DNA of 64,000 nt from Blautia sp. Marseille-P3201T (lineage in GTDB: Bacteria; Bacillota; Clostridia; Lachnospirales; Lachnospiraceae), in NCBI RefSeq assembly GCF_900120295.1, contig NZ_LT635469.1, positions 558,001 through 622,000 of the forward strand, in the 5' to 3' direction. The notes under the pieces are model-generated. The model saw only the letters and a program-made list of their open reading frames with translations, made no database searches and was not told the DNA's origin. Shown here piece after piece: positions 1 through 64,000 of this stretch. Made by a program: the position numbers and the translations under genes. The first letter of the stretch is position 1. Each line of letters starts with the position of its first letter.

Positions 1-477
1 AATTTTTATGGAAAGTGCAGTATTGGCAGAGGTGTCTTCTAAATAGAGTCTGGCTGCCTTTGATATCAAAGAACCAATTTGCAGGCTGATTTCCAAAGAG
101 AGAGAACTTCCTTCAGGAAACAGCAGTTTTTTTGACAGTAAAGGAGTAAGAAGCTCATTTTGACAAATATCATATTGAGAAAAACTTAAAAAGGACATGG
201 GAAATAAAAGAGCATAATGGTGGGAAACTTCACTATGACCGAAAATTCCATGAACCATACCGGGATTGATAAAATATACATTTCCCTCTGTTAAAAGCTG
301 AGAGTTGGTTTCTGTGCGAAGCATCAGGCTTCCTTTGGTGATATATATAAATTCTGTTTCTTCATGCCAGTGGTAAGGGGCGAAGTATTGTCCGCAAAAA
401 TCTTCCTGAGACAGAGCCTGGAAAGGAAAGTAAGGTGTTCCGTGTGGATTTTCTTCCTGAATGTTAATTTTATACAT
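1..477 (-). CDS. AraC-family transcriptional regulator, N-terminal part (cut by window edge)
   Basis: The frame is open from an ATG at 477 to the window edge, giving 159 residues and no stop. The visible part is the cupin-like sensor domain of sugar-responsive AraC regulators, with PYHWHEETEFIYITKG near residues 33-48 and a YFINPGMVHG motif further on. The C-terminal double helix-turn-helix would lie outside the window. It diverges from the GH13 alpha-glucosidase gene at 612, so it may control that gene; this is inferred from position only. The assignment to the AraC cupin type is good, the ligand is unknown. Confidence 0.85.
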   Translation of the reverse strand, partial: MYKINIQEENPHGTPYFPFQALSQEDFCGQYFAPYHWHEETEFIYITKGSLMLRTETNSQLLTEGNVYFINPGMVHGIFGHSEVSHHYALLFPMSFLSFSQYDICQNELLTPLLSKKLLFPEGSSLSLEISLQIGSLISKAARLYLEDTSANTALSIKI

Positions 478-611
478 AATAATTTCGCCCTTTCTTGTAA
501 TTACATAAATAAAAGTGAATATAGTACAAATAAAGAGTAACATATTGCAAGAATTTAAGAAAGAGTTTTTTTATACTGAAAGTAACGAAAAAGAACTGTG
601 AGGTACATACT

Positions 612-2276
612 ATGAATAAAACATGGTGGAAAAATAGTGTAATTTATCAAATTTATCCAAGGAGTTTTGCAGATAGCAATGGAGACGGAATTGGAGATAT
701 TAAGGGAATTACTCAACATCTCGATTATTTAAAGGAACTGGGCGTAGATGTTATCTGGCTGTCTCCTGTTTATCAGTCTCCTAATGATGATAATGGATAT
801 GATATTTCCGATTATCAGGCAATTATGGAAGATTTTGGAACAATGGAAGATTTTGATGAAATGCTTTCAGAGATGCATAAAAGAGGAATAAAGCTGGTTA
901 TGGATTTGGTAGTGAACCATACTTCTGATGAACATCCGTGGTTTGTAGAAAGCAGAAAGTCAAAAGATAATCCTTATCGTGATTACTACATCTGGAAAGA
1001 AGGAAAAGATGGGAAAGAGCCAAATAACTGGGGAGCATGTTTTGGCGGTTCTGCATGGGAATATGATAAGGAAACAGAAATGTACTATTTACATTGCTTT
1101 TCTAAGAAACAGCCTGATTTAAACTGGGAAAATGAAAAAGTCAGAAAAGAAGTTTTTGATATGATGACATGGTGGTGTGAGAAAGGTGTAGATGGATTTC
1201 GTATGGACGTTATCAGCATGATTTCTAAAGATCCTGCCTATCCTGACGGAGTTTCTCATAATGGCTTATATGGTGATTTTGGCCCTTTTGTCTGCAATGG
1301 TCCTCATGTTCATGAGTATTTACAGGAAATGAACCAAAAAGTGCTTTCTAAGTATGATTTGATTACGGTTGGTGAAGCGTCTGGCGTTACTGTAGAAGAA
1401 GCAAAAAAATATGCTAATTTAGACGGAACTGAGCTAAACATGGTATTCCAGTTTGAACATACAGACATTACATCTGGAAAGAATGGAAAATGGACAGACG
1501 AGAGATTTAAACTCAGAGATTTGAGAAAAATATTGAATAAATGGCAGACAGAGTTGGAGGGAAAAGCATGGAACAGTCTTTATTGGGATAACCACGACCA
1601 GCCAAGAGCTGTGTCTCGCTTTGGAAATGACGGACCAATGTATCGTGAACTTTCAGCTAAAATGCTGGCAACCTGTCTTCATTTGATGAAGGGAACACCT
1701 TATATTTATCAGGGTGAAGAAATTGGTATGACAAATGCTTATTTTAACAAACTGGAAGATTATCGTGACATTGAAAGTATTCATGCTTTTGAAGAGCTGA
1801 CAGAAAATGGTCTTCTTACAGAGGAAGAAATGATGAGCGCTTTAAAGGCAATCAGCCGTGATAATGCCAGAACTCCTATGCAGTGGGACGATAGTGAAAA
1901 TGCAGGATTTACCACAGGCACACCATGGATTAAAGTAAATCCTAATTATTTACAGATTAATGCAAAGGCGGCTTTGGAAGATAAAGACAGCGTGTTCTAT
2001 TATTATCAGAAATTAATCCAGATGCGTAAGGAATATGAAATTATTATAGACGGTATTTTTGAAGGCCTTCTGGAAGACGATGAAAATATTTACGCATACC
2101 AGAGAAAACTGGGAAATCAGACTTTAATTGTAGCTTGTAATTTCAGTGATAAAAAAGTACCGTGTACTTTGTTTGAGGGAGCAGCAGGCGGTAAAGAAAT
2201 GATTTCCAACTACAAAAACCATGAGACAGGAATATTGAAACCTTACGAAGCAAGAGTTGTACTGATAGAAAATTAA
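612..2276 (+). CDS. Oligo-1,6-glucosidase / isomaltase-type alpha-glucosidase (GH13)
   Basis: A 554-aa cytoplasmic GH13 enzyme with no signal peptide, expected to release glucose from the non-reducing ends of short alpha-glucans. Seen: the N-terminal YQIYPRSFADSNGDGIGD signature, DLVVNHTSDEH (region I), GFRMDVIS with nucleophile D199, GEAS with acid/base E255, and NHDQPR with D329. These positions coincide with the catalytic triad numbering of the Bacillus cereus oligo-1,6-glucosidase. The Val directly after the nucleophile is the residue associated with alpha-1,6 preference in this family, against Thr/Ala in maltases. Trehalose-6-phosphate hydrolase is less likely because no PTS gene is nearby. 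The gene stands alone and ends in a hairpin terminator. Confidence 0.92.
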   Translation: MNKTWWKNSVIYQIYPRSFADSNGDGIGDIKGITQHLDYLKELGVDVIWLSPVYQSPNDDNGYDISDYQAIMEDFGTMEDFDEMLSEMHKRGIKLVMDLVVNHTSDEHPWFVESRKSKDNPYRDYYIWKEGKDGKEPNNWGACFGGSAWEYDKETEMYYLHCFSKKQPDLNWENEKVRKEVFDMMTWWCEKGVDGFRMDVISMISKDPAYPDGVSHNGLYGDFGPFVCNGPHVHEYLQEMNQKVLSKYDLITVGEASGVTVEEAKKYANLDGTELNMVFQFEHTDITSGKNGKWTDERFKLRDLRKILNKWQTELEGKAWNSLYWDNHDQPRAVSRFGNDGPMYRELSAKMLATCLHLMKGTPYIYQGEEIGMTNAYFNKLEDYRDIESIHAFEELTENGLLTEEEMMSALKAISRDNARTPMQWDDSENAGFTTGTPWIKVNPNYLQINAKAALEDKDSVFYYYQKLIQMRKEYEIIIDGIFEGLLEDDENIYAYQRKLGNQTLIVACNFSDKKVPCTLFEGAAGGKEMISNYKNHETGILKPYEARVVLIEN

Positions 2277-2303
2277 AAAATAACTTCTGCATGAGATAAA
2301 TGA

Positions 2304-2360
2304 GGTTGTCGCATTAAATGTTTTGGGATAATGTTTAAAGCGACAGCCTTATTGTTTTTT
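2304..2360 (+). terminator. Hairpin terminator, GGTTGTCGC / GCGACAGCC type
   Basis: The 15-nt arms GGTTGTCGCATTAAA and TTTAAAGCGACAGCC pair with one wobble and one mismatch and are followed by a T-rich stretch. The same stem sequence recurs at 6918 and, in shorter form, at 34984. Confidence 0.75.
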
Positions 2361-2387
2361 GGAAAATTTTATTTTCACTCTTTACTG

Positions 2388-2405
2388 CCAAACTAACATT
2401 TTTGC
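2388..2405 (-). promoter_or_regulatory. Candidate response-regulator box upstream of the two-component genes
   Basis: Read on the minus strand this is GCAAAAATGTTAGTTTGG. It matches 14 of 18 positions with 4083-4100, which lies in front of the ABC transporter that this two-component system should control. It is only a candidate, as no second half-site is obvious. Confidence 0.25.
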
Positions 2406-2469
2406 AACATTAGCTGTTAGGGCTGTGCAAATGGAGGAAAGAAGTGTAAGATAAAACCAGGTGATGAAT

Positions 2470-3141
2470 ATGAAAATTTTAATTGTGGAAGACGATTTTG
2501 TATTAGCAGAGGAAATTTTGCGTCTCTGCAAACGTTGGGGTTTTGAGGGCGAGTATCTGGAAGATTTTTCAGATGTAGATAAGCAGTGTGAAAGCAGTCA
2601 TTGTGATTTAGTTCTTATGGATATTAATCTGCCTTTTTATGATGGGTTTTACTGGTGCCAGAAGATTAGAAGTGTATCAAAAGTTCCCATATTATTTTTA
2701 TCCAGCAGAGACCAGAATGCAGATAAGGTTATGGCAATGGTTTCCGGTGGAGATGATTATGTGGAAAAGCCTTTTGATGCGGAGCTTTTGCTGGTGAAAA
2801 TCCGTTCTCTTTTAAGACGAAGTTATGAGTATACTCAAAGTGACAGGGAATATCTGGAGTCCGGACTTGTTTATGACCGTGGACAGGGGATTTTACTTTA
2901 CAAAAATCAACCTATAGAAATGACGAAATCTGAGAACAGAATTATGGGTATTTTGGCAGATTATAAAGGGCAGGTAGTGGATAGAGAGACGTTAATGCAG
3001 GGATTGTGGAATACAGATGAATATGTGACAGACGTTTCTTTAACGGTGCTGGTATCACGGCTTCGGAGTAAAATTTGTACTGCGACAGGAGGAAGTTCCT
3101 GTATTTATACCAGAAAAGGGAAAGGGTATTATTTGCAATGA
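2470..3141 (+). CDS. OmpR-family response regulator of a Bce-type system
   Basis: A DNA-binding response regulator of 223 aa. The receiver domain starts MKILIVEDD, has the phospho-acceptor Asp at residue 51 (LVLMDINLP) and the conserved Lys in VEKPFDAELL. The C-terminal winged helix ends in the usual YTRKGKGYYL. I place the start at the ATG at 2470, because AGGTGAT at 2459-2465 is well placed for it; GTG at 2461 and ATG at 2464 are in frame but would overlap that site. The stop overlaps the kinase start. With the downstream kinase and ABC genes it makes a complete BceRS-AB-like antimicrobial peptide response module. Confidence 0.9.
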   Translation: MKILIVEDDFVLAEEILRLCKRWGFEGEYLEDFSDVDKQCESSHCDLVLMDINLPFYDGFYWCQKIRSVSKVPILFLSSRDQNADKVMAMVSGGDDYVEKPFDAELLLVKIRSLLRRSYEYTQSDREYLESGLVYDRGQGILLYKNQPIEMTKSENRIMGILADYKGQVVDRETLMQGLWNTDEYVTDVSLTVLVSRLRSKICTATGGSSCIYTRKGKGYYLQ

Positions 3142-4073
3142 GGAAATATTTAAAAGAAAGATGGGCGGTACCGATTACAGAAGTGGGATTTGCGGCCTTT
3201 TTGAATATATACCTGACACAGCTCTGTGCCACGTCTCTTTATAGACAGGATGTTTTGTATTTGAATGTGCTGCTTGCTGTTTTTGGTATGGTTCTTTTGT
3301 TCTTGGATTATAGTCAATGGAAAAAGAAGAAACAACAGGAAGAGGAACAGAAGGAACTTCTTGCATATACGAATAAAGAGTTTTTGGAATGTAAAGAAAA
3401 ACTGGAAAATCTGTCGGATTATGTTACCAAATGGACCCATGAAATAAAGCTTCCTCTTGCTGCTTTGCGCCTCATGAATGGAAGAAATCAGGATTTTTCT
3501 TTAAAAAAAGAAATGCAGGACTGTATTGTGCGTACGGAAAATTTGCTTCATACCGTGCTTATGGGAAGTAAACTGCAAAGACCTGAAAATGATATATGTA
3601 TGGAGAGAATTTCTCTGGAAGAAGCAGTAAAAGAAGCAGTAAAAAATCAATCTTATTTTCTCATTCAGTATGGTTTTGAAATAATTTTAGAGATAAAAGA
3701 TGTGTGGGTATACAGTGATAGAAGGTGGCTTATTTATCTTTTAGACCAATTTATAGCCAATGCCATCAAGTACAGAAGCGTTAATCCCAAACTTGTATTT
3801 TCCTGTGAAAAACAGGGAGAAAATCAGATGTGTTTAAAGGTCGAAGACAATGGAATTGGAATTTCTAAGGAGGACTTACCTTACATTTTTGATAAGGGAT
3901 ATGTAGGAAAGAATTTGAGAAAAGGGGATTATCATTCAACGGGAATGGGACTTTATTTTGCAGGAAAAATAGGAAAAATGCTGAACCTTTCTTTAAAAGC
4001 AGTACCGACACAAGAAAGAGGAAGCTGTTTTGAACTGGGATTTTGCGATATGGCAGAACATTTTATGATGTAG
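3138..4073 (+). CDS. Intramembrane-sensing sensor histidine kinase (BceS-like)
   Basis: A 311-aa kinase starting at the ATG that overlaps the regulator stop (ATGA). Two hydrophobic helices near residues 14-60 are separated by almost no loop, the hallmark of intramembrane-sensing kinases that rely on a partner transporter for sensing. The H box THEIKLPLAALR carries the phospho-acceptor His at residue 101. The ATP-binding domain follows, with the N box near FIANAIKYRS and the G boxes DNGIGIS and GMGLYF. It should phosphorylate the preceding regulator when the downstream BceAB-like transporter is engaged by a peptide antibiotic. The ligand cannot be read from the sequence. Confidence 0.9.
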   Translation: MRKYLKERWAVPITEVGFAAFLNIYLTQLCATSLYRQDVLYLNVLLAVFGMVLLFLDYSQWKKKKQQEEEQKELLAYTNKEFLECKEKLENLSDYVTKWTHEIKLPLAALRLMNGRNQDFSLKKEMQDCIVRTENLLHTVLMGSKLQRPENDICMERISLEEAVKEAVKNQSYFLIQYGFEIILEIKDVWVYSDRRWLIYLLDQFIANAIKYRSVNPKLVFSCEKQGENQMCLKVEDNGIGISKEDLPYIFDKGYVGKNLRKGDYHSTGMGLYFAGKIGKMLNLSLKAVPTQERGSCFELGFCDMAEHFMM

Positions 4074-4082
4074 CCGTATGTT

Positions 4083-4100
4083 ACAGAAATGTTAGATTGG
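4083..4100 (+). promoter_or_regulatory. Candidate response-regulator box upstream of the ABC transporter
   Basis: ACAGAAATGTTAGATTGG shares the core AAATGTTAG and a TTGG tail with 2388-2405 on the other strand. The preceding TTACAGAAATGTTA is itself a near-palindrome. It lies about 80 bases upstream of the ATPase gene, a plausible activator position. Confidence 0.25.
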
Positions 4101-4180
4101 AAAGAAAACTGTTGGATAAATGAAAGGATTTTTTGAAACCTCTTTGCTAAAATAAAGATACAGATTAGGAGGTAAGTATC

Positions 4181-4936
4181 ATGAAAAAAGTTTTAGAAGT
4201 CAGAAATCTTTCCAAGAATTACGGAAAAAAAGGATATGAAACTGCTGTGCTGAAAGACATCAGCATGGACATTTACGAGGGTGATTTTATTGCCATTATG
4301 GGACCAAGTGGGGCAGGAAAAACTACATTTTTAAATATGCTGTCTACCTTAGATAAGCCTTCATCAGGGAAAATTCTTTTAGAAGGGCAGGATATTACGG
4401 CTTTAAGCAACAAGGAGCTTTCTTTAGTAAGACGAGATAAAATCGGATTTATTTTTCAGGAATATAATCTGCTGGATAATATGACAGTGCAGGATAACAT
4501 TGCCCTTCCTCTCTCCTTAAACGGAGCGCCGCAAAGAGAAATTATCAGAAAGGTGCAGGCAAGAGCCGTGGATTTTGGACTGGAGTCTCATTTAAGAAAG
4601 TACCCTTATCAGCTTTCCGGAGGACAAAAGCAAAGAGCTGCCAGCGCCAGAGCGTTGATTACAAAACCACGTATTTTGTTTGCAGATGAACCTACGGGAG
4701 CGCTGGACAGCAAGTCCGGAAAGGATTTATTAGGGTGTCTGAAAAATGCCAATGAGCAGGAAAATGCCACGATTTTAATGGTAACTCACGACGGTTATAC
4801 GGCAAGCTATGCAAAGCAGGTATACTTTTTAAAAGACGGAAAAATTCACAGCCGCCTGACGCAAAAAGACAGCAGAAAAGCATTTTTTGAGGAAATTATG
4901 ACGATGCTGGCAGTCATGGGAGGTGAGGGAGAATGA
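4181..4936 (+). CDS. Bce-type ABC transporter ATPase subunit
   Basis: A 251-aa ATPase of the macrolide/lipoprotein and peptide-detoxification ABC class. Walker A is GPSGAGKT, the Q loop lies in FIFQEYNLLDNMTVQDN, the signature is QLSGGQKQRAASARAL, Walker B is ILFADEPTGALDS and the switch His is in MVTHD. It has a strong AGGAGG site and overlaps the permease gene by four bases, so the two are translationally coupled. With the permease it should protect the cell from wall-active peptide antibiotics and form a sensory complex with the upstream kinase. Confidence 0.92.
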   Translation: MKKVLEVRNLSKNYGKKGYETAVLKDISMDIYEGDFIAIMGPSGAGKTTFLNMLSTLDKPSSGKILLEGQDITALSNKELSLVRRDKIGFIFQEYNLLDNMTVQDNIALPLSLNGAPQREIIRKVQARAVDFGLESHLRKYPYQLSGGQKQRAASARALITKPRILFADEPTGALDSKSGKDLLGCLKNANEQENATILMVTHDGYTASYAKQVYFLKDGKIHSRLTQKDSRKAFFEEIMTMLAVMGGEGE

Positions 4937-6849
4937 AGCTCTTATCTCTGTCCTTTTCCAACTTTAAACGCAGTGTCAGGGAGTACGGAATGTTAATTCT
5001 TTCCCTTACTTTTTCAATTTTTGTATTTTTTAATTTCCAAAGTGTTATTTATTCTGACTCTATGGATGTTCTGGAAAATTATAATAAAGAGTATATTGAC
5101 ATTATTGTTCAGGCTGCATCCGTAGTATTCGGTGTATTTTTATTTTTCTTTATCTGGTATGCTTCCAATGTCTTTCTGAACCAAAGGAAAAAGGAAATCG
5201 GAATTTACATTTTTATGGGGCTGGATAATGTAAGAATAGGAAAAATGTATATGCTGGAGTCGGTATTTATCGGGTTGTTCTCACTGCTTGCAGGGATTGG
5301 AACAGGCGTCTTGTTTTCCAAGCTGTTTCAAATGCTTCTTTTAAAGCTGTCTGACATCAGCGTAGACATTAAGTTCTTTTTTTCATGGGAAGCGATACTG
5401 ATTACAGCAGGAATGTTTCTTGTTATTTATGGTCTGATGACCTTAAAAAGCTACCATACTTTAAAGACCAGCAGTGTCTTAAATTTGCTTTCCGGTGCAA
5501 AACAGCAGGAAATGCAGAAAGAAAAGTGGATCATTACATTTCTGAAAATTGCAGGTGGTGTGGGTATTCTGCTTTTTGGATATTATTTGGCGTGGGATAC
5601 AGGAGATCTCAATTCTTTAGGAAATGCTTTAGGGGCTGTTGTTCTGGTAATTGTAGGGGTTTACCTTTTGTTTTCCGGTCTTATTCCTGCCATACTTCGC
5701 AAGCTTTCCGGAAACAAATATTATTTGTATAAGAAAGAGCGTACTTTATGGGTAAATAATCTGGCGTTTCGTATGAAAAAAAATTATAGAACGTATGCAA
5801 TGGTAACGGTGCTGATGATTTGCTCTGTGACTGTCATGGCAATTTCCATAGCAATGAAACAGCGCTATGAAAAGCTTACACATTTTGACCAGACTTATAC
5901 TTATCAGGTATTAAGCAGTGAAGAAAAAAACGGAGAAGAAATTGCCAAGGGAATTGAGCAGGAGAATAAGGTGAAATTCTGGAATGAAATGCAGGTGGCT
6001 ATGGTAGAGCCTTCTGTGGTTCACAGCAAATATACTTATACAGCTTATGGATTGGTAGCTTTTTCAGATGTGAAACAAGCGGCGAAGAAAGCGGGACTTC
6101 CTTTTGCTTATAAAGAGCTGAAGGACAATCAGGCAATCGAGCTTTCTCATGAAGTCCTGATGGATATATCAGGTGGTGCGATTGAAAACTACGAGCAAAA
6201 AATCGGAAGTGAAACGTATGACGTGATAAAATCCGATAATACGCCTTATTTTGGAGCATTGCAAAATAATACGAAGATTTTTATTCTCAGCGACAAAACT
6301 TTTGAAAATTTGAAGAGTTTAGGAAGCGTCACATATTTTTATAATTACAGAATTCAGGATATGAAAAATATGGAGGCGTCCAAATCATATCTGAATACAC
6401 TGGCACAAAGCAGTGAGGACGGACAGGCATTTACAGGCGTAAATTATACACAGATAGACGGAAGGCAGGACAGTTGGATAAGAGTCATGTATTCCCTTTG
6501 CATCTTTATGTTTGTAACCCTTGTACTGGCAGCAGGAAGTATTATCTTTTTGAAAATCGGCAATGAGGTATATGAGGATAAAGAACGATACAAAATTTTG
6601 GAGAAAATGGGAATTCAAAAGAAAAGTCTGAGAAAATCTGTACGAAATGAAATTTGTTTTACTTATTATTGTCCTTTTATTCTCATGACAATTACATCCT
6701 ATTTTTCCGTAAAAGCACTGGGAAATGTTATGAGAGAAAATTTACTCATGGTAAACATCTGGAGCATGGGAATTATTCTTTTGGTATTTACGGTGATTTG
6801 TGTAATATCTGTTTATACGGCAAGGAAAAAGCTGTCCTTAACTTCATAA
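4933..6849 (+). CDS. Bce-type ABC transporter permease (FtsX-like)
   Basis: A 638-aa membrane protein with the arrangement of BceB/VraE permeases. There is one N-terminal helix, a group of helices up to about residue 310, a soluble extracellular domain of roughly 200 residues (about 310-520) between two membrane segments, and a final helix pair ending YTARKKL. The large external domain is the part known to recognise peptides in this family. The gene starts at ATGA overlapping the ATPase stop and is followed by a promoter and a hairpin terminator. Confidence 0.9.
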   Translation: MKLLSLSFSNFKRSVREYGMLILSLTFSIFVFFNFQSVIYSDSMDVLENYNKEYIDIIVQAASVVFGVFLFFFIWYASNVFLNQRKKEIGIYIFMGLDNVRIGKMYMLESVFIGLFSLLAGIGTGVLFSKLFQMLLLKLSDISVDIKFFFSWEAILITAGMFLVIYGLMTLKSYHTLKTSSVLNLLSGAKQQEMQKEKWIITFLKIAGGVGILLFGYYLAWDTGDLNSLGNALGAVVLVIVGVYLLFSGLIPAILRKLSGNKYYLYKKERTLWVNNLAFRMKKNYRTYAMVTVLMICSVTVMAISIAMKQRYEKLTHFDQTYTYQVLSSEEKNGEEIAKGIEQENKVKFWNEMQVAMVEPSVVHSKYTYTAYGLVAFSDVKQAAKKAGLPFAYKELKDNQAIELSHEVLMDISGGAIENYEQKIGSETYDVIKSDNTPYFGALQNNTKIFILSDKTFENLKSLGSVTYFYNYRIQDMKNMEASKSYLNTLAQSSEDGQAFTGVNYTQIDGRQDSWIRVMYSLCIFMFVTLVLAAGSIIFLKIGNEVYEDKERYKILEKMGIQKKSLRKSVRNEICFTYYCPFILMTITSYFSVKALGNVMRENLLMVNIWSMGIILLVFTVICVISVYTARKKLSLTS

Positions 6850-6865
6850 AAAATAAAGATAATTG

Positions 6866-6894
6866 TTGACAAAGAAAGTACAATATGATATAAG
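6866..6894 (+). promoter_or_regulatory. Sigma-A promoter between the Bce permease and the DUF454 gene
   Basis: TTGACA and TATAAG are separated by exactly 17 bases. Transcription would start near 6901, just in front of the hairpin at 6918-6974, so that hairpin would sit in the leader of any transcript reaching the DUF454-ABC genes. Confidence 0.65.
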
Positions 6895-6917
6895 TTATTC
6901 ATGGCTAACTGAAGGGC

Positions 6918-6974
6918 GGTTGTCGCATTAAGTGCATAATTTAAATGCTGTTTAATACGACAGCCTCTTTTTTT
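6918..6974 (+). terminator. Hairpin terminator or attenuator, GGTTGTCGC type
   Basis: The arms GGTTGTCGCATTAAG and TTTAATACGACAGCC pair imperfectly and are followed by seven T. It may end the Bce operon, but it also lies directly downstream of the promoter at 6866. Confidence 0.7.
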
Positions 6975-7019
6975 GAATGAGAGTAAGTCTAAACTAACTA
7001 ATATCGTGCGGAGGAAATC

Positions 7020-7424
7020 ATGAGAAAAACAAAACGTGGATTGTGGATAGGAATTGGATTTTTAATGATGGGGGCAGGAGCTGTTGGTGTTATTTTGCCG
7101 ATTTTGCCTACAGTTCCCTTTTTGATGGCAGCATTGTGTTGTTTTACAAAAGGGTCAGGAAAACTGGAAAACTGGTTTCGACAGACTTCGTTGTATCAAA
7201 AACATTTAGAGCCCTTTATGGATAAAAAAGAAATGACAAGAAAAGCCAAACTTACGGTTATGATTTCTATGACGATTTTTATGGGAATTGGCTTTATCAT
7301 GATGGAACAAGTGCCTGTTGGCAGAATGATTTTAGCAGCAGTCTGGATGTTTCACATTCTTTACTTTACTTTGGGAATAAAGACAGCAGAGAAAACCTGT
7401 ACAGCAGGAGAAAATTTTAATTAG
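7020..7424 (+). CDS. DUF454 (YbaN-like) inner-membrane protein
   Basis: A 134-aa membrane protein of the DUF454 family. The first half has the typical GIGFLMMGAGAVGVILPILPTVPFL segment split over two helices, then a polar stretch with the conserved LENWF motif, then two further helices. Its function is unknown in any organism I can recall. The start is supported by GGAGG at 7012. It is followed after 17 bases by the heterodimeric ABC exporter genes; DUF454 genes next to CydDC-like exporters suggest a functional link, which is inference. Confidence 0.85.
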   Translation: MRKTKRGLWIGIGFLMMGAGAVGVILPILPTVPFLMAALCCFTKGSGKLENWFRQTSLYQKHLEPFMDKKEMTRKAKLTVMISMTIFMGIGFIMMEQVPVGRMILAAVWMFHILYFTLGIKTAEKTCTAGENFN

Positions 7425-7441
7425 GGAAAAGAGGGCAGAAG

Positions 7442-9184
7442 ATGATTAAAAAAAGACTAATCGGACTTCTAAAAGAGTCTAAAAAATATATTGTTCAAAA
7501 TGTACTTTGGCAGTGGCTGGGATTATTGGCACAGATAGTGGCAATTTTAGCCATAGGACAGCTTTTGAATACTGCCATATTTGGTAGTATAACCGGCAGA
7601 CAGCTTTTTCTGACGGGGATGATATGCGTAAGTGTTATTTTCCTTAGAATGATAAGCGACAAGAAAGCAGCAGAGGATTCGTTTCTGGCAAGCTCTGACG
7701 TAAAAAGAGTTTTGCGTGAAAAGATATATGAAAAACTGGTACGCCTCGGCTCATCTTATAAAGAACAGATTTCTACTTCTGAGGTGGTGCAGCTTTCTGT
7801 GGAAGGTGTGGAGCAGCTGGAAACGTATTTTGGAAGATATTTGCCGCAGTTTTTTTACAGCCTGTTAGCGCCAATTACTTTGTTTGCAGTGCTTTCTTTT
7901 ATTAGTTGGAAAGCCAGTCTGGTGCTGCTGATTTGTGTGCCTCTTATTCCCATTTCCATTGTGGCGGTACAGAAATTTGCCAAAAGACTTTTGAAAAAAT
8001 ATTGGGGCAGCTATACCGAATTAGGTGACAGTTTTCTGGAAAATTTACAGGGACTTACAACTTTGAAAATTTATCAGTCCGATGAAAGAAAAGCACAGGA
8101 AATGGACGAAGAAGCAGAAAAATTCAGACGCATTACCATGAAAGTGCTGACGATGCAGTTAAATTCCATTAGTGTTATGGATTTGGTAGCTTACGGAGGC
8201 GCTGCTGTTGGAATGATTGTTGTGGTTCGAGAATATATAAATGGAAGCTTAGGCTTTGCAGGAGCCTTTGCTATTTTACTGTTAGCATCAGAATTTTTTA
8301 TTCCTCTGCGTCTGCTGGGGTCTTTCTTTCACATTGCAATGAATGGGATGGTAGCCAGTGATAAAATTTTCCGACTGTTGGATATGCCGGAAAGAGAACA
8401 GGGAACAGAAGAAGCTTCGGGAGAGAACTTAGACATCACATTTGAAAAGGTGAGCTTTTCCTACGAAAAAGAACGTCCGATTTTAAAAAATGTGAGCTTC
8501 CATATTTCAAAGGGACAATTCGTTTCTCTGGTAGGAGAGTCAGGGTGCGGAAAAAGCACAGTTGCTTCTTTGATTTTGGGAAGAAACAGACAGTATGAGG
8601 GACGCATTTTGCTGGGAGGCATGGATTTAAAGAAGATAAAAGAAAAGAGCTTAATGGAGCATGTTACTTTAGTAAGACACAACAGTTATCTGTTTAAAGG
8701 AACAGTAGAGGAAAACCTTCTTATGGGAAATCCCAATGCCACACAGGAACAAATGACAGAAGCATTAAAAAAAGTAAACTTATGGGAGTTTTTGAAAGGT
8801 AAGGAAGGTCTTGAAACAAAATTAGCAGAAAAAGGAAGTAATTTTTCAGGAGGACAGTGCCAGAGACTTTGTATTGCCAGAGCGCTGCTTCATGACACAG
8901 AAATGTATATTTTTGATGAAGCGGCATCAAATATTGATGTGGAAAGTGAAGAAATTATTATGGATGTAATCCGTCAATTAGCAGAAACAAAAACAGTGCT
9001 TCTGATTTCCCACAGACTTGCAAATGTAAAAAAATCTCACTGTATCTATGTGCTGAGAGAGGGCAAAATTGTGGAAACAGGAACACATAAAGAATTAATG
9101 GAACAGCAAGAAGTATATAAGGAAATGTATACGACACAAAAAAATCTGGAAAATTATGGATTAGAACAGGAGGCATCAGCATGA
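7442..9184 (+). CDS. CydDC-like ABC exporter, first half-transporter
   Basis: A 580-aa fusion of a six-helix ABC exporter membrane domain (about residues 1-310) with an ATPase domain (about 330-565). Walker A is GESGCGKST, the signature is SGGQCQRLCIARAL and Walker B ends FDEAAS, followed by the His switch in SHRLANV. The CydD/CydC family exports thiols or haem-related compounds for cytochrome assembly in other bacteria, but no cytochrome bd gene is visible here, so the substrate is unknown. It overlaps the second half by four bases, which implies a heterodimer. Confidence 0.88.
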   Translation: MIKKRLIGLLKESKKYIVQNVLWQWLGLLAQIVAILAIGQLLNTAIFGSITGRQLFLTGMICVSVIFLRMISDKKAAEDSFLASSDVKRVLREKIYEKLVRLGSSYKEQISTSEVVQLSVEGVEQLETYFGRYLPQFFYSLLAPITLFAVLSFISWKASLVLLICVPLIPISIVAVQKFAKRLLKKYWGSYTELGDSFLENLQGLTTLKIYQSDERKAQEMDEEAEKFRRITMKVLTMQLNSISVMDLVAYGGAAVGMIVVVREYINGSLGFAGAFAILLLASEFFIPLRLLGSFFHIAMNGMVASDKIFRLLDMPEREQGTEEASGENLDITFEKVSFSYEKERPILKNVSFHISKGQFVSLVGESGCGKSTVASLILGRNRQYEGRILLGGMDLKKIKEKSLMEHVTLVRHNSYLFKGTVEENLLMGNPNATQEQMTEALKKVNLWEFLKGKEGLETKLAEKGSNFSGGQCQRLCIARALLHDTEMYIFDEAASNIDVESEEIIMDVIRQLAETKTVLLISHRLANVKKSHCIYVLREGKIVETGTHKELMEQQEVYKEMYTTQKNLENYGLEQEASA

Positions 9185-10830
9185 AAAGAAGAAGCGGAAT
9201 GAAAGTAATGGGACAGCTTATCGGGCTTATTGTACCACTTTTGCATGTCATGCTGGCAGCAATTTTCTTGGGCGTAGCAGGTTTTTTATGTGCTATTTTT
9301 CTTACGATTTTAGCAGGAACTGCTCTGATGTATTTTGATACGCCGGCGATTGTGACAATCCATATTAAGATTTTAATTGCTTTTGCGGTTTTAAGGGGTA
9401 TTCTCCATTATGCAGAGCAGGCATGCAACCATTATATAGCTTTTAAATTATTGGCGATTATCCGTCACAAGGTATTTGCTGCCCTCAGGAAGCTGTGTCC
9501 GGCAAAACTAGAAGGCAGAGACAAAGGAAATCTGATTTCTATTATTACCAACGACATTGAGCTTTTAGAAGTTTTCTATGCTCATACAATTTCACCTATT
9601 GCCATTGCATTTTTCACTTCTCTCATTATGGTATTTTTTATCGGAAGATATCATATTTACGCCGGTATCTGGGCGCTTGTTTCTTATCTTTTGGTAGGTG
9701 TGGGCGTACCGTTATGGAATGGAAGGAAAAGTGCTTCCACGGGAATGGAATTTCGCTCCGGTATCGGAGAATTAAACAGTTATGTATTAAATTCTCTCAG
9801 AGGGTTGGAAGAAACCATACAGTATGGGCAGGAAGAAAGAAGAAAACAGGAAATGTCTAAAAAATCAGTGGAGCTACTGAAAAAACAAAAAGAGTTAAAT
9901 CGCATGGAAGGAAATACAAGAGCACTGACGAATCTGCTGATTTTACTCAGCTCCTTTGGAATGTTATTTTTTACATTGGCTCTTTATAAAAATCAACAGA
10001 TGAGCATGGATGCAGTAGTTCTCTGTACCATCTCCATGATGGGTTCTTTCGGTCCGGTTGTGGCGCTTTCCAATCTTTCTAATAATTTAAATCAGACGTT
10101 GGCAAGCGGAGAACGTGTGTTGTCCATTTTAGAAGAAGCGCCTAAGGTGGAAGAAGTTTTCGGAAAGAAAGAAGTAAGCTTTGAAAATGCTTCTTGTGAG
10201 CATGTAACATTTTCTTACGAAGATGAGGTGATTTTAAAAGATTACAGTATTTCTCTGCCAAAAGGAAAAATTATTGGTATTCACGGAAAAAGTGGTTCAG
10301 GAAAGTCTACACTTTTAAAACTGTTTATGCGTTTTTGGGATACAGACAAAGGAACAGTAAATATTTCAGGAACAAATGTAAAGGACATCAATACAAAAAA
10401 TCTGCGTGATATGGAAGCTTATGTAACACAGGAAACATATTTATTTCATGATACCATAGCAAATAATATTAAGATTGCGAAACCGGAGGCTTCCAGAGAG
10501 GAAGTTATGGAGGCAGCGAAAAAAGCAGCTCTTCATAGCTTTATTGAAAAGCTTCCAGAGGGCTATGATACCCAGGTGGGAGAGTTGGGTGATACACTTT
10601 CCGGTGGGGAACGTCAGAGGATTGGGATTGCCAGAGCATTTCTTCATCAGGCGACCTTTCTTATGTTGGACGAGCCTACCAGCAATTTAGACTCTCTGAA
10701 TGAAGGAATGATATTAAAAGCGTTGAAAGAAGAATGTGCAGAAAAAACAGTGGTTTTAGTATCACACAGACAGTCTACCATGAAGATTGCAGATGAAGTG
10801 TATGAGATGGAGAACGGAAGGATTTCTTAA
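9181..10830 (+). CDS. CydDC-like ABC exporter, second half-transporter
   Basis: The 549-aa partner of the preceding protein, with membrane helices up to about residue 300 and an ATPase domain from about 335. Walker A is GKSGSGKST, the signature is LSGGERQRIGIARAF, Walker B is FLMLDEPTSNLDS and the H loop is SHRQS. Both halves keep a Walker B Glu, so neither ATP site is plainly degenerate. The gene ends just before a long palindrome that separates it from a convergent gene. Confidence 0.88.
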   Translation: MKRRSGMKVMGQLIGLIVPLLHVMLAAIFLGVAGFLCAIFLTILAGTALMYFDTPAIVTIHIKILIAFAVLRGILHYAEQACNHYIAFKLLAIIRHKVFAALRKLCPAKLEGRDKGNLISIITNDIELLEVFYAHTISPIAIAFFTSLIMVFFIGRYHIYAGIWALVSYLLVGVGVPLWNGRKSASTGMEFRSGIGELNSYVLNSLRGLEETIQYGQEERRKQEMSKKSVELLKKQKELNRMEGNTRALTNLLILLSSFGMLFFTLALYKNQQMSMDAVVLCTISMMGSFGPVVALSNLSNNLNQTLASGERVLSILEEAPKVEEVFGKKEVSFENASCEHVTFSYEDEVILKDYSISLPKGKIIGIHGKSGSGKSTLLKLFMRFWDTDKGTVNISGTNVKDINTKNLRDMEAYVTQETYLFHDTIANNIKIAKPEASREEVMEAAKKAALHSFIEKLPEGYDTQVGELGDTLSGGERQRIGIARAFLHQATFLMLDEPTSNLDSLNEGMILKALKEECAEKTVVLVSHRQSTMKIADEVYEMENGRIS

Positions 10831-10863
10831 AAAAGCAAAAAGCTATCATATTAAGTGATAATC

Positions 10864-10959
10864 AGAAAATCTATACATTTTTAGCGGATTTGTCGAGCAC
10901 GCTTTGAGATTACAAGCTCAAAGTGAGCGTAGACTGAGCGCAAAATGTATAGATTTTCT
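10864..10959. repeat. 96-base imperfect palindrome between convergent genes
   Basis: Outer arms of 18 bases (AGAAAATCTATACATTTT and its complement at 10942-10959) pair perfectly. They continue through GCG/CGC and enclose an inner hairpin with CTTTGAG/CTCAAAG. It has no coding capacity. It may be a bidirectional terminator or a small dispersed palindromic repeat; no second copy is seen in this window. Confidence 0.7.
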
Positions 10960-10997
10960 TGAGACAGTTTCTTTCATTGATAAAGAAAATTTAATTT

Positions 10998-11594
10998 TTA
11001 CAAGGTCTGATAAACCTCTGCCAGCATATTGACCAGAAAATCCTGAGAAAAACGGCTGGTGTCAATGCAAAGCTGGTAATTGTCCAGATTGTTCCACTTC
11101 TGGTCAGTGAAAAATTCGTAGTAAGATTTACGTGTTTTGTCCATCTTCTTTACAAGGGCACGAGCGCTCTTTTCTTCTCTGCCTAAGCGTTCCATAACTG
11201 CTTTTACACGATATTCATAAGGGGCGTATACGAAAAGACTCAGACAATCATCACCCAGTATATAATTAGCACAGCGTCCTACAATAATGCAGTCTTCTGT
11301 TTTGCCCAGACGCTCAATAATTTTGGACTCTGTCTCAAAAAGAACATCATTCATAGGGTGAAAATGATACTGTGGCTGCATCTGCATCTGCTCATTGATA
11401 GGAAGCCTCCACTGATTAGCTTTTTTCTCATCTACTTTCAGCAGTTCTTCATATGGAATGTCATTTTCTTCACTTGCAAGGCGAATAAGTTCGTGATCAT
11501 AGAAATGAATTCCCAGCTTATTTGCCAGTGCTTTTCCGAGTAAACGTCCGCCGCTTCCATACATACGATTGATAGTAATAATACGATGACTCAT
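10998..11594 (-). CDS. Cytidylate-kinase-like P-loop protein (Cytidylate_kin2 family)
   Basis: A 198-aa protein with an N-terminal P-loop variant (INRMYGSGGRLLGKALA) followed by GIHFYDHELIRLASE, the pattern of the cytidylate kinase-2 family that is widespread in clostridia. It also has DCIIVGRCANYIL and Arg-rich lid-like residues near EYRVKAVMERLG. The start is set by GGAGGG eight bases upstream of the ATG at 11594. The true substrate of this family is not established, and this is not the canonical Cmk. The gene is monocistronic and convergent with the ABC exporter. Confidence 0.75.
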   Translation of the reverse strand: MSHRIITINRMYGSGGRLLGKALANKLGIHFYDHELIRLASEENDIPYEELLKVDEKKANQWRLPINEQMQMQPQYHFHPMNDVLFETESKIIERLGKTEDCIIVGRCANYILGDDCLSLFVYAPYEYRVKAVMERLGREEKSARALVKKMDKTRKSYYEFFTDQKWNNLDNYQLCIDTSRFSQDFLVNMLAEVYQTL

Positions 11595-11831
11595 ACGAAA
11601 CCCTCCTTTTAACAATCACTTTATATAATAAATTATAGCACTAATAGTCCGAAAATTCCAGAAAAAATGATAAAATGTAAGAAATATATTTAGAAGGATA
11701 AAGACTTAAATTGTGTTTTTCGGCAAAAAATCGTCTTTCTAAGGGCTAGAAGGTTGCTTTTTTTAGGGATTTATATTATATTAAGTTAGGTAATGTCATT
11801 TTGGAGATGGCAGTATAAAGGAGAATAGAAT

Positions 11832-13388
11832 ATGGAGAATACAAATAGCAAAAAAAAGATGAGCTCGGCAAAGCGAAAGAAAAAGCGCATTCGAAAAGCC
11901 TTTCGTATAGCCGGTGAAATTTTGGTTGGAATTCAAATTCTTGCGACGCTTATTTTTATCGGCTTTACATGGAGATTGGGAATGATTCCTGCCAAGTATG
12001 TAGTGGGGTTTGCAGCGTTACTTCTTGTTTTTGCAGCATTGCTTTTTACCATGCAGATTGTAACCAGGGGAAAAGCAATTGTCAGTAAAATTGTCAGTGT
12101 TCTGATGTCAGCTGTTTTGATATTCGGTTCTGTATATATGTATCAGACACATGATGCAATTAAGGACATCAGTGGTGATACTCTGGGAAAACAGGTACAT
12201 AGTGTTCTGGTAGTAGTCAGAAAAGACGATGATGCAGAAAAGGTATGGGATACCAAGGATTATGTTTATGGTGTCCAGTCAATAGAAGATGACAGCGAAA
12301 TGGCAGAGGCAATGAAAAAGGTCAATGCCGATGCAGGAAAAGAGGTTTTGACAAAGGAATTCGATACCTTAAACGATCAGGTGGCAGGGCTGTTAAGCGA
12401 AGCTGTAGATGCCATTGTGTATGATGAAAGCTTCAGCGGAATTATTGAAGAAGTAAATGAGAATTATAACAGCAAAGTAAAAGTCATTGCACAGTATAGC
12501 ATTGAAAGTAAGAGCGACAGCATGACACAGGGAGTTTCTCCTGACGTAAACGTAAAAGATGAACCGTTCAGTATGTTTATCAGCGGTATTGACGTCTATG
12601 GACCGATTTCTTCAAAGAGCAGAAGTGATGTAAATATTATTGCAACCGTCAATCCTGAGACAAAGCAGATTTTGCTTACCAATACACCGAGAGACTTCTA
12701 TGTAACAATTCCTGAGGTGTCAGGTGAGAAAAAGGATAAGCTGACACATGCGGGTATTTACGGCGTAGATAAGTCCATGGCGGCTTTAGAAGAATTATAT
12801 GATATTGAAATTCCGTTTTATACAAGAGTAAACTTTACTTCTTTGATTACGATGGTTGACTTAATGGGCGGCGTAGATGTAGAGTCAGAATTTGAATTTA
12901 CCACAAGCGGCGCCGGTGGTGAGATTATGGATGTAAAGAAGGGCATCAATCACTTTAACGGTGCACAGGCGCTTTCTTTTGCCAGAGAACGTTATAATGT
13001 TCCGGGCGGAGACAACCAGAGAGGTAAGGACCAGATGGCTGTTATTCAGGCCATGTTTAAGAAAATGATTACTCCGGAAATGCTGGTAAAAGCGCCAAAG
13101 ATGATTTCCGAAGTAAGCAACAGCGTAGAAACCAATATGTCTATGGAACAGATACAAAGATTAATTCAAAGTCAGATTGACAATGGCGGAGAATGGACGA
13201 TTAAATCTGTTGCAGCAGAGGGTACAGGGGATCAGGCATTTTGTTACTCTGCACCGGGTACTGCTTTGTATGTTACAATTCCGGATGAAACTTCGGTTGC
13301 GAACATTAAAGTGCTGATGGACAAGGTGGAAAACGGTGAAATGCTTCCAAGCGACACGCCAAATGAAACAGGGGAAGCAGTAGAATAA
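11832..13388 (+). CDS. LytR-CpsA-Psr (LCP) family cell-wall glycopolymer ligase
   Basis: A 518-aa membrane-anchored protein. The first 20 residues are very Lys/Arg rich and cytoplasmic, and three hydrophobic segments follow up to about residue 110. The extracellular LCP domain begins near residue 250. Family motifs seen are the Arg/Asp-rich SRSDVNIIATVNP, the TNTPRDFYV strand, LTHAGIYG, and FARERYNVPGGDNQRGKDQ with the conserved Arg residues that contact the polyprenyl pyrophosphate. LCP enzymes attach teichoic-acid-like or capsule polymers to peptidoglycan. The acidic tail ends shortly before the lysine riboswitch. Confidence 0.9.
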   Translation: MENTNSKKKMSSAKRKKKRIRKAFRIAGEILVGIQILATLIFIGFTWRLGMIPAKYVVGFAALLLVFAALLFTMQIVTRGKAIVSKIVSVLMSAVLIFGSVYMYQTHDAIKDISGDTLGKQVHSVLVVVRKDDDAEKVWDTKDYVYGVQSIEDDSEMAEAMKKVNADAGKEVLTKEFDTLNDQVAGLLSEAVDAIVYDESFSGIIEEVNENYNSKVKVIAQYSIESKSDSMTQGVSPDVNVKDEPFSMFISGIDVYGPISSKSRSDVNIIATVNPETKQILLTNTPRDFYVTIPEVSGEKKDKLTHAGIYGVDKSMAALEELYDIEIPFYTRVNFTSLITMVDLMGGVDVESEFEFTTSGAGGEIMDVKKGINHFNGAQALSFARERYNVPGGDNQRGKDQMAVIQAMFKKMITPEMLVKAPKMISEVSNSVETNMSMEQIQRLIQSQIDNGGEWTIKSVAAEGTGDQAFCYSAPGTALYVTIPDETSVANIKVLMDKVENGEMLPSDTPNETGEAVE

Positions 13389-13425
13389 GAAAAAAACACA
13401 ACTGACGAAAGTCAGGAACGATATT

Positions 13426-13585
13426 ATGATAGAGGTGCAGGTTTCAAGAGTACCCTTTTGCAAGGCAGGGCAGCCGCAGGAGGGGAAAGGGGAAGCTGCC
13501 GAAGTGGGAAAATCTGCCCGAGATTTTCCTGCTGGGACATGGTATAAGATATCATGTACTGTCACGACAAGTGGAGCGCTATCAT
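13426..13585 (+). ncRNA. Lysine riboswitch (L box) aptamer
   Basis: The closing helix ATGATAG/CTATCAT frames the L-box hallmarks in order: AGAGGTGCAG, AGTA, the GGAGGGGAAAGGGG purine stretch, GCTGCCGAAG, GCTGGG, ACTGTCACGACAAGTGGAG and GCTATC. It is followed at once by an intrinsic terminator, so lysine binding should stop transcription of the NhaC-type transporter gene downstream. Confidence 0.95.
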
Positions 13586-13612
13586 CATTGGTCATACTCA
13601 ATAGATTTCGGT

Positions 13613-13660
13613 AAAACCATGAATGCGTTCCCAGCAGGGAGTATCGTTCATGGTTTTTTT
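13613..13660 (+). terminator. Riboswitch-controlled transcription terminator
   Basis: The AAACCATGAA and TTCATGGTTT arms are followed by a run of T. The hairpin lies between the lysine aptamer and the ATG at 13692, as expected for an expression platform that is OFF with ligand bound. Confidence 0.85.
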
Positions 13661-13691
13661 ATACATTAAAACAAAGAAAGGAAAATTGATT

Positions 13692-15308
13692 ATGACAAAG
13701 AAAAGAAAACTTTTTACCGGTATGGCAATTTTTATGCTGCTTATGATGACCTTTGCAGTCACTGTATTTGCCGGAGGTGAGACGGAAGCGCCAAAACCGC
13801 AGATGTATGCTACTTTTTGGTCTTTAGTACCTCCTGTTGTAGCCATTGTTTTGGCATTGATTACAAAAGAGGTTTACAGCTCTTTATTTATCGGTATTTT
13901 AGTAGGAGCTTTATTCTCAGCAGATTTTGGATTTGAGAAAACAGTAAACAATATTTTGGAAGGTGGCTTTATTAAGGTCCTTTCCGACTCTTACAATGTA
14001 GGTATTTTAATCTTTTTAGTGATTTTGGGAACGATGGTGTGCATGATGAACCATGCTGGCGGTTCAGCGGCTTTCGGCAAGTGGGCAAGCACCCATATTA
14101 AAACAAGAGTCGGCGCACAGATTGCAACGATTTTACTGGGTATGCTGATTTTCGTAGATGATTATTTTAACTGTCTGACGGTAGGAAGCGTTATGAAGCC
14201 TATTACAGACAAGCACAATGTTTCAAAAGCAAAATTTGCATATTTAATTGACTCCACAGCAGCTCCGATTTGTATCATTGCTCCTATTTCTTCATGGGCA
14301 GCCGCAGTCAGCGGATTTGTGGAAGGGGAAGACGGTCTGGCAATTTTCATGAGAGCAATTCCGTATAACTTCTATGCGCTTCTTACCATTGTTATGATGT
14401 TTGGTCTGGTACTGATGAGAGTGGATTTCGGTTCTATGGCAATCCATGAAGCAAACGCTTTAAAGGGAGATATTTATACAACAGGAAAGCGAGTGGATGA
14501 AGAAGTTTCAGAGAAAAAACCAAATCCAAGAGGAAAAGTAATTGATTTGGTAGTGCCTATTCTGGTTCTGATTGTTTGTTGTATTATCGGTATGATTTAC
14601 ACTGGGGGATTTTTCAGTGGAACGGATTTTGTAACAGCGTTTTCCAAAAGTGATGCTTCATTAGCGTTATCTATCGGAAGTGTATTTGCTTTCCTGCTTA
14701 CGGTGATTTTTTATGTTGCAAGACGTGTGTTATCTTTCAGAGACTGTATGGACTGCCTTCCGGACGGATTTAAAGCAATGGTGCCTGCAATTTTAATTTT
14801 AACTTTTGCATGGACATTAAAGGCGATGACAGACAGTCTGGGAGCAGATGTTTTCGTGGCAACAGCCATGGAAAGTGTAGCAGGAGGATTGATGAATTTC
14901 CTTCCGGCGATTATCTTTATTGTAGGCTGTCTGCTGGCATTTGCAACAGGAACTTCATGGGGAACTTTCGGTATTTTAATTCCGATTGTTGTGGCTGTGT
15001 TCGGAGAAAGCAATCCACAGTTGATGATTATTTCTATCTCTGCATGTATGGCAGGCGCTGTATGCGGAGACCATTGTTCACCGATTTCTGATACAACTAT
15101 TATGGCGTCAGCAGGTGCTCAGTGTAACCACGTAAATCACGTTTCTACACAGCTTCCTTATGCGGTGACAGTAGCCGGTGTAAGTTTTGTTACTTATATT
15201 ATTGCAGGCTTTACACAGACAGCATGGATTGCCCTTCCGGCGGGAATTATTATGATACTTTGTGTTTTAAGCATTATTAAATATAATCACAAAGGCAAAA
15301 ACAAATAA
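13692..15308 (+). CDS. lysW: NhaC-superfamily transporter under lysine riboswitch control (candidate LysW lysine transporter)
   Basis: A 538-aa polytopic membrane protein with a cleavable-looking N-terminus (AVTVFAGGE near residue 28), at least ten helices and the NhaC-family block FVDDYFNCLTVGSVMKPITD. It also has GDHCSPISDTTIMASAGA near the C-terminus. Homologues are usually labelled Na+/H+ antiporters. The L-box leader instead argues for lysine uptake; comparative work on lysine regulation named such NhaC-type genes lysW. The start at 13692 is chosen because the upstream in-frame codons lie inside the riboswitch terminator. The substrate is inferred from regulation only. Confidence 0.85.
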   Translation: MTKKRKLFTGMAIFMLLMMTFAVTVFAGGETEAPKPQMYATFWSLVPPVVAIVLALITKEVYSSLFIGILVGALFSADFGFEKTVNNILEGGFIKVLSDSYNVGILIFLVILGTMVCMMNHAGGSAAFGKWASTHIKTRVGAQIATILLGMLIFVDDYFNCLTVGSVMKPITDKHNVSKAKFAYLIDSTAAPICIIAPISSWAAAVSGFVEGEDGLAIFMRAIPYNFYALLTIVMMFGLVLMRVDFGSMAIHEANALKGDIYTTGKRVDEEVSEKKPNPRGKVIDLVVPILVLIVCCIIGMIYTGGFFSGTDFVTAFSKSDASLALSIGSVFAFLLTVIFYVARRVLSFRDCMDCLPDGFKAMVPAILILTFAWTLKAMTDSLGADVFVATAMESVAGGLMNFLPAIIFIVGCLLAFATGTSWGTFGILIPIVVAVFGESNPQLMIISISACMAGAVCGDHCSPISDTTIMASAGAQCNHVNHVSTQLPYAVTVAGVSFVTYIIAGFTQTAWIALPAGIIMILCVLSIIKYNHKGKNK

Positions 15309-15435
15309 TTGATATTAAAATTAGAAAAACAGCAATATATATAAAGTTTTTCGCAATATGCGCATAGAAATTTTGTGGAATATTGTATATTCTTAAAGTA
15401 TAAATAAATGCTTTGAAAATGCGAAAGGAGAAAAG

Positions 15436-17601
15436 ATGAGCGAAACAAATTTTAAAGGTCGTGTAACCATTCCAACAGATGTGGATGTGGTACCGGAAAC
15501 TCTGGAACTGGTAAAAAGATGGGGAGCAGATGCAATTCGTGACTGTGACGGAACAGATTATCCGGAAGAATTAAAAAATGTAGATGCAAAAGTATATTCC
15601 ACTTATTATACAACAAGAAAAGACAACGAATGGGCAAAAGCAAATCCGGATGAAATTCAGCAGATGTACATTATGACACCATTCTATACAGCAGTAGATG
15701 GTGAATTATCCATTCATCTGATGAACCATCTTTATCCTGATATGCTGAAAGTAAATTCTCATGACGATATTACACGCTGGTGGGAAGTGATTGACAGAAC
15801 AACAGGAGAAGTAGTGCCTGTAACACAGTGGGATTACAGCGAAGAAACAGGGGATGTAACTATTCATGATGCAAAAGCATTCCATGATTATACAGTCAGC
15901 TTCTTAGCTTACATTATGTGGGACCCGGTACACATGTACAATGCAGTTACAAATGGCTGGACAAACTTTGAAAAACAGATTACATTTGATGTTCGTCAGC
16001 CAAAAACAAAAGAATATTCCATGAAACGTCTTCGTAAATTCATTGAAGACAATCCACATGTAGATGTTATTCGTTATACAACATTCTTCCATCAGTTCAC
16101 ACTGATTTTCGATGAGCTGGCAAGAGAAAAATATGTAGACTGGTACGGATATTCTGCTTCTGTAAGTCCATATATTCTGGAACAGTTTGAGCAGGAAGTA
16201 GGATATAAATTCAGACCGGAATTTATTATCGACCAAGGTTATATGAATAACACATACAGAATTCCATCTAAGGAATTTAAAGATTTCCAGGCATTCCAGA
16301 GAAGAGAAGTTGCCAAACTTGCAAAAGAGATGGTTGACATCACTCATGAATGCGGCAAAGAAGCTATGATGTTCTTAGGCGACCACTGGATTGGCATGGA
16401 GCCATTTATGGACGAATTTAAGAGCATTGGCCTTGATGCAGTAGTAGGAAGTGTAGGAAATGGTTCTACTTTACGTCTTATCAGTGATATCAAGGGAGTA
16501 AAATATACAGAGGGACGTTTCCTTCCATATTTCTTCCCGGATACGTTCCATGAAGGTGGAGACCCTGTAAAAGAAGCAAAAGTAAACTGGGTAACAGCAA
16601 GACGTGCGATTTTAAGAAGCCCAATCGACCGTATCGGCTATGGCGGATATTTGAAACTGGCTATGGAATTCCCTGAATTCATTGATTATGTAGAAAGCGT
16701 ATGTAACGAATTCAGAACATTATACGAAAATATCAAAGGTACAACTCCATACTGCATGAAGAAAGTTGCTGTTTTAAACAGCTGGGGTAAAATGCGCGCT
16801 TGGGGTAACCATATGGTACATCATGCAATTTACTACAAACAGAACTATTCTTATGCAGGAATTATCGAAGCATTAAGCGGCGCTCCGTTTGACGTGAAAT
16901 TCATCAGCTTTGACGATATCAGAAATACTCCTGAAATTCTGGATGATATTGATGTTGTATTAAACGTAGGTGGTGCATATACAGCATACACAGGCGGAGA
17001 CAACTGGGCAGATGAAAAAGTTGTAACAACAGTGAAGAAATTCATCTACAATGGCGGTGGATTTATCGGTGTAGGCGAACCTACAGCATATCAGCATGAA
17101 GGACGTTACTTCCAGTTAGCAGGTGTTATGGGTGTTGAAAAAGAAACAGGATTTACTCTTAACACAGATAAATATAACTGGGAAGAACATGATCACTTTA
17201 TTATTGAAGACTGTAAGGGTGATGTTGATTTCGGTGAAGGACAGAAAGCAATTTATGCGCTTCCAGAAGCAACAATTATTAAACAGAAAGATCAGGAAGT
17301 GCAGATGGCTGTTAATGAATTTGGTGAAGGAAGAAGCGTTTATATCAGCGGACTTCCATATAGCTTTGAAAACAGCCGTGTTCTTTACAGAGCAATTATG
17401 TGGGCTTCTCATGACGAGGAAAATCTTCACAGATGGTTCTCTGACAATTACAATGTAGAAGTACATGCTTATGTAAAGAATGGCAAATATTGTGTTGTAA
17501 ACAATACTTACGAACCACAGGATACTACTGTATACAAAGGTGACGGAACAAGCTTTGATTTACATCTGGAAGCAAACGAAATTAAATGGTACGAAATTTA
17601 A
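15436..17601 (+). CDS. 1,3-beta-galactosyl-N-acetylhexosamine phosphorylase (GH112)
   Basis: A 721-aa cytoplasmic enzyme of family GH112. It reversibly phosphorolyses lacto-N-biose or galacto-N-biose to galactose-1-phosphate and an N-acetylhexosamine, which lets gut bacteria use mucin and milk glycans. Seen: the N-terminal RWGADAIRDCDGTDYP block and MFLGDHWIGMEPF, whose Asp316 aligns with the general-acid Asp313 of the Bifidobacterium longum enzyme. The length matches the family. Galactosyl-rhamnose phosphorylase is an alternative within GH112 that I cannot exclude. The gene has its own AAAGGAG site and a terminator shared with the convergent AraC gene; no kinase or transporter of the pathway is adjacent. 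Confidence 0.92.
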   Translation: MSETNFKGRVTIPTDVDVVPETLELVKRWGADAIRDCDGTDYPEELKNVDAKVYSTYYTTRKDNEWAKANPDEIQQMYIMTPFYTAVDGELSIHLMNHLYPDMLKVNSHDDITRWWEVIDRTTGEVVPVTQWDYSEETGDVTIHDAKAFHDYTVSFLAYIMWDPVHMYNAVTNGWTNFEKQITFDVRQPKTKEYSMKRLRKFIEDNPHVDVIRYTTFFHQFTLIFDELAREKYVDWYGYSASVSPYILEQFEQEVGYKFRPEFIIDQGYMNNTYRIPSKEFKDFQAFQRREVAKLAKEMVDITHECGKEAMMFLGDHWIGMEPFMDEFKSIGLDAVVGSVGNGSTLRLISDIKGVKYTEGRFLPYFFPDTFHEGGDPVKEAKVNWVTARRAILRSPIDRIGYGGYLKLAMEFPEFIDYVESVCNEFRTLYENIKGTTPYCMKKVAVLNSWGKMRAWGNHMVHHAIYYKQNYSYAGIIEALSGAPFDVKFISFDDIRNTPEILDDIDVVLNVGGAYTAYTGGDNWADEKVVTTVKKFIYNGGGFIGVGEPTAYQHEGRYFQLAGVMGVEKETGFTLNTDKYNWEEHDHFIIEDCKGDVDFGEGQKAIYALPEATIIKQKDQEVQMAVNEFGEGRSVYISGLPYSFENSRVLYRAIMWASHDEENLHRWFSDNYNVEVHAYVKNGKYCVVNNTYEPQDTTVYKGDGTSFDLHLEANEIKWYEI

Positions 17602-17608
17602 GGCAGAA

Positions 17609-17642
17609 AAAAGAAGTCGTAGAAATTACGGCTTCTTTTTTT
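17609..17642. terminator. Bidirectional terminator between GH112 and AraC genes
   Basis: AAGAAGTCGTA pairs with TACGGCTTCTT, flanked by A and T runs on the two sides. It serves the GH112 gene on the plus strand and overlaps the 3' end of the convergent regulator. Confidence 0.75.
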
Positions 17643-18459
17643 GACGATAAGCATTAGGAGTTGTTCCTGTAATTCGGCGAAATGTCTGAGAAAAATAGGA
17701 TTGGGAAGAAAATCCACTGATTTCACCTATTTTTGTTACAGAGTAGTTGGTAGACTCCAGTAAGTAACGGGCTTCCTCTACTCTGCGCTGGATTAAGTAG
17801 TTAATAGGGGAGACACCTTTATAGTTTTTAAAGGCATGAACCAGGTAGTATTTATTAATATGTACAAGAGCGCTTAAGGCATCCAGCGTAATGTCTTCGT
17901 GATAGTGCTCATTGATGTATTGTTCTACCAGTCTGCATTCTCTGGTGGTTTTTTGCTTTGGAGCAGAGAGGAATTCCTGCCGTGTACTTCTGGCTATGGA
18001 AAGCAAAATCAATTCCAGCAGATTTTGGCATATTGTCTGATAACCAGCCTGCTGTGTCTTGATTTCTTTTACCAGAGTGTTCAAATACCAGGGGATTTCT
18101 GTGTGTTCCCGGGAAAGTGGAAATATGCTGTAACTATAAGGGGCTTCTTTTTCTGAATACTGAAACTGTACACCTTCAATACCCAGAGCAATGTATTCCC
18201 AGGGACGTTCTTTATTTCCGAATTCTGTGTGTGGAATATTGGGATTAATAAGCACAAGATCATTTTTCTGTACGGGAATTTGTTTTCCCTCAATTTGAAA
18301 GCAGCCTGTCCCTTTTGTCACAAAGAACAACTCAGAGAAATAATGGGAATGTTCCATGCTGTGCCAGTCTTTATCCGAAGTGGCGCAGGTGACATAGAGA
18401 AGTTGTGCTTTTAGAACATCCGAGTCAGAACCCTCGAAAGGATAGCGGACATTACTCAT
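17626..18459 (-). CDS. AraC-family transcriptional regulator with cupin sensor
   Basis: A 277-aa regulator. The N-terminal cupin half has MEHSHYFSELFFVTKGTG and INPNIPHTEFGN. The C-terminal DNA-binding half has two helix-turn-helix units, ending in the signature SGFSSQSYFSQTFRRITGTTPNAYR. It is translated from GGAGGAG just upstream of the ATG that overlaps the MATE gene stop, so it is the second gene of an operon with that exporter. It faces the GH112 gene and could regulate it or the exporter; the target is not shown by the sequence. Confidence 0.88.
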   Translation of the reverse strand: MSNVRYPFEGSDSDVLKAQLLYVTCATSDKDWHSMEHSHYFSELFFVTKGTGCFQIEGKQIPVQKNDLVLINPNIPHTEFGNKERPWEYIALGIEGVQFQYSEKEAPYSYSIFPLSREHTEIPWYLNTLVKEIKTQQAGYQTICQNLLELILLSIARSTRQEFLSAPKQKTTRECRLVEQYINEHYHEDITLDALSALVHINKYYLVHAFKNYKGVSPINYLIQRRVEEARYLLESTNYSVTKIGEISGFSSQSYFSQTFRRITGTTPNAYRQKKKP

Positions 18460-19822
18460 AGGTTTTCTCCTCCTCTTTCATTTCTCTCATAATACTTCTG
18501 TTTATGATAACAGCCAGAAGAAAAGCGCATAGATCAGCAACAGGCTGAGCCAGCTGTATTCCCAGAATTCCCAAAAGCGGCGGCAGAAGAAGAACGGCAG
18601 GAACAAAGAAAATTCCCTGTCGGGCAGCGGCTAAAAGGGATGCTTTAAATGTTTTTCCAATGGTCTGAGTCATCATGTTATTCATAATTACCCATCCGGA
18701 AAGAGGAAGGGCAATACACTGCATACGCAGAGCAAGTGTACCAATGGCAATTACCTGTAAGTCATTTTTTCGGAAAACAGAGATGAGAGGACCTGCGAAA
18801 AGAAAACCTGTAATACTGATAAAAATGAGTACCACAGTAGATACTTTTACACAGAACCAGAACGCTTCTCTTACACGGCTGAATTTTTTCGCTCCATAAT
18901 TAAAACCGCATACCGGCTGAAAGCCCTGTCCAAAGCCAATTAATGCGGAAATAGCAAATTGAGAAATTCGGGACACAATGGACATAGCAGCAATGGCGGC
19001 GTCTCCATAAGGATTGGCAGCCAGATTTAAAGCCAGAATGGAGATACTTCCCAATCCCTGACGAAACAGAGAAGGAAGTCCGCCCTGGGCAATGATTTTT
19101 AAATTGGATTTTAAATATTTCATGGATTTTAGTTTCAGAGGAATACATCCTGATATTTTTATTCCCCAAAGGAGCAGAAGGAAACTGATAAACTGGCTTA
19201 AAATTGTTGCCAGAGCAGCTCCGGAAACTCCCATATTGAATTTGAAAATAAAAAGAGGGTCCAGAAAGATATTTAAAATGCCGCCGGCAGTAATGCCAAT
19301 CATGGCGTAAAAAGCATTTCCCTGAAAACGAAGCTGATTATTTAAAACAAGCTGCGCTGTCATATAAGGGGCACCCAGCAAAATAATACCCAGATAATCT
19401 TTTGTATAAGGCAAAATTGTAGGGGTAGACCCTAAGAGCAGAGACAGTGGCTCTAAAAAAAGAAGACCTAAAATAGTTACGCAAAGTCCGCATAAAAATG
19501 CAGAGAAAAAACCAATCCCTGCAAGTTGTTCCGCTCTTTGGGTATCTTTAGCTCCCAGCCTTCTGGAGATGGAATTTCCGGAACCATGTCCGAAGAAAAA
19601 TCCAAGAGCCTGTATAATTGCCATGACAGGGAATACAATGCCTACGGACGCAGTGGCGCTGGTTCCCAGTCTTGATACAAAAAAGGTATCGGCAATATTA
19701 TAAATAGAAGTAATCAGCATACTGATTATGGTAGGAACTGCCATTTTTCCAATGAGTGAGGGAATAGGGGCAGTTGTCATCATTTGAAACTTTTCTTCTT
19801 GTATAATTTTATGCTTCAACAT
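18452..19822 (-). CDS. MATE-family multidrug / Na+ antiport efflux protein
   Basis: A 456-aa polytopic transporter with the two-fold MATE arrangement. It opens with LIGKMAVPTIISMLITSIYNIADTFFV split over the first helices, has LGTSATASVGIVFP, FFGHGSGNSISRRLGAKD and the mid-protein GFGQGFQPVCGFNYGAKKF block. The ATG at 19822 is preferred over an upstream one 66 bases away because AGGAAGGAG precedes it. It is cotranscribed with the following AraC gene (eight-base overlap). The family expels cationic drugs; the substrate here is unknown. Confidence 0.88.
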   Translation of the reverse strand: MLKHKIIQEEKFQMMTTAPIPSLIGKMAVPTIISMLITSIYNIADTFFVSRLGTSATASVGIVFPVMAIIQALGFFFGHGSGNSISRRLGAKDTQRAEQLAGIGFFSAFLCGLCVTILGLLFLEPLSLLLGSTPTILPYTKDYLGIILLGAPYMTAQLVLNNQLRFQGNAFYAMIGITAGGILNIFLDPLFIFKFNMGVSGAALATILSQFISFLLLLWGIKISGCIPLKLKSMKYLKSNLKIIAQGGLPSLFRQGLGSISILALNLAANPYGDAAIAAMSIVSRISQFAISALIGFGQGFQPVCGFNYGAKKFSRVREAFWFCVKVSTVVLIFISITGFLFAGPLISVFRKNDLQVIAIGTLALRMQCIALPLSGWVIMNNMMTQTIGKTFKASLLAAARQGIFFVPAVLLLPPLLGILGIQLAQPVADLCAFLLAVIINRSIMREMKEEEKTYE

Positions 19823-19896
19823 TATGCTCCTTCCTGTTTTGAAACGTAAGCTTGTTTTTATTATAGGCTTTTTTAAAGGAGCGGACAAGAGGAAAG

Positions 19897-20676
19897 TTAA
19901 GAACGGAGATAGGTGCGCATAGTCTTTAAGGCGTGTTTTTCCAGACGGCTGACCTGTGCCTGAGAAATACCGATTTCACTGGCTACTTCCATCTGCGTTT
20001 TTCCTTCGTAAAAGCGCATGGTAACAATATGCTGTTCTCTGTCATCTAGTTTTTTTAAAGCTTCTTTTAAAGAAATATTTTCAATCCAGTTATCTTCTTT
20101 GTTTTTCTTGTCACTGATTTGGTCCATCACGTAGAGTGTGTCTCCTCCTTCTGTATAGACTGGTTCGTATAAACTCACCGGACTTTGAATTGCATCAAGG
20201 GCATATACAATTTCCTCTTTATCAATACCGATTTCCTCGGCAATTTCGTTGATAGTAGGTTCTTTTAAATTTTGTTTTACATAGTTTTCTTTTGCATAGA
20301 TGGCTTTGTAAGCAGTATCCCGAAGGGAACGGCTGACACGAATAGCGTTGTTGTCTCTTAAATAACGCCGTATTTCGCCGATAATCATGGGAACAGCATA
20401 AGTTGAAAATTTTACATTTAAGGTGGTGTCAAAGTTATCAATGGCTTTAATCAGTCCCACGCAGCCAATCTGAAATAAATCATCTGCATTTTCATTGCTG
20501 CTGGAAAATCGCTTGATAACGCTTAAAACCAGCCGCAGATTACCTTTAATGTATTGTTCTCTCGCTTCAGGGTCACCTTCTTTGATACGCACAAATAATG
20601 CGTCTTTTTCTTCATTTGTGAGAATAGGAAGACGTGAAGTATTTACGCCGCAAATTTCCACTTTATTAAGTGCCAT
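19897..20676 (-). CDS. sigG: RNA polymerase sporulation sigma factor sigma-G
   Basis: A 259-aa sigma-70 family protein that begins with the sigma-G hallmark NKVEICGVNTSRLPILT. Region 2 shows DDLFQIGCVGLIKAIDNFD and KFSTYAVPMIIGEIRRYLRD, and region 4 ends in QMEVASEIGISQAQVSRLEKHAL. Sigma-G directs late forespore transcription, so the organism is expected to sporulate. The start at 20676 follows GGAGG. A GTATA at about 20745 on the minus strand, 14 bases from a GG, resembles a sigma-F/sigma-G -35 element but is not a full match. It stands alone here and is not linked to spoIIGA-sigE. Confidence 0.93.
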   Translation of the reverse strand: MALNKVEICGVNTSRLPILTNEEKDALFVRIKEGDPEAREQYIKGNLRLVLSVIKRFSSSNENADDLFQIGCVGLIKAIDNFDTTLNVKFSTYAVPMIIGEIRRYLRDNNAIRVSRSLRDTAYKAIYAKENYVKQNLKEPTINEIAEEIGIDKEEIVYALDAIQSPVSLYEPVYTEGGDTLYVMDQISDKKNKEDNWIENISLKEALKKLDDREQHIVTMRFYEGKTQMEVASEIGISQAQVSRLEKHALKTMRTYLRS

Positions 20677-20781
20677 AGCAAGAATCCTCCAATCATGTAA
20701 TAAAAATACTGCTATGAAAAGCATTCTCCATGAAGCACCACAATATACGATAAAAGGGGAAATTTAATAAAGTTTTAGACC

Positions 20782-20810
20782 TTGACATTAAGAAACTGCT
20801 TTTTTGAAAT
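20782..20810 (+). promoter_or_regulatory. Candidate promoter for the lipoprotein gene
   Basis: TTGACA and TGAAAT are 17 bases apart, about 100 bases upstream of the lipoprotein start. Confidence 0.45.
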
Positions 20811-20912
20811 AATACACGAATAAGCTAATTGAATAAATAGTATGGGCATAGTAAAATAGGTGTATCAGAAGACGTGAAATAGGAAAGAAATAGGAAAAAG
20901 GAGGAAAAGCAA

Positions 20913-21392
20913 ATGAAGGGGAAACATATACTTTTCGCAGCAGCAGGGATTGCAGTATTGTTGTGTGCCGGATGCAAAGGGGAAGAAGGGAACAGTTCTT
21001 CTGTTGGAAATGCTCCGGAAAGTTTCTTGAAAGAGGTATTTACCACTGATTTTGAAGAACGATATACAGAATTTCAAAAGGATAATGATACAGAAAAGTA
21101 TTACAATACATTTTCAGATTACGCTTCCAAGGCCTGTATAGAAGCTATGAGTGGTGACAGAATGCCGTTAAAATATGATAAGAAAGCAGATGAGGAGTCT
21201 GCGCAGACAACGGTTTCTGAAGTGAAATGTGAAGTGAATGAAGACGGTGAAGGGGAATTTGAAGTGTTTTTGAGCTATGAGAACGATGAGGCAAAAAAAG
21301 AGAAAGCCACGGGCCAAATCACCGTCATACAGGAAGATGGAAAAGAGAAGGTAGACTCCTTTTTTCTGAGTAATATTGTTGAAGTGAAGTAA
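20913..21392 (+). CDS. Small lipoprotein of unknown function
   Basis: A 159-aa protein with a lipoprotein signal, LLCAGC, placing the lipidated Cys at residue 21. The mature part is acidic and polar, with FTTDFEERYTEFQKD and a C-terminal region of regular beta-like strands (SEVKCEVNEDGEGEFEVF). I do not recognise a named family. It has its own promoter and a strong terminator, so it is a single-gene unit, exported to the outer face of the membrane. Confidence 0.75.
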   Translation: MKGKHILFAAAGIAVLLCAGCKGEEGNSSSVGNAPESFLKEVFTTDFEERYTEFQKDNDTEKYYNTFSDYASKACIEAMSGDRMPLKYDKKADEESAQTTVSEVKCEVNEDGEGEFEVFLSYENDEAKKEKATGQITVIQEDGKEKVDSFFLSNIVEVK

Positions 21393-21402
21393 AAGTGTAA
21401 TT

Positions 21403-21446
21403 ATCTGCCGGTTGGTTTAAAGGCTGAACCGGCAGATGTATTTTTT
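21403..21446 (+). terminator. Intrinsic terminator of the lipoprotein gene
   Basis: ATCTGCCGGTT pairs perfectly with AACCGGCAGAT and is followed by six T. Confidence 0.9.
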
Positions 21447-21485
21447 GAACGGTTACAAATTTTATTAAGAATTGTAAAAAAGGTA

Positions 21486-21515
21486 TTGACAATTTGTCAA
21501 AAATCAGTATATAAT
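21486..21515 (+). promoter_or_regulatory. Strong promoter of the tRNA array
   Basis: The consensus hexamers TTGACA and TATAAT are 18 bases apart and end 34 bases before the first tRNA. Confidence 0.85.
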
Positions 21516-21548
21516 AGCAAGGCAGTCAGCGATAAGCTGACAGGAAAC

Positions 21549-21621
21549 GGGATCTTAGCTCAGCTGGGAGAGCATCTGCCTTACAAGCAGAGGGTCACAG
21601 GTTCGAGCCCTGTAGGTCCCA
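21549..21621 (+). tRNA. tRNA-Val(TAC), copy 1
   Basis: A 73-base cloverleaf: acceptor GGGATCT/AGGTCCC, D loop AGCTCAGCTGGGAGAGC, anticodon loop CTTACAA and T loop GGTTCGAGCCC. The CCA end is not encoded. Confidence 0.95.
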
Positions 21622-21651
21622 TTTCTTTTGCAAAAGCAAAGGAAAAAAGAT

Positions 21652-21725
21652 GGCGAGATAGCTCAGTTGGCTAGAGCATACGGTTCATACCCGTAGTGTC
21701 GAGGGTTCGAATCCCCCTCTCGCTA
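21652..21725 (+). tRNA. tRNA-Met(CAT), elongator type, copy 1
   Basis: A 74-base cloverleaf with acceptor GGCGAGA/TCTCGCT, anticodon loop TTCATAC in the stem TACGG/CCGTA, and T arm GAGGGTTCGAATCCCCC. It lacks the G-C triplets of an initiator anticodon stem. No CCA is encoded. Confidence 0.93.
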
Positions 21726-21750
21726 CTTGTCGAAAGACAAAACATAAAAT

Positions 21751-21823
21751 GGGATCTTAGCTCAGCTGGGAGAGCATCTGCCTTACAAGCAGAGGGTCAC
21801 AGGTTCGAGCCCTGTAGGTCCCA
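21751..21823 (+). tRNA. tRNA-Val(TAC), copy 2
   Basis: Identical to copy 1, exactly 202 bases downstream of it. Confidence 0.95.
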
Positions 21824-21852
21824 TTCTTTTGCGAAAACAAAGGAAAAAAGAT

Positions 21853-21926
21853 GGCGAGATAGCTCAGTTGGCTAGAGCATACGGTTCATACCCGTAGTGT
21901 CGAGGGTTCGAATCCCCCTCTCGCTA
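21853..21926 (+). tRNA. tRNA-Met(CAT), elongator type, copy 2
   Basis: Identical to the first tRNA-Met, 201 bases downstream. Confidence 0.93.
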
Positions 21927-21952
21927 CTTTGTCGAAAGACAAAACATAAAAT

Positions 21953-22025
21953 GGGATCTTAGCTCAGCTGGGAGAGCATCTGCCTTACAAGCAGAGGGTC
22001 ACAGGTTCGAGCCCTGTAGGTCCCA
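21953..22025 (+). tRNA. tRNA-Val(TAC), copy 3
   Basis: Identical to copies 1 and 2, 202 bases downstream of copy 2. Confidence 0.95.
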
Positions 22026-22055
22026 TTTCTTTTGCAAAAGCAGAGGAAGAAAGAT

Positions 22056-22129
22056 GGCGAGATAGCTCAGTTGGCTAGAGCATACGGTTCATACCCGTAG
22101 TGTCGAGGGTTCGAATCCCCCTCTCGCTA
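22056..22129 (+). tRNA. tRNA-Met(CAT), elongator type, copy 3
   Basis: Identical to the other two tRNA-Met genes, 203 bases downstream of copy 2; last gene of the array. Confidence 0.93.
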
Positions 22130-22180
22130 CTAAAAGAATAGTTTGCAGGAAATAGGCTGTGGCTCAGAAAGAGTCATGGC

Positions 22181-22221
22181 TTTATTATTTCATAGGAAAT
22201 TGCGTCCTATGAAATAATAAA
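22181..22221. repeat. 17-bp perfect hairpin downstream of the tRNA array
   Basis: TTTATTATTTCATAGGA and its exact complement are separated by seven bases. The 359 bases between the last tRNA and the next gene otherwise hold only the terminator at 22231 and AT-rich sequence. Confidence 0.8.
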
Positions 22222-22230
22222 TGCTCCACA

Positions 22231-22266
22231 AAGATCGCACTTCGCACTGCTGCGTAATCTTTTTTT
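22231..22266 (+). terminator. Terminator of the tRNA array
   Basis: AAGAT-CGCA pairs with TGCG-TA-ATCTT and runs into seven T. Confidence 0.65.
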
Positions 22267-22487
22267 ATCAAAATGTGGTTTTCAGTAAATGGAGTTTGTG
22301 ATAAAATAACAAAAAGCATTATTTTCTTTTTATTATCTATGAAGCAAAACTTTTAAAATTTTGTTTATCTAATCACAATTCTGTATTCGGGAAATTCATG
22401 CTTTTATCCACAACAACAAAGGCAGGAGCTTCCCTAAATAGAGAACCTCCTGAAAAACAAACTCGAAAAAACAAAAAGGAGGTTTTT

Positions 22488-23248
22488 ATGACGGAAAAAC
22501 TATTGCAGTGGCATCCGGCATTTTTTGCCGGTATTCAGATTGAATTTGGGGAGGAAGCAAAATATCTGGAATTTAAATCGGAATATGTACTTGGAACAAA
22601 GCCTATGATGATTGATGTGTTAATTAAAAAGAAAGAGGCACAAATACTGAAAAGAAGCATAGGGAAAATTTTCAGGAAATACAATATCGTAGAATACAAA
22701 AGCCCTGATGATTATTTATGTATTGATGATTTCTATAAAGGATATGCCTATACATATTTTTATAAGGCAGACAGAACACCTGTAAACTCAATTTTATTGG
22801 AAGAGTTGACGATTTCTTTTGTGTGTCAGAAATACCCGCGGGAACTTTTTAGACATTTGGCAAAGGAAAGAAAACTACAAATTGAGAGAATGTATGCAGG
22901 AATTTGACCAATCGCTTGGAAAGTACAAAAGATGCGGAAGAATTACTTAAAGATTATAAAAAACATAAGAAAAACTTATTATATGAGTCCGTGATGGACA
23001 TTATTGTGCGGGCAAACGAAGAAAAATTTGAGGAGGCGAAAAAGATGTGTAAGGCATTAGAAGAATTAATGAAAGATGAGCTGGAAGCAAAAAAGACAGA
23101 GGGTAAGGAAATTGGAAAAGAAATCGGAGAAGAGCGTGTCAATGAACTTACTTTAAAGCTTTCTAAGCTGGGAAGAATAGAGGATATTATAAAAGCAGCT
23201 TCGGACAGAAGTTATCAGGAGCGTTTGTTTAAAGAATTTGGATTATAA
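22488..23248 (+). pseudogene. Broken nuclease-family (Rpn / PD-(D/E)XK transposase-like) gene
   Basis: Two adjoining frames together resemble one Lachnospiraceae protein of the recombination-promoting nuclease type. The first (from the ATG at 22488 after AAGGAGG) begins MTEKLLQWHPAFFAGIQIEF and ends at a TGA at 22905-22907. The second continues in another frame from TTG at 22904 with TNRLESTKDAEELL and has a Lys/Glu-rich tail and a C-terminal LSKLGRIEDIIKAASD helix pair. From memory of the family, intact members have roughly 30 more residues between the two parts, so an internal deletion with frame change is likely. It is not expected to make a functional protein. Confidence 0.6.
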
Positions 23249-23257
23249 GAAAATTGA

Positions 23258-23306
23258 AATATTTATCTATTTTATGAAGAAACGGAACATAAAATAGATA
23301 AATATT
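23258..23306. terminator. 19-bp perfect inverted repeat, bidirectional terminator
   Basis: Arms at 23258-23276 and 23288-23306 are exact complements with an 11-base loop, lying between the broken nuclease gene and the convergent proC. Confidence 0.8.
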
Positions 23307-23318
23307 CTTTAGAGTTGT

Positions 23319-24113
23319 TTATAATTTTCTGGTTTTTTGAATACAGGCTCTTACAGCATCCATAACAGCGTTTCGCATTCCTTCTTTTTCCAAAATATTT
23401 ACACCTTCAATGGTAGTTCCGGCGGGAGAACATACCATGTCTTTTAACTCACCGGGATGTTTTTTTGTTTCCAATACCATTTTTGCACTTCCAAGAACTG
23501 CCTGAGCGGCAAAAGCATAAGCCTGTTTTCTAGGCATTCCTTCTGCTACAGCACCATCTGCTAAAGCTTCAATGAACATGAAAACAAAGGCAGGGGAGCT
23601 TCCGCTGACAGCGCCCACAATGTCAAGGATAGGTTCTGTAACAATATCAGCCTGTCCAAAAGACTTTAAAAGTGTAAGGACATTTTCAAGCTCCTCATTT
23701 GACACCAGATTATCAGGGCATACACCTGTGACACCTTCACCTACAAGAGCAGGAGTGTTGGGCATGGTACGAATGATTTTTTTCTCATTTCCTAAATGTT
23801 CTTTCAGCCATTCCAGATTTTTTCCGGCAATAACAGAGATGATTACCTGTTCATTTGTTAAAATATCTTTTATCTGAAGAGCCACATCTGCGCAAAACTG
23901 TGGTTTTACTGCAAGAAAAAGATAATCAGCAGCTTTTGCGACTTTAAGATTATCTGTAGTACAGGAAATTCCCAAAGTAGTTTGAATTTTTTCAGCAGAA
24001 CTTTGTGTTTTTACAGAAGCAAAAATATCTTCGGGTTTTGCCAGCCCTTTATTTAAAATGCCACCTATAATAGCAGAAGCCATATTGCCGCATCCTATAA
24101 AACCTAATTTCAT
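23319..24113 (-). CDS. proC: Pyrroline-5-carboxylate reductase
   Basis: A 264-aa enzyme that makes the last step of proline synthesis, the NAD(P)H-dependent reduction of pyrroline-5-carboxylate. Seen: the N-terminal Rossmann motif GFIGCGNMASAIIGG, LFLAVKPQF, the RTMPNTPALVGEG block, and the C-terminal signature SPAGTTIEGVNILEKEGMRNAVMDA. The length is normal for ProC. AAGGAGG precedes the ATG. It is a single gene; no proA or proB is in the window. Confidence 0.96.
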   Translation of the reverse strand: MKLGFIGCGNMASAIIGGILNKGLAKPEDIFASVKTQSSAEKIQTTLGISCTTDNLKVAKAADYLFLAVKPQFCADVALQIKDILTNEQVIISVIAGKNLEWLKEHLGNEKKIIRTMPNTPALVGEGVTGVCPDNLVSNEELENVLTLLKSFGQADIVTEPILDIVGAVSGSSPAFVFMFIEALADGAVAEGMPRKQAYAFAAQAVLGSAKMVLETKKHPGELKDMVCSPAGTTIEGVNILEKEGMRNAVMDAVRACIQKTRKL

Positions 24114-24229
24114 GGTTAAAATCCTCCTTTTTCATCTATTATGCAGTTTTTTTATGTTATTTTCAAGTATTGCTTTCGTGACTGTGCTATATTAAAATGA
24201 AAAGAAGAAAAGCAGAGGAGACAAAAATT

Positions 24230-24478
24230 ATGAGTAAAGAACTTTTTAGTGTTTATCATTGCAAAGCATGTAATAAAATTGAAGTGAGTCAATATATTTC
24301 AAAAGAACAAATGGAAGAATTAGGATTTACAGAAGAAGAATTAAAACCTATTTGTCCTTTTACCGGAAGTTCTGATTTAGAAGAATTAGGACATATGCCG
24401 GAAGATGATTTACGTCATTTTGCTTACACAGATATTGAGGGTGTTAAGAGATATTTTAAAGAAAGAGAAGGAAAGTAA
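24230..24478 (+). CDS. Small conserved hypothetical protein with CxxC motif
   Basis: An 82-aa soluble acidic protein, read from the ATG at 24230 because GAGGAG precedes it. HCKACNKIE near the N-terminus and a Cys-Pro at CPFTG could form a partial metal site or redox pair. No family is recognised. It diverges from proC and ends in a strong hairpin. Confidence 0.65.
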   Translation: MSKELFSVYHCKACNKIEVSQYISKEQMEELGFTEEELKPICPFTGSSDLEELGHMPEDDLRHFAYTDIEGVKRYFKEREGK

Positions 24479-24513
24479 CAGGATTTTTCCTCAATCATAA
24501 AATAATATTGTAC

Positions 24514-24546
24514 CCGCAGATGTGCGTGCACATTCTGCGGTAATTT
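24514..24546 (+). terminator. Hairpin between the small CxxC protein and the split lipoprotein gene
   Basis: CCGCAGATGTGC and GCACATTCTGCGG pair with one bulge and are followed by TAATTTT. Confidence 0.7.
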
Positions 24547-24566
24547 TATATTTTATGGGAGGAAAT

Positions 24567-25025
24567 ATGAGGAAGGAAGTAAGTGTTTTATTTGCAATTG
24601 TGCTGGGGATTAGCACAATATTTACCGGCTGCGGTAAAGAAAAGAAGGAAGAAGCGGAATTGACACCTGTAACTCTTAACGAGGTTGCCCATTCTATATT
24701 TTACGCACCACAATATGTTGCTGTAGAGGAAGGATACTTCGTGAAAGAGGGTATTAAACTTGAATTGGTCACAGGATTTGGTGCAGATAAAGTAATGGCA
24801 GCGGTTCTTTCAGGTGATGCGGATATTGGGTTTATGGGCTCTGAGGCAAGTATTTACGCCTATCAGCAGGGCGCACAGGATCCGGTGATAAATTTTGCAC
24901 AGCTTACACAGAGGGCAGGAAACTTTTTGGTGGCTAGAGAAAAAATGCCTGATTTTAAATGGGAGGATTTGAAAGGCACAGATATACTGGGAGGAAGAAA
25001 AGGTGGCGTACATATATTAATGTAA
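24567..25025 (+). pseudogene. 5' half of an SsuA/THI5-like ABC substrate-binding lipoprotein, cut by an insertion
   Basis: Starts at the ATG at 24567 after GGGAGG. It has a lipoprotein signal (FTGC) and then the first lobe of an NMT1/THI5-type solute-binding protein (NEVAHSIFYAPQYVAVEEGYF read over 21 positions; LSGDADIGFMGSEAS). Native sequence stops at GGRKGG (base 25006); VHILM and a stop codon come from the inserted element. Joining base 25006 to 34406 restores one frame of 335 codons, the usual length of this family. The intact protein would bind an aromatic, taurine-like or thiamine-precursor type ligand; no permease or ATPase partner is adjacent. Confidence 0.9.
25001..25006 (+). other. 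Left attachment core of the inserted element
   Basis: AGGTGG occurs here and at 34400-34405 in direct orientation, at exactly the two points where the lipoprotein gene is interrupted. Confidence 0.85.
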
Positions 25026-25122
25026 ATTTGGAGAGTATTGTAATTTTATGTAACTGGGTGGATGGGATGAATAGTGCGAAAGAATTTCAGACATTGAAAT
25101 AAAAAATATCCTGAAATCAAAA

Positions 25123-25173
25123 GAGGAGCCAGATTTCTCCGGCTCCTCCAAGTATGTGTCCGCAAACACATAC
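25123..25173 (+). repeat. Two adjacent hairpins near the left element end
   Basis: GAGGAGCC/GGCTCCTC (25123-25148) and GTATGTGT/ACACATAC (25152-25173) lie just after the stop codon that the recombinase would use in the circular form. They also separate that end from the convergent Abi gene. Confidence 0.7.
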
Positions 25174-25222
25174 CCCAATTGCTATTAATAATATACTATA
25201 ATAACGAAAAATATGCAATAGA

Positions 25223-26206
25223 TTAGATTGAATTTTTTAATATTGTCATCCGCGAAAACAAGTCTGGATGAACGGTGATTGCAGCTACGGCAGAACTAAC
25301 CTGCCCCTCATATTCTTTAGTTATTTTTTCAAATTCTCTTATAAATGCTTTGATTTCAGTTTTGGACACCTTCAACAACTTTAAGAAATAACATATAAGA
25401 ATGATATAATCTCCTATAGTCTTAAAATTTATGTATGGTAATCCCATTTCTGACATTAGACATTGCTTCATAGGTTTCGATGGATCCATTTTTCTAAAAC
25501 GTGTATCATAAACAACATCATTATGTGCGATAGCATTTCTTAAATCTTTTAATGCATATACATATTTATAGACTAACGTACAATTGGTATCGCTGGACAA
25601 ATTCAAACCAATATTTCTTGAAATTTTTTTTCTGACATCTTGTGTTAAGCAGGAAAGAAGATATCCAAAATCTCCCATTGTCAAAATTTCAAAGATTGCC
25701 CAGATTGGGACTTCATTATAATTCACAGTATTATAAAAATGTGTAATTTTCGGATTTTCTTTTCGGTATGCCGCTGCAATAGAATTTTGAATAGAACCCT
25801 GTAAATTCAATTTATTGTTCTGAAATTTTTTCTTAATGTCTTTCGAAGTTCCTGGTAAAGCATTTTTGTAACTGCTGACGGCTTTGTCATACATATCATA
25901 AATGCTGTTTGAATTAATCTCTGCCATAATGGTATTAAGGGCAATGTTTTTAAGAGCAGTTTCAATCAACATCATTTTACCGTATAACAATGATTTCAAT
26001 TTTGTGTCGTATTGGATCGTAGCATTAATTTCATTGTATGAGGTAAAAGGGATTCTACGATTGGACGAAACAAAAAAACGGTATCCCTTATATCCGTGAA
26101 AATATCCTGTATTAATTAATTGTTGCTTTTGTGAACTGCCTGAAATAGCAATTCCATTATTCCGAAGATGACGCATTAGTGCATCTGTTGATTTATAATT
26201 TGACAT
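25223..26206 (-). CDS. Abi_2-family abortive infection protein (HEPN-type)
   Basis: A 327-aa protein of the AbiD/AbiF (Abi_2) family. It starts with the family pattern LMRHLRNNGIAI, LINTGYFHGYKGYRFF and a DTKLKSLLYGKMMLIETALK helix. It contains DLRNAIAHNDVVYDTRF, whose R-x4-H arrangement (RNAIAH) is typical of HEPN ribonucleases. Such proteins stop phage growth by shutting down the infected cell. The start follows AGGAG. It is the first cargo gene inside the left edge of the element and reads toward the boundary. Confidence 0.85.
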   Translation of the reverse strand: MSNYKSTDALMRHLRNNGIAISGSSQKQQLINTGYFHGYKGYRFFVSSNRRIPFTSYNEINATIQYDTKLKSLLYGKMMLIETALKNIALNTIMAEINSNSIYDMYDKAVSSYKNALPGTSKDIKKKFQNNKLNLQGSIQNSIAAAYRKENPKITHFYNTVNYNEVPIWAIFEILTMGDFGYLLSCLTQDVRKKISRNIGLNLSSDTNCTLVYKYVYALKDLRNAIAHNDVVYDTRFRKMDPSKPMKQCLMSEMGLPYINFKTIGDYIILICYFLKLLKVSKTEIKAFIREFEKITKEYEGQVSSAVAAITVHPDLFSRMTILKNSI

Positions 26207-26256
26207 AAATTCTCCTGTTTAACATTTAAAACTATTAATTGTGATACAATCGATTT

Positions 26257-26577
26257 TTAGCCTGTAATAAAGCGAATGTTTTCCTTCAGTTCATCGCTAA
26301 ATTCTTCTAAATCGTTCATAGTGATTGCACCTTCATTTAAAAGTGAAACAATGTTAGAGATGCAATTAGAACGACTCATTCTTAACTGTACACCTGTATC
26401 TTTTTTATCGTTGCGAATTCGCTCTTCTAAAGCCCAGAATTTTTCAGAAGGAGTTCCTTTACCATTTAGCAATTCAATATATTCTTTATTCAACTTATCC
26501 ATATAGGCTTCTTGCCAATCTGCAATTTTCTCTCTGAACAAAGCCCAATCCTTTTTAGTAAATCCGTATTCCGACAT
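26257..26577 (-). CDS. Small conserved protein of restriction-modification neighbourhoods
   Basis: A 106-aa soluble charged protein. The start at 26577 is chosen because GGAGG is nine bases away, while a second ATG six bases upstream is too close to it. It has YGFTKKDWALFREKIADWQ, FWALEERIRNDKK and a C-terminal NDLEEFSDELKENI helix. From memory, very similar proteins are found beside type I restriction genes in Firmicutes; their function is not known. It lies 50 bases upstream of the Abi gene on the same strand and may be cotranscribed with it. Confidence 0.6.
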   Translation of the reverse strand: MSEYGFTKKDWALFREKIADWQEAYMDKLNKEYIELLNGKGTPSEKFWALEERIRNDKKDTGVQLRMSRSNCISNIVSLLNEGAITMNDLEEFSDELKENIRFITG

Positions 26578-26738
26578 TGTCATGTTCCTCCACTTTGGCA
26601 TAAGTAAATTATAGTATAAGCATTTTAGTTTCACAATACTTGTATTTAGAAAAAATATATTTGATATTTGATTTTGTATGATTGAGAATTACAATTCAAA
26701 ATTGAATTTTAAAACGTCGAATGCTATAATCTTCTTAT

Positions 26739-27299
26739 AATTCTCATTATGAGAAGTTGGACGGAATCGAGCATTGTATCGACGGTGAGATACCGTTTGA
26801 TATTCCAGAATCTTGGGTATGGGTACGTTTCTTTTCAGTAATAGATATAGCAACAAACCTTGTTCGCCCTGATACATACGCTGATTATATGCATATCGCT
26901 CCAGACAATATTGAAAAAGCAACAGGAGTCCTTCTGGAATGTCGCACAGTACAGCAAGATAAGGTAGTAAGCCCAAATCACATGTTTTATAAGGGGCAAA
27001 TTATTTATTCAAAAATTCGTCCGCTATTACGAAAAGCTGTAATTGCTCCGTTTGACGGATTATGTAGTGCAGATATGTATCCGTTAAATACATCAGTAAA
27101 TAAAGAATATCTTTTGAGATATATACTGTCCGATACTTTCAACTTGCAAGTAGCAACTACGATGTCAAGCCGAGTTAAAATGCCTAAAATAAATCAGGAT
27201 GAATTGAGTAATATACTAATTCCTATCCCGCCGATACAGGAACAAGAGCGTATCATAAGTAGAGTTAAAGAATTATTCGATAAGATCACGCTGATTTAG
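26739..27299 (+). pseudogene. HsdS target-recognition cassette 1 (no N-terminus, silent)
   Basis: The frame opens after a TAA at 26727 and holds one target-recognition domain (EIPFDIPESWVWVRF to about residue 150) and the conserved closing IPIPPIQEQERIISRV. There is no usable start codon or ribosome binding site; the first possible initiator is an internal TTG. It is oriented opposite to the other two HsdS pieces and lies inside the 69-bp inverted repeats. It fits a storage cassette for DNA-specificity switching of a type I restriction system. Confidence 0.82.
26741..26809 (+). repeat. Left 69-bp inverted repeat of the hsdS cassettes
   Basis: Exactly complementary to 28705-28773. The repeat encodes the start of the recognition domain (NSHYEKLDGIEHCIDG in protein terms), so recombination would swap domains in frame. 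Confidence 0.9.
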
Positions 27300-27340
27300 C
27301 GTAGAATTGTATAATATCTGGCGAAAGGAGGTCTTTCACC

Positions 27341-28150
27341 ATGATAGAAAAAGAAAAATTTGAAAGACATTTGAGGGGGACGAACCTCTCGGAAAACACG
27401 ATTTCATCGTATCAGTTTGCCATCAAACAGTATGGAGGGCAATACGATGATGTTACCCAGAAAAAGCTACGAGAGTACAAGGTATGGCTGATCGAGAATT
27501 ACAAGCCCAAGACAGTTAATCTCAGACTTCGAGCTATCAACTGCTACTTAGAGTGCATTGGCAAAGAAAAATGGAAACTGCCATTTGTCCGTGTGCAACA
27601 GAAAACTTTTTTGGAAAATGTCATTAGTGAAGCAGACTACAAATACTTCAAATCTTGTCTGAAGAATGACGATGAAATGTTCTGGTATTTCGTAATCCGC
27701 TTCCTTGCCGCCACCGGAGCTAGAGTCAGCGAACTGATTCAGATTAAGGCTGAACATGTTAAGTTAGGGCATCTTGACCTGTACTCCAAAGGCGGTAAAT
27801 TACGCAGAATTTACATCCCCAAAGAATTACAAAACGAGGCTCTTTCTTGGTTGGCTAAAAAGCAACAAGAAAGCGGCTTCATTTTTTTGAACAAGTATGG
27901 GGAACGTATTACCACCCGTGGCATCTCTGGACAGTTGAAGAAGCTGGCAGTGAAATATGGTATCAATCCTGTGGTTGTGTATCCACACTCATTCCGTCAC
28001 AGATTTGCCAAGAGTTTCCTTGACCGCTGTAATGATATAGCATTTCTTGCTGATCTTATGGGACATGAAAGCATCGAAACTACCCGTATTTACCTCAGAA
28101 AAACAGCTACAGAACAGAGAGAAATTGTTGATACAATCGTAGATTGGTAA
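27341..28150 (+). CDS. Tyrosine recombinase, likely hsdS-cassette invertase
   Basis: A 269-aa XerC/D-like recombinase. The N-terminal SAM-like core-binding domain (FERHLRGTNLSENTISSYQ) is followed by a catalytic domain with the first Arg in AATGARVSELIQ, the Lys in YSKGGKLRRIYI, the box HSFRHRFAKSFL, a second His in MGHESIETTRIYL and the nucleophilic Tyr in that last motif. AAAGGAGG precedes the start. It sits between two oppositely oriented HsdS cassettes bounded by 69-bp inverted repeats, the typical place for enzymes that invert type I specificity genes. Confidence 0.9.
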   Translation: MIEKEKFERHLRGTNLSENTISSYQFAIKQYGGQYDDVTQKKLREYKVWLIENYKPKTVNLRLRAINCYLECIGKEKWKLPFVRVQQKTFLENVISEADYKYFKSCLKNDDEMFWYFVIRFLAATGARVSELIQIKAEHVKLGHLDLYSKGGKLRRIYIPKELQNEALSWLAKKQQESGFIFLNKYGERITTRGISGQLKKLAVKYGINPVVVYPHSFRHRFAKSFLDRCNDIAFLADLMGHESIETTRIYLRKTATEQREIVDTIVDW

Positions 28151-28196
28151 AAAGGAAGGCATACACTTCAACAACCCGAAGTGTATGCCTTGTTCC

Positions 28197-28757
28197 TTAT
28201 AGATGTTCAATTTTGCTCATTGCACAAGAAATCTGATTTACGATTCTTTTCTGCTCTTGCAATGGCGGAAGTGGAAATATAAAATGTTTGAGCTTTTCAG
28301 CATTTATATTAGATTGTCCTATTGCATCGCTTCTGACATTTTGACAATAAATCCAGTAATACTGTGACTGCATAACATAATTAAGATAATCACTGTCGAT
28401 TAAAAGTGGGTGCAAACGCACTAAATATCCGGCATAAATAGCTGGAATTTCACTTTTATAAATTGCTACCTTACCAACTAACTCTTTGCTGTTGGTTCGA
28501 TTGAATAGCAAATCGTTATACTCTAACGGATATTTTTCGATTTCTTTCGAGTCGGATGTGTAAACTAATTTATCCAACACGATTCGTCCGTTTTGTAAAT
28601 TTCCCATTCTTAACACAGCAATTTTTCCGGTCAGAGAAGATTTCTGTGAGGAACCATATTGGATATTGGTACACACTTCTCCAACCGATGTCCATGCCCA
28701 GCTGTCTGGAATATCAAACGGTATCTCACCGTCGATACAATGCTCGATTCCGTCCAA
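28197..28757 (-). pseudogene. HsdS target-recognition cassette 2 (no N-terminus, silent)
   Basis: Same start as cassette 1 (DGIEHCIDGEIPFDIPDSW) but a different recognition domain, ending FPLPPLQEQKRIVNQI. The first possible initiator is a TTG and an in-frame TGA lies just upstream, so it has no expression signal of its own. It is an alternative second domain for the larger hsdS piece that ends 20 bases upstream on the same strand. Confidence 0.82.
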
Positions 28758-28773
28758 CTTCTCATAATGAGAA
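28705..28773 (-). repeat. Right 69-bp inverted repeat of the hsdS cassettes
   Basis: Exact complement of 26741-26809. Together they bound a 2.0-kb segment holding both silent cassettes and the recombinase gene. Confidence 0.9.
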
Positions 28774-28776
28774 AAT

Positions 28777-30153
28777 TCAGAAATTCAGCTTATCAATGCG
28801 ACCGAATATCTTGCTAACTTCATCAACAATTCGCTGTTGCTCATTTAGCGGCGGAAGCGGTAAGAAAAAAGTTTTCATTTTTTCCTGCGAAATATTAACC
28901 TGTGAAGCTGCCATTCCTGTCATGGCGTCAACAACAAAATATTGCATTGCAGGACTACTTAATGCAGTCATTACATAATGTGGATTCACAAAATTACGCA
29001 GATATGATAATCGGACAGTCTTGTCCGATAGAATCAAATTTTCAGGCTCTCCATCTACAACACAAATAACTCCCGTTCTATTTCGAGGGCCAGCTCTGGT
29101 GATAAGCAGATCTCCATGATGTATTACCATAGATTTCTGTAAATTGAAATCCGGGGGTAAGACTTTGTTCTCTTCAGCTAGGAAGTACCCGTCCTGAATT
29201 GCGGTAGTTTTTATAACTCCCCATTCGCCAATAGTCCGAGGGCGATTCTCACACTGAGGGCTTTTTCCTGCATCCGTGGACGTAAGTATTGTAGACAATC
29301 TAATCCATTCCCAAGAATCTGGTAGTTCAAAAGGAATAAGATCATCAATATTTTCTTCCTTAAAATCACACTTTTCATAATGAGAATTATCCCTTCTGAA
29401 AATGACGGACTCGTGCTTGTCCTTCTTGATTTTACCTTCGGCAATTAACTCTTGCTTCTCCGCACGAATACGTTCCAGAAGAACGGAAGCTGGCTCATCA
29501 CCAGGATCTTGTGGAACGAGTTTTCCTTGGATTGCTTCCTGTAGAATAGATTTTTTGAGTAGATTCGGAAATGCAGAATCTAGAGAAACTCGTTTGCTTT
29601 CCTCACAACCATATTTTTCAACAAGCGGTAATATAGTTTTAATTTTAGATACTATACGCACTTGCTCTTGCAACGGTGGCAAAGGAATGAAGCATTCTTT
29701 AAGGAGTGTATAGTGACGTGCGTATCCTCTATTCCTAAGTGTTTCTGCAGCGTAAAGCATCCAGTAATAAATATACTCGGAATTACACGACAGTATTTTG
29801 TGGAACTTTGTTCCATCTGCACCAATAACAAACTCAAAATCAATATACTTAACATTTCGGGTGTGATCACCAAACATTACCAATGGCAAAACATCTATTT
29901 TCTTGGATACATCATTACAATACCCGTCTATAAGATCTTTGCCTTGACTTACAACAGGGATCTTCCCAGTAGGGAGAACTTCTTTTGATTGGATTTGATT
30001 GTTTTTATTGCCAATGGGCATTGAAATTGTTTCAATCTTTGCCCACTCCCAACTCTCAGGAATCTCAAACGGTACTTCATCCGCAATGCACACCGATTCA
30101 TTCTTTCCGACTTTCTCATAAGGCAAATTATCAGAATCGTATTGTAAATACAA
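28777..30153 (-). pseudogene. 5'-truncated type I restriction specificity gene (hsdS) with two recognition domains
   Basis: 458 codons encode recognition domain 1 (about 1-185), the conserved central helix region LLKKSILQEAIQGKLVPQD, recognition domain 2 (about 265-440) and the closing LPPLNEQQRIVDEV. An in-frame TGA directly precedes the first codon (TTG), there is no ribosome binding site, and the N-terminal helix region usual in this HsdS type is missing. The break lies at DSDNLPYEK, equivalent to the switch point of the cassettes. hsdM and hsdR are not in the window. It is probably inactive, or a donor cassette for a locus elsewhere. Confidence 0.8.
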
Positions 30154-30232
30154 TCATAAAAAATGCAACATACTTTGAACATCACTTATCATAAAAAATA
30201 TTATTCTCAGCATTTTTTCCTTCCCATATTAT

Positions 30233-30588
30233 TAAGAGCAAGATCCACCCCGTATTACAATATCGCCATTCTACCATATAAGTAATATTTTCGGAGTTTT
30301 ATCTTGCTGGGGAACTGTTGCCTCCCCATACCCACTTTTTTATTAGCTACACCGGCGGTGTACGCAACAAAATATCATAATTAACATAATTCTATTTTGA
30401 GGTATTCAGTAAGTAACTGGATGTCTTTTTCTTTTTGAAAATACACATGGTGATGCGAACAAATTCTTTTGTAAGCCAATTATATAAGCAAGGGTATGGG
30501 GAATTGTCACTCCCCATCAAGAGAACACCCATAAGGTGAACGGGGGCGGAAACGCGATAACGTTAAACATGGGTGGATCTTGCTCTTA
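30233..30588. repeat. Symmetric noncoding region, possible replication or transfer origin of the element
   Basis: The 582 bases between the hsdS pieces and the RepA-like gene have no gene. An 18-bp perfect inverted repeat (TAAGAGCAAGATCCACCC at 30233-30250, complement at 30571-30588) frames a pair of similar hairpins at 30308-30328 and 30497-30516 (TGGGGA/TCCCCA). These share CCCCATACCC/GGGTATGGGG in opposite orientation. A palindrome TACACCG-G-CGGTGTA lies at 30348-30362. ATCTTGCT at 30301-30308 can also pair with the left arm, so two folds exclude each other. The position just upstream of an initiator gene suggests an origin or its control RNA. Confidence 0.65.
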
Positions 30589-30735
30589 TAAATTTTTTTC
30601 TTTGTACCCTGTAAAATGAGCCTTTTTCCTTTCGTTATATGAGGAGATATCAAAAGAGAATTTTTATAAAGCATAAAATCTCTTTGGGAAAGCCGGCATC
30701 CGTCTCCTTAATTTTTCAGAAAGGTAAAAGAAAAT

Positions 30736-31263
30736 ATGAAATTTGAATATATGATGGAAACGGAAAAGATACTTCCCTATTATCAGTTCCCTAAATTTTT
30801 ATTAGAGCTACCACTCTCTCAAAATGCAAAATTACTTTATATGTTGTTATATGACAGAGCCAGAATTTCACAGAAAAACCATTGGCTCAATGAAGACGGA
30901 TATGTATATTTCGTCTTTCCAATTACAGAAATTTCTTTAAGATGGGGAAAATGTTGTACTTCTGTAAAAGCTGCCATGAAGGAATTAGATGAGTATGGAT
31001 TGTTGATTCGCAGTTCCGGAGGATTTTCAAAACCAAATCATTTATATATGCGAATCCCCTGTATAGAGTTGATTTCTGAACCGGATGTAAAGCAGACAGA
31101 CGAAAATACAACTTCCATGAGGATGAAAAGCTGTCCTTCATTCAGTCGGAAAACAGCCTCTTCCATGGTCGGAAATGTGCCACCTAGTAAAGTAAAAGAA
31201 AAATATAATTTTAGTAATAAGATTGGAGTAAATTACGAATATGAGGAGGGCGATAGTCTATGA
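30736..31263 (+). CDS. RepA_N-like replication initiator protein
   Basis: A 175-aa protein opening with the N-terminal domain pattern of RepA_N initiators of Gram-positive plasmids and integrative elements: YYQFPKFLLELPLSQNAKLLYMLLYDRARIS over two adjoining stretches, then a winged-helix region (ITEISLRWGKCCTSVKAAMKEL). The C-terminal 60 residues are short and polar. It overlaps the DnaC-like gene by four bases. The pair should start replication of the excised circle, probably at the symmetric region upstream. Confidence 0.8.
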   Translation: MKFEYMMETEKILPYYQFPKFLLELPLSQNAKLLYMLLYDRARISQKNHWLNEDGYVYFVFPITEISLRWGKCCTSVKAAMKELDEYGLLIRSSGGFSKPNHLYMRIPCIELISEPDVKQTDENTTSMRMKSCPSFSRKTASSMVGNVPPSKVKEKYNFSNKIGVNYEYEEGDSL

Positions 31264-32102
31264 TAAAGCAGGAAAACACATATTTAGGTGCAGATGGATT
31301 AGCATATTGCAAGATTTGTGGAGAACCTGTAGAGGCATATTTTCCTCCAGACAGTATTCTTGGTATGAAAAAACATTTCAGACAATGTGCATGTATCCGT
31401 CAAAAACGTGAAGCAGAAGAAAAGGCATATAAAGAAAGAGAACATTGCGAATTAGTGGAGAGAAATAGAAAAATCTGTTTTGAAGAATCACGAATGTATG
31501 ATTGGAATTTTGAACGGGCAGAAAATACGGCTACTATAGAGAAGGCAAAAGAATACACAGCAAACTGGCATGATATGAAGAAAAAACAAATTGGTTTTCT
31601 CTTGTGGGGACCAATAGGAACAGGAAAGAGTTACATAGCTGGTTGCATTGCTAACGCACTTTTGAATCAGGAAATTACTGTGAAGATGACAAATTTTAAT
31701 ACGATTATTGATGAAATGTTTCCATTGGAGGATAAAACAGAATATATCAATGCTTTGGCACGATATGAACTTTTAATTTTGGATGATCTTGGTACAGAAC
31801 GAAGTTCTGAGTATGCTCTAGGAATCGTGTTCAGCGTAATTGACCGAAGATACCGCTCCGGCAGACCATTGATTGTAACCACCAATCTTTTGATAAAACA
31901 ATTAAAAGAAGAAACGAACATAGAAAAGAAACGAATTTATGATCGTATTTTGGAAATATGTGTTCCGTTATATGTCGGCGGTTCTAGTTATCGGAGCGAT
32001 ATTGCCCATGAAAAAATGGGAAAAATGAAAACCTTTTTTGCTACTGCCGAATCAAGTCAGACTGAAAATATTATAGAGCAGACAGGCACAAAAACAATCT
32101 GA
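31260..32102 (+). CDS. DnaC/IstB-like ATPase, helicase loader
   Basis: A 280-aa protein with an N-terminal zinc-binding candidate (CKICGEPVEAYF ... CACIRQ) and an AAA+ core: Walker A GPIGTGKSYIAG, Walker B LLILDDLGTERSS, sensor-1 LIVTTNLL and an Arg finger region KKRIYDRILEIC. This is the usual partner of RepA_N-type proteins on Firmicutes mobile elements, loading the host DnaB-type helicase at the origin. Confidence 0.88.
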   Translation: MIKQENTYLGADGLAYCKICGEPVEAYFPPDSILGMKKHFRQCACIRQKREAEEKAYKEREHCELVERNRKICFEESRMYDWNFERAENTATIEKAKEYTANWHDMKKKQIGFLLWGPIGTGKSYIAGCIANALLNQEITVKMTNFNTIIDEMFPLEDKTEYINALARYELLILDDLGTERSSEYALGIVFSVIDRRYRSGRPLIVTTNLLIKQLKEETNIEKKRIYDRILEICVPLYVGGSSYRSDIAHEKMGKMKTFFATAESSQTENIIEQTGTKTI

Positions 32103-32141
32103 TATTTATATCTTAGTATAGACATCAGAAATAGAAAGAGT

Positions 32142-32339
32142 GTGATAACTCTGCAGAAACCTACATATTACTTGTGGCGAACAGATTATACATCTTCAGA
32201 AGACTTTGAGGCAGATAAGGAGAAATATAGGAAAATAGGTTTTCGGGTTGTCACGTTTGCGGATGGGCAGCCAGATAAAAATATACATAATGGAATAAAA
32301 GCGTTGATTCGGAATCATATAAAAGAAATCAATCAGTAA
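32142..32339 (+). CDS. Small element protein of unknown function
   Basis: A 65-aa soluble protein from a GTG start; the AAAGAG site is weak. It contains YYLWRTDYTSSEDFEADKEKYRKIGFRV over two stretches and a basic C-terminus. Small proteins of this kind commonly sit between the DnaC-like and recombinase genes of such elements. Function unknown. Confidence 0.55.
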   Translation: MITLQKPTYYLWRTDYTSSEDFEADKEKYRKIGFRVVTFADGQPDKNIHNGIKALIRNHIKEINQ

Positions 32340-32476
32340 TTTTTCTGGGGCGGGAGTGTTTTCCCGCTCTTATTATTTTGTTAAAAAATCATGTGTTTCT
32401 CGTTTACGAAAAGGATTTTTCGATATATAATTATATTACATTATTACACAAAAAACATTTCAGAAAGGATAAAAAT

Positions 32477-34426
32477 ATGAATGTAGGTTATGTGCGTCTT
32501 TCCAGAGATGATGACAAACGAAATTATGTTTCCATAGAAAATCAGAAGTTAATTATCAATCAGTATGCATCTGACCATGGAATGGCTATTGACCGATGGT
32601 ATGAAGATGACGGAGTATCAGGCTATATTTTTGACAGACCGGGATTTCAGCAGATGATGGCTGATCTGGATAAAGATATTGATACCGTATATGTGAAAGA
32701 TTTCTCTCGTCTTGGCAGACATAATGCGAAGGTTCTTTTGCTTTTGGATGAATTTCAGGAACGGGGAAAACATCTCATTGTCATTGATGATAATTACGAT
32801 TCTTTCGATTCCAGCGACGACACCATTGGAATTAAAACATGGTTCAATGAGCGTTATGTAAAGGATACCAGTAAGAAAATCAAAATAGCGATCGGAGCCA
32901 GACAAAAAGAAGGCACTCTTATGACAAAACCACCTTTCGGATATTGTCGGGATGAAAAAGACAAAAGTATCATCAAAATCGTTCCCAAAGAGGCAGAATT
33001 TATAAAAATGGTTTATGACCTTTATATTTCTGGCTCCGGTTATCGTAAAATAGCAAATTATCTGACTGATCAGGGCATTCCAACGCCTTCTATGGTACAG
33101 CGGGAACGGGAAATAGAGGAAGGCCTCGTGAGTAAAAAGAAAGTTGCCACCAGTTGGTCTGACAGTATGGTGAAAGAATTATTAGATAATGATTTTTACA
33201 TTGGAACCTTTCGTTTGAGAAAACGTGCCAGAAATACAGTACATGGCAAGGATAAACGTGTTCCAAAAGAAGAACAGTGTATTTTTGAAGATCATCATCC
33301 GGCAATTATTGATAAAGCAACTTTTTCTCTTGTACAGGAATTAAAGGAAAAGCGTAATCGCACAAACTATCGTGGAAGCAGGGGAGAATGGATTGGTTCA
33401 GAAATTCCCAATCCGTTTGGAAGCTGTTTGTTTTGTAAAGATTGTGGAAGTCGTCTGACACCGATTAAGCGTCAAACCTCCAGCAGAGAACGGAAATATT
33501 ATATTTGTACCACCTATAATACAAAAGGCAGACGATATTGTGAAAAAGCACATCTGATTGAAGAAAATGATTTGATGGAAGATGTGCTGAATTATATTAA
33601 GATGTGCAGAGAGGCGCTTTGTGAAGTGATTTCCACGTACGATATGAGGGATTTTGAGGCAGAAAAGAAAACGCTGGCAGAAAAACGACAGGACATTCAG
33701 GAAGAAATTCAAAATCGAAAAAATCAGTTGAAGGTACTTTTGACACAGAAGATAAAAGATTTATCTGTGGCATCTGAAAATGAAGCTTTGATCCACGAAA
33801 CCTATGATTCCATGCAGAAAGATTTACTGGCGCAGATTCATGGACTGGAGATGCAGGAAAAGGAACTGAACGAAACTACTATAGAAACACCGGATGTAAA
33901 GGATAAATTGAGAAACGCGTTGGATGTCGTTGATAAAATTATTGCCGGAGGATCGCTTGACCGAAGAGATATTGAACTGTTGATTGAGCGAATTGACGTA
34001 GACAAAGAGGGAATGCCGGAAATTACATTAAAATATGGTTTGTCTGATTTAATCAATTACAGTCCTGCCGACGAGATGAACCGTCGGGAGAATACCGTAA
34101 TCGCTCTTGTAATGAAACTGATTATTGAAGATAGACGTGGATATACATCTGCGAAATATTTATCTGAGCATATCACAGCATTGGGATTTAAGAAAACGAA
34201 ACAAAGCATCTTGCCTTATATCAATCTGATGAAAGATCTGGGGATTCTGGAAGATACGGATAATTCGCTGAAACCTTACAATATAGTGAAAACAAAAGAA
34301 GAAATTACGGAACTGATACGTCAATATCTGCCGGATTTACCGGCTCAAATGACTGCCAAACAGCTATCGAACGATTATTTACATTATAATACTGGCGACA
34401 GGTGGTATGCCAGAAATGGTATTTGA
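32477..34426 (+). CDS. Large serine recombinase (TndX/TnpX type)
   Basis: 649 aa from the ATG at 32477, preceded by AAAGGA. The resolvase domain carries the catalytic Ser9 in YVRLSRDDD and DFSRLGR. The recombinase domain follows (PPFGYC to about 270), then a zinc ribbon (CLFCKDCGSRLTP ... YYICTTYN ... RYC), a long coiled coil near 400-480 and a C-terminal domain. It should integrate and excise the element. The last six residues (YARNGI) lie beyond the attachment core in host DNA, so the integrated form has a host-derived C-terminus. Confidence 0.93.
   Translation: MNVGYVRLSRDDDKRNYVSIENQKLIINQYASDHGMAIDRWYEDDGVSGYIFDRPGFQQMMADLDKDIDTVYVKDFSRLGRHNAKVLLLLDEFQERGKHLIVIDDNYDSFDSSDDTIGIKTWFNERYVKDTSKKIKIAIGARQKEGTLMTKPPFGYCRDEKDKSIIKIVPKEAEFIKMVYDLYISGSGYRKIANYLTDQGIPTPSMVQREREIEEGLVSKKKVATSWSDSMVKELLDNDFYIGTFRLRKRARNTVHGKDKRVPKEEQCIFEDHHPAIIDKATFSLVQELKEKRNRTNYRGSRGEWIGSEIPNPFGSCLFCKDCGSRLTPIKRQTSSRERKYYICTTYNTKGRRYCEKAHLIEENDLMEDVLNYIKMCREALCEVISTYDMRDFEAEKKTLAEKRQDIQEEIQNRKNQLKVLLTQKIKDLSVASENEALIHETYDSMQKDLLAQIHGLEMQEKELNETTIETPDVKDKLRNALDVVDKIIAGGSLDRRDIELLIERIDVDKEGMPEITLKYGLSDLINYSPADEMNRRENTVIALVMKLIIEDRRGYTSAKYLSEHITALGFKKTKQSILPYINLMKDLGILEDTDNSLKPYNIVKTKEEITELIRQYLPDLPAQMTAKQLSNDYLHYNTGDRWYARNGI
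34400..34405 (+). other. Right attachment core of the inserted element
   Basis: The second AGGTGG, directly followed by TATGCCAGAAATGG, which continues the lipoprotein gene in frame. Confidence 0.85.
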
Positions 34427-34973
34427 GTATATTTTGAAACAAAATGGCATTGATCCGGAAAAGGACGTAAATATTGACAGAAGTATTGATTTTGGTTCTA
34501 CAGCGGCAGCTTTTATGGGCGGTCAGGGAGATTTCAGTGTGGAATTTGAACCGTCTGCTACAGCTTTAGAACAGGAGGAAGCAGGTTATGTAGTAGCTTC
34601 CTGCGGTGTTGACTCCGGTTATGTACCATACACTGCCTATAGCGCTAAAGACAGTTTCATACAGGAAAATCCGCAAATTATTCAGGGCTTTACCAATGCG
34701 CTGCAAAAAGGTATGGACTACGTGAATACGCATACACCGGAAGAAATTGCTAAAATCATTAAACCACAATTTCCGGAAAATGATTTAAAAACCATTGAAA
34801 CCATTGCAAAACGTTATCAGGAACAGGATACATGGAAAGAAAATCTTGTGTTTGAGAAAGAAAGCTTTGAGCTTCTGGAAAATATTTTAGAAGATGCAAA
34901 AGAATTGGAAAAAAGAGTTCCGTATGAGGAATTAGTGAACACAGAATTTGCAGAAAAAGCAGCAAAAGAATAA
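34406..34973 (+). pseudogene. 3' half of the split SsuA/THI5-like lipoprotein
   Basis: Resumes in frame after the element with MPEMVFEYILKQNGIDP and carries the second lobe of the solute-binding fold (VEFEPSATALEQEEAG, GYVPYTAYSAKDSF). It has no start signal of its own and overlaps the last 21 bases of the recombinase gene in another frame. Without the element it completes a 335-aa protein with the fragment at 24567. Confidence 0.88.
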
Positions 34974-34983
34974 CAGGATAGGA

Positions 34984-35037
34984 GGAGCTGTTGCTCATAT
35001 TCCTGATTACTGCTTAGTGCGACAGCTCCGTTTTTTT
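34984..35037 (+). terminator. Terminator of the split lipoprotein gene
   Basis: GGAGCTGTTGC pairs with GCGACAGCTCC with one wobble and is followed by seven T. The stem is related to those at 2304 and 6918. Confidence 0.85.
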
Positions 35038-35482
35038 ATAGCTTTAAAGAAAGTGTACTGTTTTGATATTCTGTGGAAAATGTGACATCTTCCCCAAACC
35101 ATGGTGGAGGGAGGAAACGTTCTGCTTCTTCTTTGGAGGAAAATTCTACTTCTGCAAGCCATAGATTTTCGTAAGGTGCATCAAAAACGTCAAGTTCAAT
35201 AGTAAGTGTATTAGAAAGAGGAAGCAGGTAGCGTGTTTTTGATAAAATAATGCCGTCTGCTTTCTTTTTTAAATGCAGGTAAGCAGTTTCTGTGAGAGGA
35301 AGGTTGTATTCTTCCCGGACAAGCAGACCTTTTCCCTTGTAAGTAAGAAAATAGTCCTGATCCTGTTTGCGTATGCGGACAACAGGATCTGTGCATAAAT
35401 ATGCCTGTTCTATTTTTTTATATGGATAAGTATCTAAATTTTCGGGTAATTTGTGGATAAGATACTTTCTTTCTATTTCCAT
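35036..35482 (-). CDS. CYTH-domain protein (triphosphate tunnel hydrolase type)
   Basis: A 148-aa protein with the defining EIERKYLI motif at its N-terminus, then RIRKQDQDYFLTYKG and IELDVFDAPYENLWLAEVEF, the alternating charged strands of the CYTH tunnel fold. Members hydrolyse triphosphates (inorganic triphosphate, thiamine triphosphate) or make cAMP; the short bacterial type here is most likely a triphosphatase. The start at 35482 follows GGAGG; an upstream in-frame ATG has no such site. Confidence 0.85.
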   Translation of the reverse strand: MEIERKYLIHKLPENLDTYPYKKIEQAYLCTDPVVRIRKQDQDYFLTYKGKGLLVREEYNLPLTETAYLHLKKKADGIILSKTRYLLPLSNTLTIELDVFDAPYENLWLAEVEFSSKEEAERFLPPPWFGEDVTFSTEYQNSTLSLKL

Positions 35483-35573
35483 AAGAAATCCTCCGTTTTT
35501 CGTTGAATAAAAAGTAAATGTATCATATAATTTTTTCAGAGAAAAAGCAAGTAAAATTAAAGAGAGGCACAAG

Positions 35574-36110
35574 ATGGAATTTATATTTGAAAAAGCCGTT
35601 CAAGAAGATAAAAATGAAATCTGGGCAGTCATGGAAGAAGCAGAGCAGACTGTAAAGAAAAAGGAATGGTTTGCAGCAGGAGATGAAAAGTATATCAAAG
35701 AAATACTGGAAGGAGACGGGTTCATCATTCTGGCAAGAGAGGAAAAGAGCAGAGAATTGGCGGGCTTTTTTATTGTGGTTATTCCGGGAGAGGAAGATTA
35801 TATGGGTATCTATGCAGACATTCCAAAAGAAGATACAGATAAAATTGTCCACATGGATACAGCTGCAGTAAAAAGTTGTTTTCGGGGAAATAAATTACAG
35901 GAAAAGATGCTGGAAAAGGCAGAAGAAGAATTAGTTGTGAGAATGAAAGAAGAGCATCATACCATACAATATCGCTTGTGTTCTGTGCATCCTGAAAACA
36001 CATTCAGCCTTTTGAATATGACGAAAAATGGATACGAAATTAAGGCGAGAACTCAGTTGTACGGGGGATTGGAACGTTTGGTATTATGTAAAAAAGTAGT
36101 TTTAATTTAG
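35574..36110 (+). CDS. GNAT-family N-acetyltransferase
   Basis: A 178-aa protein with the GNAT layout: an N-terminal strand and helix (FEKAVQEDKNEIWAVMEEAE), strand AGFFIVVIPGE, and an acetyl-CoA loop in the degenerate form CFRGNKLQEKMLEKAEEEL, followed by HPENTFSLLNMTKNGYEI. Substrate unknown. It diverges from the CYTH gene and has its own start signal (GAGAGG). Confidence 0.75.
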   Translation: MEFIFEKAVQEDKNEIWAVMEEAEQTVKKKEWFAAGDEKYIKEILEGDGFIILAREEKSRELAGFFIVVIPGEEDYMGIYADIPKEDTDKIVHMDTAAVKSCFRGNKLQEKMLEKAEEELVVRMKEEHHTIQYRLCSVHPENTFSLLNMTKNGYEIKARTQLYGGLERLVLCKKVVLI

Positions 36111-36151
36111 AAAAAAGACAGAAAAAGTTTACAGATAAAACAGAAAGTTTG

Positions 36152-36160
36152 TGTTATACT
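36152..36160 (+). promoter_or_regulatory. Extended -10 promoter of the DJ-1 gene
   Basis: TGTTATACT is an extended -10 element in the context TTTGTGTTATACT. Nearly the same sequence occurs in front of tig. Confidence 0.5.
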
Positions 36161-36196
36161 TAACGTCATGAACAGAAAACAGAAAAGAGGGATAAA

Positions 36197-36748
36197 ATGG
36201 CAAAAGTATGTGTATTTACAGCAGATGGATTTGAAGAAATTGAAGGACTTACAGTTGTAGATTTACTCCGCAGAGCAGGAGCAGAGGTTCTTATGGTATC
36301 TGTAGGCGAAGGGCTTACTGTTAGAGGATCTCACGATATAGAATTAAAAGCAGACGTACTTTTTGAAGAAGCAGAGTATGGGGATGCAGATATCCTTGTA
36401 CTTCCGGGAGGAATGCCTGGAACTTTAAATTTGAGAAATCATGAAAAACTTTGTGCTCTTTTAAAAGAATTTGCGGCAAAAGATAAAAAAATAGCTGCAA
36501 TTTGCGCTGCCCCTATGATTTTAGGTGAACTTGGAATATTAAAAGGAAAGAGGGCAACCTGTTATCCCGGATTTGAAGAAAAACTTTTCGGGGCAGAGGT
36601 GTGCACGGAGCGGGTGGTAAGAGATGGAAATCTTACTACCAGCAGGGGATTGGGTACAGCAATCTCCTTTGCATTGGAGCTGATTTCTCAGCTTTACGGA
36701 GAAGAAAAAGCTGAAGAAATAAAAAAATCAGTGATTTACGGTCATTGA
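36197..36748 (+). CDS. DJ-1/PfpI family protein
   Basis: A 183-aa protein of the DJ-1/YajL branch. Family motifs: VFTADGFEEIEGLTVVDLL with the conserved Glu, LPGGMPGTLNLR, and the nucleophile elbow IAAICAAPMILGE with the reactive Cys, followed by ATCYPGFEEKL. Such proteins act as glyoxalase/deglycase or oxidative-stress chaperones, cytoplasmic. It is a single gene with its own promoter and AGAGGG site. Confidence 0.9.
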   Translation: MAKVCVFTADGFEEIEGLTVVDLLRRAGAEVLMVSVGEGLTVRGSHDIELKADVLFEEAEYGDADILVLPGGMPGTLNLRNHEKLCALLKEFAAKDKKIAAICAAPMILGELGILKGKRATCYPGFEEKLFGAEVCTERVVRDGNLTTSRGLGTAISFALELISQLYGEEKAEEIKKSVIYGH

Positions 36749-36779
36749 TTAAAAAATACTGGCGTTTTCAATATCCTTG

Positions 36780-36788
36780 TGTTATACT
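36780..36788 (+). promoter_or_regulatory. Extended -10 promoter of tig
   Basis: TGTTATACT in the context CCTTGTGTTATACTGTG; no good -35 is seen, as usual for extended -10 promoters. Confidence 0.45.
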
Positions 36789-36877
36789 GTGTAAATGACT
36801 GCAAGTATGAAAGAAGCGCTGTTTAATCTTATTTATTAAACAGAGTGCATATAGAATTCAAGGAGGAATTATTTACA

Positions 36878-38188
36878 ATGAGTGTACAGGTAGAAAACTT
36901 AGAAAAAAACATGGCGAAACTTACAATTGAAGTTTCCGCAGAAGAATTTGAAAAAGCAGTACAGAATGCTTACCTCAGAAGCAAAGGAAAAATTACAATC
37001 CCAGGTTTCCGTAAGGGTAAAGCACCTCGTGTTATGATTGAAAAAATGTACGGAGCAGGTATCTTCTTCGAAGATGCAGCAAACGCTTTAATTCAGGCAG
37101 AATATCCAAAGGCAGCAGATGAAAGTGGTCTTGAAATTGTTTCTCAGCCTGAAATCGATGTTGTTCAGATTGAAAAAGGAAAATCTTTCATCTTCACAGC
37201 AGAAGTAGCTGTAAAACCTGAAGTTACATTAGGCGAATATAAAGGACTTGAAGTAGAAGTAGCACCAGCTGATGTTACAGAAGAAGAAGTCGCTGCTGAA
37301 TTAAAGAGAGAACAGGAAAACAACTCCAGAACAATTGATGTAGATGACAGAGCAGTAGCTGATGGCGACATGGTAACTTTAGACTTCGAAGGATTTATTG
37401 ATGGTGTTGCATTTGAAGGTGGAAAAGGAACAGATTATCCTCTGACAATTGGTTCTAATTCCTTTATTCCAGGATTTGAAGAACAGTTAGTAGGCGCTGA
37501 AATCGGTGTTGAAAAAGAAGTAAATGTTACATTCCCGGAAACTTATCATGCAAATGATTTAGCTGGAAAAGCTGCTGTATTCAAATGCACAGTAAAAGCA
37601 ATTAAAGTGAAAGAACTTCCAGAATTAGATGATGAGTTTGCAAAAGATGTTTCTGAGTTCGATACTTTAGATGCATACAAAGCAGATATTGAAAAGAAAT
37701 TAAAAGAACGTAAAGAAGCTGTTGCAAAACGCGAAAGAGAAGATAAAGCAGTAGATGCTGTAATCGAAAATGCGCAGATGGATATTCCGGAAGCTATGAT
37801 CCAGAACCAAATTCAGCAGTTAATGCAGGATTTCATTCGTAGAATGCAGGCTCAGGGATTATCTATTGACCAGTACTATCAGTTCACAGGTCTTGATAAT
37901 GCAAAAATTCAGGAGCAGATGCGTCCACAGGCATTAAAGAGAATTCAGAGCCGTCTTGTATTAGAAAAGATTGCTGAAACAGAAAATATTCAGATTTCTG
38001 ATGAAAAATTTGAAGAAGAATTAAAAACAATGGCTGACATGTACAAAATGGAAGTTGAAAAATTAAAAGAAGTAATGGGCGATTACGAAAAAGAACAGAT
38101 TAAGAAAGATATGGCTGTTCAGGAAGCAGTTACTTTAGTAGCAGAGTCAGCAAAAGTAGTAGAAAAAAAAGAAGAAACAGCTGAATAA
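36878..38188 (+). CDS. tig: Trigger factor, ribosome-associated chaperone
   Basis: 436 aa. The ribosome-binding tail has the signature near [10 protein letters not shown] (residues 40-50). The central FKBP-type prolyl isomerase domain runs about 150-245 ([26 protein letters not shown]), and the helical chaperone arms follow. The start at 36878 is set by AAGGAGG. It binds nascent chains at the exit tunnel. It is followed by clpP, clpX and lon, the classic Firmicutes quality-control cluster. Confidence 0.97.
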
Positions 38189-38229
38189 GAAACAGCGTTG
38201 CTGTATTCGGTAAGAATAGGAGGAGTTTC

Positions 38230-38811
38230 ATGAGTTTAGTACCATACGTCATTGAACAGACAAGCCGCGGTGAAAGAAACTACGACATCTATTCCAGATT
38301 ATTAAAAGATAGAATTATTTTTCTGGGAGAAGAAGTAACAGATGTATCTGCAAACTTAATTGCAGCACAGCTTCTTTTTCTGGAGTCTGAAGATCCTGGA
38401 AAGGATATTCATTTATACATTAACAGTCCTGGCGGTTCTGTAACGGCAGGAATGGTAATTTATGATACCATGCAGTATATCAAGTGTGATGTATCTACAA
38501 TTTGTATGGGATTGGCAGCCAGTATGGGAGCATTCCTTCTGGCAGGCGGTACAAAAGGAAAGAGAATGGCCCTTCCGAATGCGGAAATTATGATCCACCA
38601 GCCTTCCGGCGGTGCACAGGGACAGGCAACAGAGATTGATATTGTAGCGCAGCAGATTTTGAAGACAAGACATAAACTGAATTCAATTCTGGCGCAGAAT
38701 ACAGGTCAGACTCTGGAAACCATTGCAAGAGATACTGAAAGAGACAACTATATGACAGCGCAGGAAGCTATGGCTTATGGTTTAATCGACTCAGTAATCG
38801 AGCATAGATAG
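38230..38811 (+). CDS. clpP: ATP-dependent Clp protease proteolytic subunit
   Basis: 193 aa, with no propeptide beyond the first residues. Catalytic Ser98 lies in [11 protein letters not shown], His in [12 protein letters not shown] and Asp in [11 protein letters not shown]. ClpP forms the barrel peptidase fed by ClpX, whose gene follows after a hairpin. AGGAGG precedes the ATG. Confidence 0.98.
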
Positions 38812-38824
38812 CGACAGAAGATAA

Positions 38825-38854
38825 GACTCCTGCATATAGTTGCGGGAGTCTTTT
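38825..38854 (+). terminator. Hairpin between clpP and clpX
   Basis: GACTCCTGCA pairs with TGCGGGAGTC (one wobble) followed by TTTT. It probably attenuates read-through from clpP into clpX. Confidence 0.75.
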
Positions 38855-38899
38855 ACCATTAAGAAAGATTTGAAATTAGAAACAGAAAGGAAAGAAAAG

Positions 38900-40210
38900 A
38901 TGGCAAATAAAGGGAATGATACAAGAATTCGATGTTCCTTTTGCGGAAAAACAGACGACCAGGTAAGAAAGTTGATTGCAGGTCCTGATGATACATTTAT
39001 TTGTGATGAATGTATTGGGCTTTGCGCAGAAATCATAAATGAAGAATTGAAACAGCCATACGATGAAGCTCTGACAGGAGAAATTAACTTATTAAAACCT
39101 CAGGAAATCAAAGAAATTTTAGATGAGTATGTAATCGGACAGGATGAAGCAAAAAAAGTGCTTTCTGTTGCAGTATATAATCATTATAAAAGAGTCCTTT
39201 CCGGAGGAAATACAGATGTAGAACTGCAAAAAAGTAATATTTTAATGCTGGGGCCTACCGGTTCCGGAAAAACGCTCCTTGCACAGACACTTGCAAGACT
39301 GTTAAATGTTCCCTTTGCTATTGCAGATGCAACAACGCTGACAGAGGCAGGGTATGTAGGTGAAGATGTTGAAAATATTCTGCTGAAGATTATTCAGGCG
39401 GCAGATTACGATATTGAAAGGGCGCAGTACGGAATTATCTATATTGATGAGATTGATAAGATTACAAGAAAATCAGAAAATGCGTCTATTACAAGAGATG
39501 TTTCCGGTGAAGGTGTTCAGCAGGCATTGTTGAAAATTGTAGAGGGAACAGTTGCAAGCGTACCGCCACAGGGTGGCAGAAAGCATCCTCAGCAGGAATT
39601 TATTCAGATTGATACTACGAATATCCTCTTTATCTGCGGCGGCGCTTTTGAAGGATTGGATAAAATTATTGAAACCAGAAAAGATACAAAAGCCATTGGA
39701 TTTAATGCTCAGGTTCAGACAAAAGAGGAAAAGAATGTAGGCGAGCTTTTAAAGGAAGTAATGCCGCAGGACCTTGTAAAATTCGGCTTAATTCCTGAAT
39801 TTGTAGGACGTGTTCCTGTTGTAGTTTCTTTAAATGCTCTTGATAAAGATGCTCTTGTAAAAATTCTTACAGAACCAAAAAATTCACTTGTACGTCAGTA
39901 TCAGACTTTATTTAATCTTGATGGAATTAATCTGGAATTTGAAGGAGAAGCTTTAGAAGCGATTGCAGATAAATCCATGGAAAGAAAAACGGGAGCCAGA
40001 GGTTTGCGGGCAATTATGGAAAATTCCATGATGGATTTGATGTATACGGCGCCTTCTGATGAGAGCATTGTCAGCTGTACAATTACCAAAGATGTGGTAG
40101 ATGGAACAGGAGAAGCTTTGGTAGAGCGCAGAGAGTTACCTGTATCTTCAAGAAGAAATAAAGGAAATAAAAATAACCGCAAGAAAAAAGAAACACCGGA
40201 AATTGCATAA
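38900..40210 (+). CDS. clpX: ATP-dependent Clp protease ATP-binding subunit ClpX
   Basis: 436 aa. The N-terminal C4 zinc finger ([11 protein letters not shown] ... CDECIGLC) recognises adaptors. The AAA+ core has Walker [13 protein letters not shown], Walker [11 protein letters not shown], the ClpP-binding loop region around EFIGR-like EFVGRVPV and sensor 2 [12 protein letters not shown]. The start at 38900 follows AAAGGA; an upstream in-frame ATG would overlap the terminator. It unfolds tagged proteins for ClpP. Confidence 0.97.
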
Positions 40211-40242
40211 AAGACCGGTTACAGTATGAAGGAGGAGCGAGA

Positions 40243-42564
40243 ATGAGTGACATGATACAGCATTTACCAGCAATCGCCCTTAGAGGTACAACCATTCTTC
40301 CTGATATGATTGTTCATTTTGATGTAAGCCGGGAAAAGTCTATAAAAGCCATAGAAAAAGCCATGGTTCAAGATCAGAGAGTTTTCCTGATTACCCAAAG
40401 AGATCCACAGACGGAAGAACCTTCGCAGGAAGATTTATATACAGTAGGTACAATTGGGGAAATTAAGCAGTTAGTGAAGAACAGAAAAAATATGATCCAA
40501 GTGCTGGTAGAAGGAAAGCAAAGAGCGGAACTTGTACATTTTGAAAGTGAAGATGTGTATTTAGAAGCAGAGGTGGCACTTTTTGAAGAGGAAGAAGTTT
40601 CTCTGGATAATAATGTAAAAGAAGCCATGCTCCGCGGCATAAAAGAATTGTTTGTACGTTACTGTAATGAAAATACAAAAATGAGTAAAGATTTGGCAGG
40701 ACAAATTCTGGAAATTGAAGAAATTGAGAAGGTTATTGACCAGATTGCAGTAAATCTGCCAATGAAATATGAAGATAAACAAAAGATTTTAGAGTCTGTT
40801 TCTTTAGAAGAAAGATATGAAACTTTGGGAATGATTTTAAGTAATGAAATTGAAATCATGCAAATTCGTATAGATTTAAGCAATAAAGTAAAAGAGCGTG
40901 TGGATAAAAATCAGCGTGAATACATTTTGCGTGAGCAGATGAAAGTCATTCGTGAAGAGTTAGGAGATCAGGATACTGTTTCTGAGGCAGACCGTTTTAA
41001 AGAGCAGACAGACAAATTGAAAGCTTCCAAGGAAGTCAAAGAAAAAATTTATAAAGAAATCCAGCGTTTTCAAAATGCAGCGGGAGTTCAGGCGGAAGCA
41101 GGTGTGGCACGCAGCTATATTGAAACGCTGCTGTCACTTCCTTGGGATAAAACTTCCAGAGATAATAAAAACCTGAAGAAAGCAAATAAAATTTTAGAGG
41201 AAGATCATTACGGGCTGGAAAAAGTAAAAGAAAGAATTATGGAGTTCCTGGCTGTACGTACTTTGACCAGAAAAGGAGAAAGCCCTATTTTATGTCTTGT
41301 AGGACCTCCGGGAACAGGAAAGACTTCCATTGCCCGCTCTGTAGCCAGGGCATTAGATAAAGAGTATGTGCGTATTTCTCTGGGCGGCGTCAGGGACGAA
41401 GCGGAAATCAGAGGACACAGAAGAACTTACATCGGAGCAATGCCGGGACGAATTGCCAACGGTTTAATTCAGGCAGGGGTAAAAAATCCTCTGGTACTTT
41501 TGGACGAAATCGACAAGGTAAGCAGTGATTATAAAGGTGATACCTCTTCTGCATTATTAGAGGTTTTAGACGCTGAACAGAATAAGAAATTCAGAGATCA
41601 CTATGTGGAAATCCCTCTGGATTTGTCGGAAGTGTTGTTTATTGCAACTGCCAATGATTTGCAGACAATTCCAAGACCGCTTTTAGACCGTATGGAAATT
41701 ATTGAAGTAAGCAGTTATACAGAAAATGAGAAGTGCCATATTGCGTCAGAGCATTTAATTCCAAAGCAAGTGAAAAAGCATGGATTAAAAAAGGAACAGC
41801 TTTGTATTGAAGAAGATACTCTCCATGAAATTATAACGGGTTATACAAAAGAAGCCGGTGTAAGAAGTCTGGAAAGAAAGATTGGGGAAATTTGCAGAAA
41901 GACAGCCCGAAAAATTTTAGAAGAAAAAGAAGAAACAGTTACTGTGAACAAGGAAAATTTGGAAAATTTCTTAGGAAGGGCACGTTATACTTATCAGAAG
42001 AAAAATGAAACAGATGAAATCGGTATTGTAAGAGGTTTAGCTTGGACAAGCGTAGGTGGAGATACTCTTCAGATTGAAGTAAACCTCATGCCGGGCAAAG
42101 GAGACTTTCTTTTAACAGGACAGTTAGGTGATGTAATGAAAGAGTCTGCACAGACAGGAATTAGTTATATTCGTTCTGTTGCACCGAAATATCATATTGA
42201 TGCAGACTTTTTTAAAGAACATGATATACATATTCATATTCCGGAAGGAGCTGTACCAAAGGATGGACCATCAGCAGGTATTACCATGGCAACGGCTATG
42301 TTTTCTGCAATAACAGAAGTTCCTGTAAAAGCAGATGTGGCAATGACAGGAGAAATTACCTTGCGGGGCAGGGTTCTTCCAATCGGAGGATTAAAAGAAA
42401 AACTGCTGGCTGCCAAAAGTGCAGGAATTGAAAAGGTATTAATTCCTTTTGAAAATCAGGCTGATGTTGAAGAAATGGAAAAAGAAATTACGGACGGTCT
42501 TGAAATTGTACCGGTAAAAACAATGGAAGAAGTATTGGAGCAAGCTTTAACAGAAAAAAAGTAA
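40243..42564 (+). CDS. lon: ATP-dependent protease La (Lon)
   Basis: 773 aa with the three Lon parts: an N-terminal substrate domain ([16 protein letters not shown]), an AAA+ module (Walker [27 protein letters not shown]) and the C-terminal protease domain with the catalytic dyad Ser677 (PKDGPSAGI) and Lys720 ([12 protein letters not shown]). It degrades misfolded and regulatory proteins in the cytoplasm. GGAGGAG start signal, 33 bases after clpX. Confidence 0.98.
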
Positions 42565-42579
42565 AATGGAGGAACACAC

Positions 42580-43185
42580 ATGGTCATTAAACATGTAGCA
42601 CTGGATATTGTCTGTGGTATTACCAGCACCCTTCCTGAAAACGAGGTGCCTGAAATCGCATTTGCAGGAAAATCCAATGTTGGGAAGTCATCCTTGATCA
42701 ATGCACTGATGAACAGAAAATCACTGGCACGTACCAGTGCATCTCCGGGAAAAACCCAGACCATCAATTTTTATAATGTCAATCATGAAATGTATCTGGT
42801 GGATTTACCGGGATATGGTTATGCAAAAGTATCCCAGTCAGTAAAAGAACAGTGGGGAAAATTGATTGAGAGATATCTTCACAAGTCAAAGCAGTTAAAG
42901 GCAGTTTTTCTGCTGATTGATATTCGTCATAAGCCCTCAGAAAATGATAAGACCATGTATGATTGGATTGTATATAATGGATATCAGCCAATTATTATTG
43001 CGACAAAATCAGATAAGCTGAAAAGAAGCCAAATTCAAAAACAGTTAAAAATTATTAAAGAGGGACTGGAATTGCCGAAGGGAGCTCAAATTATACCGTT
43101 TTCCGCACAGACAAAGCAGGGCAGAGAAGAAATATGGGCTCTTGCCGAAGAACTTTTATTCTCAGATGCTCAGCCGGAAGCATAG
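42580..43185 (+). CDS. ysxC: Ribosome biogenesis GTPase YsxC/EngB
   Basis: 201 aa GTPase: G1 AGKSNVGKSSLINAL, G2 near SASPGKTQTINFY, G3 DLPGYGYAKVS, G4 ATKSDKL and G5 FSAQTKQG. It acts in large-subunit assembly. It follows lon by 15 bases, the usual order in Firmicutes. Confidence 0.97.
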   Translation: MVIKHVALDIVCGITSTLPENEVPEIAFAGKSNVGKSSLINALMNRKSLARTSASPGKTQTINFYNVNHEMYLVDLPGYGYAKVSQSVKEQWGKLIERYLHKSKQLKAVFLLIDIRHKPSENDKTMYDWIVYNGYQPIIIATKSDKLKRSQIQKQLKIIKEGLELPKGAQIIPFSAQTKQGREEIWALAEELLFSDAQPEA

Positions 43186-43207
43186 AAATCAGGCGAGAGG
43201 GGATAGT

Positions 43208-44416
43208 ATGTTAAAAGGTATTATATTTGATATGGATGGGGTTTTAATTAACAGCGAACCTTTTCATTTTAAAGTCTGGGAGGAAACATTAAAAAGACGT
43301 GGGATACAGATAGACTATGAGATTTATAAACCTTGTATCGGCTCAACCATTGAATTTTTGATGAACTTACTCCATGAACATTATGGAATTTGCAGAAATG
43401 ATAAAGGTTTAATTAAAGAAATGAAGGAAGTTAAGGAGGAAATGATGGAAAAGCAGGGATTTCCTCCTTTAATTCCCCATGTGAGGGAATTTCTACATAG
43501 ACTTTTTGAGTCCGGCTATGATATGGCAGTGGCGTCATCTTCGCCTTTGGAATATATTGAAGCTGTAACAGCACATTGGGGAATACGACAATATTTTAAA
43601 TATCTTGTGAGCGGAGAGTCTGTAGATAATCCTAAGCCGGCGCCGGATGTGTTTTTGAAAACGGCAGAACTTATGGATATTACTCCAAAAGAATGTCTTG
43701 TAGTAGAGGACTCCCAAAATGGATGTAAAGCGGCAAAAGCAGCAGAAATGACATGTATGGCTTTTTATAATCCGGACTCAGGAAAACAGGATTTAGGAAC
43801 GGCTTCTGTTGTTGTTGAAGGATTTGAAGAAATCGATAAGAGCTTTGTGGAAAAAATATATTGTCATAGTCATCATATCCCGGCAACAATTTGCGAAACA
43901 CCACGACTTCTTATTCGTGAAATGAAGAAAGAGGATATACCGCGGCTTATGGAAATCTGTGCGCAGGAAACTTCCAAGAATGCCTGTGAAGGCGTAGCAA
44001 GACCATTGACAGAAGAGTTGGAAGGTTTTGAGGCATATAGAACATATATGTATGAGTTATGCGATATGGGATATTGGTGTGTGGTTAAAAAAGATACAGG
44101 AGAAATTATAGGCAGGGCAGGTGTAGAACCTAAATTTTGGAATGACAATAAGACGGTGGTAGAATTAGGGTATGTTATTGATGAAAATTTCAGAAGGCAG
44201 GGTTTTGCCCATGAAGCCTGTAAGGCAATTTTAAAAGTGGCCTGTGAAAGAGGCGCTGTTTATTTATATTGCAGAATAAAGAATGTGAATATTCCATCTT
44301 TAAATCTGGCAAGAAGATTGGGATTTGAAAAAATAGATTATCATTTGCAAGATGACAGCCAGGATATGGAAGTGTGGAGATATGCTTGCAGAGAAATGGA
44401 AAATCAGCTACAATAA
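43208..44416 (+). CDS. HAD phosphatase-GNAT acetyltransferase fusion protein
   Basis: 402 aa in one uninterrupted frame. Residues 1-215 are a HAD hydrolase of the beta-phosphoglucomutase type: nucleophile Asp8 in FDMDGVLINSEP, motif II AVASSSPLE, Lys in NPKPAPDVFLK and acidic VVEDSQNG. From about 232 a RimJ/RimL-type GNAT domain follows: TPRLLIREMKKEDIPRL, the acetyl-CoA loop DENFRRQGFAHEA and NIPSLNLARRLGFEKID. The start at 43208 follows GAGAGGGG. Both domains keep their active residues. The joint role is unknown; sugar-phosphate removal coupled to acetylation of the product is possible but is inference. Confidence 0.88.
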   Translation: MLKGIIFDMDGVLINSEPFHFKVWEETLKRRGIQIDYEIYKPCIGSTIEFLMNLLHEHYGICRNDKGLIKEMKEVKEEMMEKQGFPPLIPHVREFLHRLFESGYDMAVASSSPLEYIEAVTAHWGIRQYFKYLVSGESVDNPKPAPDVFLKTAELMDITPKECLVVEDSQNGCKAAKAAEMTCMAFYNPDSGKQDLGTASVVVEGFEEIDKSFVEKIYCHSHHIPATICETPRLLIREMKKEDIPRLMEICAQETSKNACEGVARPLTEELEGFEAYRTYMYELCDMGYWCVVKKDTGEIIGRAGVEPKFWNDNKTVVELGYVIDENFRRQGFAHEACKAILKVACERGAVYLYCRIKNVNIPSLNLARRLGFEKIDYHLQDDSQDMEVWRYACREMENQLQ

Positions 44417-44496
44417 GAGAAATTTAAAGAAAGGTTTTTCATACTAGTACAGTGAAGAATAAGAGATTTTTTGCTGTACCGGGAAAAGGAATTATG

Positions 44497-45342
44497 ATGG
44501 AAATTATAAAATCCAGAAAATTAAAATATGAATATATAAAATATGATGATAACGGACAGCCCTGTGAAAGCTATACAGCAGTGAAAGATGTAGATTTAGA
44601 CGTAAAAGCGGGACAGTTTATTTCAATATTAGGACATAATGGTTCGGGAAAATCTACACTGGCAAAGCATATTAATGCTTTGCTGCTTCCTACAGAAGGA
44701 AGTATATGGATTGATGGGACAGACACGAAGTCTGTAGAGGAACTTTGGAAAATTCGCCAGAAGGCAGGAATGGTTTTTCAAAATCCGGATAATCAGATTA
44801 TCGGTACTGTAGTAGAAGAAGATGTAGGATTTGGACCTGAAAATATGGGAATTCCTACAGGAAAAATCTGGAAAAGAGTAGATAAAAGTTTAGAGTCTGT
44901 GGGAATGACAGCTTTTCGTCATCGTTCTCCTAACAAACTCTCAGGAGGACAAAAGCAGCGAGTTGCCATTGCGGGAGTACTGGCAATGCATCCGAAATGT
45001 ATTATTTTAGATGAACCTACAGCAATGCTGGATCCAAATGGAAGAAAAGAGGTTTTGGCGGCAGTCCATGAGCTGAACAAAACAGAAGGTATTACAGTAA
45101 TCTTAATTACTCATTATATGGAAGAAGTCATTGACTCAGACAAGGTTTTTGTCATGGATCAGGGACAGGTTGTTATGGAAGGAACCCCAAGAGAAATCTT
45201 CTCAAGGGTAGAGGAATTAAAGAAATATCGTCTTGATGTACCTCAGGTGACACTTCTTGCTCATGAATTAAAGAAGGCTGGAGTAGATCTTCCAGATGGA
45301 ATACTTACGACAAAGGAATTGGTGGATAAGCTATGTCATTAA
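44497..45342 (+). CDS. ecfA1: Energy-coupling factor transporter ATPase 1
   Basis: 281 aa: Walker A GHNGSGKSTLAKHI, FQNPDNQIIGTVVEEDVGFGPEN (Q loop, read over two stretches), signature LSGGQKQRVAIAGVLA, Walker B IILDEPTAMLDP and ITHYMEE. I choose the second of two adjacent ATGs because AAAGGA is six bases away from it. It energises vitamin and metal uptake through ECF transporters with EcfA2 and EcfT, encoded next; no S component is in the window, which fits a shared group II system. Confidence 0.96.
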   Translation: MEIIKSRKLKYEYIKYDDNGQPCESYTAVKDVDLDVKAGQFISILGHNGSGKSTLAKHINALLLPTEGSIWIDGTDTKSVEELWKIRQKAGMVFQNPDNQIIGTVVEEDVGFGPENMGIPTGKIWKRVDKSLESVGMTAFRHRSPNKLSGGQKQRVAIAGVLAMHPKCIILDEPTAMLDPNGRKEVLAAVHELNKTEGITVILITHYMEEVIDSDKVFVMDQGQVVMEGTPREIFSRVEELKKYRLDVPQVTLLAHELKKAGVDLPDGILTTKELVDKLCH

Positions 45343-46193
45343 AATTAGAACATGTCACATACACTTATAATCCGGGAACTGCATACGAAATGCATGCCTT
45401 AAAAGATATTTCCTTAGAAATTCCCGCAGGACAATTTGTGGGGATTATCGGACATACAGGCAGCGGAAAATCTACATTGATCCAGCATTTTAATGGATTG
45501 ATGTGCCCCACTTCAGGAGTGGTATCTTATAAAGAGGAAAATATATGGCAGGAAGGGTATTCATTAAAGCGCCTGCGCAGTCAGGTAGGGTTGGTTTTCC
45601 AATATCCGGAACATCAGCTTTTTGAGGCAGATGTTTTATCTGATGTGTGTTTTGGCCCGAAAAATCAGGGACTTTCCAATGAGGAAGCAGAGAAAAAGGC
45701 AATAGAGGCATTACAGCAGGTAGGATTGAAAGAAAAATATTATAAAAGTTCACCGTTTGAGTTATCAGGGGGACAGAAACGGCGAGTTGCCATTGCAGGA
45801 GTTTTGGCAATGGAGCCGGAGGTTCTTATTTTAGATGAACCGACTGCAGGACTTGATCCTAAAGGGCGAGATGAGATATTAGACCAGATTGCTTATCTTC
45901 ATGAACAGAGGAAAATTACGGTTATTCTGGTTTCTCATAGCATGGAGGATATTGCCAGATATGTAGACCGTATTCTGGTAATGAATAAAGGCGAGAAAGC
46001 CTTTGACGGTACACCAAAGGAAGTTTTTGCCCATTATAAAGAGCTGGAACAGATTGGTCTTGCGGCTCCTCAGATTACCTATATTATGAACGAGCTACAG
46101 GCAGCAGGGCTTCCCTGTGACTGCTCTGCAATTACCGTGGAGGAAGCAAAGGCAAGTATTTTAAAGGCACTGGAGAGAAGAAAAAATGATTAG
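45333..46193 (+). CDS. ecfA2: Energy-coupling factor transporter ATPase 2
   Basis: 286 aa, overlapping ecfA1 by ten bases. Walker A GHTGSGKSTLIQHF, FQYPEHQLFEADVLSDV, signature LSGGQKRRVAIAGVLA, Walker B LILDEPTAGLDP and VSHSMED. It forms the heterodimeric motor with EcfA1. Confidence 0.96.
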   Translation: MSLKLEHVTYTYNPGTAYEMHALKDISLEIPAGQFVGIIGHTGSGKSTLIQHFNGLMCPTSGVVSYKEENIWQEGYSLKRLRSQVGLVFQYPEHQLFEADVLSDVCFGPKNQGLSNEEAEKKAIEALQQVGLKEKYYKSSPFELSGGQKRRVAIAGVLAMEPEVLILDEPTAGLDPKGRDEILDQIAYLHEQRKITVILVSHSMEDIARYVDRILVMNKGEKAFDGTPKEVFAHYKELEQIGLAAPQITYIMNELQAAGLPCDCSAITVEEAKASILKALERRKND

Positions 46194-46986
46194 AGATATT
46201 ACCATAGGACAATACTATCCGGCAGACTCTGTTCTGCACCGTCTGGATCCCAGAACGAAATTTATTGGTACATTTATTTACTTGGTTTCTCTTTTTGTAG
46301 CAGACTCTTTCTGGGGATATGTAATTGCTACCTGCTTTTTAGCCGGACTGATTATTTTATCCAAAGTACCGGTAAAATTTATGCTCAAAGGTTTGAAACC
46401 GTTGTTTATTATTCTGTTAATTACAGTAGTATTTAATTTGTTTTTAGTGCCTGGGGAAGTTATTTGGAGTTTCGGATTTTTGAAACTTACCAAAGAAGGT
46501 ATTGCACAGGCAATTAAAATCGGTATTCGCCTGATTTACCTGGTTATTGGCTCTTCGATTATGACACTGACAACCACACCAAATCAGCTTACAGACGGAT
46601 TGGAAAGAATTTTACACCCGTTAAATAAAATTCATGTGCCGGTACATGAAATTTCCATGATGATGTCTATTGCGCTGCGTTTTATTCCTATCTTGTTAGA
46701 AGAAACAGATAAGATTATGAAAGCACAGATTGCCCGTGGAGCAGATTTTGAAAGCGGTAATTTAATCCAAAAGGCGAAGGGATTAATTCCACTTTTAGTT
46801 CCATTGTTTATTTCTGCTTTTCGACGTGCAGATGATTTGGCAATGGCTATGGAAGCAAGATGCTACCATGGAGGTGATGACAGAACACAGATGAAACCGC
46901 TGGTATATAAGTCCAGAGATTATGTGGCTTATGGAATTGTGATTGTGTATCTGGGGATTGACATTGCTGTGCGTGTGCTTCTGTAG
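46186..46986 (+). CDS. ecfT: Energy-coupling factor transporter transmembrane protein
   Basis: 266 aa with about five helices and the two coupling-helix signatures of the family, AQIARGADFE and AMEARCYHGG (the Ala-Arg-Gly type motifs). It starts eight bases before the ecfA2 stop. It joins the two ATPases to interchangeable S components in the membrane. Confidence 0.95.
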   Translation: MIRDITIGQYYPADSVLHRLDPRTKFIGTFIYLVSLFVADSFWGYVIATCFLAGLIILSKVPVKFMLKGLKPLFIILLITVVFNLFLVPGEVIWSFGFLKLTKEGIAQAIKIGIRLIYLVIGSSIMTLTTTPNQLTDGLERILHPLNKIHVPVHEISMMMSIALRFIPILLEETDKIMKAQIARGADFESGNLIQKAKGLIPLLVPLFISAFRRADDLAMAMEARCYHGGDDRTQMKPLVYKSRDYVAYGIVIVYLGIDIAVRVLL

Positions 46987-47001
46987 GAAAAGGAGTATGT
47001 T

Positions 47002-47739
47002 ATGAAACGTGTGAAGCTGACTGTGGCTTATGATGGGACAAATTATTGTGGCTGGCAGGTGCAGCCAAATGGCATAACGGTTCAGGAAATTTTAAATCAG
47101 TGCTTGTCTGAGTTTACAGGAGAGAAAATAGAAACCATTGGAGCCAGTCGGACAGATGCCGGTGTACATGCTCTGGGGAATGTGGCAGTATTTGATACAG
47201 AAATGAGAATGCCGGGAGATAAATTTTCTTTTGCATTAAATCAAAGACTGCCGGAGGATATACGCATTCAGAAATCAGAAGAAGTAGAAATGGATTTCCA
47301 TCCTCGCTATGTAAAAAGCGAAAAAACTTATGAATACCATATTTTAAACCGTCGTTTCCCAATTCCTACGGAGCGGTTTTATTCTCATTTTACCTACATT
47401 CCTTTAGATATAGAAAGAATGAGAGAGGCGGCATCCTATCTGATAGGAGAACATGATTTTAAAAGCTTTTGCGGTACAGGAGCACAGGTAAAAACCACGG
47501 TACGAACAGTAAAAGAAATTCAAATTGAGAAAAATGAAGATAAAATTACTATTCGCATTACTGGAGAAGGCTTTCTGTATAATATGGTTCGAATTATAGC
47601 CGGAACTCTTATGGACATTGGAGGAGGGCTGTATCCACCGGAAAAAATGCAGGAAATTTTAGCTGCAAAAGACAGAAAAAAAGCAGGGCCTACAGCACCT
47701 GCAAGGGGACTTACTTTAATAGGAATTCAATATTTTTAA
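47002..47739 (+). CDS. truA: tRNA pseudouridine(38-40) synthase
   Basis: 245 aa. It has the N-terminal VAYDGTNYCGWQVQPN, the catalytic Asp52 in GASRTDAGVHALGN, and the C-terminal FLYNMVRIIAGTL. It modifies the anticodon stem-loop of many tRNAs. It lies 15 bases after ecfT, the standard ecf-truA arrangement, and ends before a long hairpin. Confidence 0.97.
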   Translation: MKRVKLTVAYDGTNYCGWQVQPNGITVQEILNQCLSEFTGEKIETIGASRTDAGVHALGNVAVFDTEMRMPGDKFSFALNQRLPEDIRIQKSEEVEMDFHPRYVKSEKTYEYHILNRRFPIPTERFYSHFTYIPLDIERMREAASYLIGEHDFKSFCGTGAQVKTTVRTVKEIQIEKNEDKITIRITGEGFLYNMVRIIAGTLMDIGGGLYPPEKMQEILAAKDRKKAGPTAPARGLTLIGIQYF

Positions 47740-47745
47740 AAAATT

Positions 47746-47803
47746 AAGAACCTCTCATAGAATATTAAGTGTTGAAAAACACGAAATTCTATGGGAGGTT
47801 CTT
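47746..47803. terminator. Long hairpin between truA and the convergent YitT gene
   Basis: AAGAACCTCTCATAGAAT and ATTCTATGGGAGGTTCTT pair over 18 positions with one wobble or mismatch. The T tract lies on the minus-strand side, so it is chiefly the terminator of the YitT gene and may serve both. Confidence 0.8.
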
Positions 47804-47811
47804 GTGAATAT

Positions 47812-48684
47812 TTAATGAGGTTTAAAGCCCTCGCCCAGTACTTCATTAGACTCCATAATGATAATAAAGGCTTTGGGATCGATTTCTTTTACAGCATTGC
47901 GAATACTGTACATCTGTTTGTTGTTACATGCACACATAACTACATCTTTTTTTTCACCGGAATAACTTCCTTCAGCCTTCAGGAAAGTAGCTCCACGGGC
48001 TGTGACTTCATCAATTTTCTGTGCTACTTCTTTGGCATAGTCGGTGACAATCAATGTCATCTTTCCGGCATCAATTCCATACATTACCTTGTCTACAACA
48101 GTTGATAAAAGGAAACTGATAATCATACCGTAAATTAAACTGTCGATATCTTTAGAAACAATGGCAGTTCCTAAAAGAACAATCAAAGCGTCCATAACAA
48201 ATGCGATTTTTCCTAAAGTGAGATGAGGATTTAAAGCTTTTAAAGTAAGCATAACAAAATCAGCACCTCCTGTAGAAGAGTCACGCATATAAATCAGGGC
48301 AAATCCCAAACCGGATAAAACACCGGTGCAGATTGCTGCCAGCATTCGGTCACCTTGATAGACGGGAAACAGGGGCGCGGTGTAATCCATAAGGAAAGAG
48401 GTAATAATAATTGTACGTATAGAACGTAAAAAGAAATCACGTCCTAAAATACGAAAACAGCAAAGTGCAATGGGAATATTTAAGAGTAAAGCTACTTTAC
48501 CAATGGGCAATCCCCAAAGATGGTAGAAAATTAAGGCAATTCCGTTGAGACCGACAACTGGGAATTCCGATGCTGCGGCGAAGTTATAAGTGGCAAGTGC
48601 AATCAGTACGCCGCCTAAAATATCGATAGAAATGTCTATGCTCCATTTCTTTACATACCACATAGTTGGATGATTTTTTTTCAT
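47812..48684 (-). CDS. YitT family membrane protein (DUF161/DUF2179)
   Basis: 290 aa with five or six helices in the first 170 residues (GGVLIALATYNFAAASEF, LSGLGFALIYMRDSSTGGADF) and a soluble C-terminal DUF2179 domain (ATFLKAEGSYSGEKKDVVMC). The molecular role of the family is not established. AAAGGAGGG precedes the ATG. Single gene. Confidence 0.88.
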   Translation of the reverse strand: MKKNHPTMWYVKKWSIDISIDILGGVLIALATYNFAAASEFPVVGLNGIALIFYHLWGLPIGKVALLLNIPIALCCFRILGRDFFLRSIRTIIITSFLMDYTAPLFPVYQGDRMLAAICTGVLSGLGFALIYMRDSSTGGADFVMLTLKALNPHLTLGKIAFVMDALIVLLGTAIVSKDIDSLIYGMIISFLLSTVVDKVMYGIDAGKMTLIVTDYAKEVAQKIDEVTARGATFLKAEGSYSGEKKDVVMCACNNKQMYSIRNAVKEIDPKAFIIIMESNEVLGEGFKPH

Positions 48685-48830
48685 AATGATGCCCTCCTTT
48701 GGCTGAAAAGAAAAAGCGTGTACGAATTATACAAATATAATCCGCAAACGCTCTTTTCCACTACTAGTATACACAGAAAAAGTGAAAAAGGTCAAGTGTT
48801 TGAAAAAATTAGTACAGAAAAGGGGAGAAA

Positions 48831-49694
48831 GTGTGGAGAAAATATTATTTGTTTGCTATACTGTATTTTATAGAATTCCTCTGTAAAGTGGAGGAAAACT
48901 GTAAGGGATTTTTGGAACGTGTGCTTCCTATTAAAATTAATTATGTGGAAATCAACACAGAGAAAAATATTGTTTACCATCCGGAGTATAAAGGCGTTCG
49001 TCTGGATGTTTATGCAAAAGATGAAAACAATACACGTTACAATATAGAGATGCAGGTATTAAAACAACCGGCATTAGGACGCAGAAGTCGTTACTATCAA
49101 AGCCAGATGGATATGGAGCTTTTGGCAAAAGGATGTGAATATGAAGAACTTCCTGATAGCTATGTAATTTTTCTCTGCGACTTTGATCCTTTTGGTGAAA
49201 GGAAATACCGATATACTTTTCGTACAATCTGTGAGGAAACGGAGAAAGCTTCTCTAAAAGACGGGCGGTGTATTGTGTTTTTAAATACTTGCGGAAAAAA
49301 TGAAGAAAATATACCACAGGAATTACTTTCTTTTCTGAAATTTGTGCATGCAGACTTAAAAGAAAGCCAGAAAGACTTTCAAGATGATTATGTAAGACAG
49401 GTACAGAAATCAGTTACAGATATTAAAGCAAGCAGGGAAATGGAGGAGAGATTTATGCTTTTAGAAGAACTGCTGAAAGACGAACACAGGCAAGGCGTTC
49501 AGGAGGGTATTCAAAAAGGTGAATTGAAAGCGACAAGAGAGATACTCGAGATGACACTGGAAAGATTTGGACAATTACCGAAAAGTTTTTTAACAACATT
49601 ATATGAACAGCAGGATATTGAGTTAATCAGAAACTGGATACAGACAGCATTAACCGTGAAGTCCTTGGATGAATTTATTTCTAATATACACTAG
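48831..49694 (+). CDS. PD-(D/E)XK nuclease family transposase-like protein (Rpn type), eroded N-terminus
   Basis: 287 aa. The core GFLERVLPIKI, YHPEYKGVRLDVYAKDENNTRYNIEMQ (over two stretches; Asp and E-x-Q of the nuclease site) and SRYYQSQMDMELLAKG is typical of this family. The Lys/Glu-rich C-terminus carries GVQEGIQKGELKATREI. The first 20 residues (MWRKYYLFAILYF...) do not match the usual opening, and the GTG start is unusual, so the 5' end may have decayed. A related broken gene lies at 22488. Confidence 0.7.
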   Translation: MWRKYYLFAILYFIEFLCKVEENCKGFLERVLPIKINYVEINTEKNIVYHPEYKGVRLDVYAKDENNTRYNIEMQVLKQPALGRRSRYYQSQMDMELLAKGCEYEELPDSYVIFLCDFDPFGERKYRYTFRTICEETEKASLKDGRCIVFLNTCGKNEENIPQELLSFLKFVHADLKESQKDFQDDYVRQVQKSVTDIKASREMEERFMLLEELLKDEHRQGVQEGIQKGELKATREILEMTLERFGQLPKSFLTTLYEQQDIELIRNWIQTALTVKSLDEFISNIH

Positions 49695-49714
49695 TCAAAA
49701 ATCAAGTCAAAATA

Positions 49715-49757
49715 CCTGCAAATCTTTGCAATTTATTTATCACAGAAGATTTGCAGG
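49715..49757. terminator. 12-bp perfect inverted repeat after the nuclease-family gene
   Basis: CCTGCAAATCTT and AAGATTTGCAGG with a 19-base loop. No T tract follows on the plus strand. The rest of the 311-base gap to the next gene is AT-rich up to the promoter at 49870. Confidence 0.5.
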
Positions 49758-49869
49758 AAAATCAAAAACATTTCAAAGCCATTTCAGGCAAAAATTCAAA
49801 AAAAACAGAGGAATTCTATTTTAAATTTTATTGTTTAATATAAGAAGTATGAGAGAAAAAGAAAGATTA

Positions 49870-49899
49870 TTGTAAAAGATTTAGAAGATGTGGTATAAT
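49870..49899 (+). promoter_or_regulatory. Extended -10 promoter of the small membrane protein gene
   Basis: TGGTATAAT at 49891-49899 is an extended -10, with TTGTAA 18 bases upstream. Transcription should begin near 49906, within the first of three adjoining palindromes. Confidence 0.7.
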
Positions 49900-49957
49900 A
49901 ATTGCACGATGTGCAATTCAAGCCAAAGGAATTGGCTTGCCGCCACAAGAGTGGCGG
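49900..49957 (+). promoter_or_regulatory. Three abutting perfect hairpins in the promoter and leader
   Basis: AATTGCAC-GAT-GTGCAATT (49900-49918), CAAGCCAA-AGGAA-TTGGCTTG (49919-49939) and CCGCCAC-AAGA-GTGGCGG (49940-49957) follow each other without spacing. The first covers the likely transcription start and may be an operator; the other two would be at the 5' end of the RNA, about 50 bases before the start codon. Confidence 0.7.
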
Positions 49958-50004
49958 ATTATACCGTCAAGCTAATAAAAATATTTTTGTAAGGAGATTT
50001 TAAC

Positions 50005-50268
50005 ATGAGTCAGGAAAAAGTAGATAGATATAAAAAAGAGAAAGCAAACCGTGCCAAAATCCAAAAGAAGGAGAAAAGGGTTTTATTTTTAGAAAAGTGT
50101 GCGATTGCAGCAGTTTGTGTAGTTGCAATAGGCTGGATTGGATATTCTGCATATAATTTGGCAATGAGACCGGATCCAAATGAAGCACAGGAAGTTGTTA
50201 CAACAGAAATGGATGTTACAGCTTTAAATGATTATTTAGCAGGACTTTCCACAGAGGAAGCGGAATAA
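50005..50268 (+). CDS. Small single-pass membrane protein of unknown function
   Basis: 87 aa: a strongly basic N-terminus (RYKKEKANRAKIQKKEKR), one transmembrane helix (about residues 32-54) and an acidic external tail. AAGGAG precedes the ATG. No family is recognised. It is led by a promoter with unusual structure and followed after 16 bases by the nitroreductase gene, so the two may be cotranscribed. Confidence 0.7.
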   Translation: MSQEKVDRYKKEKANRAKIQKKEKRVLFLEKCAIAAVCVVAIGWIGYSAYNLAMRPDPNEAQEVVTTEMDVTALNDYLAGLSTEEAE

Positions 50269-50284
50269 ATAAAAGGGTGAGTTT

Positions 50285-51022
50285 ATGGAAAACCGTACAA
50301 TACAAGAACTTTTTTTAAGAAAATCCGTAAGAGTATTTTCTGATGAAAAGATTACAGAAGAGGAAAAGAGATTAATTTTAGAAGCAGCAATACAGGCACC
50401 CACAGCAGGGAATATGTCTTTGTTTACTATTCTGGATATTCAGTCACAGGAGGTTAAAAATATTCTTGCAAAGAGATGTGATAATCAAAATTTTATTGCA
50501 GAAGCCCCTGTAGTACTGGTGTTTCTGGCCGATTATCAGAGATGGTGTGATGTATTAGAAAGTTATGAAATGAAAATTTCTCCAATGGGCGAAGGTGATT
50601 TGTTCTTAGCAATGCAGGATTGTATCATTGCAGCACAGAATGCAGTTGTGGCAGCAGAGTCTATGGGAATAGGTTCCTGTTATATTGGAGATATTCTGGA
50701 AAATTACGAGGAAAATCAAAAACTTCTGAATTTACCCAAATATGTGCTGCCTATTTCCATGCTGGTTTTGGGAAGACCTACGAAACAGCAGAAAAATCGA
50801 ACAAAGCCGGAACGTTTTAAAGTGGAAGATATAGTTTTTACAGATACTTATCCAGATAAAGACACAAAAGAAACAAGGGAAGCATTTAAGCGAAAACTAA
50901 ATGTAAGCGATATGGAATTGAAGGAGCGTCTTGAGAGATACAGTAAAAGAAAATTTGAAGCTGAGTTTCGTATGGAAATGAACCGTTCATCAAAGGCAAT
51001 GATAGACAGCTGGAATAAGTAA
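50285..51022 (+). CDS. Nitroreductase family flavoprotein
   Basis: 245 aa FMN-dependent oxidoreductase: RKSVRVFSDEKITEEE (FMN phosphate Arg/Ser), QAPTAGNMSLFTILDI, DCIIAAQNAVVAAESMGIGSCYIGDI (over two stretches) and VLGRPTKQQKNRTKPERF, the NfsA-like extended form. It reduces nitro compounds or quinones; the physiological substrate is unknown. Ends in a strong terminator. Confidence 0.88.
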   Translation: MENRTIQELFLRKSVRVFSDEKITEEEKRLILEAAIQAPTAGNMSLFTILDIQSQEVKNILAKRCDNQNFIAEAPVVLVFLADYQRWCDVLESYEMKISPMGEGDLFLAMQDCIIAAQNAVVAAESMGIGSCYIGDILENYEENQKLLNLPKYVLPISMLVLGRPTKQQKNRTKPERFKVEDIVFTDTYPDKDTKETREAFKRKLNVSDMELKERLERYSKRKFEAEFRMEMNRSSKAMIDSWNK

Positions 51023-51037
51023 AGACTACAAAAAATA

Positions 51038-51060
51038 GCACCGCATAAGCGGTGCCTTTT
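51038..51060. terminator. Bidirectional terminator between nitroreductase and cold-shock genes
   Basis: GCACCGC-ATAA-GCGGTGC flanked by an A run and a T run. Confidence 0.92.
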
Positions 51061-51090
51061 TCTCATTAGAATATTCTAAATGCCGAAAAA

Positions 51091-51291
51091 TTATAATTTT
51101 TCAACGTTAGCAGCCTGCATTCCGCGAGCGCCTTCTGTTAAATCATAACTTACAGCCTGACCTTCTTCTAAAGATTTGAAGCCTTCTCCATTGATTGCAG
51201 AGAAATGTACGAAAACGTCCTGTCCGTCTTCTCCTGTAATAAATCCGTATCCTTTTTCTGCGTTGAACCATTTAACAGTTCCCTTGTTCAT
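51091..51291 (-). CDS. Cold-shock protein, CspA family
   Basis: 66 aa OB-fold RNA chaperone with RNP1 KGYGFITG and RNP2 VFVHFS, beginning [11 protein letters not shown]. It melts RNA structure after cold shock or in growth transitions. It has a leader of about 135 bases with a long hairpin, as is usual for genes of this family. Confidence 0.95.
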
Positions 51292-51320
51292 AGTGTTACC
51301 TCCATAAAAATAAAAATGGC

Positions 51321-51408
51321 TGGATAAAAAATTAAATGGTCTTTAGAGATAATATTATGTATAAAAATGATAATATTCTCTCTAAAAACCATTTAATACT
51401 AATATCCA
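51321..51408 (-). promoter_or_regulatory. Long hairpin in the 5' leader of the cold-shock gene
   Basis: Nested arms TGGATA/TATCCA, ATTAAATGGT/ACCATTTAAT and TTAGAGA-AATATTA/TAATATT-TCTCTAA make one long, AT-rich stem over 88 bases between the promoter at 51428 and the start codon at 51291. It could be temperature-sensitive. Confidence 0.7.
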
Positions 51409-51427
51409 ATATATCTTTGACATAGTA

Positions 51428-51456
51428 AGTATATTCCTTTGATGTGTAAAAGTCAA
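51428..51456 (-). promoter_or_regulatory. Promoter of the cold-shock gene
   Basis: On the minus strand TTGACT and TATACT are 17 bases apart. Confidence 0.7.
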
Positions 51457-51469
51457 GGGAAAAGTGTAA

Positions 51470-51498
51470 TTGACGAAAGAAAATGTGTGTGTTACTAT
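51470..51498 (+). promoter_or_regulatory. Promoter of the pyr cluster
   Basis: TTGACG and TACTAT are 17 bases apart, about 35 bases before pyrC; a TATAAT at 51502 is an alternative -10. No PyrR-type attenuator is visible in the short leader. Confidence 0.5.
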
Positions 51499-51530
51499 TT
51501 ATATAATAATCAGAAAGGATATGGAAATCT

Positions 51531-52814
51531 ATGAAAATACTGATTAAAAGAGGACGTATTTTAAACCCATCAGATCAGACTGATAAAGTCGGTGATATTC
51601 TTGTTGAAGATGGTGTAATTAAGGAAATTAAAGAAAAAATAGAATGTCAGGAAACACCTGAAAAAGTTATTGATGCAAAAGGCTGCTATGTAATGCCGGG
51701 ACTGATTGATTTACATGTACATTTACGTGATCCGGGGCTGACTTATAAAGAAGATGTTGTAACAGGTGCAAAAGCAGGTGCAAAAGGTGGATTTACTACA
51801 ATTTTGGCAATGCCCAATACAAAGCCTGTAATTGATTGCGCTGACAGAGTAAATTATGTACACAACAAAGCAAAAGAACTTGCGCCTATTCATGTTCTTC
51901 AGATTGGAGCTGTGACAAAACAGCAAAAAGGAGAGGAACTTGCAGAGATTGAGGATATGATTAAGGCGGGAATTCCTGCAATCAGTGAAGACGGAAAGTC
52001 TGTAATGAACACGAAGCTTTATAAAGAAGCAATGAAAATTGCTGCAAAATACAATATTCCGGTTTTTGCCCATTGTGAGGATCAGAATATGGTAAATGGC
52101 GGCTGTGTAAATGAAGATGAAAAGTCAAAAGAACTGGGACTTCCGGGTATCAGCAACGCAGTAGAAGATATTATTGTGGCAAGAGATATTGTGCTTGCAA
52201 AAGAAACAGGGGCAAGTCTGCATTTATGTCATTGTTCTACGAAAGACAGTGTGCGTATGATTGAACTGGCAAAAGAAGAAAATCTTCCTGTTACAGGTGA
52301 AGTTTGTCCACATCATTTTATTCTTACATCTGATGATATGATTGCGGGTGACACTAATTATAAAATGAACCCTCCACTGCGTACAAAGGAAGACAGAGAT
52401 GCACTTGTAAAAGGTTTAAAAGATGGTGTTTTTGATGTGATCAGTACAGATCATGCACCCCACAGCAGAGAAGAAAAACAGCGTTCCATGACAGAAGCAC
52501 CATTTGGTATAGTAGGATTGGAAACAGCAGCAGCTCTTACTATGACAGAACTGGTACACAAGGGAATTTTAACACCATTGCAGATGGCAGAAAAAATGAG
52601 CTATAATCCGGCAAAGATTATTCATTCAGACAGAGGTCGCTTAGAAGTGGGAAGACCTGCAGATATTACGATTATTGATCCTGAGAGAGAATATGTAATT
52701 GACAGTAATAAATTTGAGTCAAAAGGAAAAAATACACCATTTAATGGAAGAAAAGTAAAAGGTATGGTAAAAGTAACAATCTGTGATGGTGAAATTGCAT
52801 ATATAGAAGAGTAA
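51531..52814 (+). CDS. pyrC: Dihydroorotase
   Basis: 427 aa class I dihydroorotase, closing the ring of carbamoyl-aspartate in pyrimidine synthesis. Zinc ligands: DLHVHLRDPG near residue 60, His in FAHCEDQNM, HLCHCSTKDS, and Asp in STDHAPHSREEK. AAAGGA precedes the ATG. First gene of the pyr cluster; pyrB is not in the window. Confidence 0.96.
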   Translation: MKILIKRGRILNPSDQTDKVGDILVEDGVIKEIKEKIECQETPEKVIDAKGCYVMPGLIDLHVHLRDPGLTYKEDVVTGAKAGAKGGFTTILAMPNTKPVIDCADRVNYVHNKAKELAPIHVLQIGAVTKQQKGEELAEIEDMIKAGIPAISEDGKSVMNTKLYKEAMKIAAKYNIPVFAHCEDQNMVNGGCVNEDEKSKELGLPGISNAVEDIIVARDIVLAKETGASLHLCHCSTKDSVRMIELAKEENLPVTGEVCPHHFILTSDDMIAGDTNYKMNPPLRTKEDRDALVKGLKDGVFDVISTDHAPHSREEKQRSMTEAPFGIVGLETAAALTMTELVHKGILTPLQMAEKMSYNPAKIIHSDRGRLEVGRPADITIIDPEREYVIDSNKFESKGKNTPFNGRKVKGMVKVTICDGEIAYIEE

Positions 52815-52854
52815 AAGAAAAGAGTAAGAAAGAAGAATTATTGGAGGAAAAATC

Positions 52855-53784
52855 ATGATTAACAAACTGACTGCGAAAATTCAGAAAACAAAGGCACCGA
52901 TTGTGGTAGGATTAGATCCAATGTTAAATTACATTCCAAAACACATTCAGGAAAAAGCATTTAAAGAATTTGGGGAAACTTTGGAAGGAGCTGCAGAAGC
53001 AATCTGGCAGTTTAATAAAGAAATTGTAGATAAAACCTATGATTTAATTCCGGCAGTAAAGCCACAGATTGCTATGTATGAACAGTTTGGTATTCCGGGA
53101 ATTATGGCTTTTAAGAAAACAGTAGATTATTGTAAATCTAAAGACCTTGTGGTGATTGGAGACATTAAGCGTGGAGATATCGGTTCTACTTCAGCTGCTT
53201 ATGCAACCGGTCATATTGGAAAAGTACAGATTGGAGCAAATAAAATTGCCCCATTTGACGAAGACTTTGTTACATTAAATCCATATATGGGAGCAGACAG
53301 TATTACACCATTTATTGATGTATGTAAAGAAGAAAAGAAAGGTCTTTTTATTCTTGTAAAAACATCCAACCCTTCCAGTGGAGATTTTCAGGATCAGATG
53401 GTAGGTGACAGACCTGTATATGAATTAGTAGGAGAGAAAGTTGCACAGTGGGGAGAAACCTGCATGGGTGACGATTATAGTTATGTAGGTGCTGTTGTTG
53501 GCGCTACTTATCCTGAAATGGGCAAAACACTCAGAAAGATTATGCCAAAGGCTTATATTCTTGTTCCCGGTTATGGTGCTCAGGGTGGACAGGGTAAAGA
53601 TTTAGTTCATTTCTTTAATGAAGATGGTTTAGGCGCTATTGTAAATTCTTCCCGTGGAATTATTGCAGCTTATAAACAGGAAAAATATGCAAAATTCGGA
53701 GAAGAAAACTTTGCAGATGCGTCAAGAGCAGCAGCAGAGGATATGATTGCAGATATTACAGGAGCGTTGGAAGCTGCAAAATAA
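52855..53784 (+). CDS. pyrF: Orotidine-5'-phosphate decarboxylase
   Basis: 309 aa, the longer type-2 PyrF form. Active site VIGDIKRGDIGSTSAAYA with the Lys/Asp array, substrate loops VGLDPMLNYIP and VPGYGAQGGQG, and the C-terminal NSSRGIIAAY. It makes UMP. GGAGG start signal, 40 bases after pyrC. Confidence 0.96.
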   Translation: MINKLTAKIQKTKAPIVVGLDPMLNYIPKHIQEKAFKEFGETLEGAAEAIWQFNKEIVDKTYDLIPAVKPQIAMYEQFGIPGIMAFKKTVDYCKSKDLVVIGDIKRGDIGSTSAAYATGHIGKVQIGANKIAPFDEDFVTLNPYMGADSITPFIDVCKEEKKGLFILVKTSNPSSGDFQDQMVGDRPVYELVGEKVAQWGETCMGDDYSYVGAVVGATYPEMGKTLRKIMPKAYILVPGYGAQGGQGKDLVHFFNEDGLGAIVNSSRGIIAAYKQEKYAKFGEENFADASRAAAEDMIADITGALEAAK

Positions 53785-53795
53785 GGAGAAGGAAC

Positions 53796-54572
53796 ATGGC
53801 AAAATTAAAGATGACAAGTACAGTGGTAAGTCAGGAAATGATAGCAACAGATATATATAGTTTGTGGCTTCGTGCGGAGGAAATCGCAGTACAGGCAAAA
53901 CCTGGACAGTTTATTTCTGTATACTGTAAAGACTCCGGAAAAATTCTTCCAAGACCAATCAGTATTTGTGAAATTGATAAAGAAAAGGGAATGCTTCGTA
54001 TTGTATATAGAATTGCAGGAGAAGGAACAAAGGAATTTTCTTCTCTTGTAAGCGGAGATACGGTAGATATTTTAGGACCATTGGGAAATGGCTTTCCTAT
54101 GGAAGAAATTAAAGGAAAAAAGGTGTTTATGATGGGTGGAGGAATTGGGGTTCCTCCTATGGTGCAGACTGCCAAAGAAGCAGAAGCAGATGTGACAATC
54201 ATTGCAGGTTATCGTAACAGTGAGATTTTCCTGAAAGAAGATTTGGAAAAGAATGGTCGTCTTGTAGTTGCTACAGAGGATGGAAGCGTAGGAACAAAAG
54301 GAAATGTTATGGATGCTATTCGTGAAAATAATCTTACTGCAGATGTGATTTTTGCCTGTGGTCCAACACCAATGTTGCGGGCAATTAAAAATTATGCGGA
54401 GGAAAACAATATCCTTTGCTATATTTCCATGGAAGAAAAAATGGCATGCGGAGTGGGTGCGTGTCTGGCATGTGTATGTAAATCAAAAGAGGTAGACCAT
54501 CATTCTCATGTACATAATAAGCGAATTTGCAAGGACGGACCGGTCTTTTTAAGTACGGAGGTGGAATTGTAA
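53796..54572 (+). CDS. pyrK: Dihydroorotate dehydrogenase B, electron transfer subunit
   Basis: 258 aa FAD/[2Fe-2S] subunit. It has the FAD-binding PRPISICEID, the NAD-binding GGGIGVPPMVQTAKEA, FACGPTPMLRA, and the C-terminal cluster ligands in MACGVGACLACVCKSK plus RICKDGPVF. It passes electrons between NAD and PyrD. It overlaps pyrD by one base. Confidence 0.96.
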   Translation: MAKLKMTSTVVSQEMIATDIYSLWLRAEEIAVQAKPGQFISVYCKDSGKILPRPISICEIDKEKGMLRIVYRIAGEGTKEFSSLVSGDTVDILGPLGNGFPMEEIKGKKVFMMGGGIGVPPMVQTAKEAEADVTIIAGYRNSEIFLKEDLEKNGRLVVATEDGSVGTKGNVMDAIRENNLTADVIFACGPTPMLRAIKNYAEENNILCYISMEEKMACGVGACLACVCKSKEVDHHSHVHNKRICKDGPVFLSTEVEL

Positions 54573-55474
54573 TGAATACAAAAGTAAAAATTGCCGGGAT
54601 TGAACTGAAAAATCCTGTTATGACAGCCTCCGGTACTTTTGGCTCAGGAGCAGAGTACAGCGAGTTTGTGGACTTAAATGAACTGGGCGCAGTAGTGACA
54701 AAGGGTGTTGCCAATGTTGCGTGGCCGGGAAATCCTACACCTAGAATTGCAGAAATTCACAGCGGTATGATGAATGCCATCGGGCTTCAAAATCCGGGAA
54801 TGGAAGTATTTTGTGAAAGAGATTTACCTTATCTGCAGCAGTTTGATACAAAAGTAATTGTAAATGTATGCGGACATGCGCCGGAAGAATATCTGGCAGT
54901 GGTAGAACGTCTGGCAGATGAACCGGCAGATATGCTGGAAATCAATATTTCCTGTCCAAATGTAAATGCAAATTTCCTTGCTTTTGGTCAGGACCCAAAG
55001 CATGTGGAAGAACTTACGGCACAGATTAAAAAGGTTGCAAAACAGCCGGTGATTATGAAACTGACACCGAATGTTACGGATATTGCGGAAATTGCAAGAG
55101 CAGCAGAAGCAGGTGGAGCAGATGCAGTTTCACTTATTAATACGCTGACAGGTATGAAAATTGATATTAATAAAAGAACCTTTGCTCTTGCCAATAAAAC
55201 AGGTGGGGTTTCCGGTCCATGTGTGAAACCAATTGCAGTGCGTATGGTTTATCAGGTTGCACAGGCTGTCAACATTCCGATTATTGGAATGGGCGGTATT
55301 CAGAATGCAGAGGATGCGCTGGAATTTATTATGGCAGGCGCTACGGCAGTATCAATCGGAACTGCAAACTTTACAAATCCTTATGCTACTGTAGAAACAA
55401 TCAGAGGCATTGAGGCTTATATGGAGAAAAATAAAATTGAAGATATCCGGGATTTAATCGGAATTGTAAAATAA
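54572..55474 (+). CDS. pyrD: Dihydroorotate dehydrogenase B, catalytic subunit
   Basis: 300 aa class 1B enzyme: MTASGTFGSGAEYSEF, KGVANVAWPGNPTPR, active-site Cys in EINISCPNVN, VIMKLTPNVTDI and IIGMGGIQNAEDALEFI. The ATG at 54572 overlaps the pyrK stop. It oxidises dihydroorotate with FMN, giving electrons to PyrK. Confidence 0.96.
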   Translation: MNTKVKIAGIELKNPVMTASGTFGSGAEYSEFVDLNELGAVVTKGVANVAWPGNPTPRIAEIHSGMMNAIGLQNPGMEVFCERDLPYLQQFDTKVIVNVCGHAPEEYLAVVERLADEPADMLEINISCPNVNANFLAFGQDPKHVEELTAQIKKVAKQPVIMKLTPNVTDIAEIARAAEAGGADAVSLINTLTGMKIDINKRTFALANKTGGVSGPCVKPIAVRMVYQVAQAVNIPIIGMGGIQNAEDALEFIMAGATAVSIGTANFTNPYATVETIRGIEAYMEKNKIEDIRDLIGIVK

Positions 55475-55495
55475 AAATGAGGGAGGCTGTAACCT

Positions 55496-56098
55496 GTGAA
55501 TACACAGGCAGCCTCCTATTGCTATAAAAAGGGTGGTGAAATACAGGCGAGAAATTTGGGACTTTGGACAGCACATTCTTATCATGTGGCAGATGCAGCA
55601 GAATTGATTGCAGAAGCCTGTGGAAATTTAGATACAGAAAAGGCTTTTGCATGTGGCTTGCTTCATGATATCGGAAGACGAACAGGAATTGCACAGATGA
55701 GACATACCATTGACGGCTATGATTATGCTATTTCCAAGGGATGGGATGAGGTGGCAAGAGTATGTCTGACACATTCCTTTCCGGTAAAAGATATTGAAGC
55801 GGATATCGGAAAGAAAGATATACGCCCGGAGCAATATGAATTTATAAAAAATTATCTGGAACAGATTGAGTATGATGATTATGATAAACTGATTATTTTA
55901 TGTGATGCTCTGGCAGATGCAAAAGGCTTTTGCATTTTAGAAAAGAGATTTGTTGACACGGCAAGACGATATGGATTTTATCCTTTTTCTCTGGACAGGT
56001 GGAATAATACCTACAAATTTAAGGAATATTTTGAAGAACGTATGGGCAAATCCATTTATACTGTGCTGCCGGAGATTGAGAAATGTATTTATATGTAA
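55496..56098 (+). CDS. HD-domain phosphohydrolase
   Basis: 200 aa from a GTG after GGAGG. HD metal site: AHSYHVADAAE, then the defining LLHDIGRRTG and CDALADAKG near residue 140. Such proteins hydrolyse nucleotides or phosphodiesters; the substrate is unknown. It lies 21 bases after pyrD and starts the accessory block that separates pyrD from pyrE. Confidence 0.8.
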   Translation: MNTQAASYCYKKGGEIQARNLGLWTAHSYHVADAAELIAEACGNLDTEKAFACGLLHDIGRRTGIAQMRHTIDGYDYAISKGWDEVARVCLTHSFPVKDIEADIGKKDIRPEQYEFIKNYLEQIEYDDYDKLIILCDALADAKGFCILEKRFVDTARRYGFYPFSLDRWNNTYKFKEYFEERMGKSIYTVLPEIEKCIYM

Positions 56099-56111
56099 AG
56101 GAGAAAAGCGT

Positions 56112-56393
56112 ATGTGGATAATTTTAGGAATTAGTGCCGTAATTACAGCGTTGCTTAATTTGATTTTTTCATTCATGGGAAAATCAGTACGTTGGTTAGG
56201 ATTTTTAAGTTTTTCACTTACAGCATTGACTGTGTGTGCAATTTATCAGGTAGCAGCAGGTTCAGTGATACAGGAGGATTGGAGTGCATTAGCGGATACA
56301 GTGCCTACTATGGAAAAATTCACATGGATATTTACAGTATTATCTATGGCAATCAACGGAATTTCATTATGGAAATCAGGTGTTAAAAAGTGA
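56112..56393 (+). CDS. Small hydrophobic membrane protein A
   Basis: 93 aa from the ATG at 56112 after AAAGGAGA, with three hydrophobic segments (IILGISAVITALLNLIFSF, FLSFSLTALTVCAIYQV, FTWIFTVLSMAINGISLW). No family is recognised. The stop overlaps the GTG of the next gene (GTGA), so both small membrane proteins are coupled. Confidence 0.65.
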   Translation: MWIILGISAVITALLNLIFSFMGKSVRWLGFLSFSLTALTVCAIYQVAAGSVIQEDWSALADTVPTMEKFTWIFTVLSMAINGISLWKSGVKK

Positions 56394-56677
56394 GAGACTT
56401 TATAGATTTTGTTAAAGATATAGTAACCATACTAGTCGGCGGTGTAATTGAGAACCGGGCAGAAATAAAAGTCAGTGAAAAAAGAAGGGAGTTCTTTAAA
56501 CATAAGGGTAATAAAATATCGGCGTTTTTCTTTTACGGTTCAGTGATAGCAGCCGTGGTACTGGCAATCTTTGGACTTATTGAACTTGTAAAAGGAAAAG
56601 TGTTGGGAGATATATTCCTTGTTGGCGGAATTATTTTAGGCTTGTTTTTAATAGTAGAATGGGGAGCAGCAGAATAA
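56390..56677 (+). CDS. Small hydrophobic membrane protein B
   Basis: 95 aa from a GTG overlapping the previous stop. An amphipathic N-terminus (DFIDFVKDIVTILVGGVI), a basic central part (KVSEKRREFFKHKGNK) and two helices near the C-terminus. Not recognised. Cotranscribed with protein A and the truncated kinase. Confidence 0.6.
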   Translation: MRDFIDFVKDIVTILVGGVIENRAEIKVSEKRREFFKHKGNKISAFFFYGSVIAAVVLAIFGLIELVKGKVLGDIFLVGGIILGLFLIVEWGAAE

Positions 56678-56678
56678 A

Positions 56679-57011
56679 ATGGTTGTTTTAATTACAGGGG
56701 CATCTCATACGGGAAAAACTTTATTGGCACAAAAGCTATTGGAAAAATATAAGTATTCGGTTCTTTCGATTGACTTGTTAAAAATGGGATTAATTCGGAG
56801 CAAAAATACAGATTTGACACCGGAAGATGACGAAAAATTGGAATTTTATCTATGGAAAATTGTTAAGGAAATTGTAAAAACCGCAATAGAAAATAAACAA
56901 AATTTGATTGTAGAGGGCTGCTATATTCCGTTTATGTGGAAACAGGATTTTACAGAGGAGTATTTAAAAGATATTCTGTATCAAGTATGGAAAAATAGGA
57001 AGTTATTATAA
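56679..57011 (+). pseudogene. C-terminally truncated P-loop kinase-like gene
   Basis: 110 codons with a clear P-loop LITGASHTGKTLLAQKLL, a following acidic SIDLLKMGLIRS and LIVEGCYIPFMWKQDF. It then ends abruptly in YQVWKNRKLL. Related zeta-toxin or adenylate-kinase-like proteins I recall are near 200 aa, so the second half, including the lid, seems to be missing. No ribosome binding site is needed beyond coupling to the previous gene (one base apart). Confidence 0.55.
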
Positions 57012-57105
57012 GAAAAATGGGAAAATAAATAGGAAATCCTTCTAAAATCTGATATAATAAAATTAGAAAAAGAGTTTTTTGCAGCAGGTGAAAGGAGGAA
57101 AACAG

Positions 57106-57600
57106 ATGCGTAAAAGAAAAAGCAGACAAAAAATATTTTGTATAGGCTTCGCATTTTGTCTATGGATTTCCGGTTTTACAATGGTATCAGCAGATAATGC
57201 TTCCGGGATGGATAAGAGCTATATAAAAAACTTTACATGCACAAACAATATTGGAAATACAAAAATAGAGCTAAATGTTTCGGCGGATGTCTGGTCTGAT
57301 GGATCTTATGCACAAATTAACAAAATTATAGGAAATGACTTAAATGTAACATCAGATATTCCTTACATAGAATTTGAAGATTATAATATAGATGTCTGGA
57401 GTGCCGAGGGTACTTATCCAACGACAAGACTTTTTTATACTTATAACGGGACATTAAAGGTCAAAGTGACAGCTGCTACACCAACAGCTGTAATAGAAGC
57501 ATTAGAGAAAGAAGGTTTTTGCGGTGGTGAACCTGTTTCTGGCATTACAGATTATATAAAGAATATTGATGAATGTGGAGAAATCCAGTTATATCAGTAA
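57106..57600 (+). CDS. Secreted protein of unknown function
   Basis: 164 aa with a Sec signal peptide: basic MRKRKSRQK, hydrophobic core to about residue 29, likely cleavage after VSADN-type sequence. The mature part is beta-rich with many Thr, Tyr and Asn, and two Cys late in the chain. GGAGG precedes the ATG at 57106. No family recognised. It ends in a strong terminator. Confidence 0.65.
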   Translation: MRKRKSRQKIFCIGFAFCLWISGFTMVSADNASGMDKSYIKNFTCTNNIGNTKIELNVSADVWSDGSYAQINKIIGNDLNVTSDIPYIEFEDYNIDVWSAEGTYPTTRLFYTYNGTLKVKVTAATPTAVIEALEKEGFCGGEPVSGITDYIKNIDECGEIQLYQ

Positions 57601-57652
57601 AGGAAGTCTGAATATATGAAAACTTCAAAATAAGAATATAAAAGAAAGATTG

Positions 57653-57689
57653 GGAGATTATCGTTTGTAAACAGGATAATCTCCTTTTT
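57653..57689 (+). terminator. Terminator of the secreted protein gene
   Basis: GGAGATTATC pairs perfectly with GATAATCTCC and is followed by TTTTT. Confidence 0.92.
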
Positions 57690-57716
57690 GAATGTTTTTG
57701 TTTATTTTTGAAAAAT

Positions 57717-57798
57717 ATGAAGTATACTTCATAAAAATCTTGACAGTTTGAGAAAGCAATAATATGATGAAGTTAACTTCATGAGAAGTACACTTCAT
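57717..57798 (+). promoter_or_regulatory. XRE gene promoter with three palindromic operators
   Basis: TTGACA (57740-57745) and TATGAT (57763-57768) are 17 bases apart. Operators ATGAAGTATACTTCAT (57717-57732), ATGAAGTTAACTTCAT (57767-57782) and the weaker GAGAAGTACACTTCAT (57783-57798) lie upstream of -35, over the -10 edge and after the start. Autorepression by the XRE protein is the likely use. Confidence 0.8.
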
Positions 57799-57811
57799 AT
57801 TGGAGGGAAAA

Positions 57812-58042
57812 ATGAAAACAAAAGTGAAAGAATTGCGTACAGAAGGCAAAATGACACAACAACAGTTGGCAGATTTGGTTCATGTATCATCAAGGACTAT
57901 CATTTCTATTGAGAAAGGACAATATAATCCTTCATTAATGCTTGCATATCGTATGGCAATGGTTTTTGGAGTAAGCGTAGAAGAATTGTGTTGCTTAAAA
58001 GAAAACAAAGAATTGGAGGATAAGGAGTATGAAGATTTATAA
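57812..58042 (+). CDS. XRE-family helix-turn-helix regulator
   Basis: 76 aa, almost only a DNA-binding domain: [22 protein letters not shown], then [26 protein letters not shown] over two stretches, typical of small regulators paired with membrane proteins. The start at 57812 follows GGAGGG. The palindromes in its promoter fit a dimer that controls its own gene. Confidence 0.88.
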
Positions 58043-58103
58043 TAAAAAGACATTTGTGTCCGGAGTATTCCTGATAGTTTTAGGTGTGTCGAACTTTAAA
58101 TAA
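58029..58103 (+). pseudogene. Remnant of a small membrane protein gene after the XRE regulator
   Basis: After AAGGAG and overlapping the regulator, a 24-aa frame ([20 protein letters not shown]...) begins one transmembrane helix and stops at 58101. Downstream, another frame continues with GFIVGIFKPVL before stopping, as if a longer membrane protein had been broken. The rest up to pyrE (58104-58283) holds no gene. Confidence 0.5.
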
Positions 58104-58283
58104 ATATAATGGATTTATTGTAGGCATTTTTAAGCCTGTTCTTTGATTGAAATAACAGGAAATATGTGATAGAATTGAGAAGATTTAAAAGTTCTTTTTT
58201 ATGGTGTAAAAATGGTGTACTAAGGGATAAAAATAGAAAATAAGGGCGAGAAAGGTCCATAAATACAGGAGGTTTTAAGAAAG

Positions 58284-58961
58284 ATGGAACAGTATAAACA
58301 GGAATTTATTGAATTTATGGTAGAGAGTGATGTTTTAAAATTCGGAGAATTTACCCTGAAAAGCGGTAGAAAGTCTCCTTTCTTTATGAATGCAGGAGCT
58401 TATGTAACAGGCTCTCAGTTAAAAAGATTAGGTGAATACTATGCAAAAGCTATTCATGACAAATACGGAGATGATTTTGACGTATTATTCGGACCGGCTT
58501 ACAAAGGAATTCCAATCAGTGTTGTAACAGCTATTGCATATAGTGAATTATACGGTAAAGAAGTACGCTACTGCTCAGACCGTAAGGAAGAAAAAGACCA
58601 CGGTGCAGATAAAGGAAGTTTCTTGGGAAGTAAGCTGCAGGATGGAGACAGAGTTGTTATGATTGAAGACGTAACAACCTCCGGAAAATCTATGGAAGAA
58701 ACCGTTCCAAAGGTGAAAGGTGCAGCGAATGTGGAAATCGTAGGTTTGATGGTTTCTTTAAATCGTATGGAAAAAGGAAAGGGCGATAAGAGCGCACTTG
58801 CTGAAATCAAAGAAACTTACGGATTTGAGACAAATGCCATTGTAACAATGGAGGAAGTAGTAGAGCATTTATACAACAGAGAATGTAATGGTAAAGTTGT
58901 AATTGACGATAAAACAAAAGAAGCGATTGATGCATACTACGAAATCTACGGAGTAAAATAA
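58284..58961 (+). CDS. pyrE: Orotate phosphoribosyltransferase
   Basis: 225 aa. It has FGEFTLKSGRKSPFFMNAG, VLFGPAYKGIPISV, catalytic Lys in DRKEEKDHG and the PRPP site VVMIEDVTTSGKS. It makes OMP from orotate. AGGAGG start signal. It belongs to the pyr pathway genes at 51.5-55.5 kb but is separated from them by the accessory block and at least two terminators, so it needs its own promoter. Confidence 0.96.
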   Translation: MEQYKQEFIEFMVESDVLKFGEFTLKSGRKSPFFMNAGAYVTGSQLKRLGEYYAKAIHDKYGDDFDVLFGPAYKGIPISVVTAIAYSELYGKEVRYCSDRKEEKDHGADKGSFLGSKLQDGDRVVMIEDVTTSGKSMEETVPKVKGAANVEIVGLMVSLNRMEKGKGDKSALAEIKETYGFETNAIVTMEEVVEHLYNRECNGKVVIDDKTKEAIDAYYEIYGVK

Positions 58962-58983
58962 TCAGAAAAGGAAGTGTTCCTAA

Positions 58984-59136
58984 ATGAATGAAAAGGTTTA
59001 TAAAACCATGACACGATGCGGTGCAGGAAGTATTGCAGTGGGAATTATTGTGCTGGTTACAGGCATTACTACGGGGATTTTAATGCTGGTAAGCGGAGCA
59101 AGATTATTAAAAAGAAAGTCAGAAATTACATTTTAA
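58984..59136 (+). CDS. Short membrane protein (50 aa)
   Basis: A 50-aa frame starting 22 bases after pyrE, with GGAAG upstream of the ATG. It has one long hydrophobic segment (GSIAVGIIVLVTGITTGILM) and a basic C-terminus (ARLLKRKSE). Its position and composition support a real small protein; function unknown. Confidence 0.6.
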   Translation: MNEKVYKTMTRCGAGSIAVGIIVLVTGITTGILMLVSGARLLKRKSEITF

Positions 59137-59211
59137 TGTGTAAGGCAAAAGAGGGCGGGGGAAAGGGTTCTCCCGTCTTTATGTTATTTAAGAAAGAATA
59201 AGGGGTTAAAA

Positions 59212-59703
59212 TTGAATAAAAATGTGAAGAAGAAAATCAAAACAGTCAGTACTATGCTATTTGTGCTGTATCTGTTATTGTTGATTTATTTTCTCTTTTT
59301 TGCAGAGCGTTTTGGGGTATTGCGTTTTGAAGAAAGAGAATATCATTATAATCTGGTATTTCTTCAGGAGATTAAGCGATTTTGGACGTATAGGGAACAG
59401 TTGGGTGTGTGGCCGGTTGTATTGAACTTGTTGGGGAATGTTGTGGGATTTATTCCTTTTGGATTTATTCTTCCGATTATTAAAAAGGATACAAGAAGAT
59501 TTTTATTTATCACATTTTCAGGGTTTACCTTGAGCCTTTGCGTAGAAATCATTCAGCTGGTTACAAAGCTGGGTTGTTTTGATGTAGATGATTTGATTAT
59601 GAATACACTGGGTGCGGCACTTGGCTATCTGCTTTTTGCCGTTATCTATTTCGTTTATAAAAGAAAAAAAGGAGAAACAAGTAATGGCAAAAAAGAAAAA
59701 TAA
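59212..59703 (+). CDS. VanZ-family membrane protein
   Basis: 163 aa from a TTG after AGGGG; no better ATG exists upstream of the first helix. VanZ-like pattern: YLLLLIYFLFFAERFG, the conserved LNLLGNVVGFIPFGFILP, FTLSLCVEIIQLVTKLGCFDVDDLIMNTLGAALGY over two stretches. The family includes the teicoplanin-resistance accessory VanZ, but most members have no known role. It overlaps the next gene by 20 bases. Confidence 0.85.
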   Translation: MNKNVKKKIKTVSTMLFVLYLLLLIYFLFFAERFGVLRFEEREYHYNLVFLQEIKRFWTYREQLGVWPVVLNLLGNVVGFIPFGFILPIIKKDTRRFLFITFSGFTLSLCVEIIQLVTKLGCFDVDDLIMNTLGAALGYLLFAVIYFVYKRKKGETSNGKKEK

Positions 59704-60004
59704 ATATTCTTTTGCAAAAAAGAAACATTCCGGACAGGGAATAGCCTCAACGGTTTTTGCCGGAATTTCTCTGGGGATTTTTTGTGCCGCCGCATTATGC
59801 GCTTTGATTTTTCATGGAAAGGGCGGGATGTATTTGGGAGCATTGGGGCTGATTGCCATTGTTCTTTCCATTTATGGATTTATTACCGGATTGAAGAGCT
59901 TTTCCGAGAAAAACAGGGATCAGCTTTTTTGTAAAATCGGAGCAGTGGGAAATGGAGTACTTATGGTTATCTGGCTGGCACTTTTCTTAGTTGGAATTTC
60001 TTAA
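59684..60004 (+). CDS. Small membrane protein (DUF6142-like)
   Basis: 106 aa from the ATG at 59684 after AAGGAG. A very basic N-terminus (MAKKKNKYSFAKKKH) and three helices, with GIASTVFAGISLGIFCAA and GAVGNGVLMVIWLALFLVG. The family name is from memory. Translationally coupled to the VanZ gene. Confidence 0.65.
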   Translation: MAKKKNKYSFAKKKHSGQGIASTVFAGISLGIFCAAALCALIFHGKGGMYLGALGLIAIVLSIYGFITGLKSFSEKNRDQLFCKIGAVGNGVLMVIWLALFLVGIS

Positions 60005-60027
60005 TAACAGAAAGGCAGGATAAAGAT

Positions 60028-60618
60028 ATGGAAGAACGATTGAAAAAACAGATGGATTTTTTGCTGGAAGCAGATAAGGCAAAGTTTATTGGCCGGCAGA
60101 CTTATTTATCAGATGGCATCAGAAAAGAAAATGATGCAGAGCATTCCTGGCATCTGGCTTTAATGGCAGCACTTTTGGCAGAATATTCTGAGGAAAAGAT
60201 TGATTTAGCAAAGACGATGCTTATGGTATTAGTGCATGATTTAGTAGAAATTGACGCGGGTGATACTTATGCCTATGACGCAGTTGGAAACCAGACAAAG
60301 AGGGAAAGAGAGCTAAAAGCAGCAGAGCGAATTTTTAACATTCTTCCAAAAGACCAGGCAGAACAACTGAGAACATTGTGGGATGAGTTTGAAGAATATC
60401 AGACACCAGAGGCTAAATTTGCCCATGTTTGTGATAATATTCAACCTTTAATGTTAAATCACGCCACTGGTGGAAAATCATGGAGAGAGCGTGGAATAAA
60501 GAAATCACAGGTATTAAAGAGAAATGAGCGCACAGGAGAAGGCTCAAAAATTATGGAGTCTTATGTGCATGAAATATTAGACTTAAATGTGGAAAAGGGG
60601 AATTTGAAAGATGAATGA
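60028..60618 (+). CDS. HD-domain hydrolase (YfbR/HDDC2-like)
   Basis: 196 aa: an N-terminal helix then ENDAEHSWHLALMAALLAEY with two His, VLVHDLVEIDAGDTYAYD with the HD pair, and AKFAHVCDNIQPLMLN with a late Asp. This matches HD hydrolases with 5'-deoxynucleotidase activity on dNMPs. It overlaps the aminopeptidase gene by eight bases. Confidence 0.85.
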   Translation: MEERLKKQMDFLLEADKAKFIGRQTYLSDGIRKENDAEHSWHLALMAALLAEYSEEKIDLAKTMLMVLVHDLVEIDAGDTYAYDAVGNQTKRERELKAAERIFNILPKDQAEQLRTLWDEFEEYQTPEAKFAHVCDNIQPLMLNHATGGKSWRERGIKKSQVLKRNERTGEGSKIMESYVHEILDLNVEKGNLKDE

Positions 60619-62659
60619 TGTATTTTTTGAAGAACGCTATACTTTAATGCGTGAGAGAATTCAGGAAATTCAAAAAGAAGAGGTTGTAAAAGAACCTTAT
60701 GGTGAATATTTCAGAAAAACAGCAGAATTTATTCTGATGGTGGATGAACTGTACGGAAAGATACAAAAAGGCTGGATAGAAACCGCTTCACAGAAAGAAT
60801 TGGAAGAAAACAACTATGCTTTGTATCAGGATATTTTACCGGAAAATTATGATAGTTCTTATGGAAATCCTGCTTATGCACAAAAAATGCTGGGAGAAGA
60901 GTTTGGTGCATTATTAAGTTTTCTATATACAGAAATTCGTGGAATGATTGTTTTTGCTTATGAAAAGCGTCTTTTTGACATGACTGTTGTTTTAGAACTT
61001 TTTGTGCAGATTTATAATCTTTTTGAGGAAGAGGAGATATCTGCAAAGGATGTAAAGGATGCTATTTACTGGTATATCAGCGATTACAGTGATGAAATGG
61101 TAGGATACAGAGTCAGAGAAGGAATTGATCCGTCTTTAGATTTTGCTGCAAAAATCATCTGTGACAGTGACTTAACAGATCTTCGTTATTTGTACAAATT
61201 TGGGGAATATATTACAGAAAATGAAATCGGTATGGCAAATTTCCTGAATACTCTGCCGGAAGAAAAAATTCAGGCAATGGCAAGAACATTTACAGAAGGA
61301 TATAGAGAAGGATTTGTTTTAGGCGGTAAAGATATTACAAAGAAGAAGACTGTAAATATTCGTTTCCAGCTGGGGTTTGAGCGAATTGTAAAAGAGGAAA
61401 TCAGACAGTTTGCGGAAATGGGATTACAGCCTGTTATCTATCGAAGTGCTGTTCATTCGGTAAATAAAAAACAGCATCATAGAATTGGATATTATGGGGC
61501 AGTTCCTAATCAGCAGTTTGAATACGACCATAAGGATGATGCCGCACTGTATTTAGACCATGAGTTTATTCAGAGAAAACTGAGAGTTTTACAGGTGGCT
61601 TATGAGCAGGTGAAGGAGCTGGCGGCTGTTCACGGAGGTCCTGCATGTATGGAAATCTTTGGAGAAACACCTTTTGTACCTGAAAAGACAGAGGAAGCCT
61701 GTGTTTTAACACCACATCAGCAGAAATTGCAGGTGTCTTATGACAATGAGTCAGGTCAGATCGTAAATCGTTATATTAAGGGTGAAGAAAGAAGCTTTAC
61801 CATTATTGCATATCCGGTAAAAGAAATCGGAGAAAAATTCGAGGAAATTTTTGAAGAAACTGTGAAATTAAATACATTGGATAATGAATTATACAGAAAA
61901 ATCCAGCAGAGTATCATTGATGCATTAGATAAGGGGACTTGCGTACATATTCTGGGAAAAGGGGAAAATGAAACAGATTTAACCGTTTCTCTTCATACAC
62001 TGGAAAATCCGGACAAGCAGACTAATTTCGAAAACTGTGTAGCAGATGTAAATATTCCAGTGGGCGAAGTCTTTACATCACCAGTGCTCAAGGGAACAAA
62101 TGGTACTTTGGCAGTATCCAGAGTATTTTTAAACGGTTTGGAATATAGAGGGCTGAAACTTCTTTTTAAAGACGGAAAGATTGCAGAGTATACTTGTAAA
62201 AACTTTGAAAAGGAAGAGGAGAATAAGAGCTTTTTAAAAGAAAATCTTCTTCATCATCATGAGACGCTTCCATTGGGAGAATTTGCAATCGGAACGAACA
62301 CTACGGCTTATGTAATGGCACAGAAATATGAAATTGCGCATTTGCTGCCGATTTTAATTGCAGAAAAAATGGGACCACACTTTGCAGTAGGGGATACCTG
62401 CTATAGTTGGGGAGAAGATACGGCTGTTTATAATCCGGATGGAAAGGAAATTATTGCAAGAGACAACGAGGTTTCTATTTTAAGAAAAGAAGATATTAGT
62501 AAGGCTTATATGGGGTGTCACACAGATATTACCATTCCTTATGATGAATTGGATAAAATTTGGGTAGAAACAGAAAAAAATGAGAAAATCATGATTATCA
62601 GCGATGGAAGATTTGTATTAGAGGGTACAGAAAAATTAAACGAGCCTTTCTGTGAATAA
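60611..62659 (+). CDS. M29-type aminopeptidase with N-terminal extension
   Basis: 682 aa, well above the roughly 400 aa of classic M29 aminopeptidases because of an N-terminal helical region of about 250 residues. The C-terminal half has the M29-like metal-site blocks IPVGEVFTSPVLKGTNG, LPLGEFAIGTNTTAY, IAHLLPILIAEKMGPHFAVGDTC (over two stretches) and YSWGEDTAVYNPDGK. It is a cytoplasmic metallo-exopeptidase by family; this long form is common in clostridia from memory. Confidence 0.85.
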   Translation: MNDVFFEERYTLMRERIQEIQKEEVVKEPYGEYFRKTAEFILMVDELYGKIQKGWIETASQKELEENNYALYQDILPENYDSSYGNPAYAQKMLGEEFGALLSFLYTEIRGMIVFAYEKRLFDMTVVLELFVQIYNLFEEEEISAKDVKDAIYWYISDYSDEMVGYRVREGIDPSLDFAAKIICDSDLTDLRYLYKFGEYITENEIGMANFLNTLPEEKIQAMARTFTEGYREGFVLGGKDITKKKTVNIRFQLGFERIVKEEIRQFAEMGLQPVIYRSAVHSVNKKQHHRIGYYGAVPNQQFEYDHKDDAALYLDHEFIQRKLRVLQVAYEQVKELAAVHGGPACMEIFGETPFVPEKTEEACVLTPHQQKLQVSYDNESGQIVNRYIKGEERSFTIIAYPVKEIGEKFEEIFEETVKLNTLDNELYRKIQQSIIDALDKGTCVHILGKGENETDLTVSLHTLENPDKQTNFENCVADVNIPVGEVFTSPVLKGTNGTLAVSRVFLNGLEYRGLKLLFKDGKIAEYTCKNFEKEEENKSFLKENLLHHHETLPLGEFAIGTNTTAYVMAQKYEIAHLLPILIAEKMGPHFAVGDTCYSWGEDTAVYNPDGKEIIARDNEVSILRKEDISKAYMGCHTDITIPYDELDKIWVETEKNEKIMIISDGRFVLEGTEKLNEPFCE

Positions 62660-62682
62660 TATAAAGAAAAAGGGTTTTGCGG

Positions 62683-62711
62683 TTGACATTATTTGTAACA
62701 ATATGTAAAAT
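62683..62711 (+). promoter_or_regulatory. Promoter of the pur genes
   Basis: TTGACA and TAAAAT are 17 bases apart. A small hairpin GCTGTA/TACAGC (62715-62738) follows in the leader. No purine riboswitch is present in the short leader. Confidence 0.7.
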
Positions 62712-62768
62712 TGTGCTGTACAATAAAATATACAGCATAAGCTGAATTTAATTTAAAGGAGAACAATC

Positions 62769-63272
62769 ATGGCAAAAGTTGGAATTGTTATGGGCAGCGA
62801 CTCAGATATGCCTGTTATGAGTAAAGCGGCAGATATGTTAGAGAAATTCGGAATTGAATACGAAATGACGATTATTTCTGCCCACAGAGAACCGGATGTA
62901 TTCTTTGAATATGCGAAAACAGCAGAAGAAAAGGGATTTAAAGTCATTATTGCAGGAGCAGGTATGGCAGCACACCTTCCAGGTATGTGTGCAGCAATTT
63001 TCCCAATGCCGGTTATCGGTATCCCAATGCATACAACTTCTTTAGGAGGAAGGGACTCTCTGTATTCTATTGTTCAGATGCCTTCCGGTATTCCTGTTGC
63101 AACTGTTGCAATTAACGGAGGAGCAAACGCAGCAATTCTGGCAGCCAAGATTTTAGCTACTTCAGATGAAGCATTATTGCAGAAATTAAAAGATTATAAA
63201 GAAGAATTAAAAGATCAGGTTGTTGCAAAAGATGCAAAATTACAGGAAGTAGGATATAAAAACTATAAATAA
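62769..63272 (+). CDS. purE: N5-carboxyaminoimidazole ribonucleotide mutase
   Basis: 167 aa class I PurE: VGIVMGSDSDMPVMSKAA, ISAHREPD with the catalytic His, AGAGMAAHLPGMCAA, and GIPVATVAINGGANAAILAAKIL over two stretches. It makes CAIR in purine synthesis. AAAGGAG precedes the ATG. purM follows after 32 bases. Confidence 0.97.
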   Translation: MAKVGIVMGSDSDMPVMSKAADMLEKFGIEYEMTIISAHREPDVFFEYAKTAEEKGFKVIIAGAGMAAHLPGMCAAIFPMPVIGIPMHTTSLGGRDSLYSIVQMPSGIPVATVAINGGANAAILAAKILATSDEALLQKLKDYKEELKDQVVAKDAKLQEVGYKNYK

Positions 63273-63304
63273 AAGCAGGGAAATGAAACGGAGGAAGAAA
63301 GAAA

Positions 63305-64000
63305 ATGGATTACAAGAAAGCTGGCGTAGATATTGAAGCTGGATATAAATCAGTAGAATTGATGAAAGAACATGTAAAGAAAACAATGCGTGAAGAAGTT
63401 CTTGGCGGATTAGGCGGTTTCTCCGGTGCTTTTTCTCTGGCAAAAATTAAAGAGATGGAAGAACCAGTATTGTTATCCGGTACAGATGGATGTGGAACAA
63501 AGGTGAAACTGGCAATGGTAATGGACAAACACGATACAATTGGTATTGATGCAGTTGCAATGTGTGTAAACGATATTGCATGTGCAGGTGGAGAACCATT
63601 ATTTTTCTTAGATTATATTGCATGTGGAAAAAATTATCCTGAAAAAATTGCTACTATCGTAAAAGGTGTTGCAGAAGGATGCTTACAGTCTGAAGCAGCT
63701 TTAATCGGTGGCGAAACAGCAGAACATCCTGGACTTATGCCGGAAGATGATTACGATTTAGCAGGTTTTGCAGTTGGTGTTTGTGACAAGAAAGATATGA
63801 TCACCGGAGAAAACTTAAAAGCAGGTGATGTTTTAATCGGTATGGCATCTTCCGGTGTTCACAGCAATGGTTTTTCATTAGTAAGAAAAGTATTTGAAAT
63901 TACAAAAGAGTCTTTAGATACTTATTATGAAGAATTAGGAACAACTTTAGGAGAAGCTTTACTTGCTCCTACAAGAATTTATGTAAAAGCATTGAAAAAA
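63305..64000 (+). CDS. purM: Phosphoribosylaminoimidazole (AIR) synthetase, 5' part
   Basis: Open to the window edge, 232 residues without stop. [29 protein letters not shown], the ATP-site [33 protein letters not shown] (over two stretches), [11 protein letters not shown] and [18 protein letters not shown] are PurM signatures. It closes the imidazole ring, using ATP. It shares the promoter at 62683 with purE. Confidence 0.97.

Follow-up and report, generated by a model that had tools for sequence, protein, structure and literature searches.

The large serine recombinase at the right end of a 9.4-kb integrated element appears to exchange its own C-terminus each time the element recombines. 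In the chromosome the protein has 649 residues and ends in a few residues supplied by the interrupted host gene, whereas the frame read across the joined ends of the element, as in the excised circle, gives a protein of 674 residues whose last 31 codons lie at the far end of the element. Comparison of related elements indicates that a state-dependent C-terminus of this kind, kept under protein-level selection, is well supported. We consider it probable that the embedding of attP in the end of the recombinase gene provides the circle with an enzyme carrying a conserved C-terminal helix, and that the resulting change of the C-terminus favours the integrated state.

An attachment site within the recombinase gene

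The element occupies positions 25001-34405 of the window, the whole 64,000-nucleotide stretch of DNA that was analysed, and interrupts the gene of an NMT1-like substrate-binding protein. The two halves of this target gene were recognised on the plus strand at 24522-25006 (5' half, by Pfam) and at 34403-34973 (3' half, by Pfam and from the joined host frame). With the element removed and the host gene rejoined at the core AGGTGG, the halves read as an uninterrupted frame of 350 codons whose only stop is the terminal one. Copies of the core, also read on the plus strand, stand at 25001-25006 on the left and at 34400-34405 on the right. The right core falls in frame in the recombinase gene, where it makes up the codons R-W, and a sequence-only reading of this DNA, which had placed the core inside the 3' end of that gene, is borne out in this respect.

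The recombinase gene (32477-34426, plus strand) forms the right end of the element, and its frame exits through the right core into the host gene. Its translation shows the architecture of a large serine recombinase, with Resolvase, Recombinase and zinc-ribbon domains (PF00239, PF07508 and PF13408) in that order and all above the Pfam cut-off, followed by a C-terminal extension. The integrated form ends in YLHYNTGD-RW-YARNGI, the six residues past the core and the TGA being encoded by the host gene (34406-34426, plus strand). Across the joined ends, the frame instead continues from RW into RTYINVNLESIVILCNWVDGMNSAKEFQTLK, a circle-only tail of 31 codons plus TAA (25007-25102, plus strand, with the stop at 25100-25102) that is recognised from the joined frame, from its conservation and from a predicted helix. 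Thus the attachment site lies within the gene, and the gene is disrupted upon integration. Translation confirms both ends as they had been proposed from the letters of the window: the stop after six host residues at 649 residues, and the continuation from 25007 through 31 codons to give 674. The further proposal, that the left end of the element still holds the recombinase gene's own 3' end, is upheld by the frame across the junction together with the protein-level selection on the tail described below. Taken from the window alone, an open stretch of 31 codons is weak evidence: when the left end is modelled by dinucleotides, it arises by chance with a probability of about 0.08. The tail is more than a chance frame because its protein sequence is conserved in relatives.

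We infer the crossover dinucleotide from differences between the two ends. In the window's clade, all right ends seen have A at core position 1, where left ends have either A or G; the two ends may also disagree at positions 4 and 6, and the crossover is therefore placed at the GG of positions 2-3, that is, at 25002-25003 in the left core and 34401-34402 in the right. The attP of the window then reads TTTACAT-16-GG-16-ATGTAAA, with the arm TTTACAT (34378-34384, plus strand) 16 nt before the GG and the arm ATGTAAA (25020-25026, plus strand) 16 nt after it. Its symmetry about GG is what is expected of a serine-integrase attP, the general architecture of which is set out in passages of PMC3783163. 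The spacing of the right arm is the same in 19 of 26 related right ends, the other 7 being without exact arms, and that of the left arm is the same in all 18 tail-bearing left ends. Both arms fall in coding sequence, YLH on one side and NVN on the other, and the TAA within the left arm also terminates the truncated host frame.

The best fold matches for the recombinase are YokA-type serine integrases, with query TM-scores (0.27-0.33 for the first five) that indicate similarity at the level of domains only. The YokA profile match covers positions 4-492 of 618, and the recombinase has its C-terminal extension beyond this. In the structure model (pTM 0.49, mean pLDDT 74.5), the integrated form drops below a pLDDT of 50 over residues 636-649. 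The tail modelled alone is predicted to be helical over residues 10-32, with pLDDT block means of 93 and 90 in mid-helix. We rejected the possibility of the tail supplying the missing part of a second winged-helix domain, since a profile comparison of residues 555-607 with residues 606-670 of the joined form gave a probability below 2%.

Conservation of the circle-only tail

In the genome collection, 32 loci carry relatives of the recombinase, and for 19 of these the identity is at least 64%; they occur in Lachnospiraceae and other Bacillota. Within the family, 299 genomes were scanned and 15 have such a gene, counting that of the window. The same host-gene position adjoins the right end in 28 of the 29 recombinases placed in the tree, the exception (L014) being on a short contig with a 3' end unlike the others. 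The window's clade comprises 22 rows of this tree, with moderate support (92/84), and in 15 of them the recombinase is paired with an in-frame tail resembling INVNLESIVILCNWVDGMNSAK. Nine pairings follow from locus or contig coordinates (the window, L009, L010, L011, L013, L015, L021, L023 and L045/L056), and six are presumptive, the two ends lying on different contigs of one genome (L012, L016, L019, L020, L046 and L047). Cultured carriers include Faecalimonas umbilicata DSM 103426 and Frisingicoccus caecimuris DSM 28559 (L009, L010).

Homologous elements, which the sequence-only reading had named as a check, give a mixed result: the left-end frame is open in these 15 rows but not throughout. 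With the crossover at GG, a TGA follows directly in L018, as it does at the junction of L025, which lies outside the clade. Two clade members have a shortened tail: in the genome of L022 it is cut by a stop after GCRTQYNVNFETMY, and in that of L024 a 241-bp insertion interrupts it 18 codons from the core. Besides L018, no recognisable tail accompanies the degenerate recombinase of L026 or the gene of L048, which stops 64 bp before the core. The remaining two rows are L017, for which a search for the left end found none, and L014, which was excluded from the tail count (its tail lies elsewhere in the genome, its recombinase frame departs at residue 621 and its contig is short). Outside the clade, the recombinase genes of L052, L054 and L055 also stop before the core, L053 reads through it into an unrelated tail, and in L050 and L051 the frame passes through it in another phase. 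Thus, the tail is usual in the clade and not indispensable. The insertion in the tail coding sequence of the L024 genome (at L085) has inverted ends and is MITE-like.

Selection on the tail was assessed in 18 left ends (16 unique), namely those of the 15 pairs and three unpaired ones (L067, L073 and L076), with a decayed remnant (L075) left out, and was limited to the 17 codons beyond the attachment arm (ESIVILCNWVDGMNSAK). The ratio pN/pS is 0.24 (pS 0.565, pN 0.133), and none of 2000 column shuffles was as low (shuffle mean 0.86); with the 17-codon set shifted by one codon, the ratio is 0.30, and 1 of 2000 shuffles was as low. Differences at the first, second and third codon positions number 327, 235 and 734. 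As pairwise counts these values are non-independent and come from a short stretch, so that they amount to strong support rather than to a formal tree-based test. Stops interrupt both remaining plus frames in each of the 16 unique left ends. The residues E, C-N-W and D of the tail are invariant. In its inner part the tail comes close to the conservation of the catalytic region, and the linker ahead of the core varies strongly: mean identity to the consensus is 0.87 over residues 652-668 (E to K), 0.92 over residues 1-150 and 0.66 over residues 606-645.

No in-frame ATG, GTG or TTG precedes the conserved part of the tail in 12 of the 18 left ends, and in five of the six that have such a start it lies only within the variable host flank. 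The tail is therefore in general not expressible alone when the element is integrated. Behind it, a terminator scanner found no plus-strand terminator in the window, L021, L072 or L013; for the window and for L013, it reported a hairpin with minus-strand orientation.

A second lineage reaches a comparable arrangement in a different phase. The recombinase of G148, about 45% identical to that of the window, enters the core in the phase of the host gene, and in the integrated state it forms an open frame of 829 residues in which the recombinase is fused to the substrate-binding-protein half. In the phase of the recombinase frame, the left end of G148 reads GGRPKHDVTFENIREIYEWTSQKALDLAVFKYDEKITSAS and then a stop. 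A tail 70% identical to this one, with the same stop, is present in G338, in whose assembly no recombinase relative was found at E values up to 1e-60 and where the contig ends shortly past the tail; a third relative, G262, has a shortened version of the G148-type tail. The G148 and G338 tails give a pN/pS of 0.27 over 34 codons. The 5' half of the host gene also reads into the tail in this phase, and selection could act there. Homology between the window tail and the G148/G338 tail is possible but finds no support in their alignment, which keeps one register throughout and yet was equalled in score by 36 of 200 shuffles. In the relatives L050, L051, L060 and L061, the integrated recombinase frame is in phase with the host gene, with open fusion frames of 829 and 822 residues.

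A recombinase probably edited by its own reaction

We suggest that the tail and the attachment site work together as follows. In the circle, the recombinase gene would be whole and would give the 674-residue enzyme ending in the conserved helix, and this tailed enzyme would be the integrating form. Upon recombination at attB in the substrate-binding-protein gene, the sequence coding for the helix would come to lie at the opposite end of the element, where the relatives have no start codon in common, and the integrated recombinase would be left capped by a few arbitrary host-encoded residues. Loss of the helix would damp the enzyme after integration, and excision would rely on the truncated form, perhaps aided by the 65-aa neighbour described below. 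The outcome would be a state-dependent C-terminus that biases the element towards staying integrated.

Since the gene would be whole in the circle alone, selection on its tail must act on functions of that stage; the simplest candidates are integration or, at attP, binding and synapsis. Once the element is integrated, its recombinase gene yields the truncated enzyme and nothing longer, so that any excision must fall to this form. The loss of a conserved helix upon integration is therefore a candidate for a built-in brake or direction switch, and it is plausible that the tail swap switches the direction of recombination. A stronger version of this proposal, which we put forward tentatively and regard as possible, is that the recombinase carries its own directionality control by helix exchange at attP, the circle enzyme being competent for integration and the chromosomal enzyme restricted to excision, or dormant, and that this control has been kept across divergent lineages, including that with the G148/G338 phase.

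The tail might also be an ordinary stabilising end, acquired when the gene grew across the attachment site, with the truncated form working about equally well and no regulatory effect. This more economical account is a serious but doubtful one. The poorly conserved linker before the core fits it, as do the stops at the junction in L018 and L025 and the genes that end before the core in L048, L052, L054 and L055, all at the same site; yet the inner residues of the tail approach the conservation of the catalytic region even though they stand outside the recombinase when the element is integrated. Removal of a conserved end upon integration would equally be expected if the truncated form were dead and the element locked until another copy supplied the whole enzyme in trans, the logic described for archaeal SSV-type integrases in passages of PMC8371274. 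Related elements in several genera have one common attB, so that such help is conceivable, but the loss is of only 31 of 674 residues and leaves the catalytic, recombinase and zinc domains whole, and we judge this explanation unlikely.

Two further explanations carry less weight. According to PMC4557955, integration of mycobacteriophage BPs removes 33 C-terminal residues from its repressor, the shorter form being stable and the longer one degraded, and by analogy a degron could make the circle form of the recombinase short-lived and the integrated form stable. The last residues of the tail, however, vary among relatives (TLK, NI, NL, SI, TF, II, IM, YQ and MK), and its conserved part is an internal helix rather than the terminus, which makes a degradation tag very improbable here. 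The least probable of the readings is that the frame is conserved for another reason, as a small gene of its own, as an antisense gene or through a DNA-level constraint on the attachment site. The attachment arm does code for the first residues of the tail, and minus frame 1, in which the wobble positions are the same, is likewise free of stops in all 16 left ends, with a ratio of 0.32; the selection test, however, took in only codons beyond the arm, no start codon is common to the left ends, and the window has no minus-strand ORF of at least 60 aa that reaches past 25013 into the tail. The state-dependent C-terminus remains our preferred reading.

The direction of phage serine integrases is normally ascribed to separate directionality factors. 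The arrangement described here raises the possibility of a direction switch without, or besides, such a factor: the reaction itself would edit the end of the enzyme, and evolution would have kept an end that exists only in the circle. A 65-aa ORF just upstream of the recombinase gene (32142-32339, plus strand), picked out by locus comparison, matched no protein family. Of 25 related loci, 20 have a relative of it (32-98% identity) no more than 1.5 kb upstream of the recombinase gene, tail-less loci included; identity is 53-98% in 17 of these and 32-40% in the other 3. We infer no more for its product than a candidate directionality factor.

The window enzyme resembles the YokA, PhiC31, Bxb1 and A118/LI type integrases in its domain order, in its best solved-structure matches and in an attP symmetric about a central dinucleotide, and differs from them in having the attachment site in the coding end of its C-terminal extension. 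As in the archaeal SSV-type (suicidal) integrases, attP lies within the integrase gene and integration separates the parts of the gene; those enzymes, however, are tyrosine recombinases in which an N-terminal part is split from the catalytic part (passages of PMC8371274), whereas the window enzyme is a bacterial serine recombinase that loses only its last 31 codons. Self-disrupting recombinase genes are called exclusively archaeal in passages of that 2021 review (PMC8371274). Integration-dependent immunity in mycobacteriophage BPs likewise involves an attP within a gene, so that integration shortens the encoded protein relative to that of the free form, but the gene there encodes a repressor and not a recombinase, and in contrast to the ssrA-like degradation tag of BPs the window tail has, as judged by sequence, no conserved terminal tag (PMC4557955). 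In ICEKp1, too, integrase output depends on the integrated or excised state; there promoter switching acts on transcription, as PMC13023037 describes, whereas here the protein C-terminus changes. Switching by an attachment site within a gene is thus already known, and the present case would place it in another enzyme family (serine) and another domain of life (bacteria), extending self-disrupting recombinase genes to both. In the open-access literature searched, we found no serine recombinase with a C-terminus changed by integration.

Free forms, element content and target sites

A search for circles or tandem copies with the attP pattern, exact arms being needed, matched none of 397 genomes. 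The single match of the pattern in a viral contig was rejected as a chance site with no related genes nearby. Plasmid records searched with the tail gave nothing at E values up to 1, and relatives of the recombinase in plasmid records (42 of 42) and phage records (64 of 64) are all below 60% identity (E up to 1e-20); viral contigs scanned with the recombinase contained one weak relative, at 26% identity.

Between the left end and the recombinase, the element carries genes for a RepA_N-type initiator and a DnaC/IstB-like ATPase (30736-32102, plus strand), which suggests that the circle can replicate. Of 25 related loci, some of them truncated at contig edges, 4 have both genes and another 2 have only the DnaC-like one. 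Passages of PMC5704250 discuss RepA_N and DnaC-like genes in integrative mobilizable elements. Among nine ORFs scanned with Pfam, there was no relaxase or oriT for mobilisation.

The cargo at 26689-30153 has type I restriction specificity genes or fragments on both strands, flanking a tyrosine recombinase (27341-28150), and contains 91-nt inverted repeats (90%) at 26732-26822 and 28692-28782. It looks like an invertible hsdS shuffle module. An Abi_2/AbiD-like abortive-infection gene (25223-26206) adjoins the left end, and the copy in L010 is 99% identical.

Two genomes of the window's genus (L096 and L097) have an intact target gene with KSG (AAAAGCGG) in place of the KGG of carriers (AGGTGG or similar). 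These sites may be unusable for integration because the crossover GG is missing there. In L088, a decayed remnant of the target gene (2329-2665) is accompanied by an old left end in which the tail frame is still open, and at 11466-12455 the genome carries an intact target gene as well.
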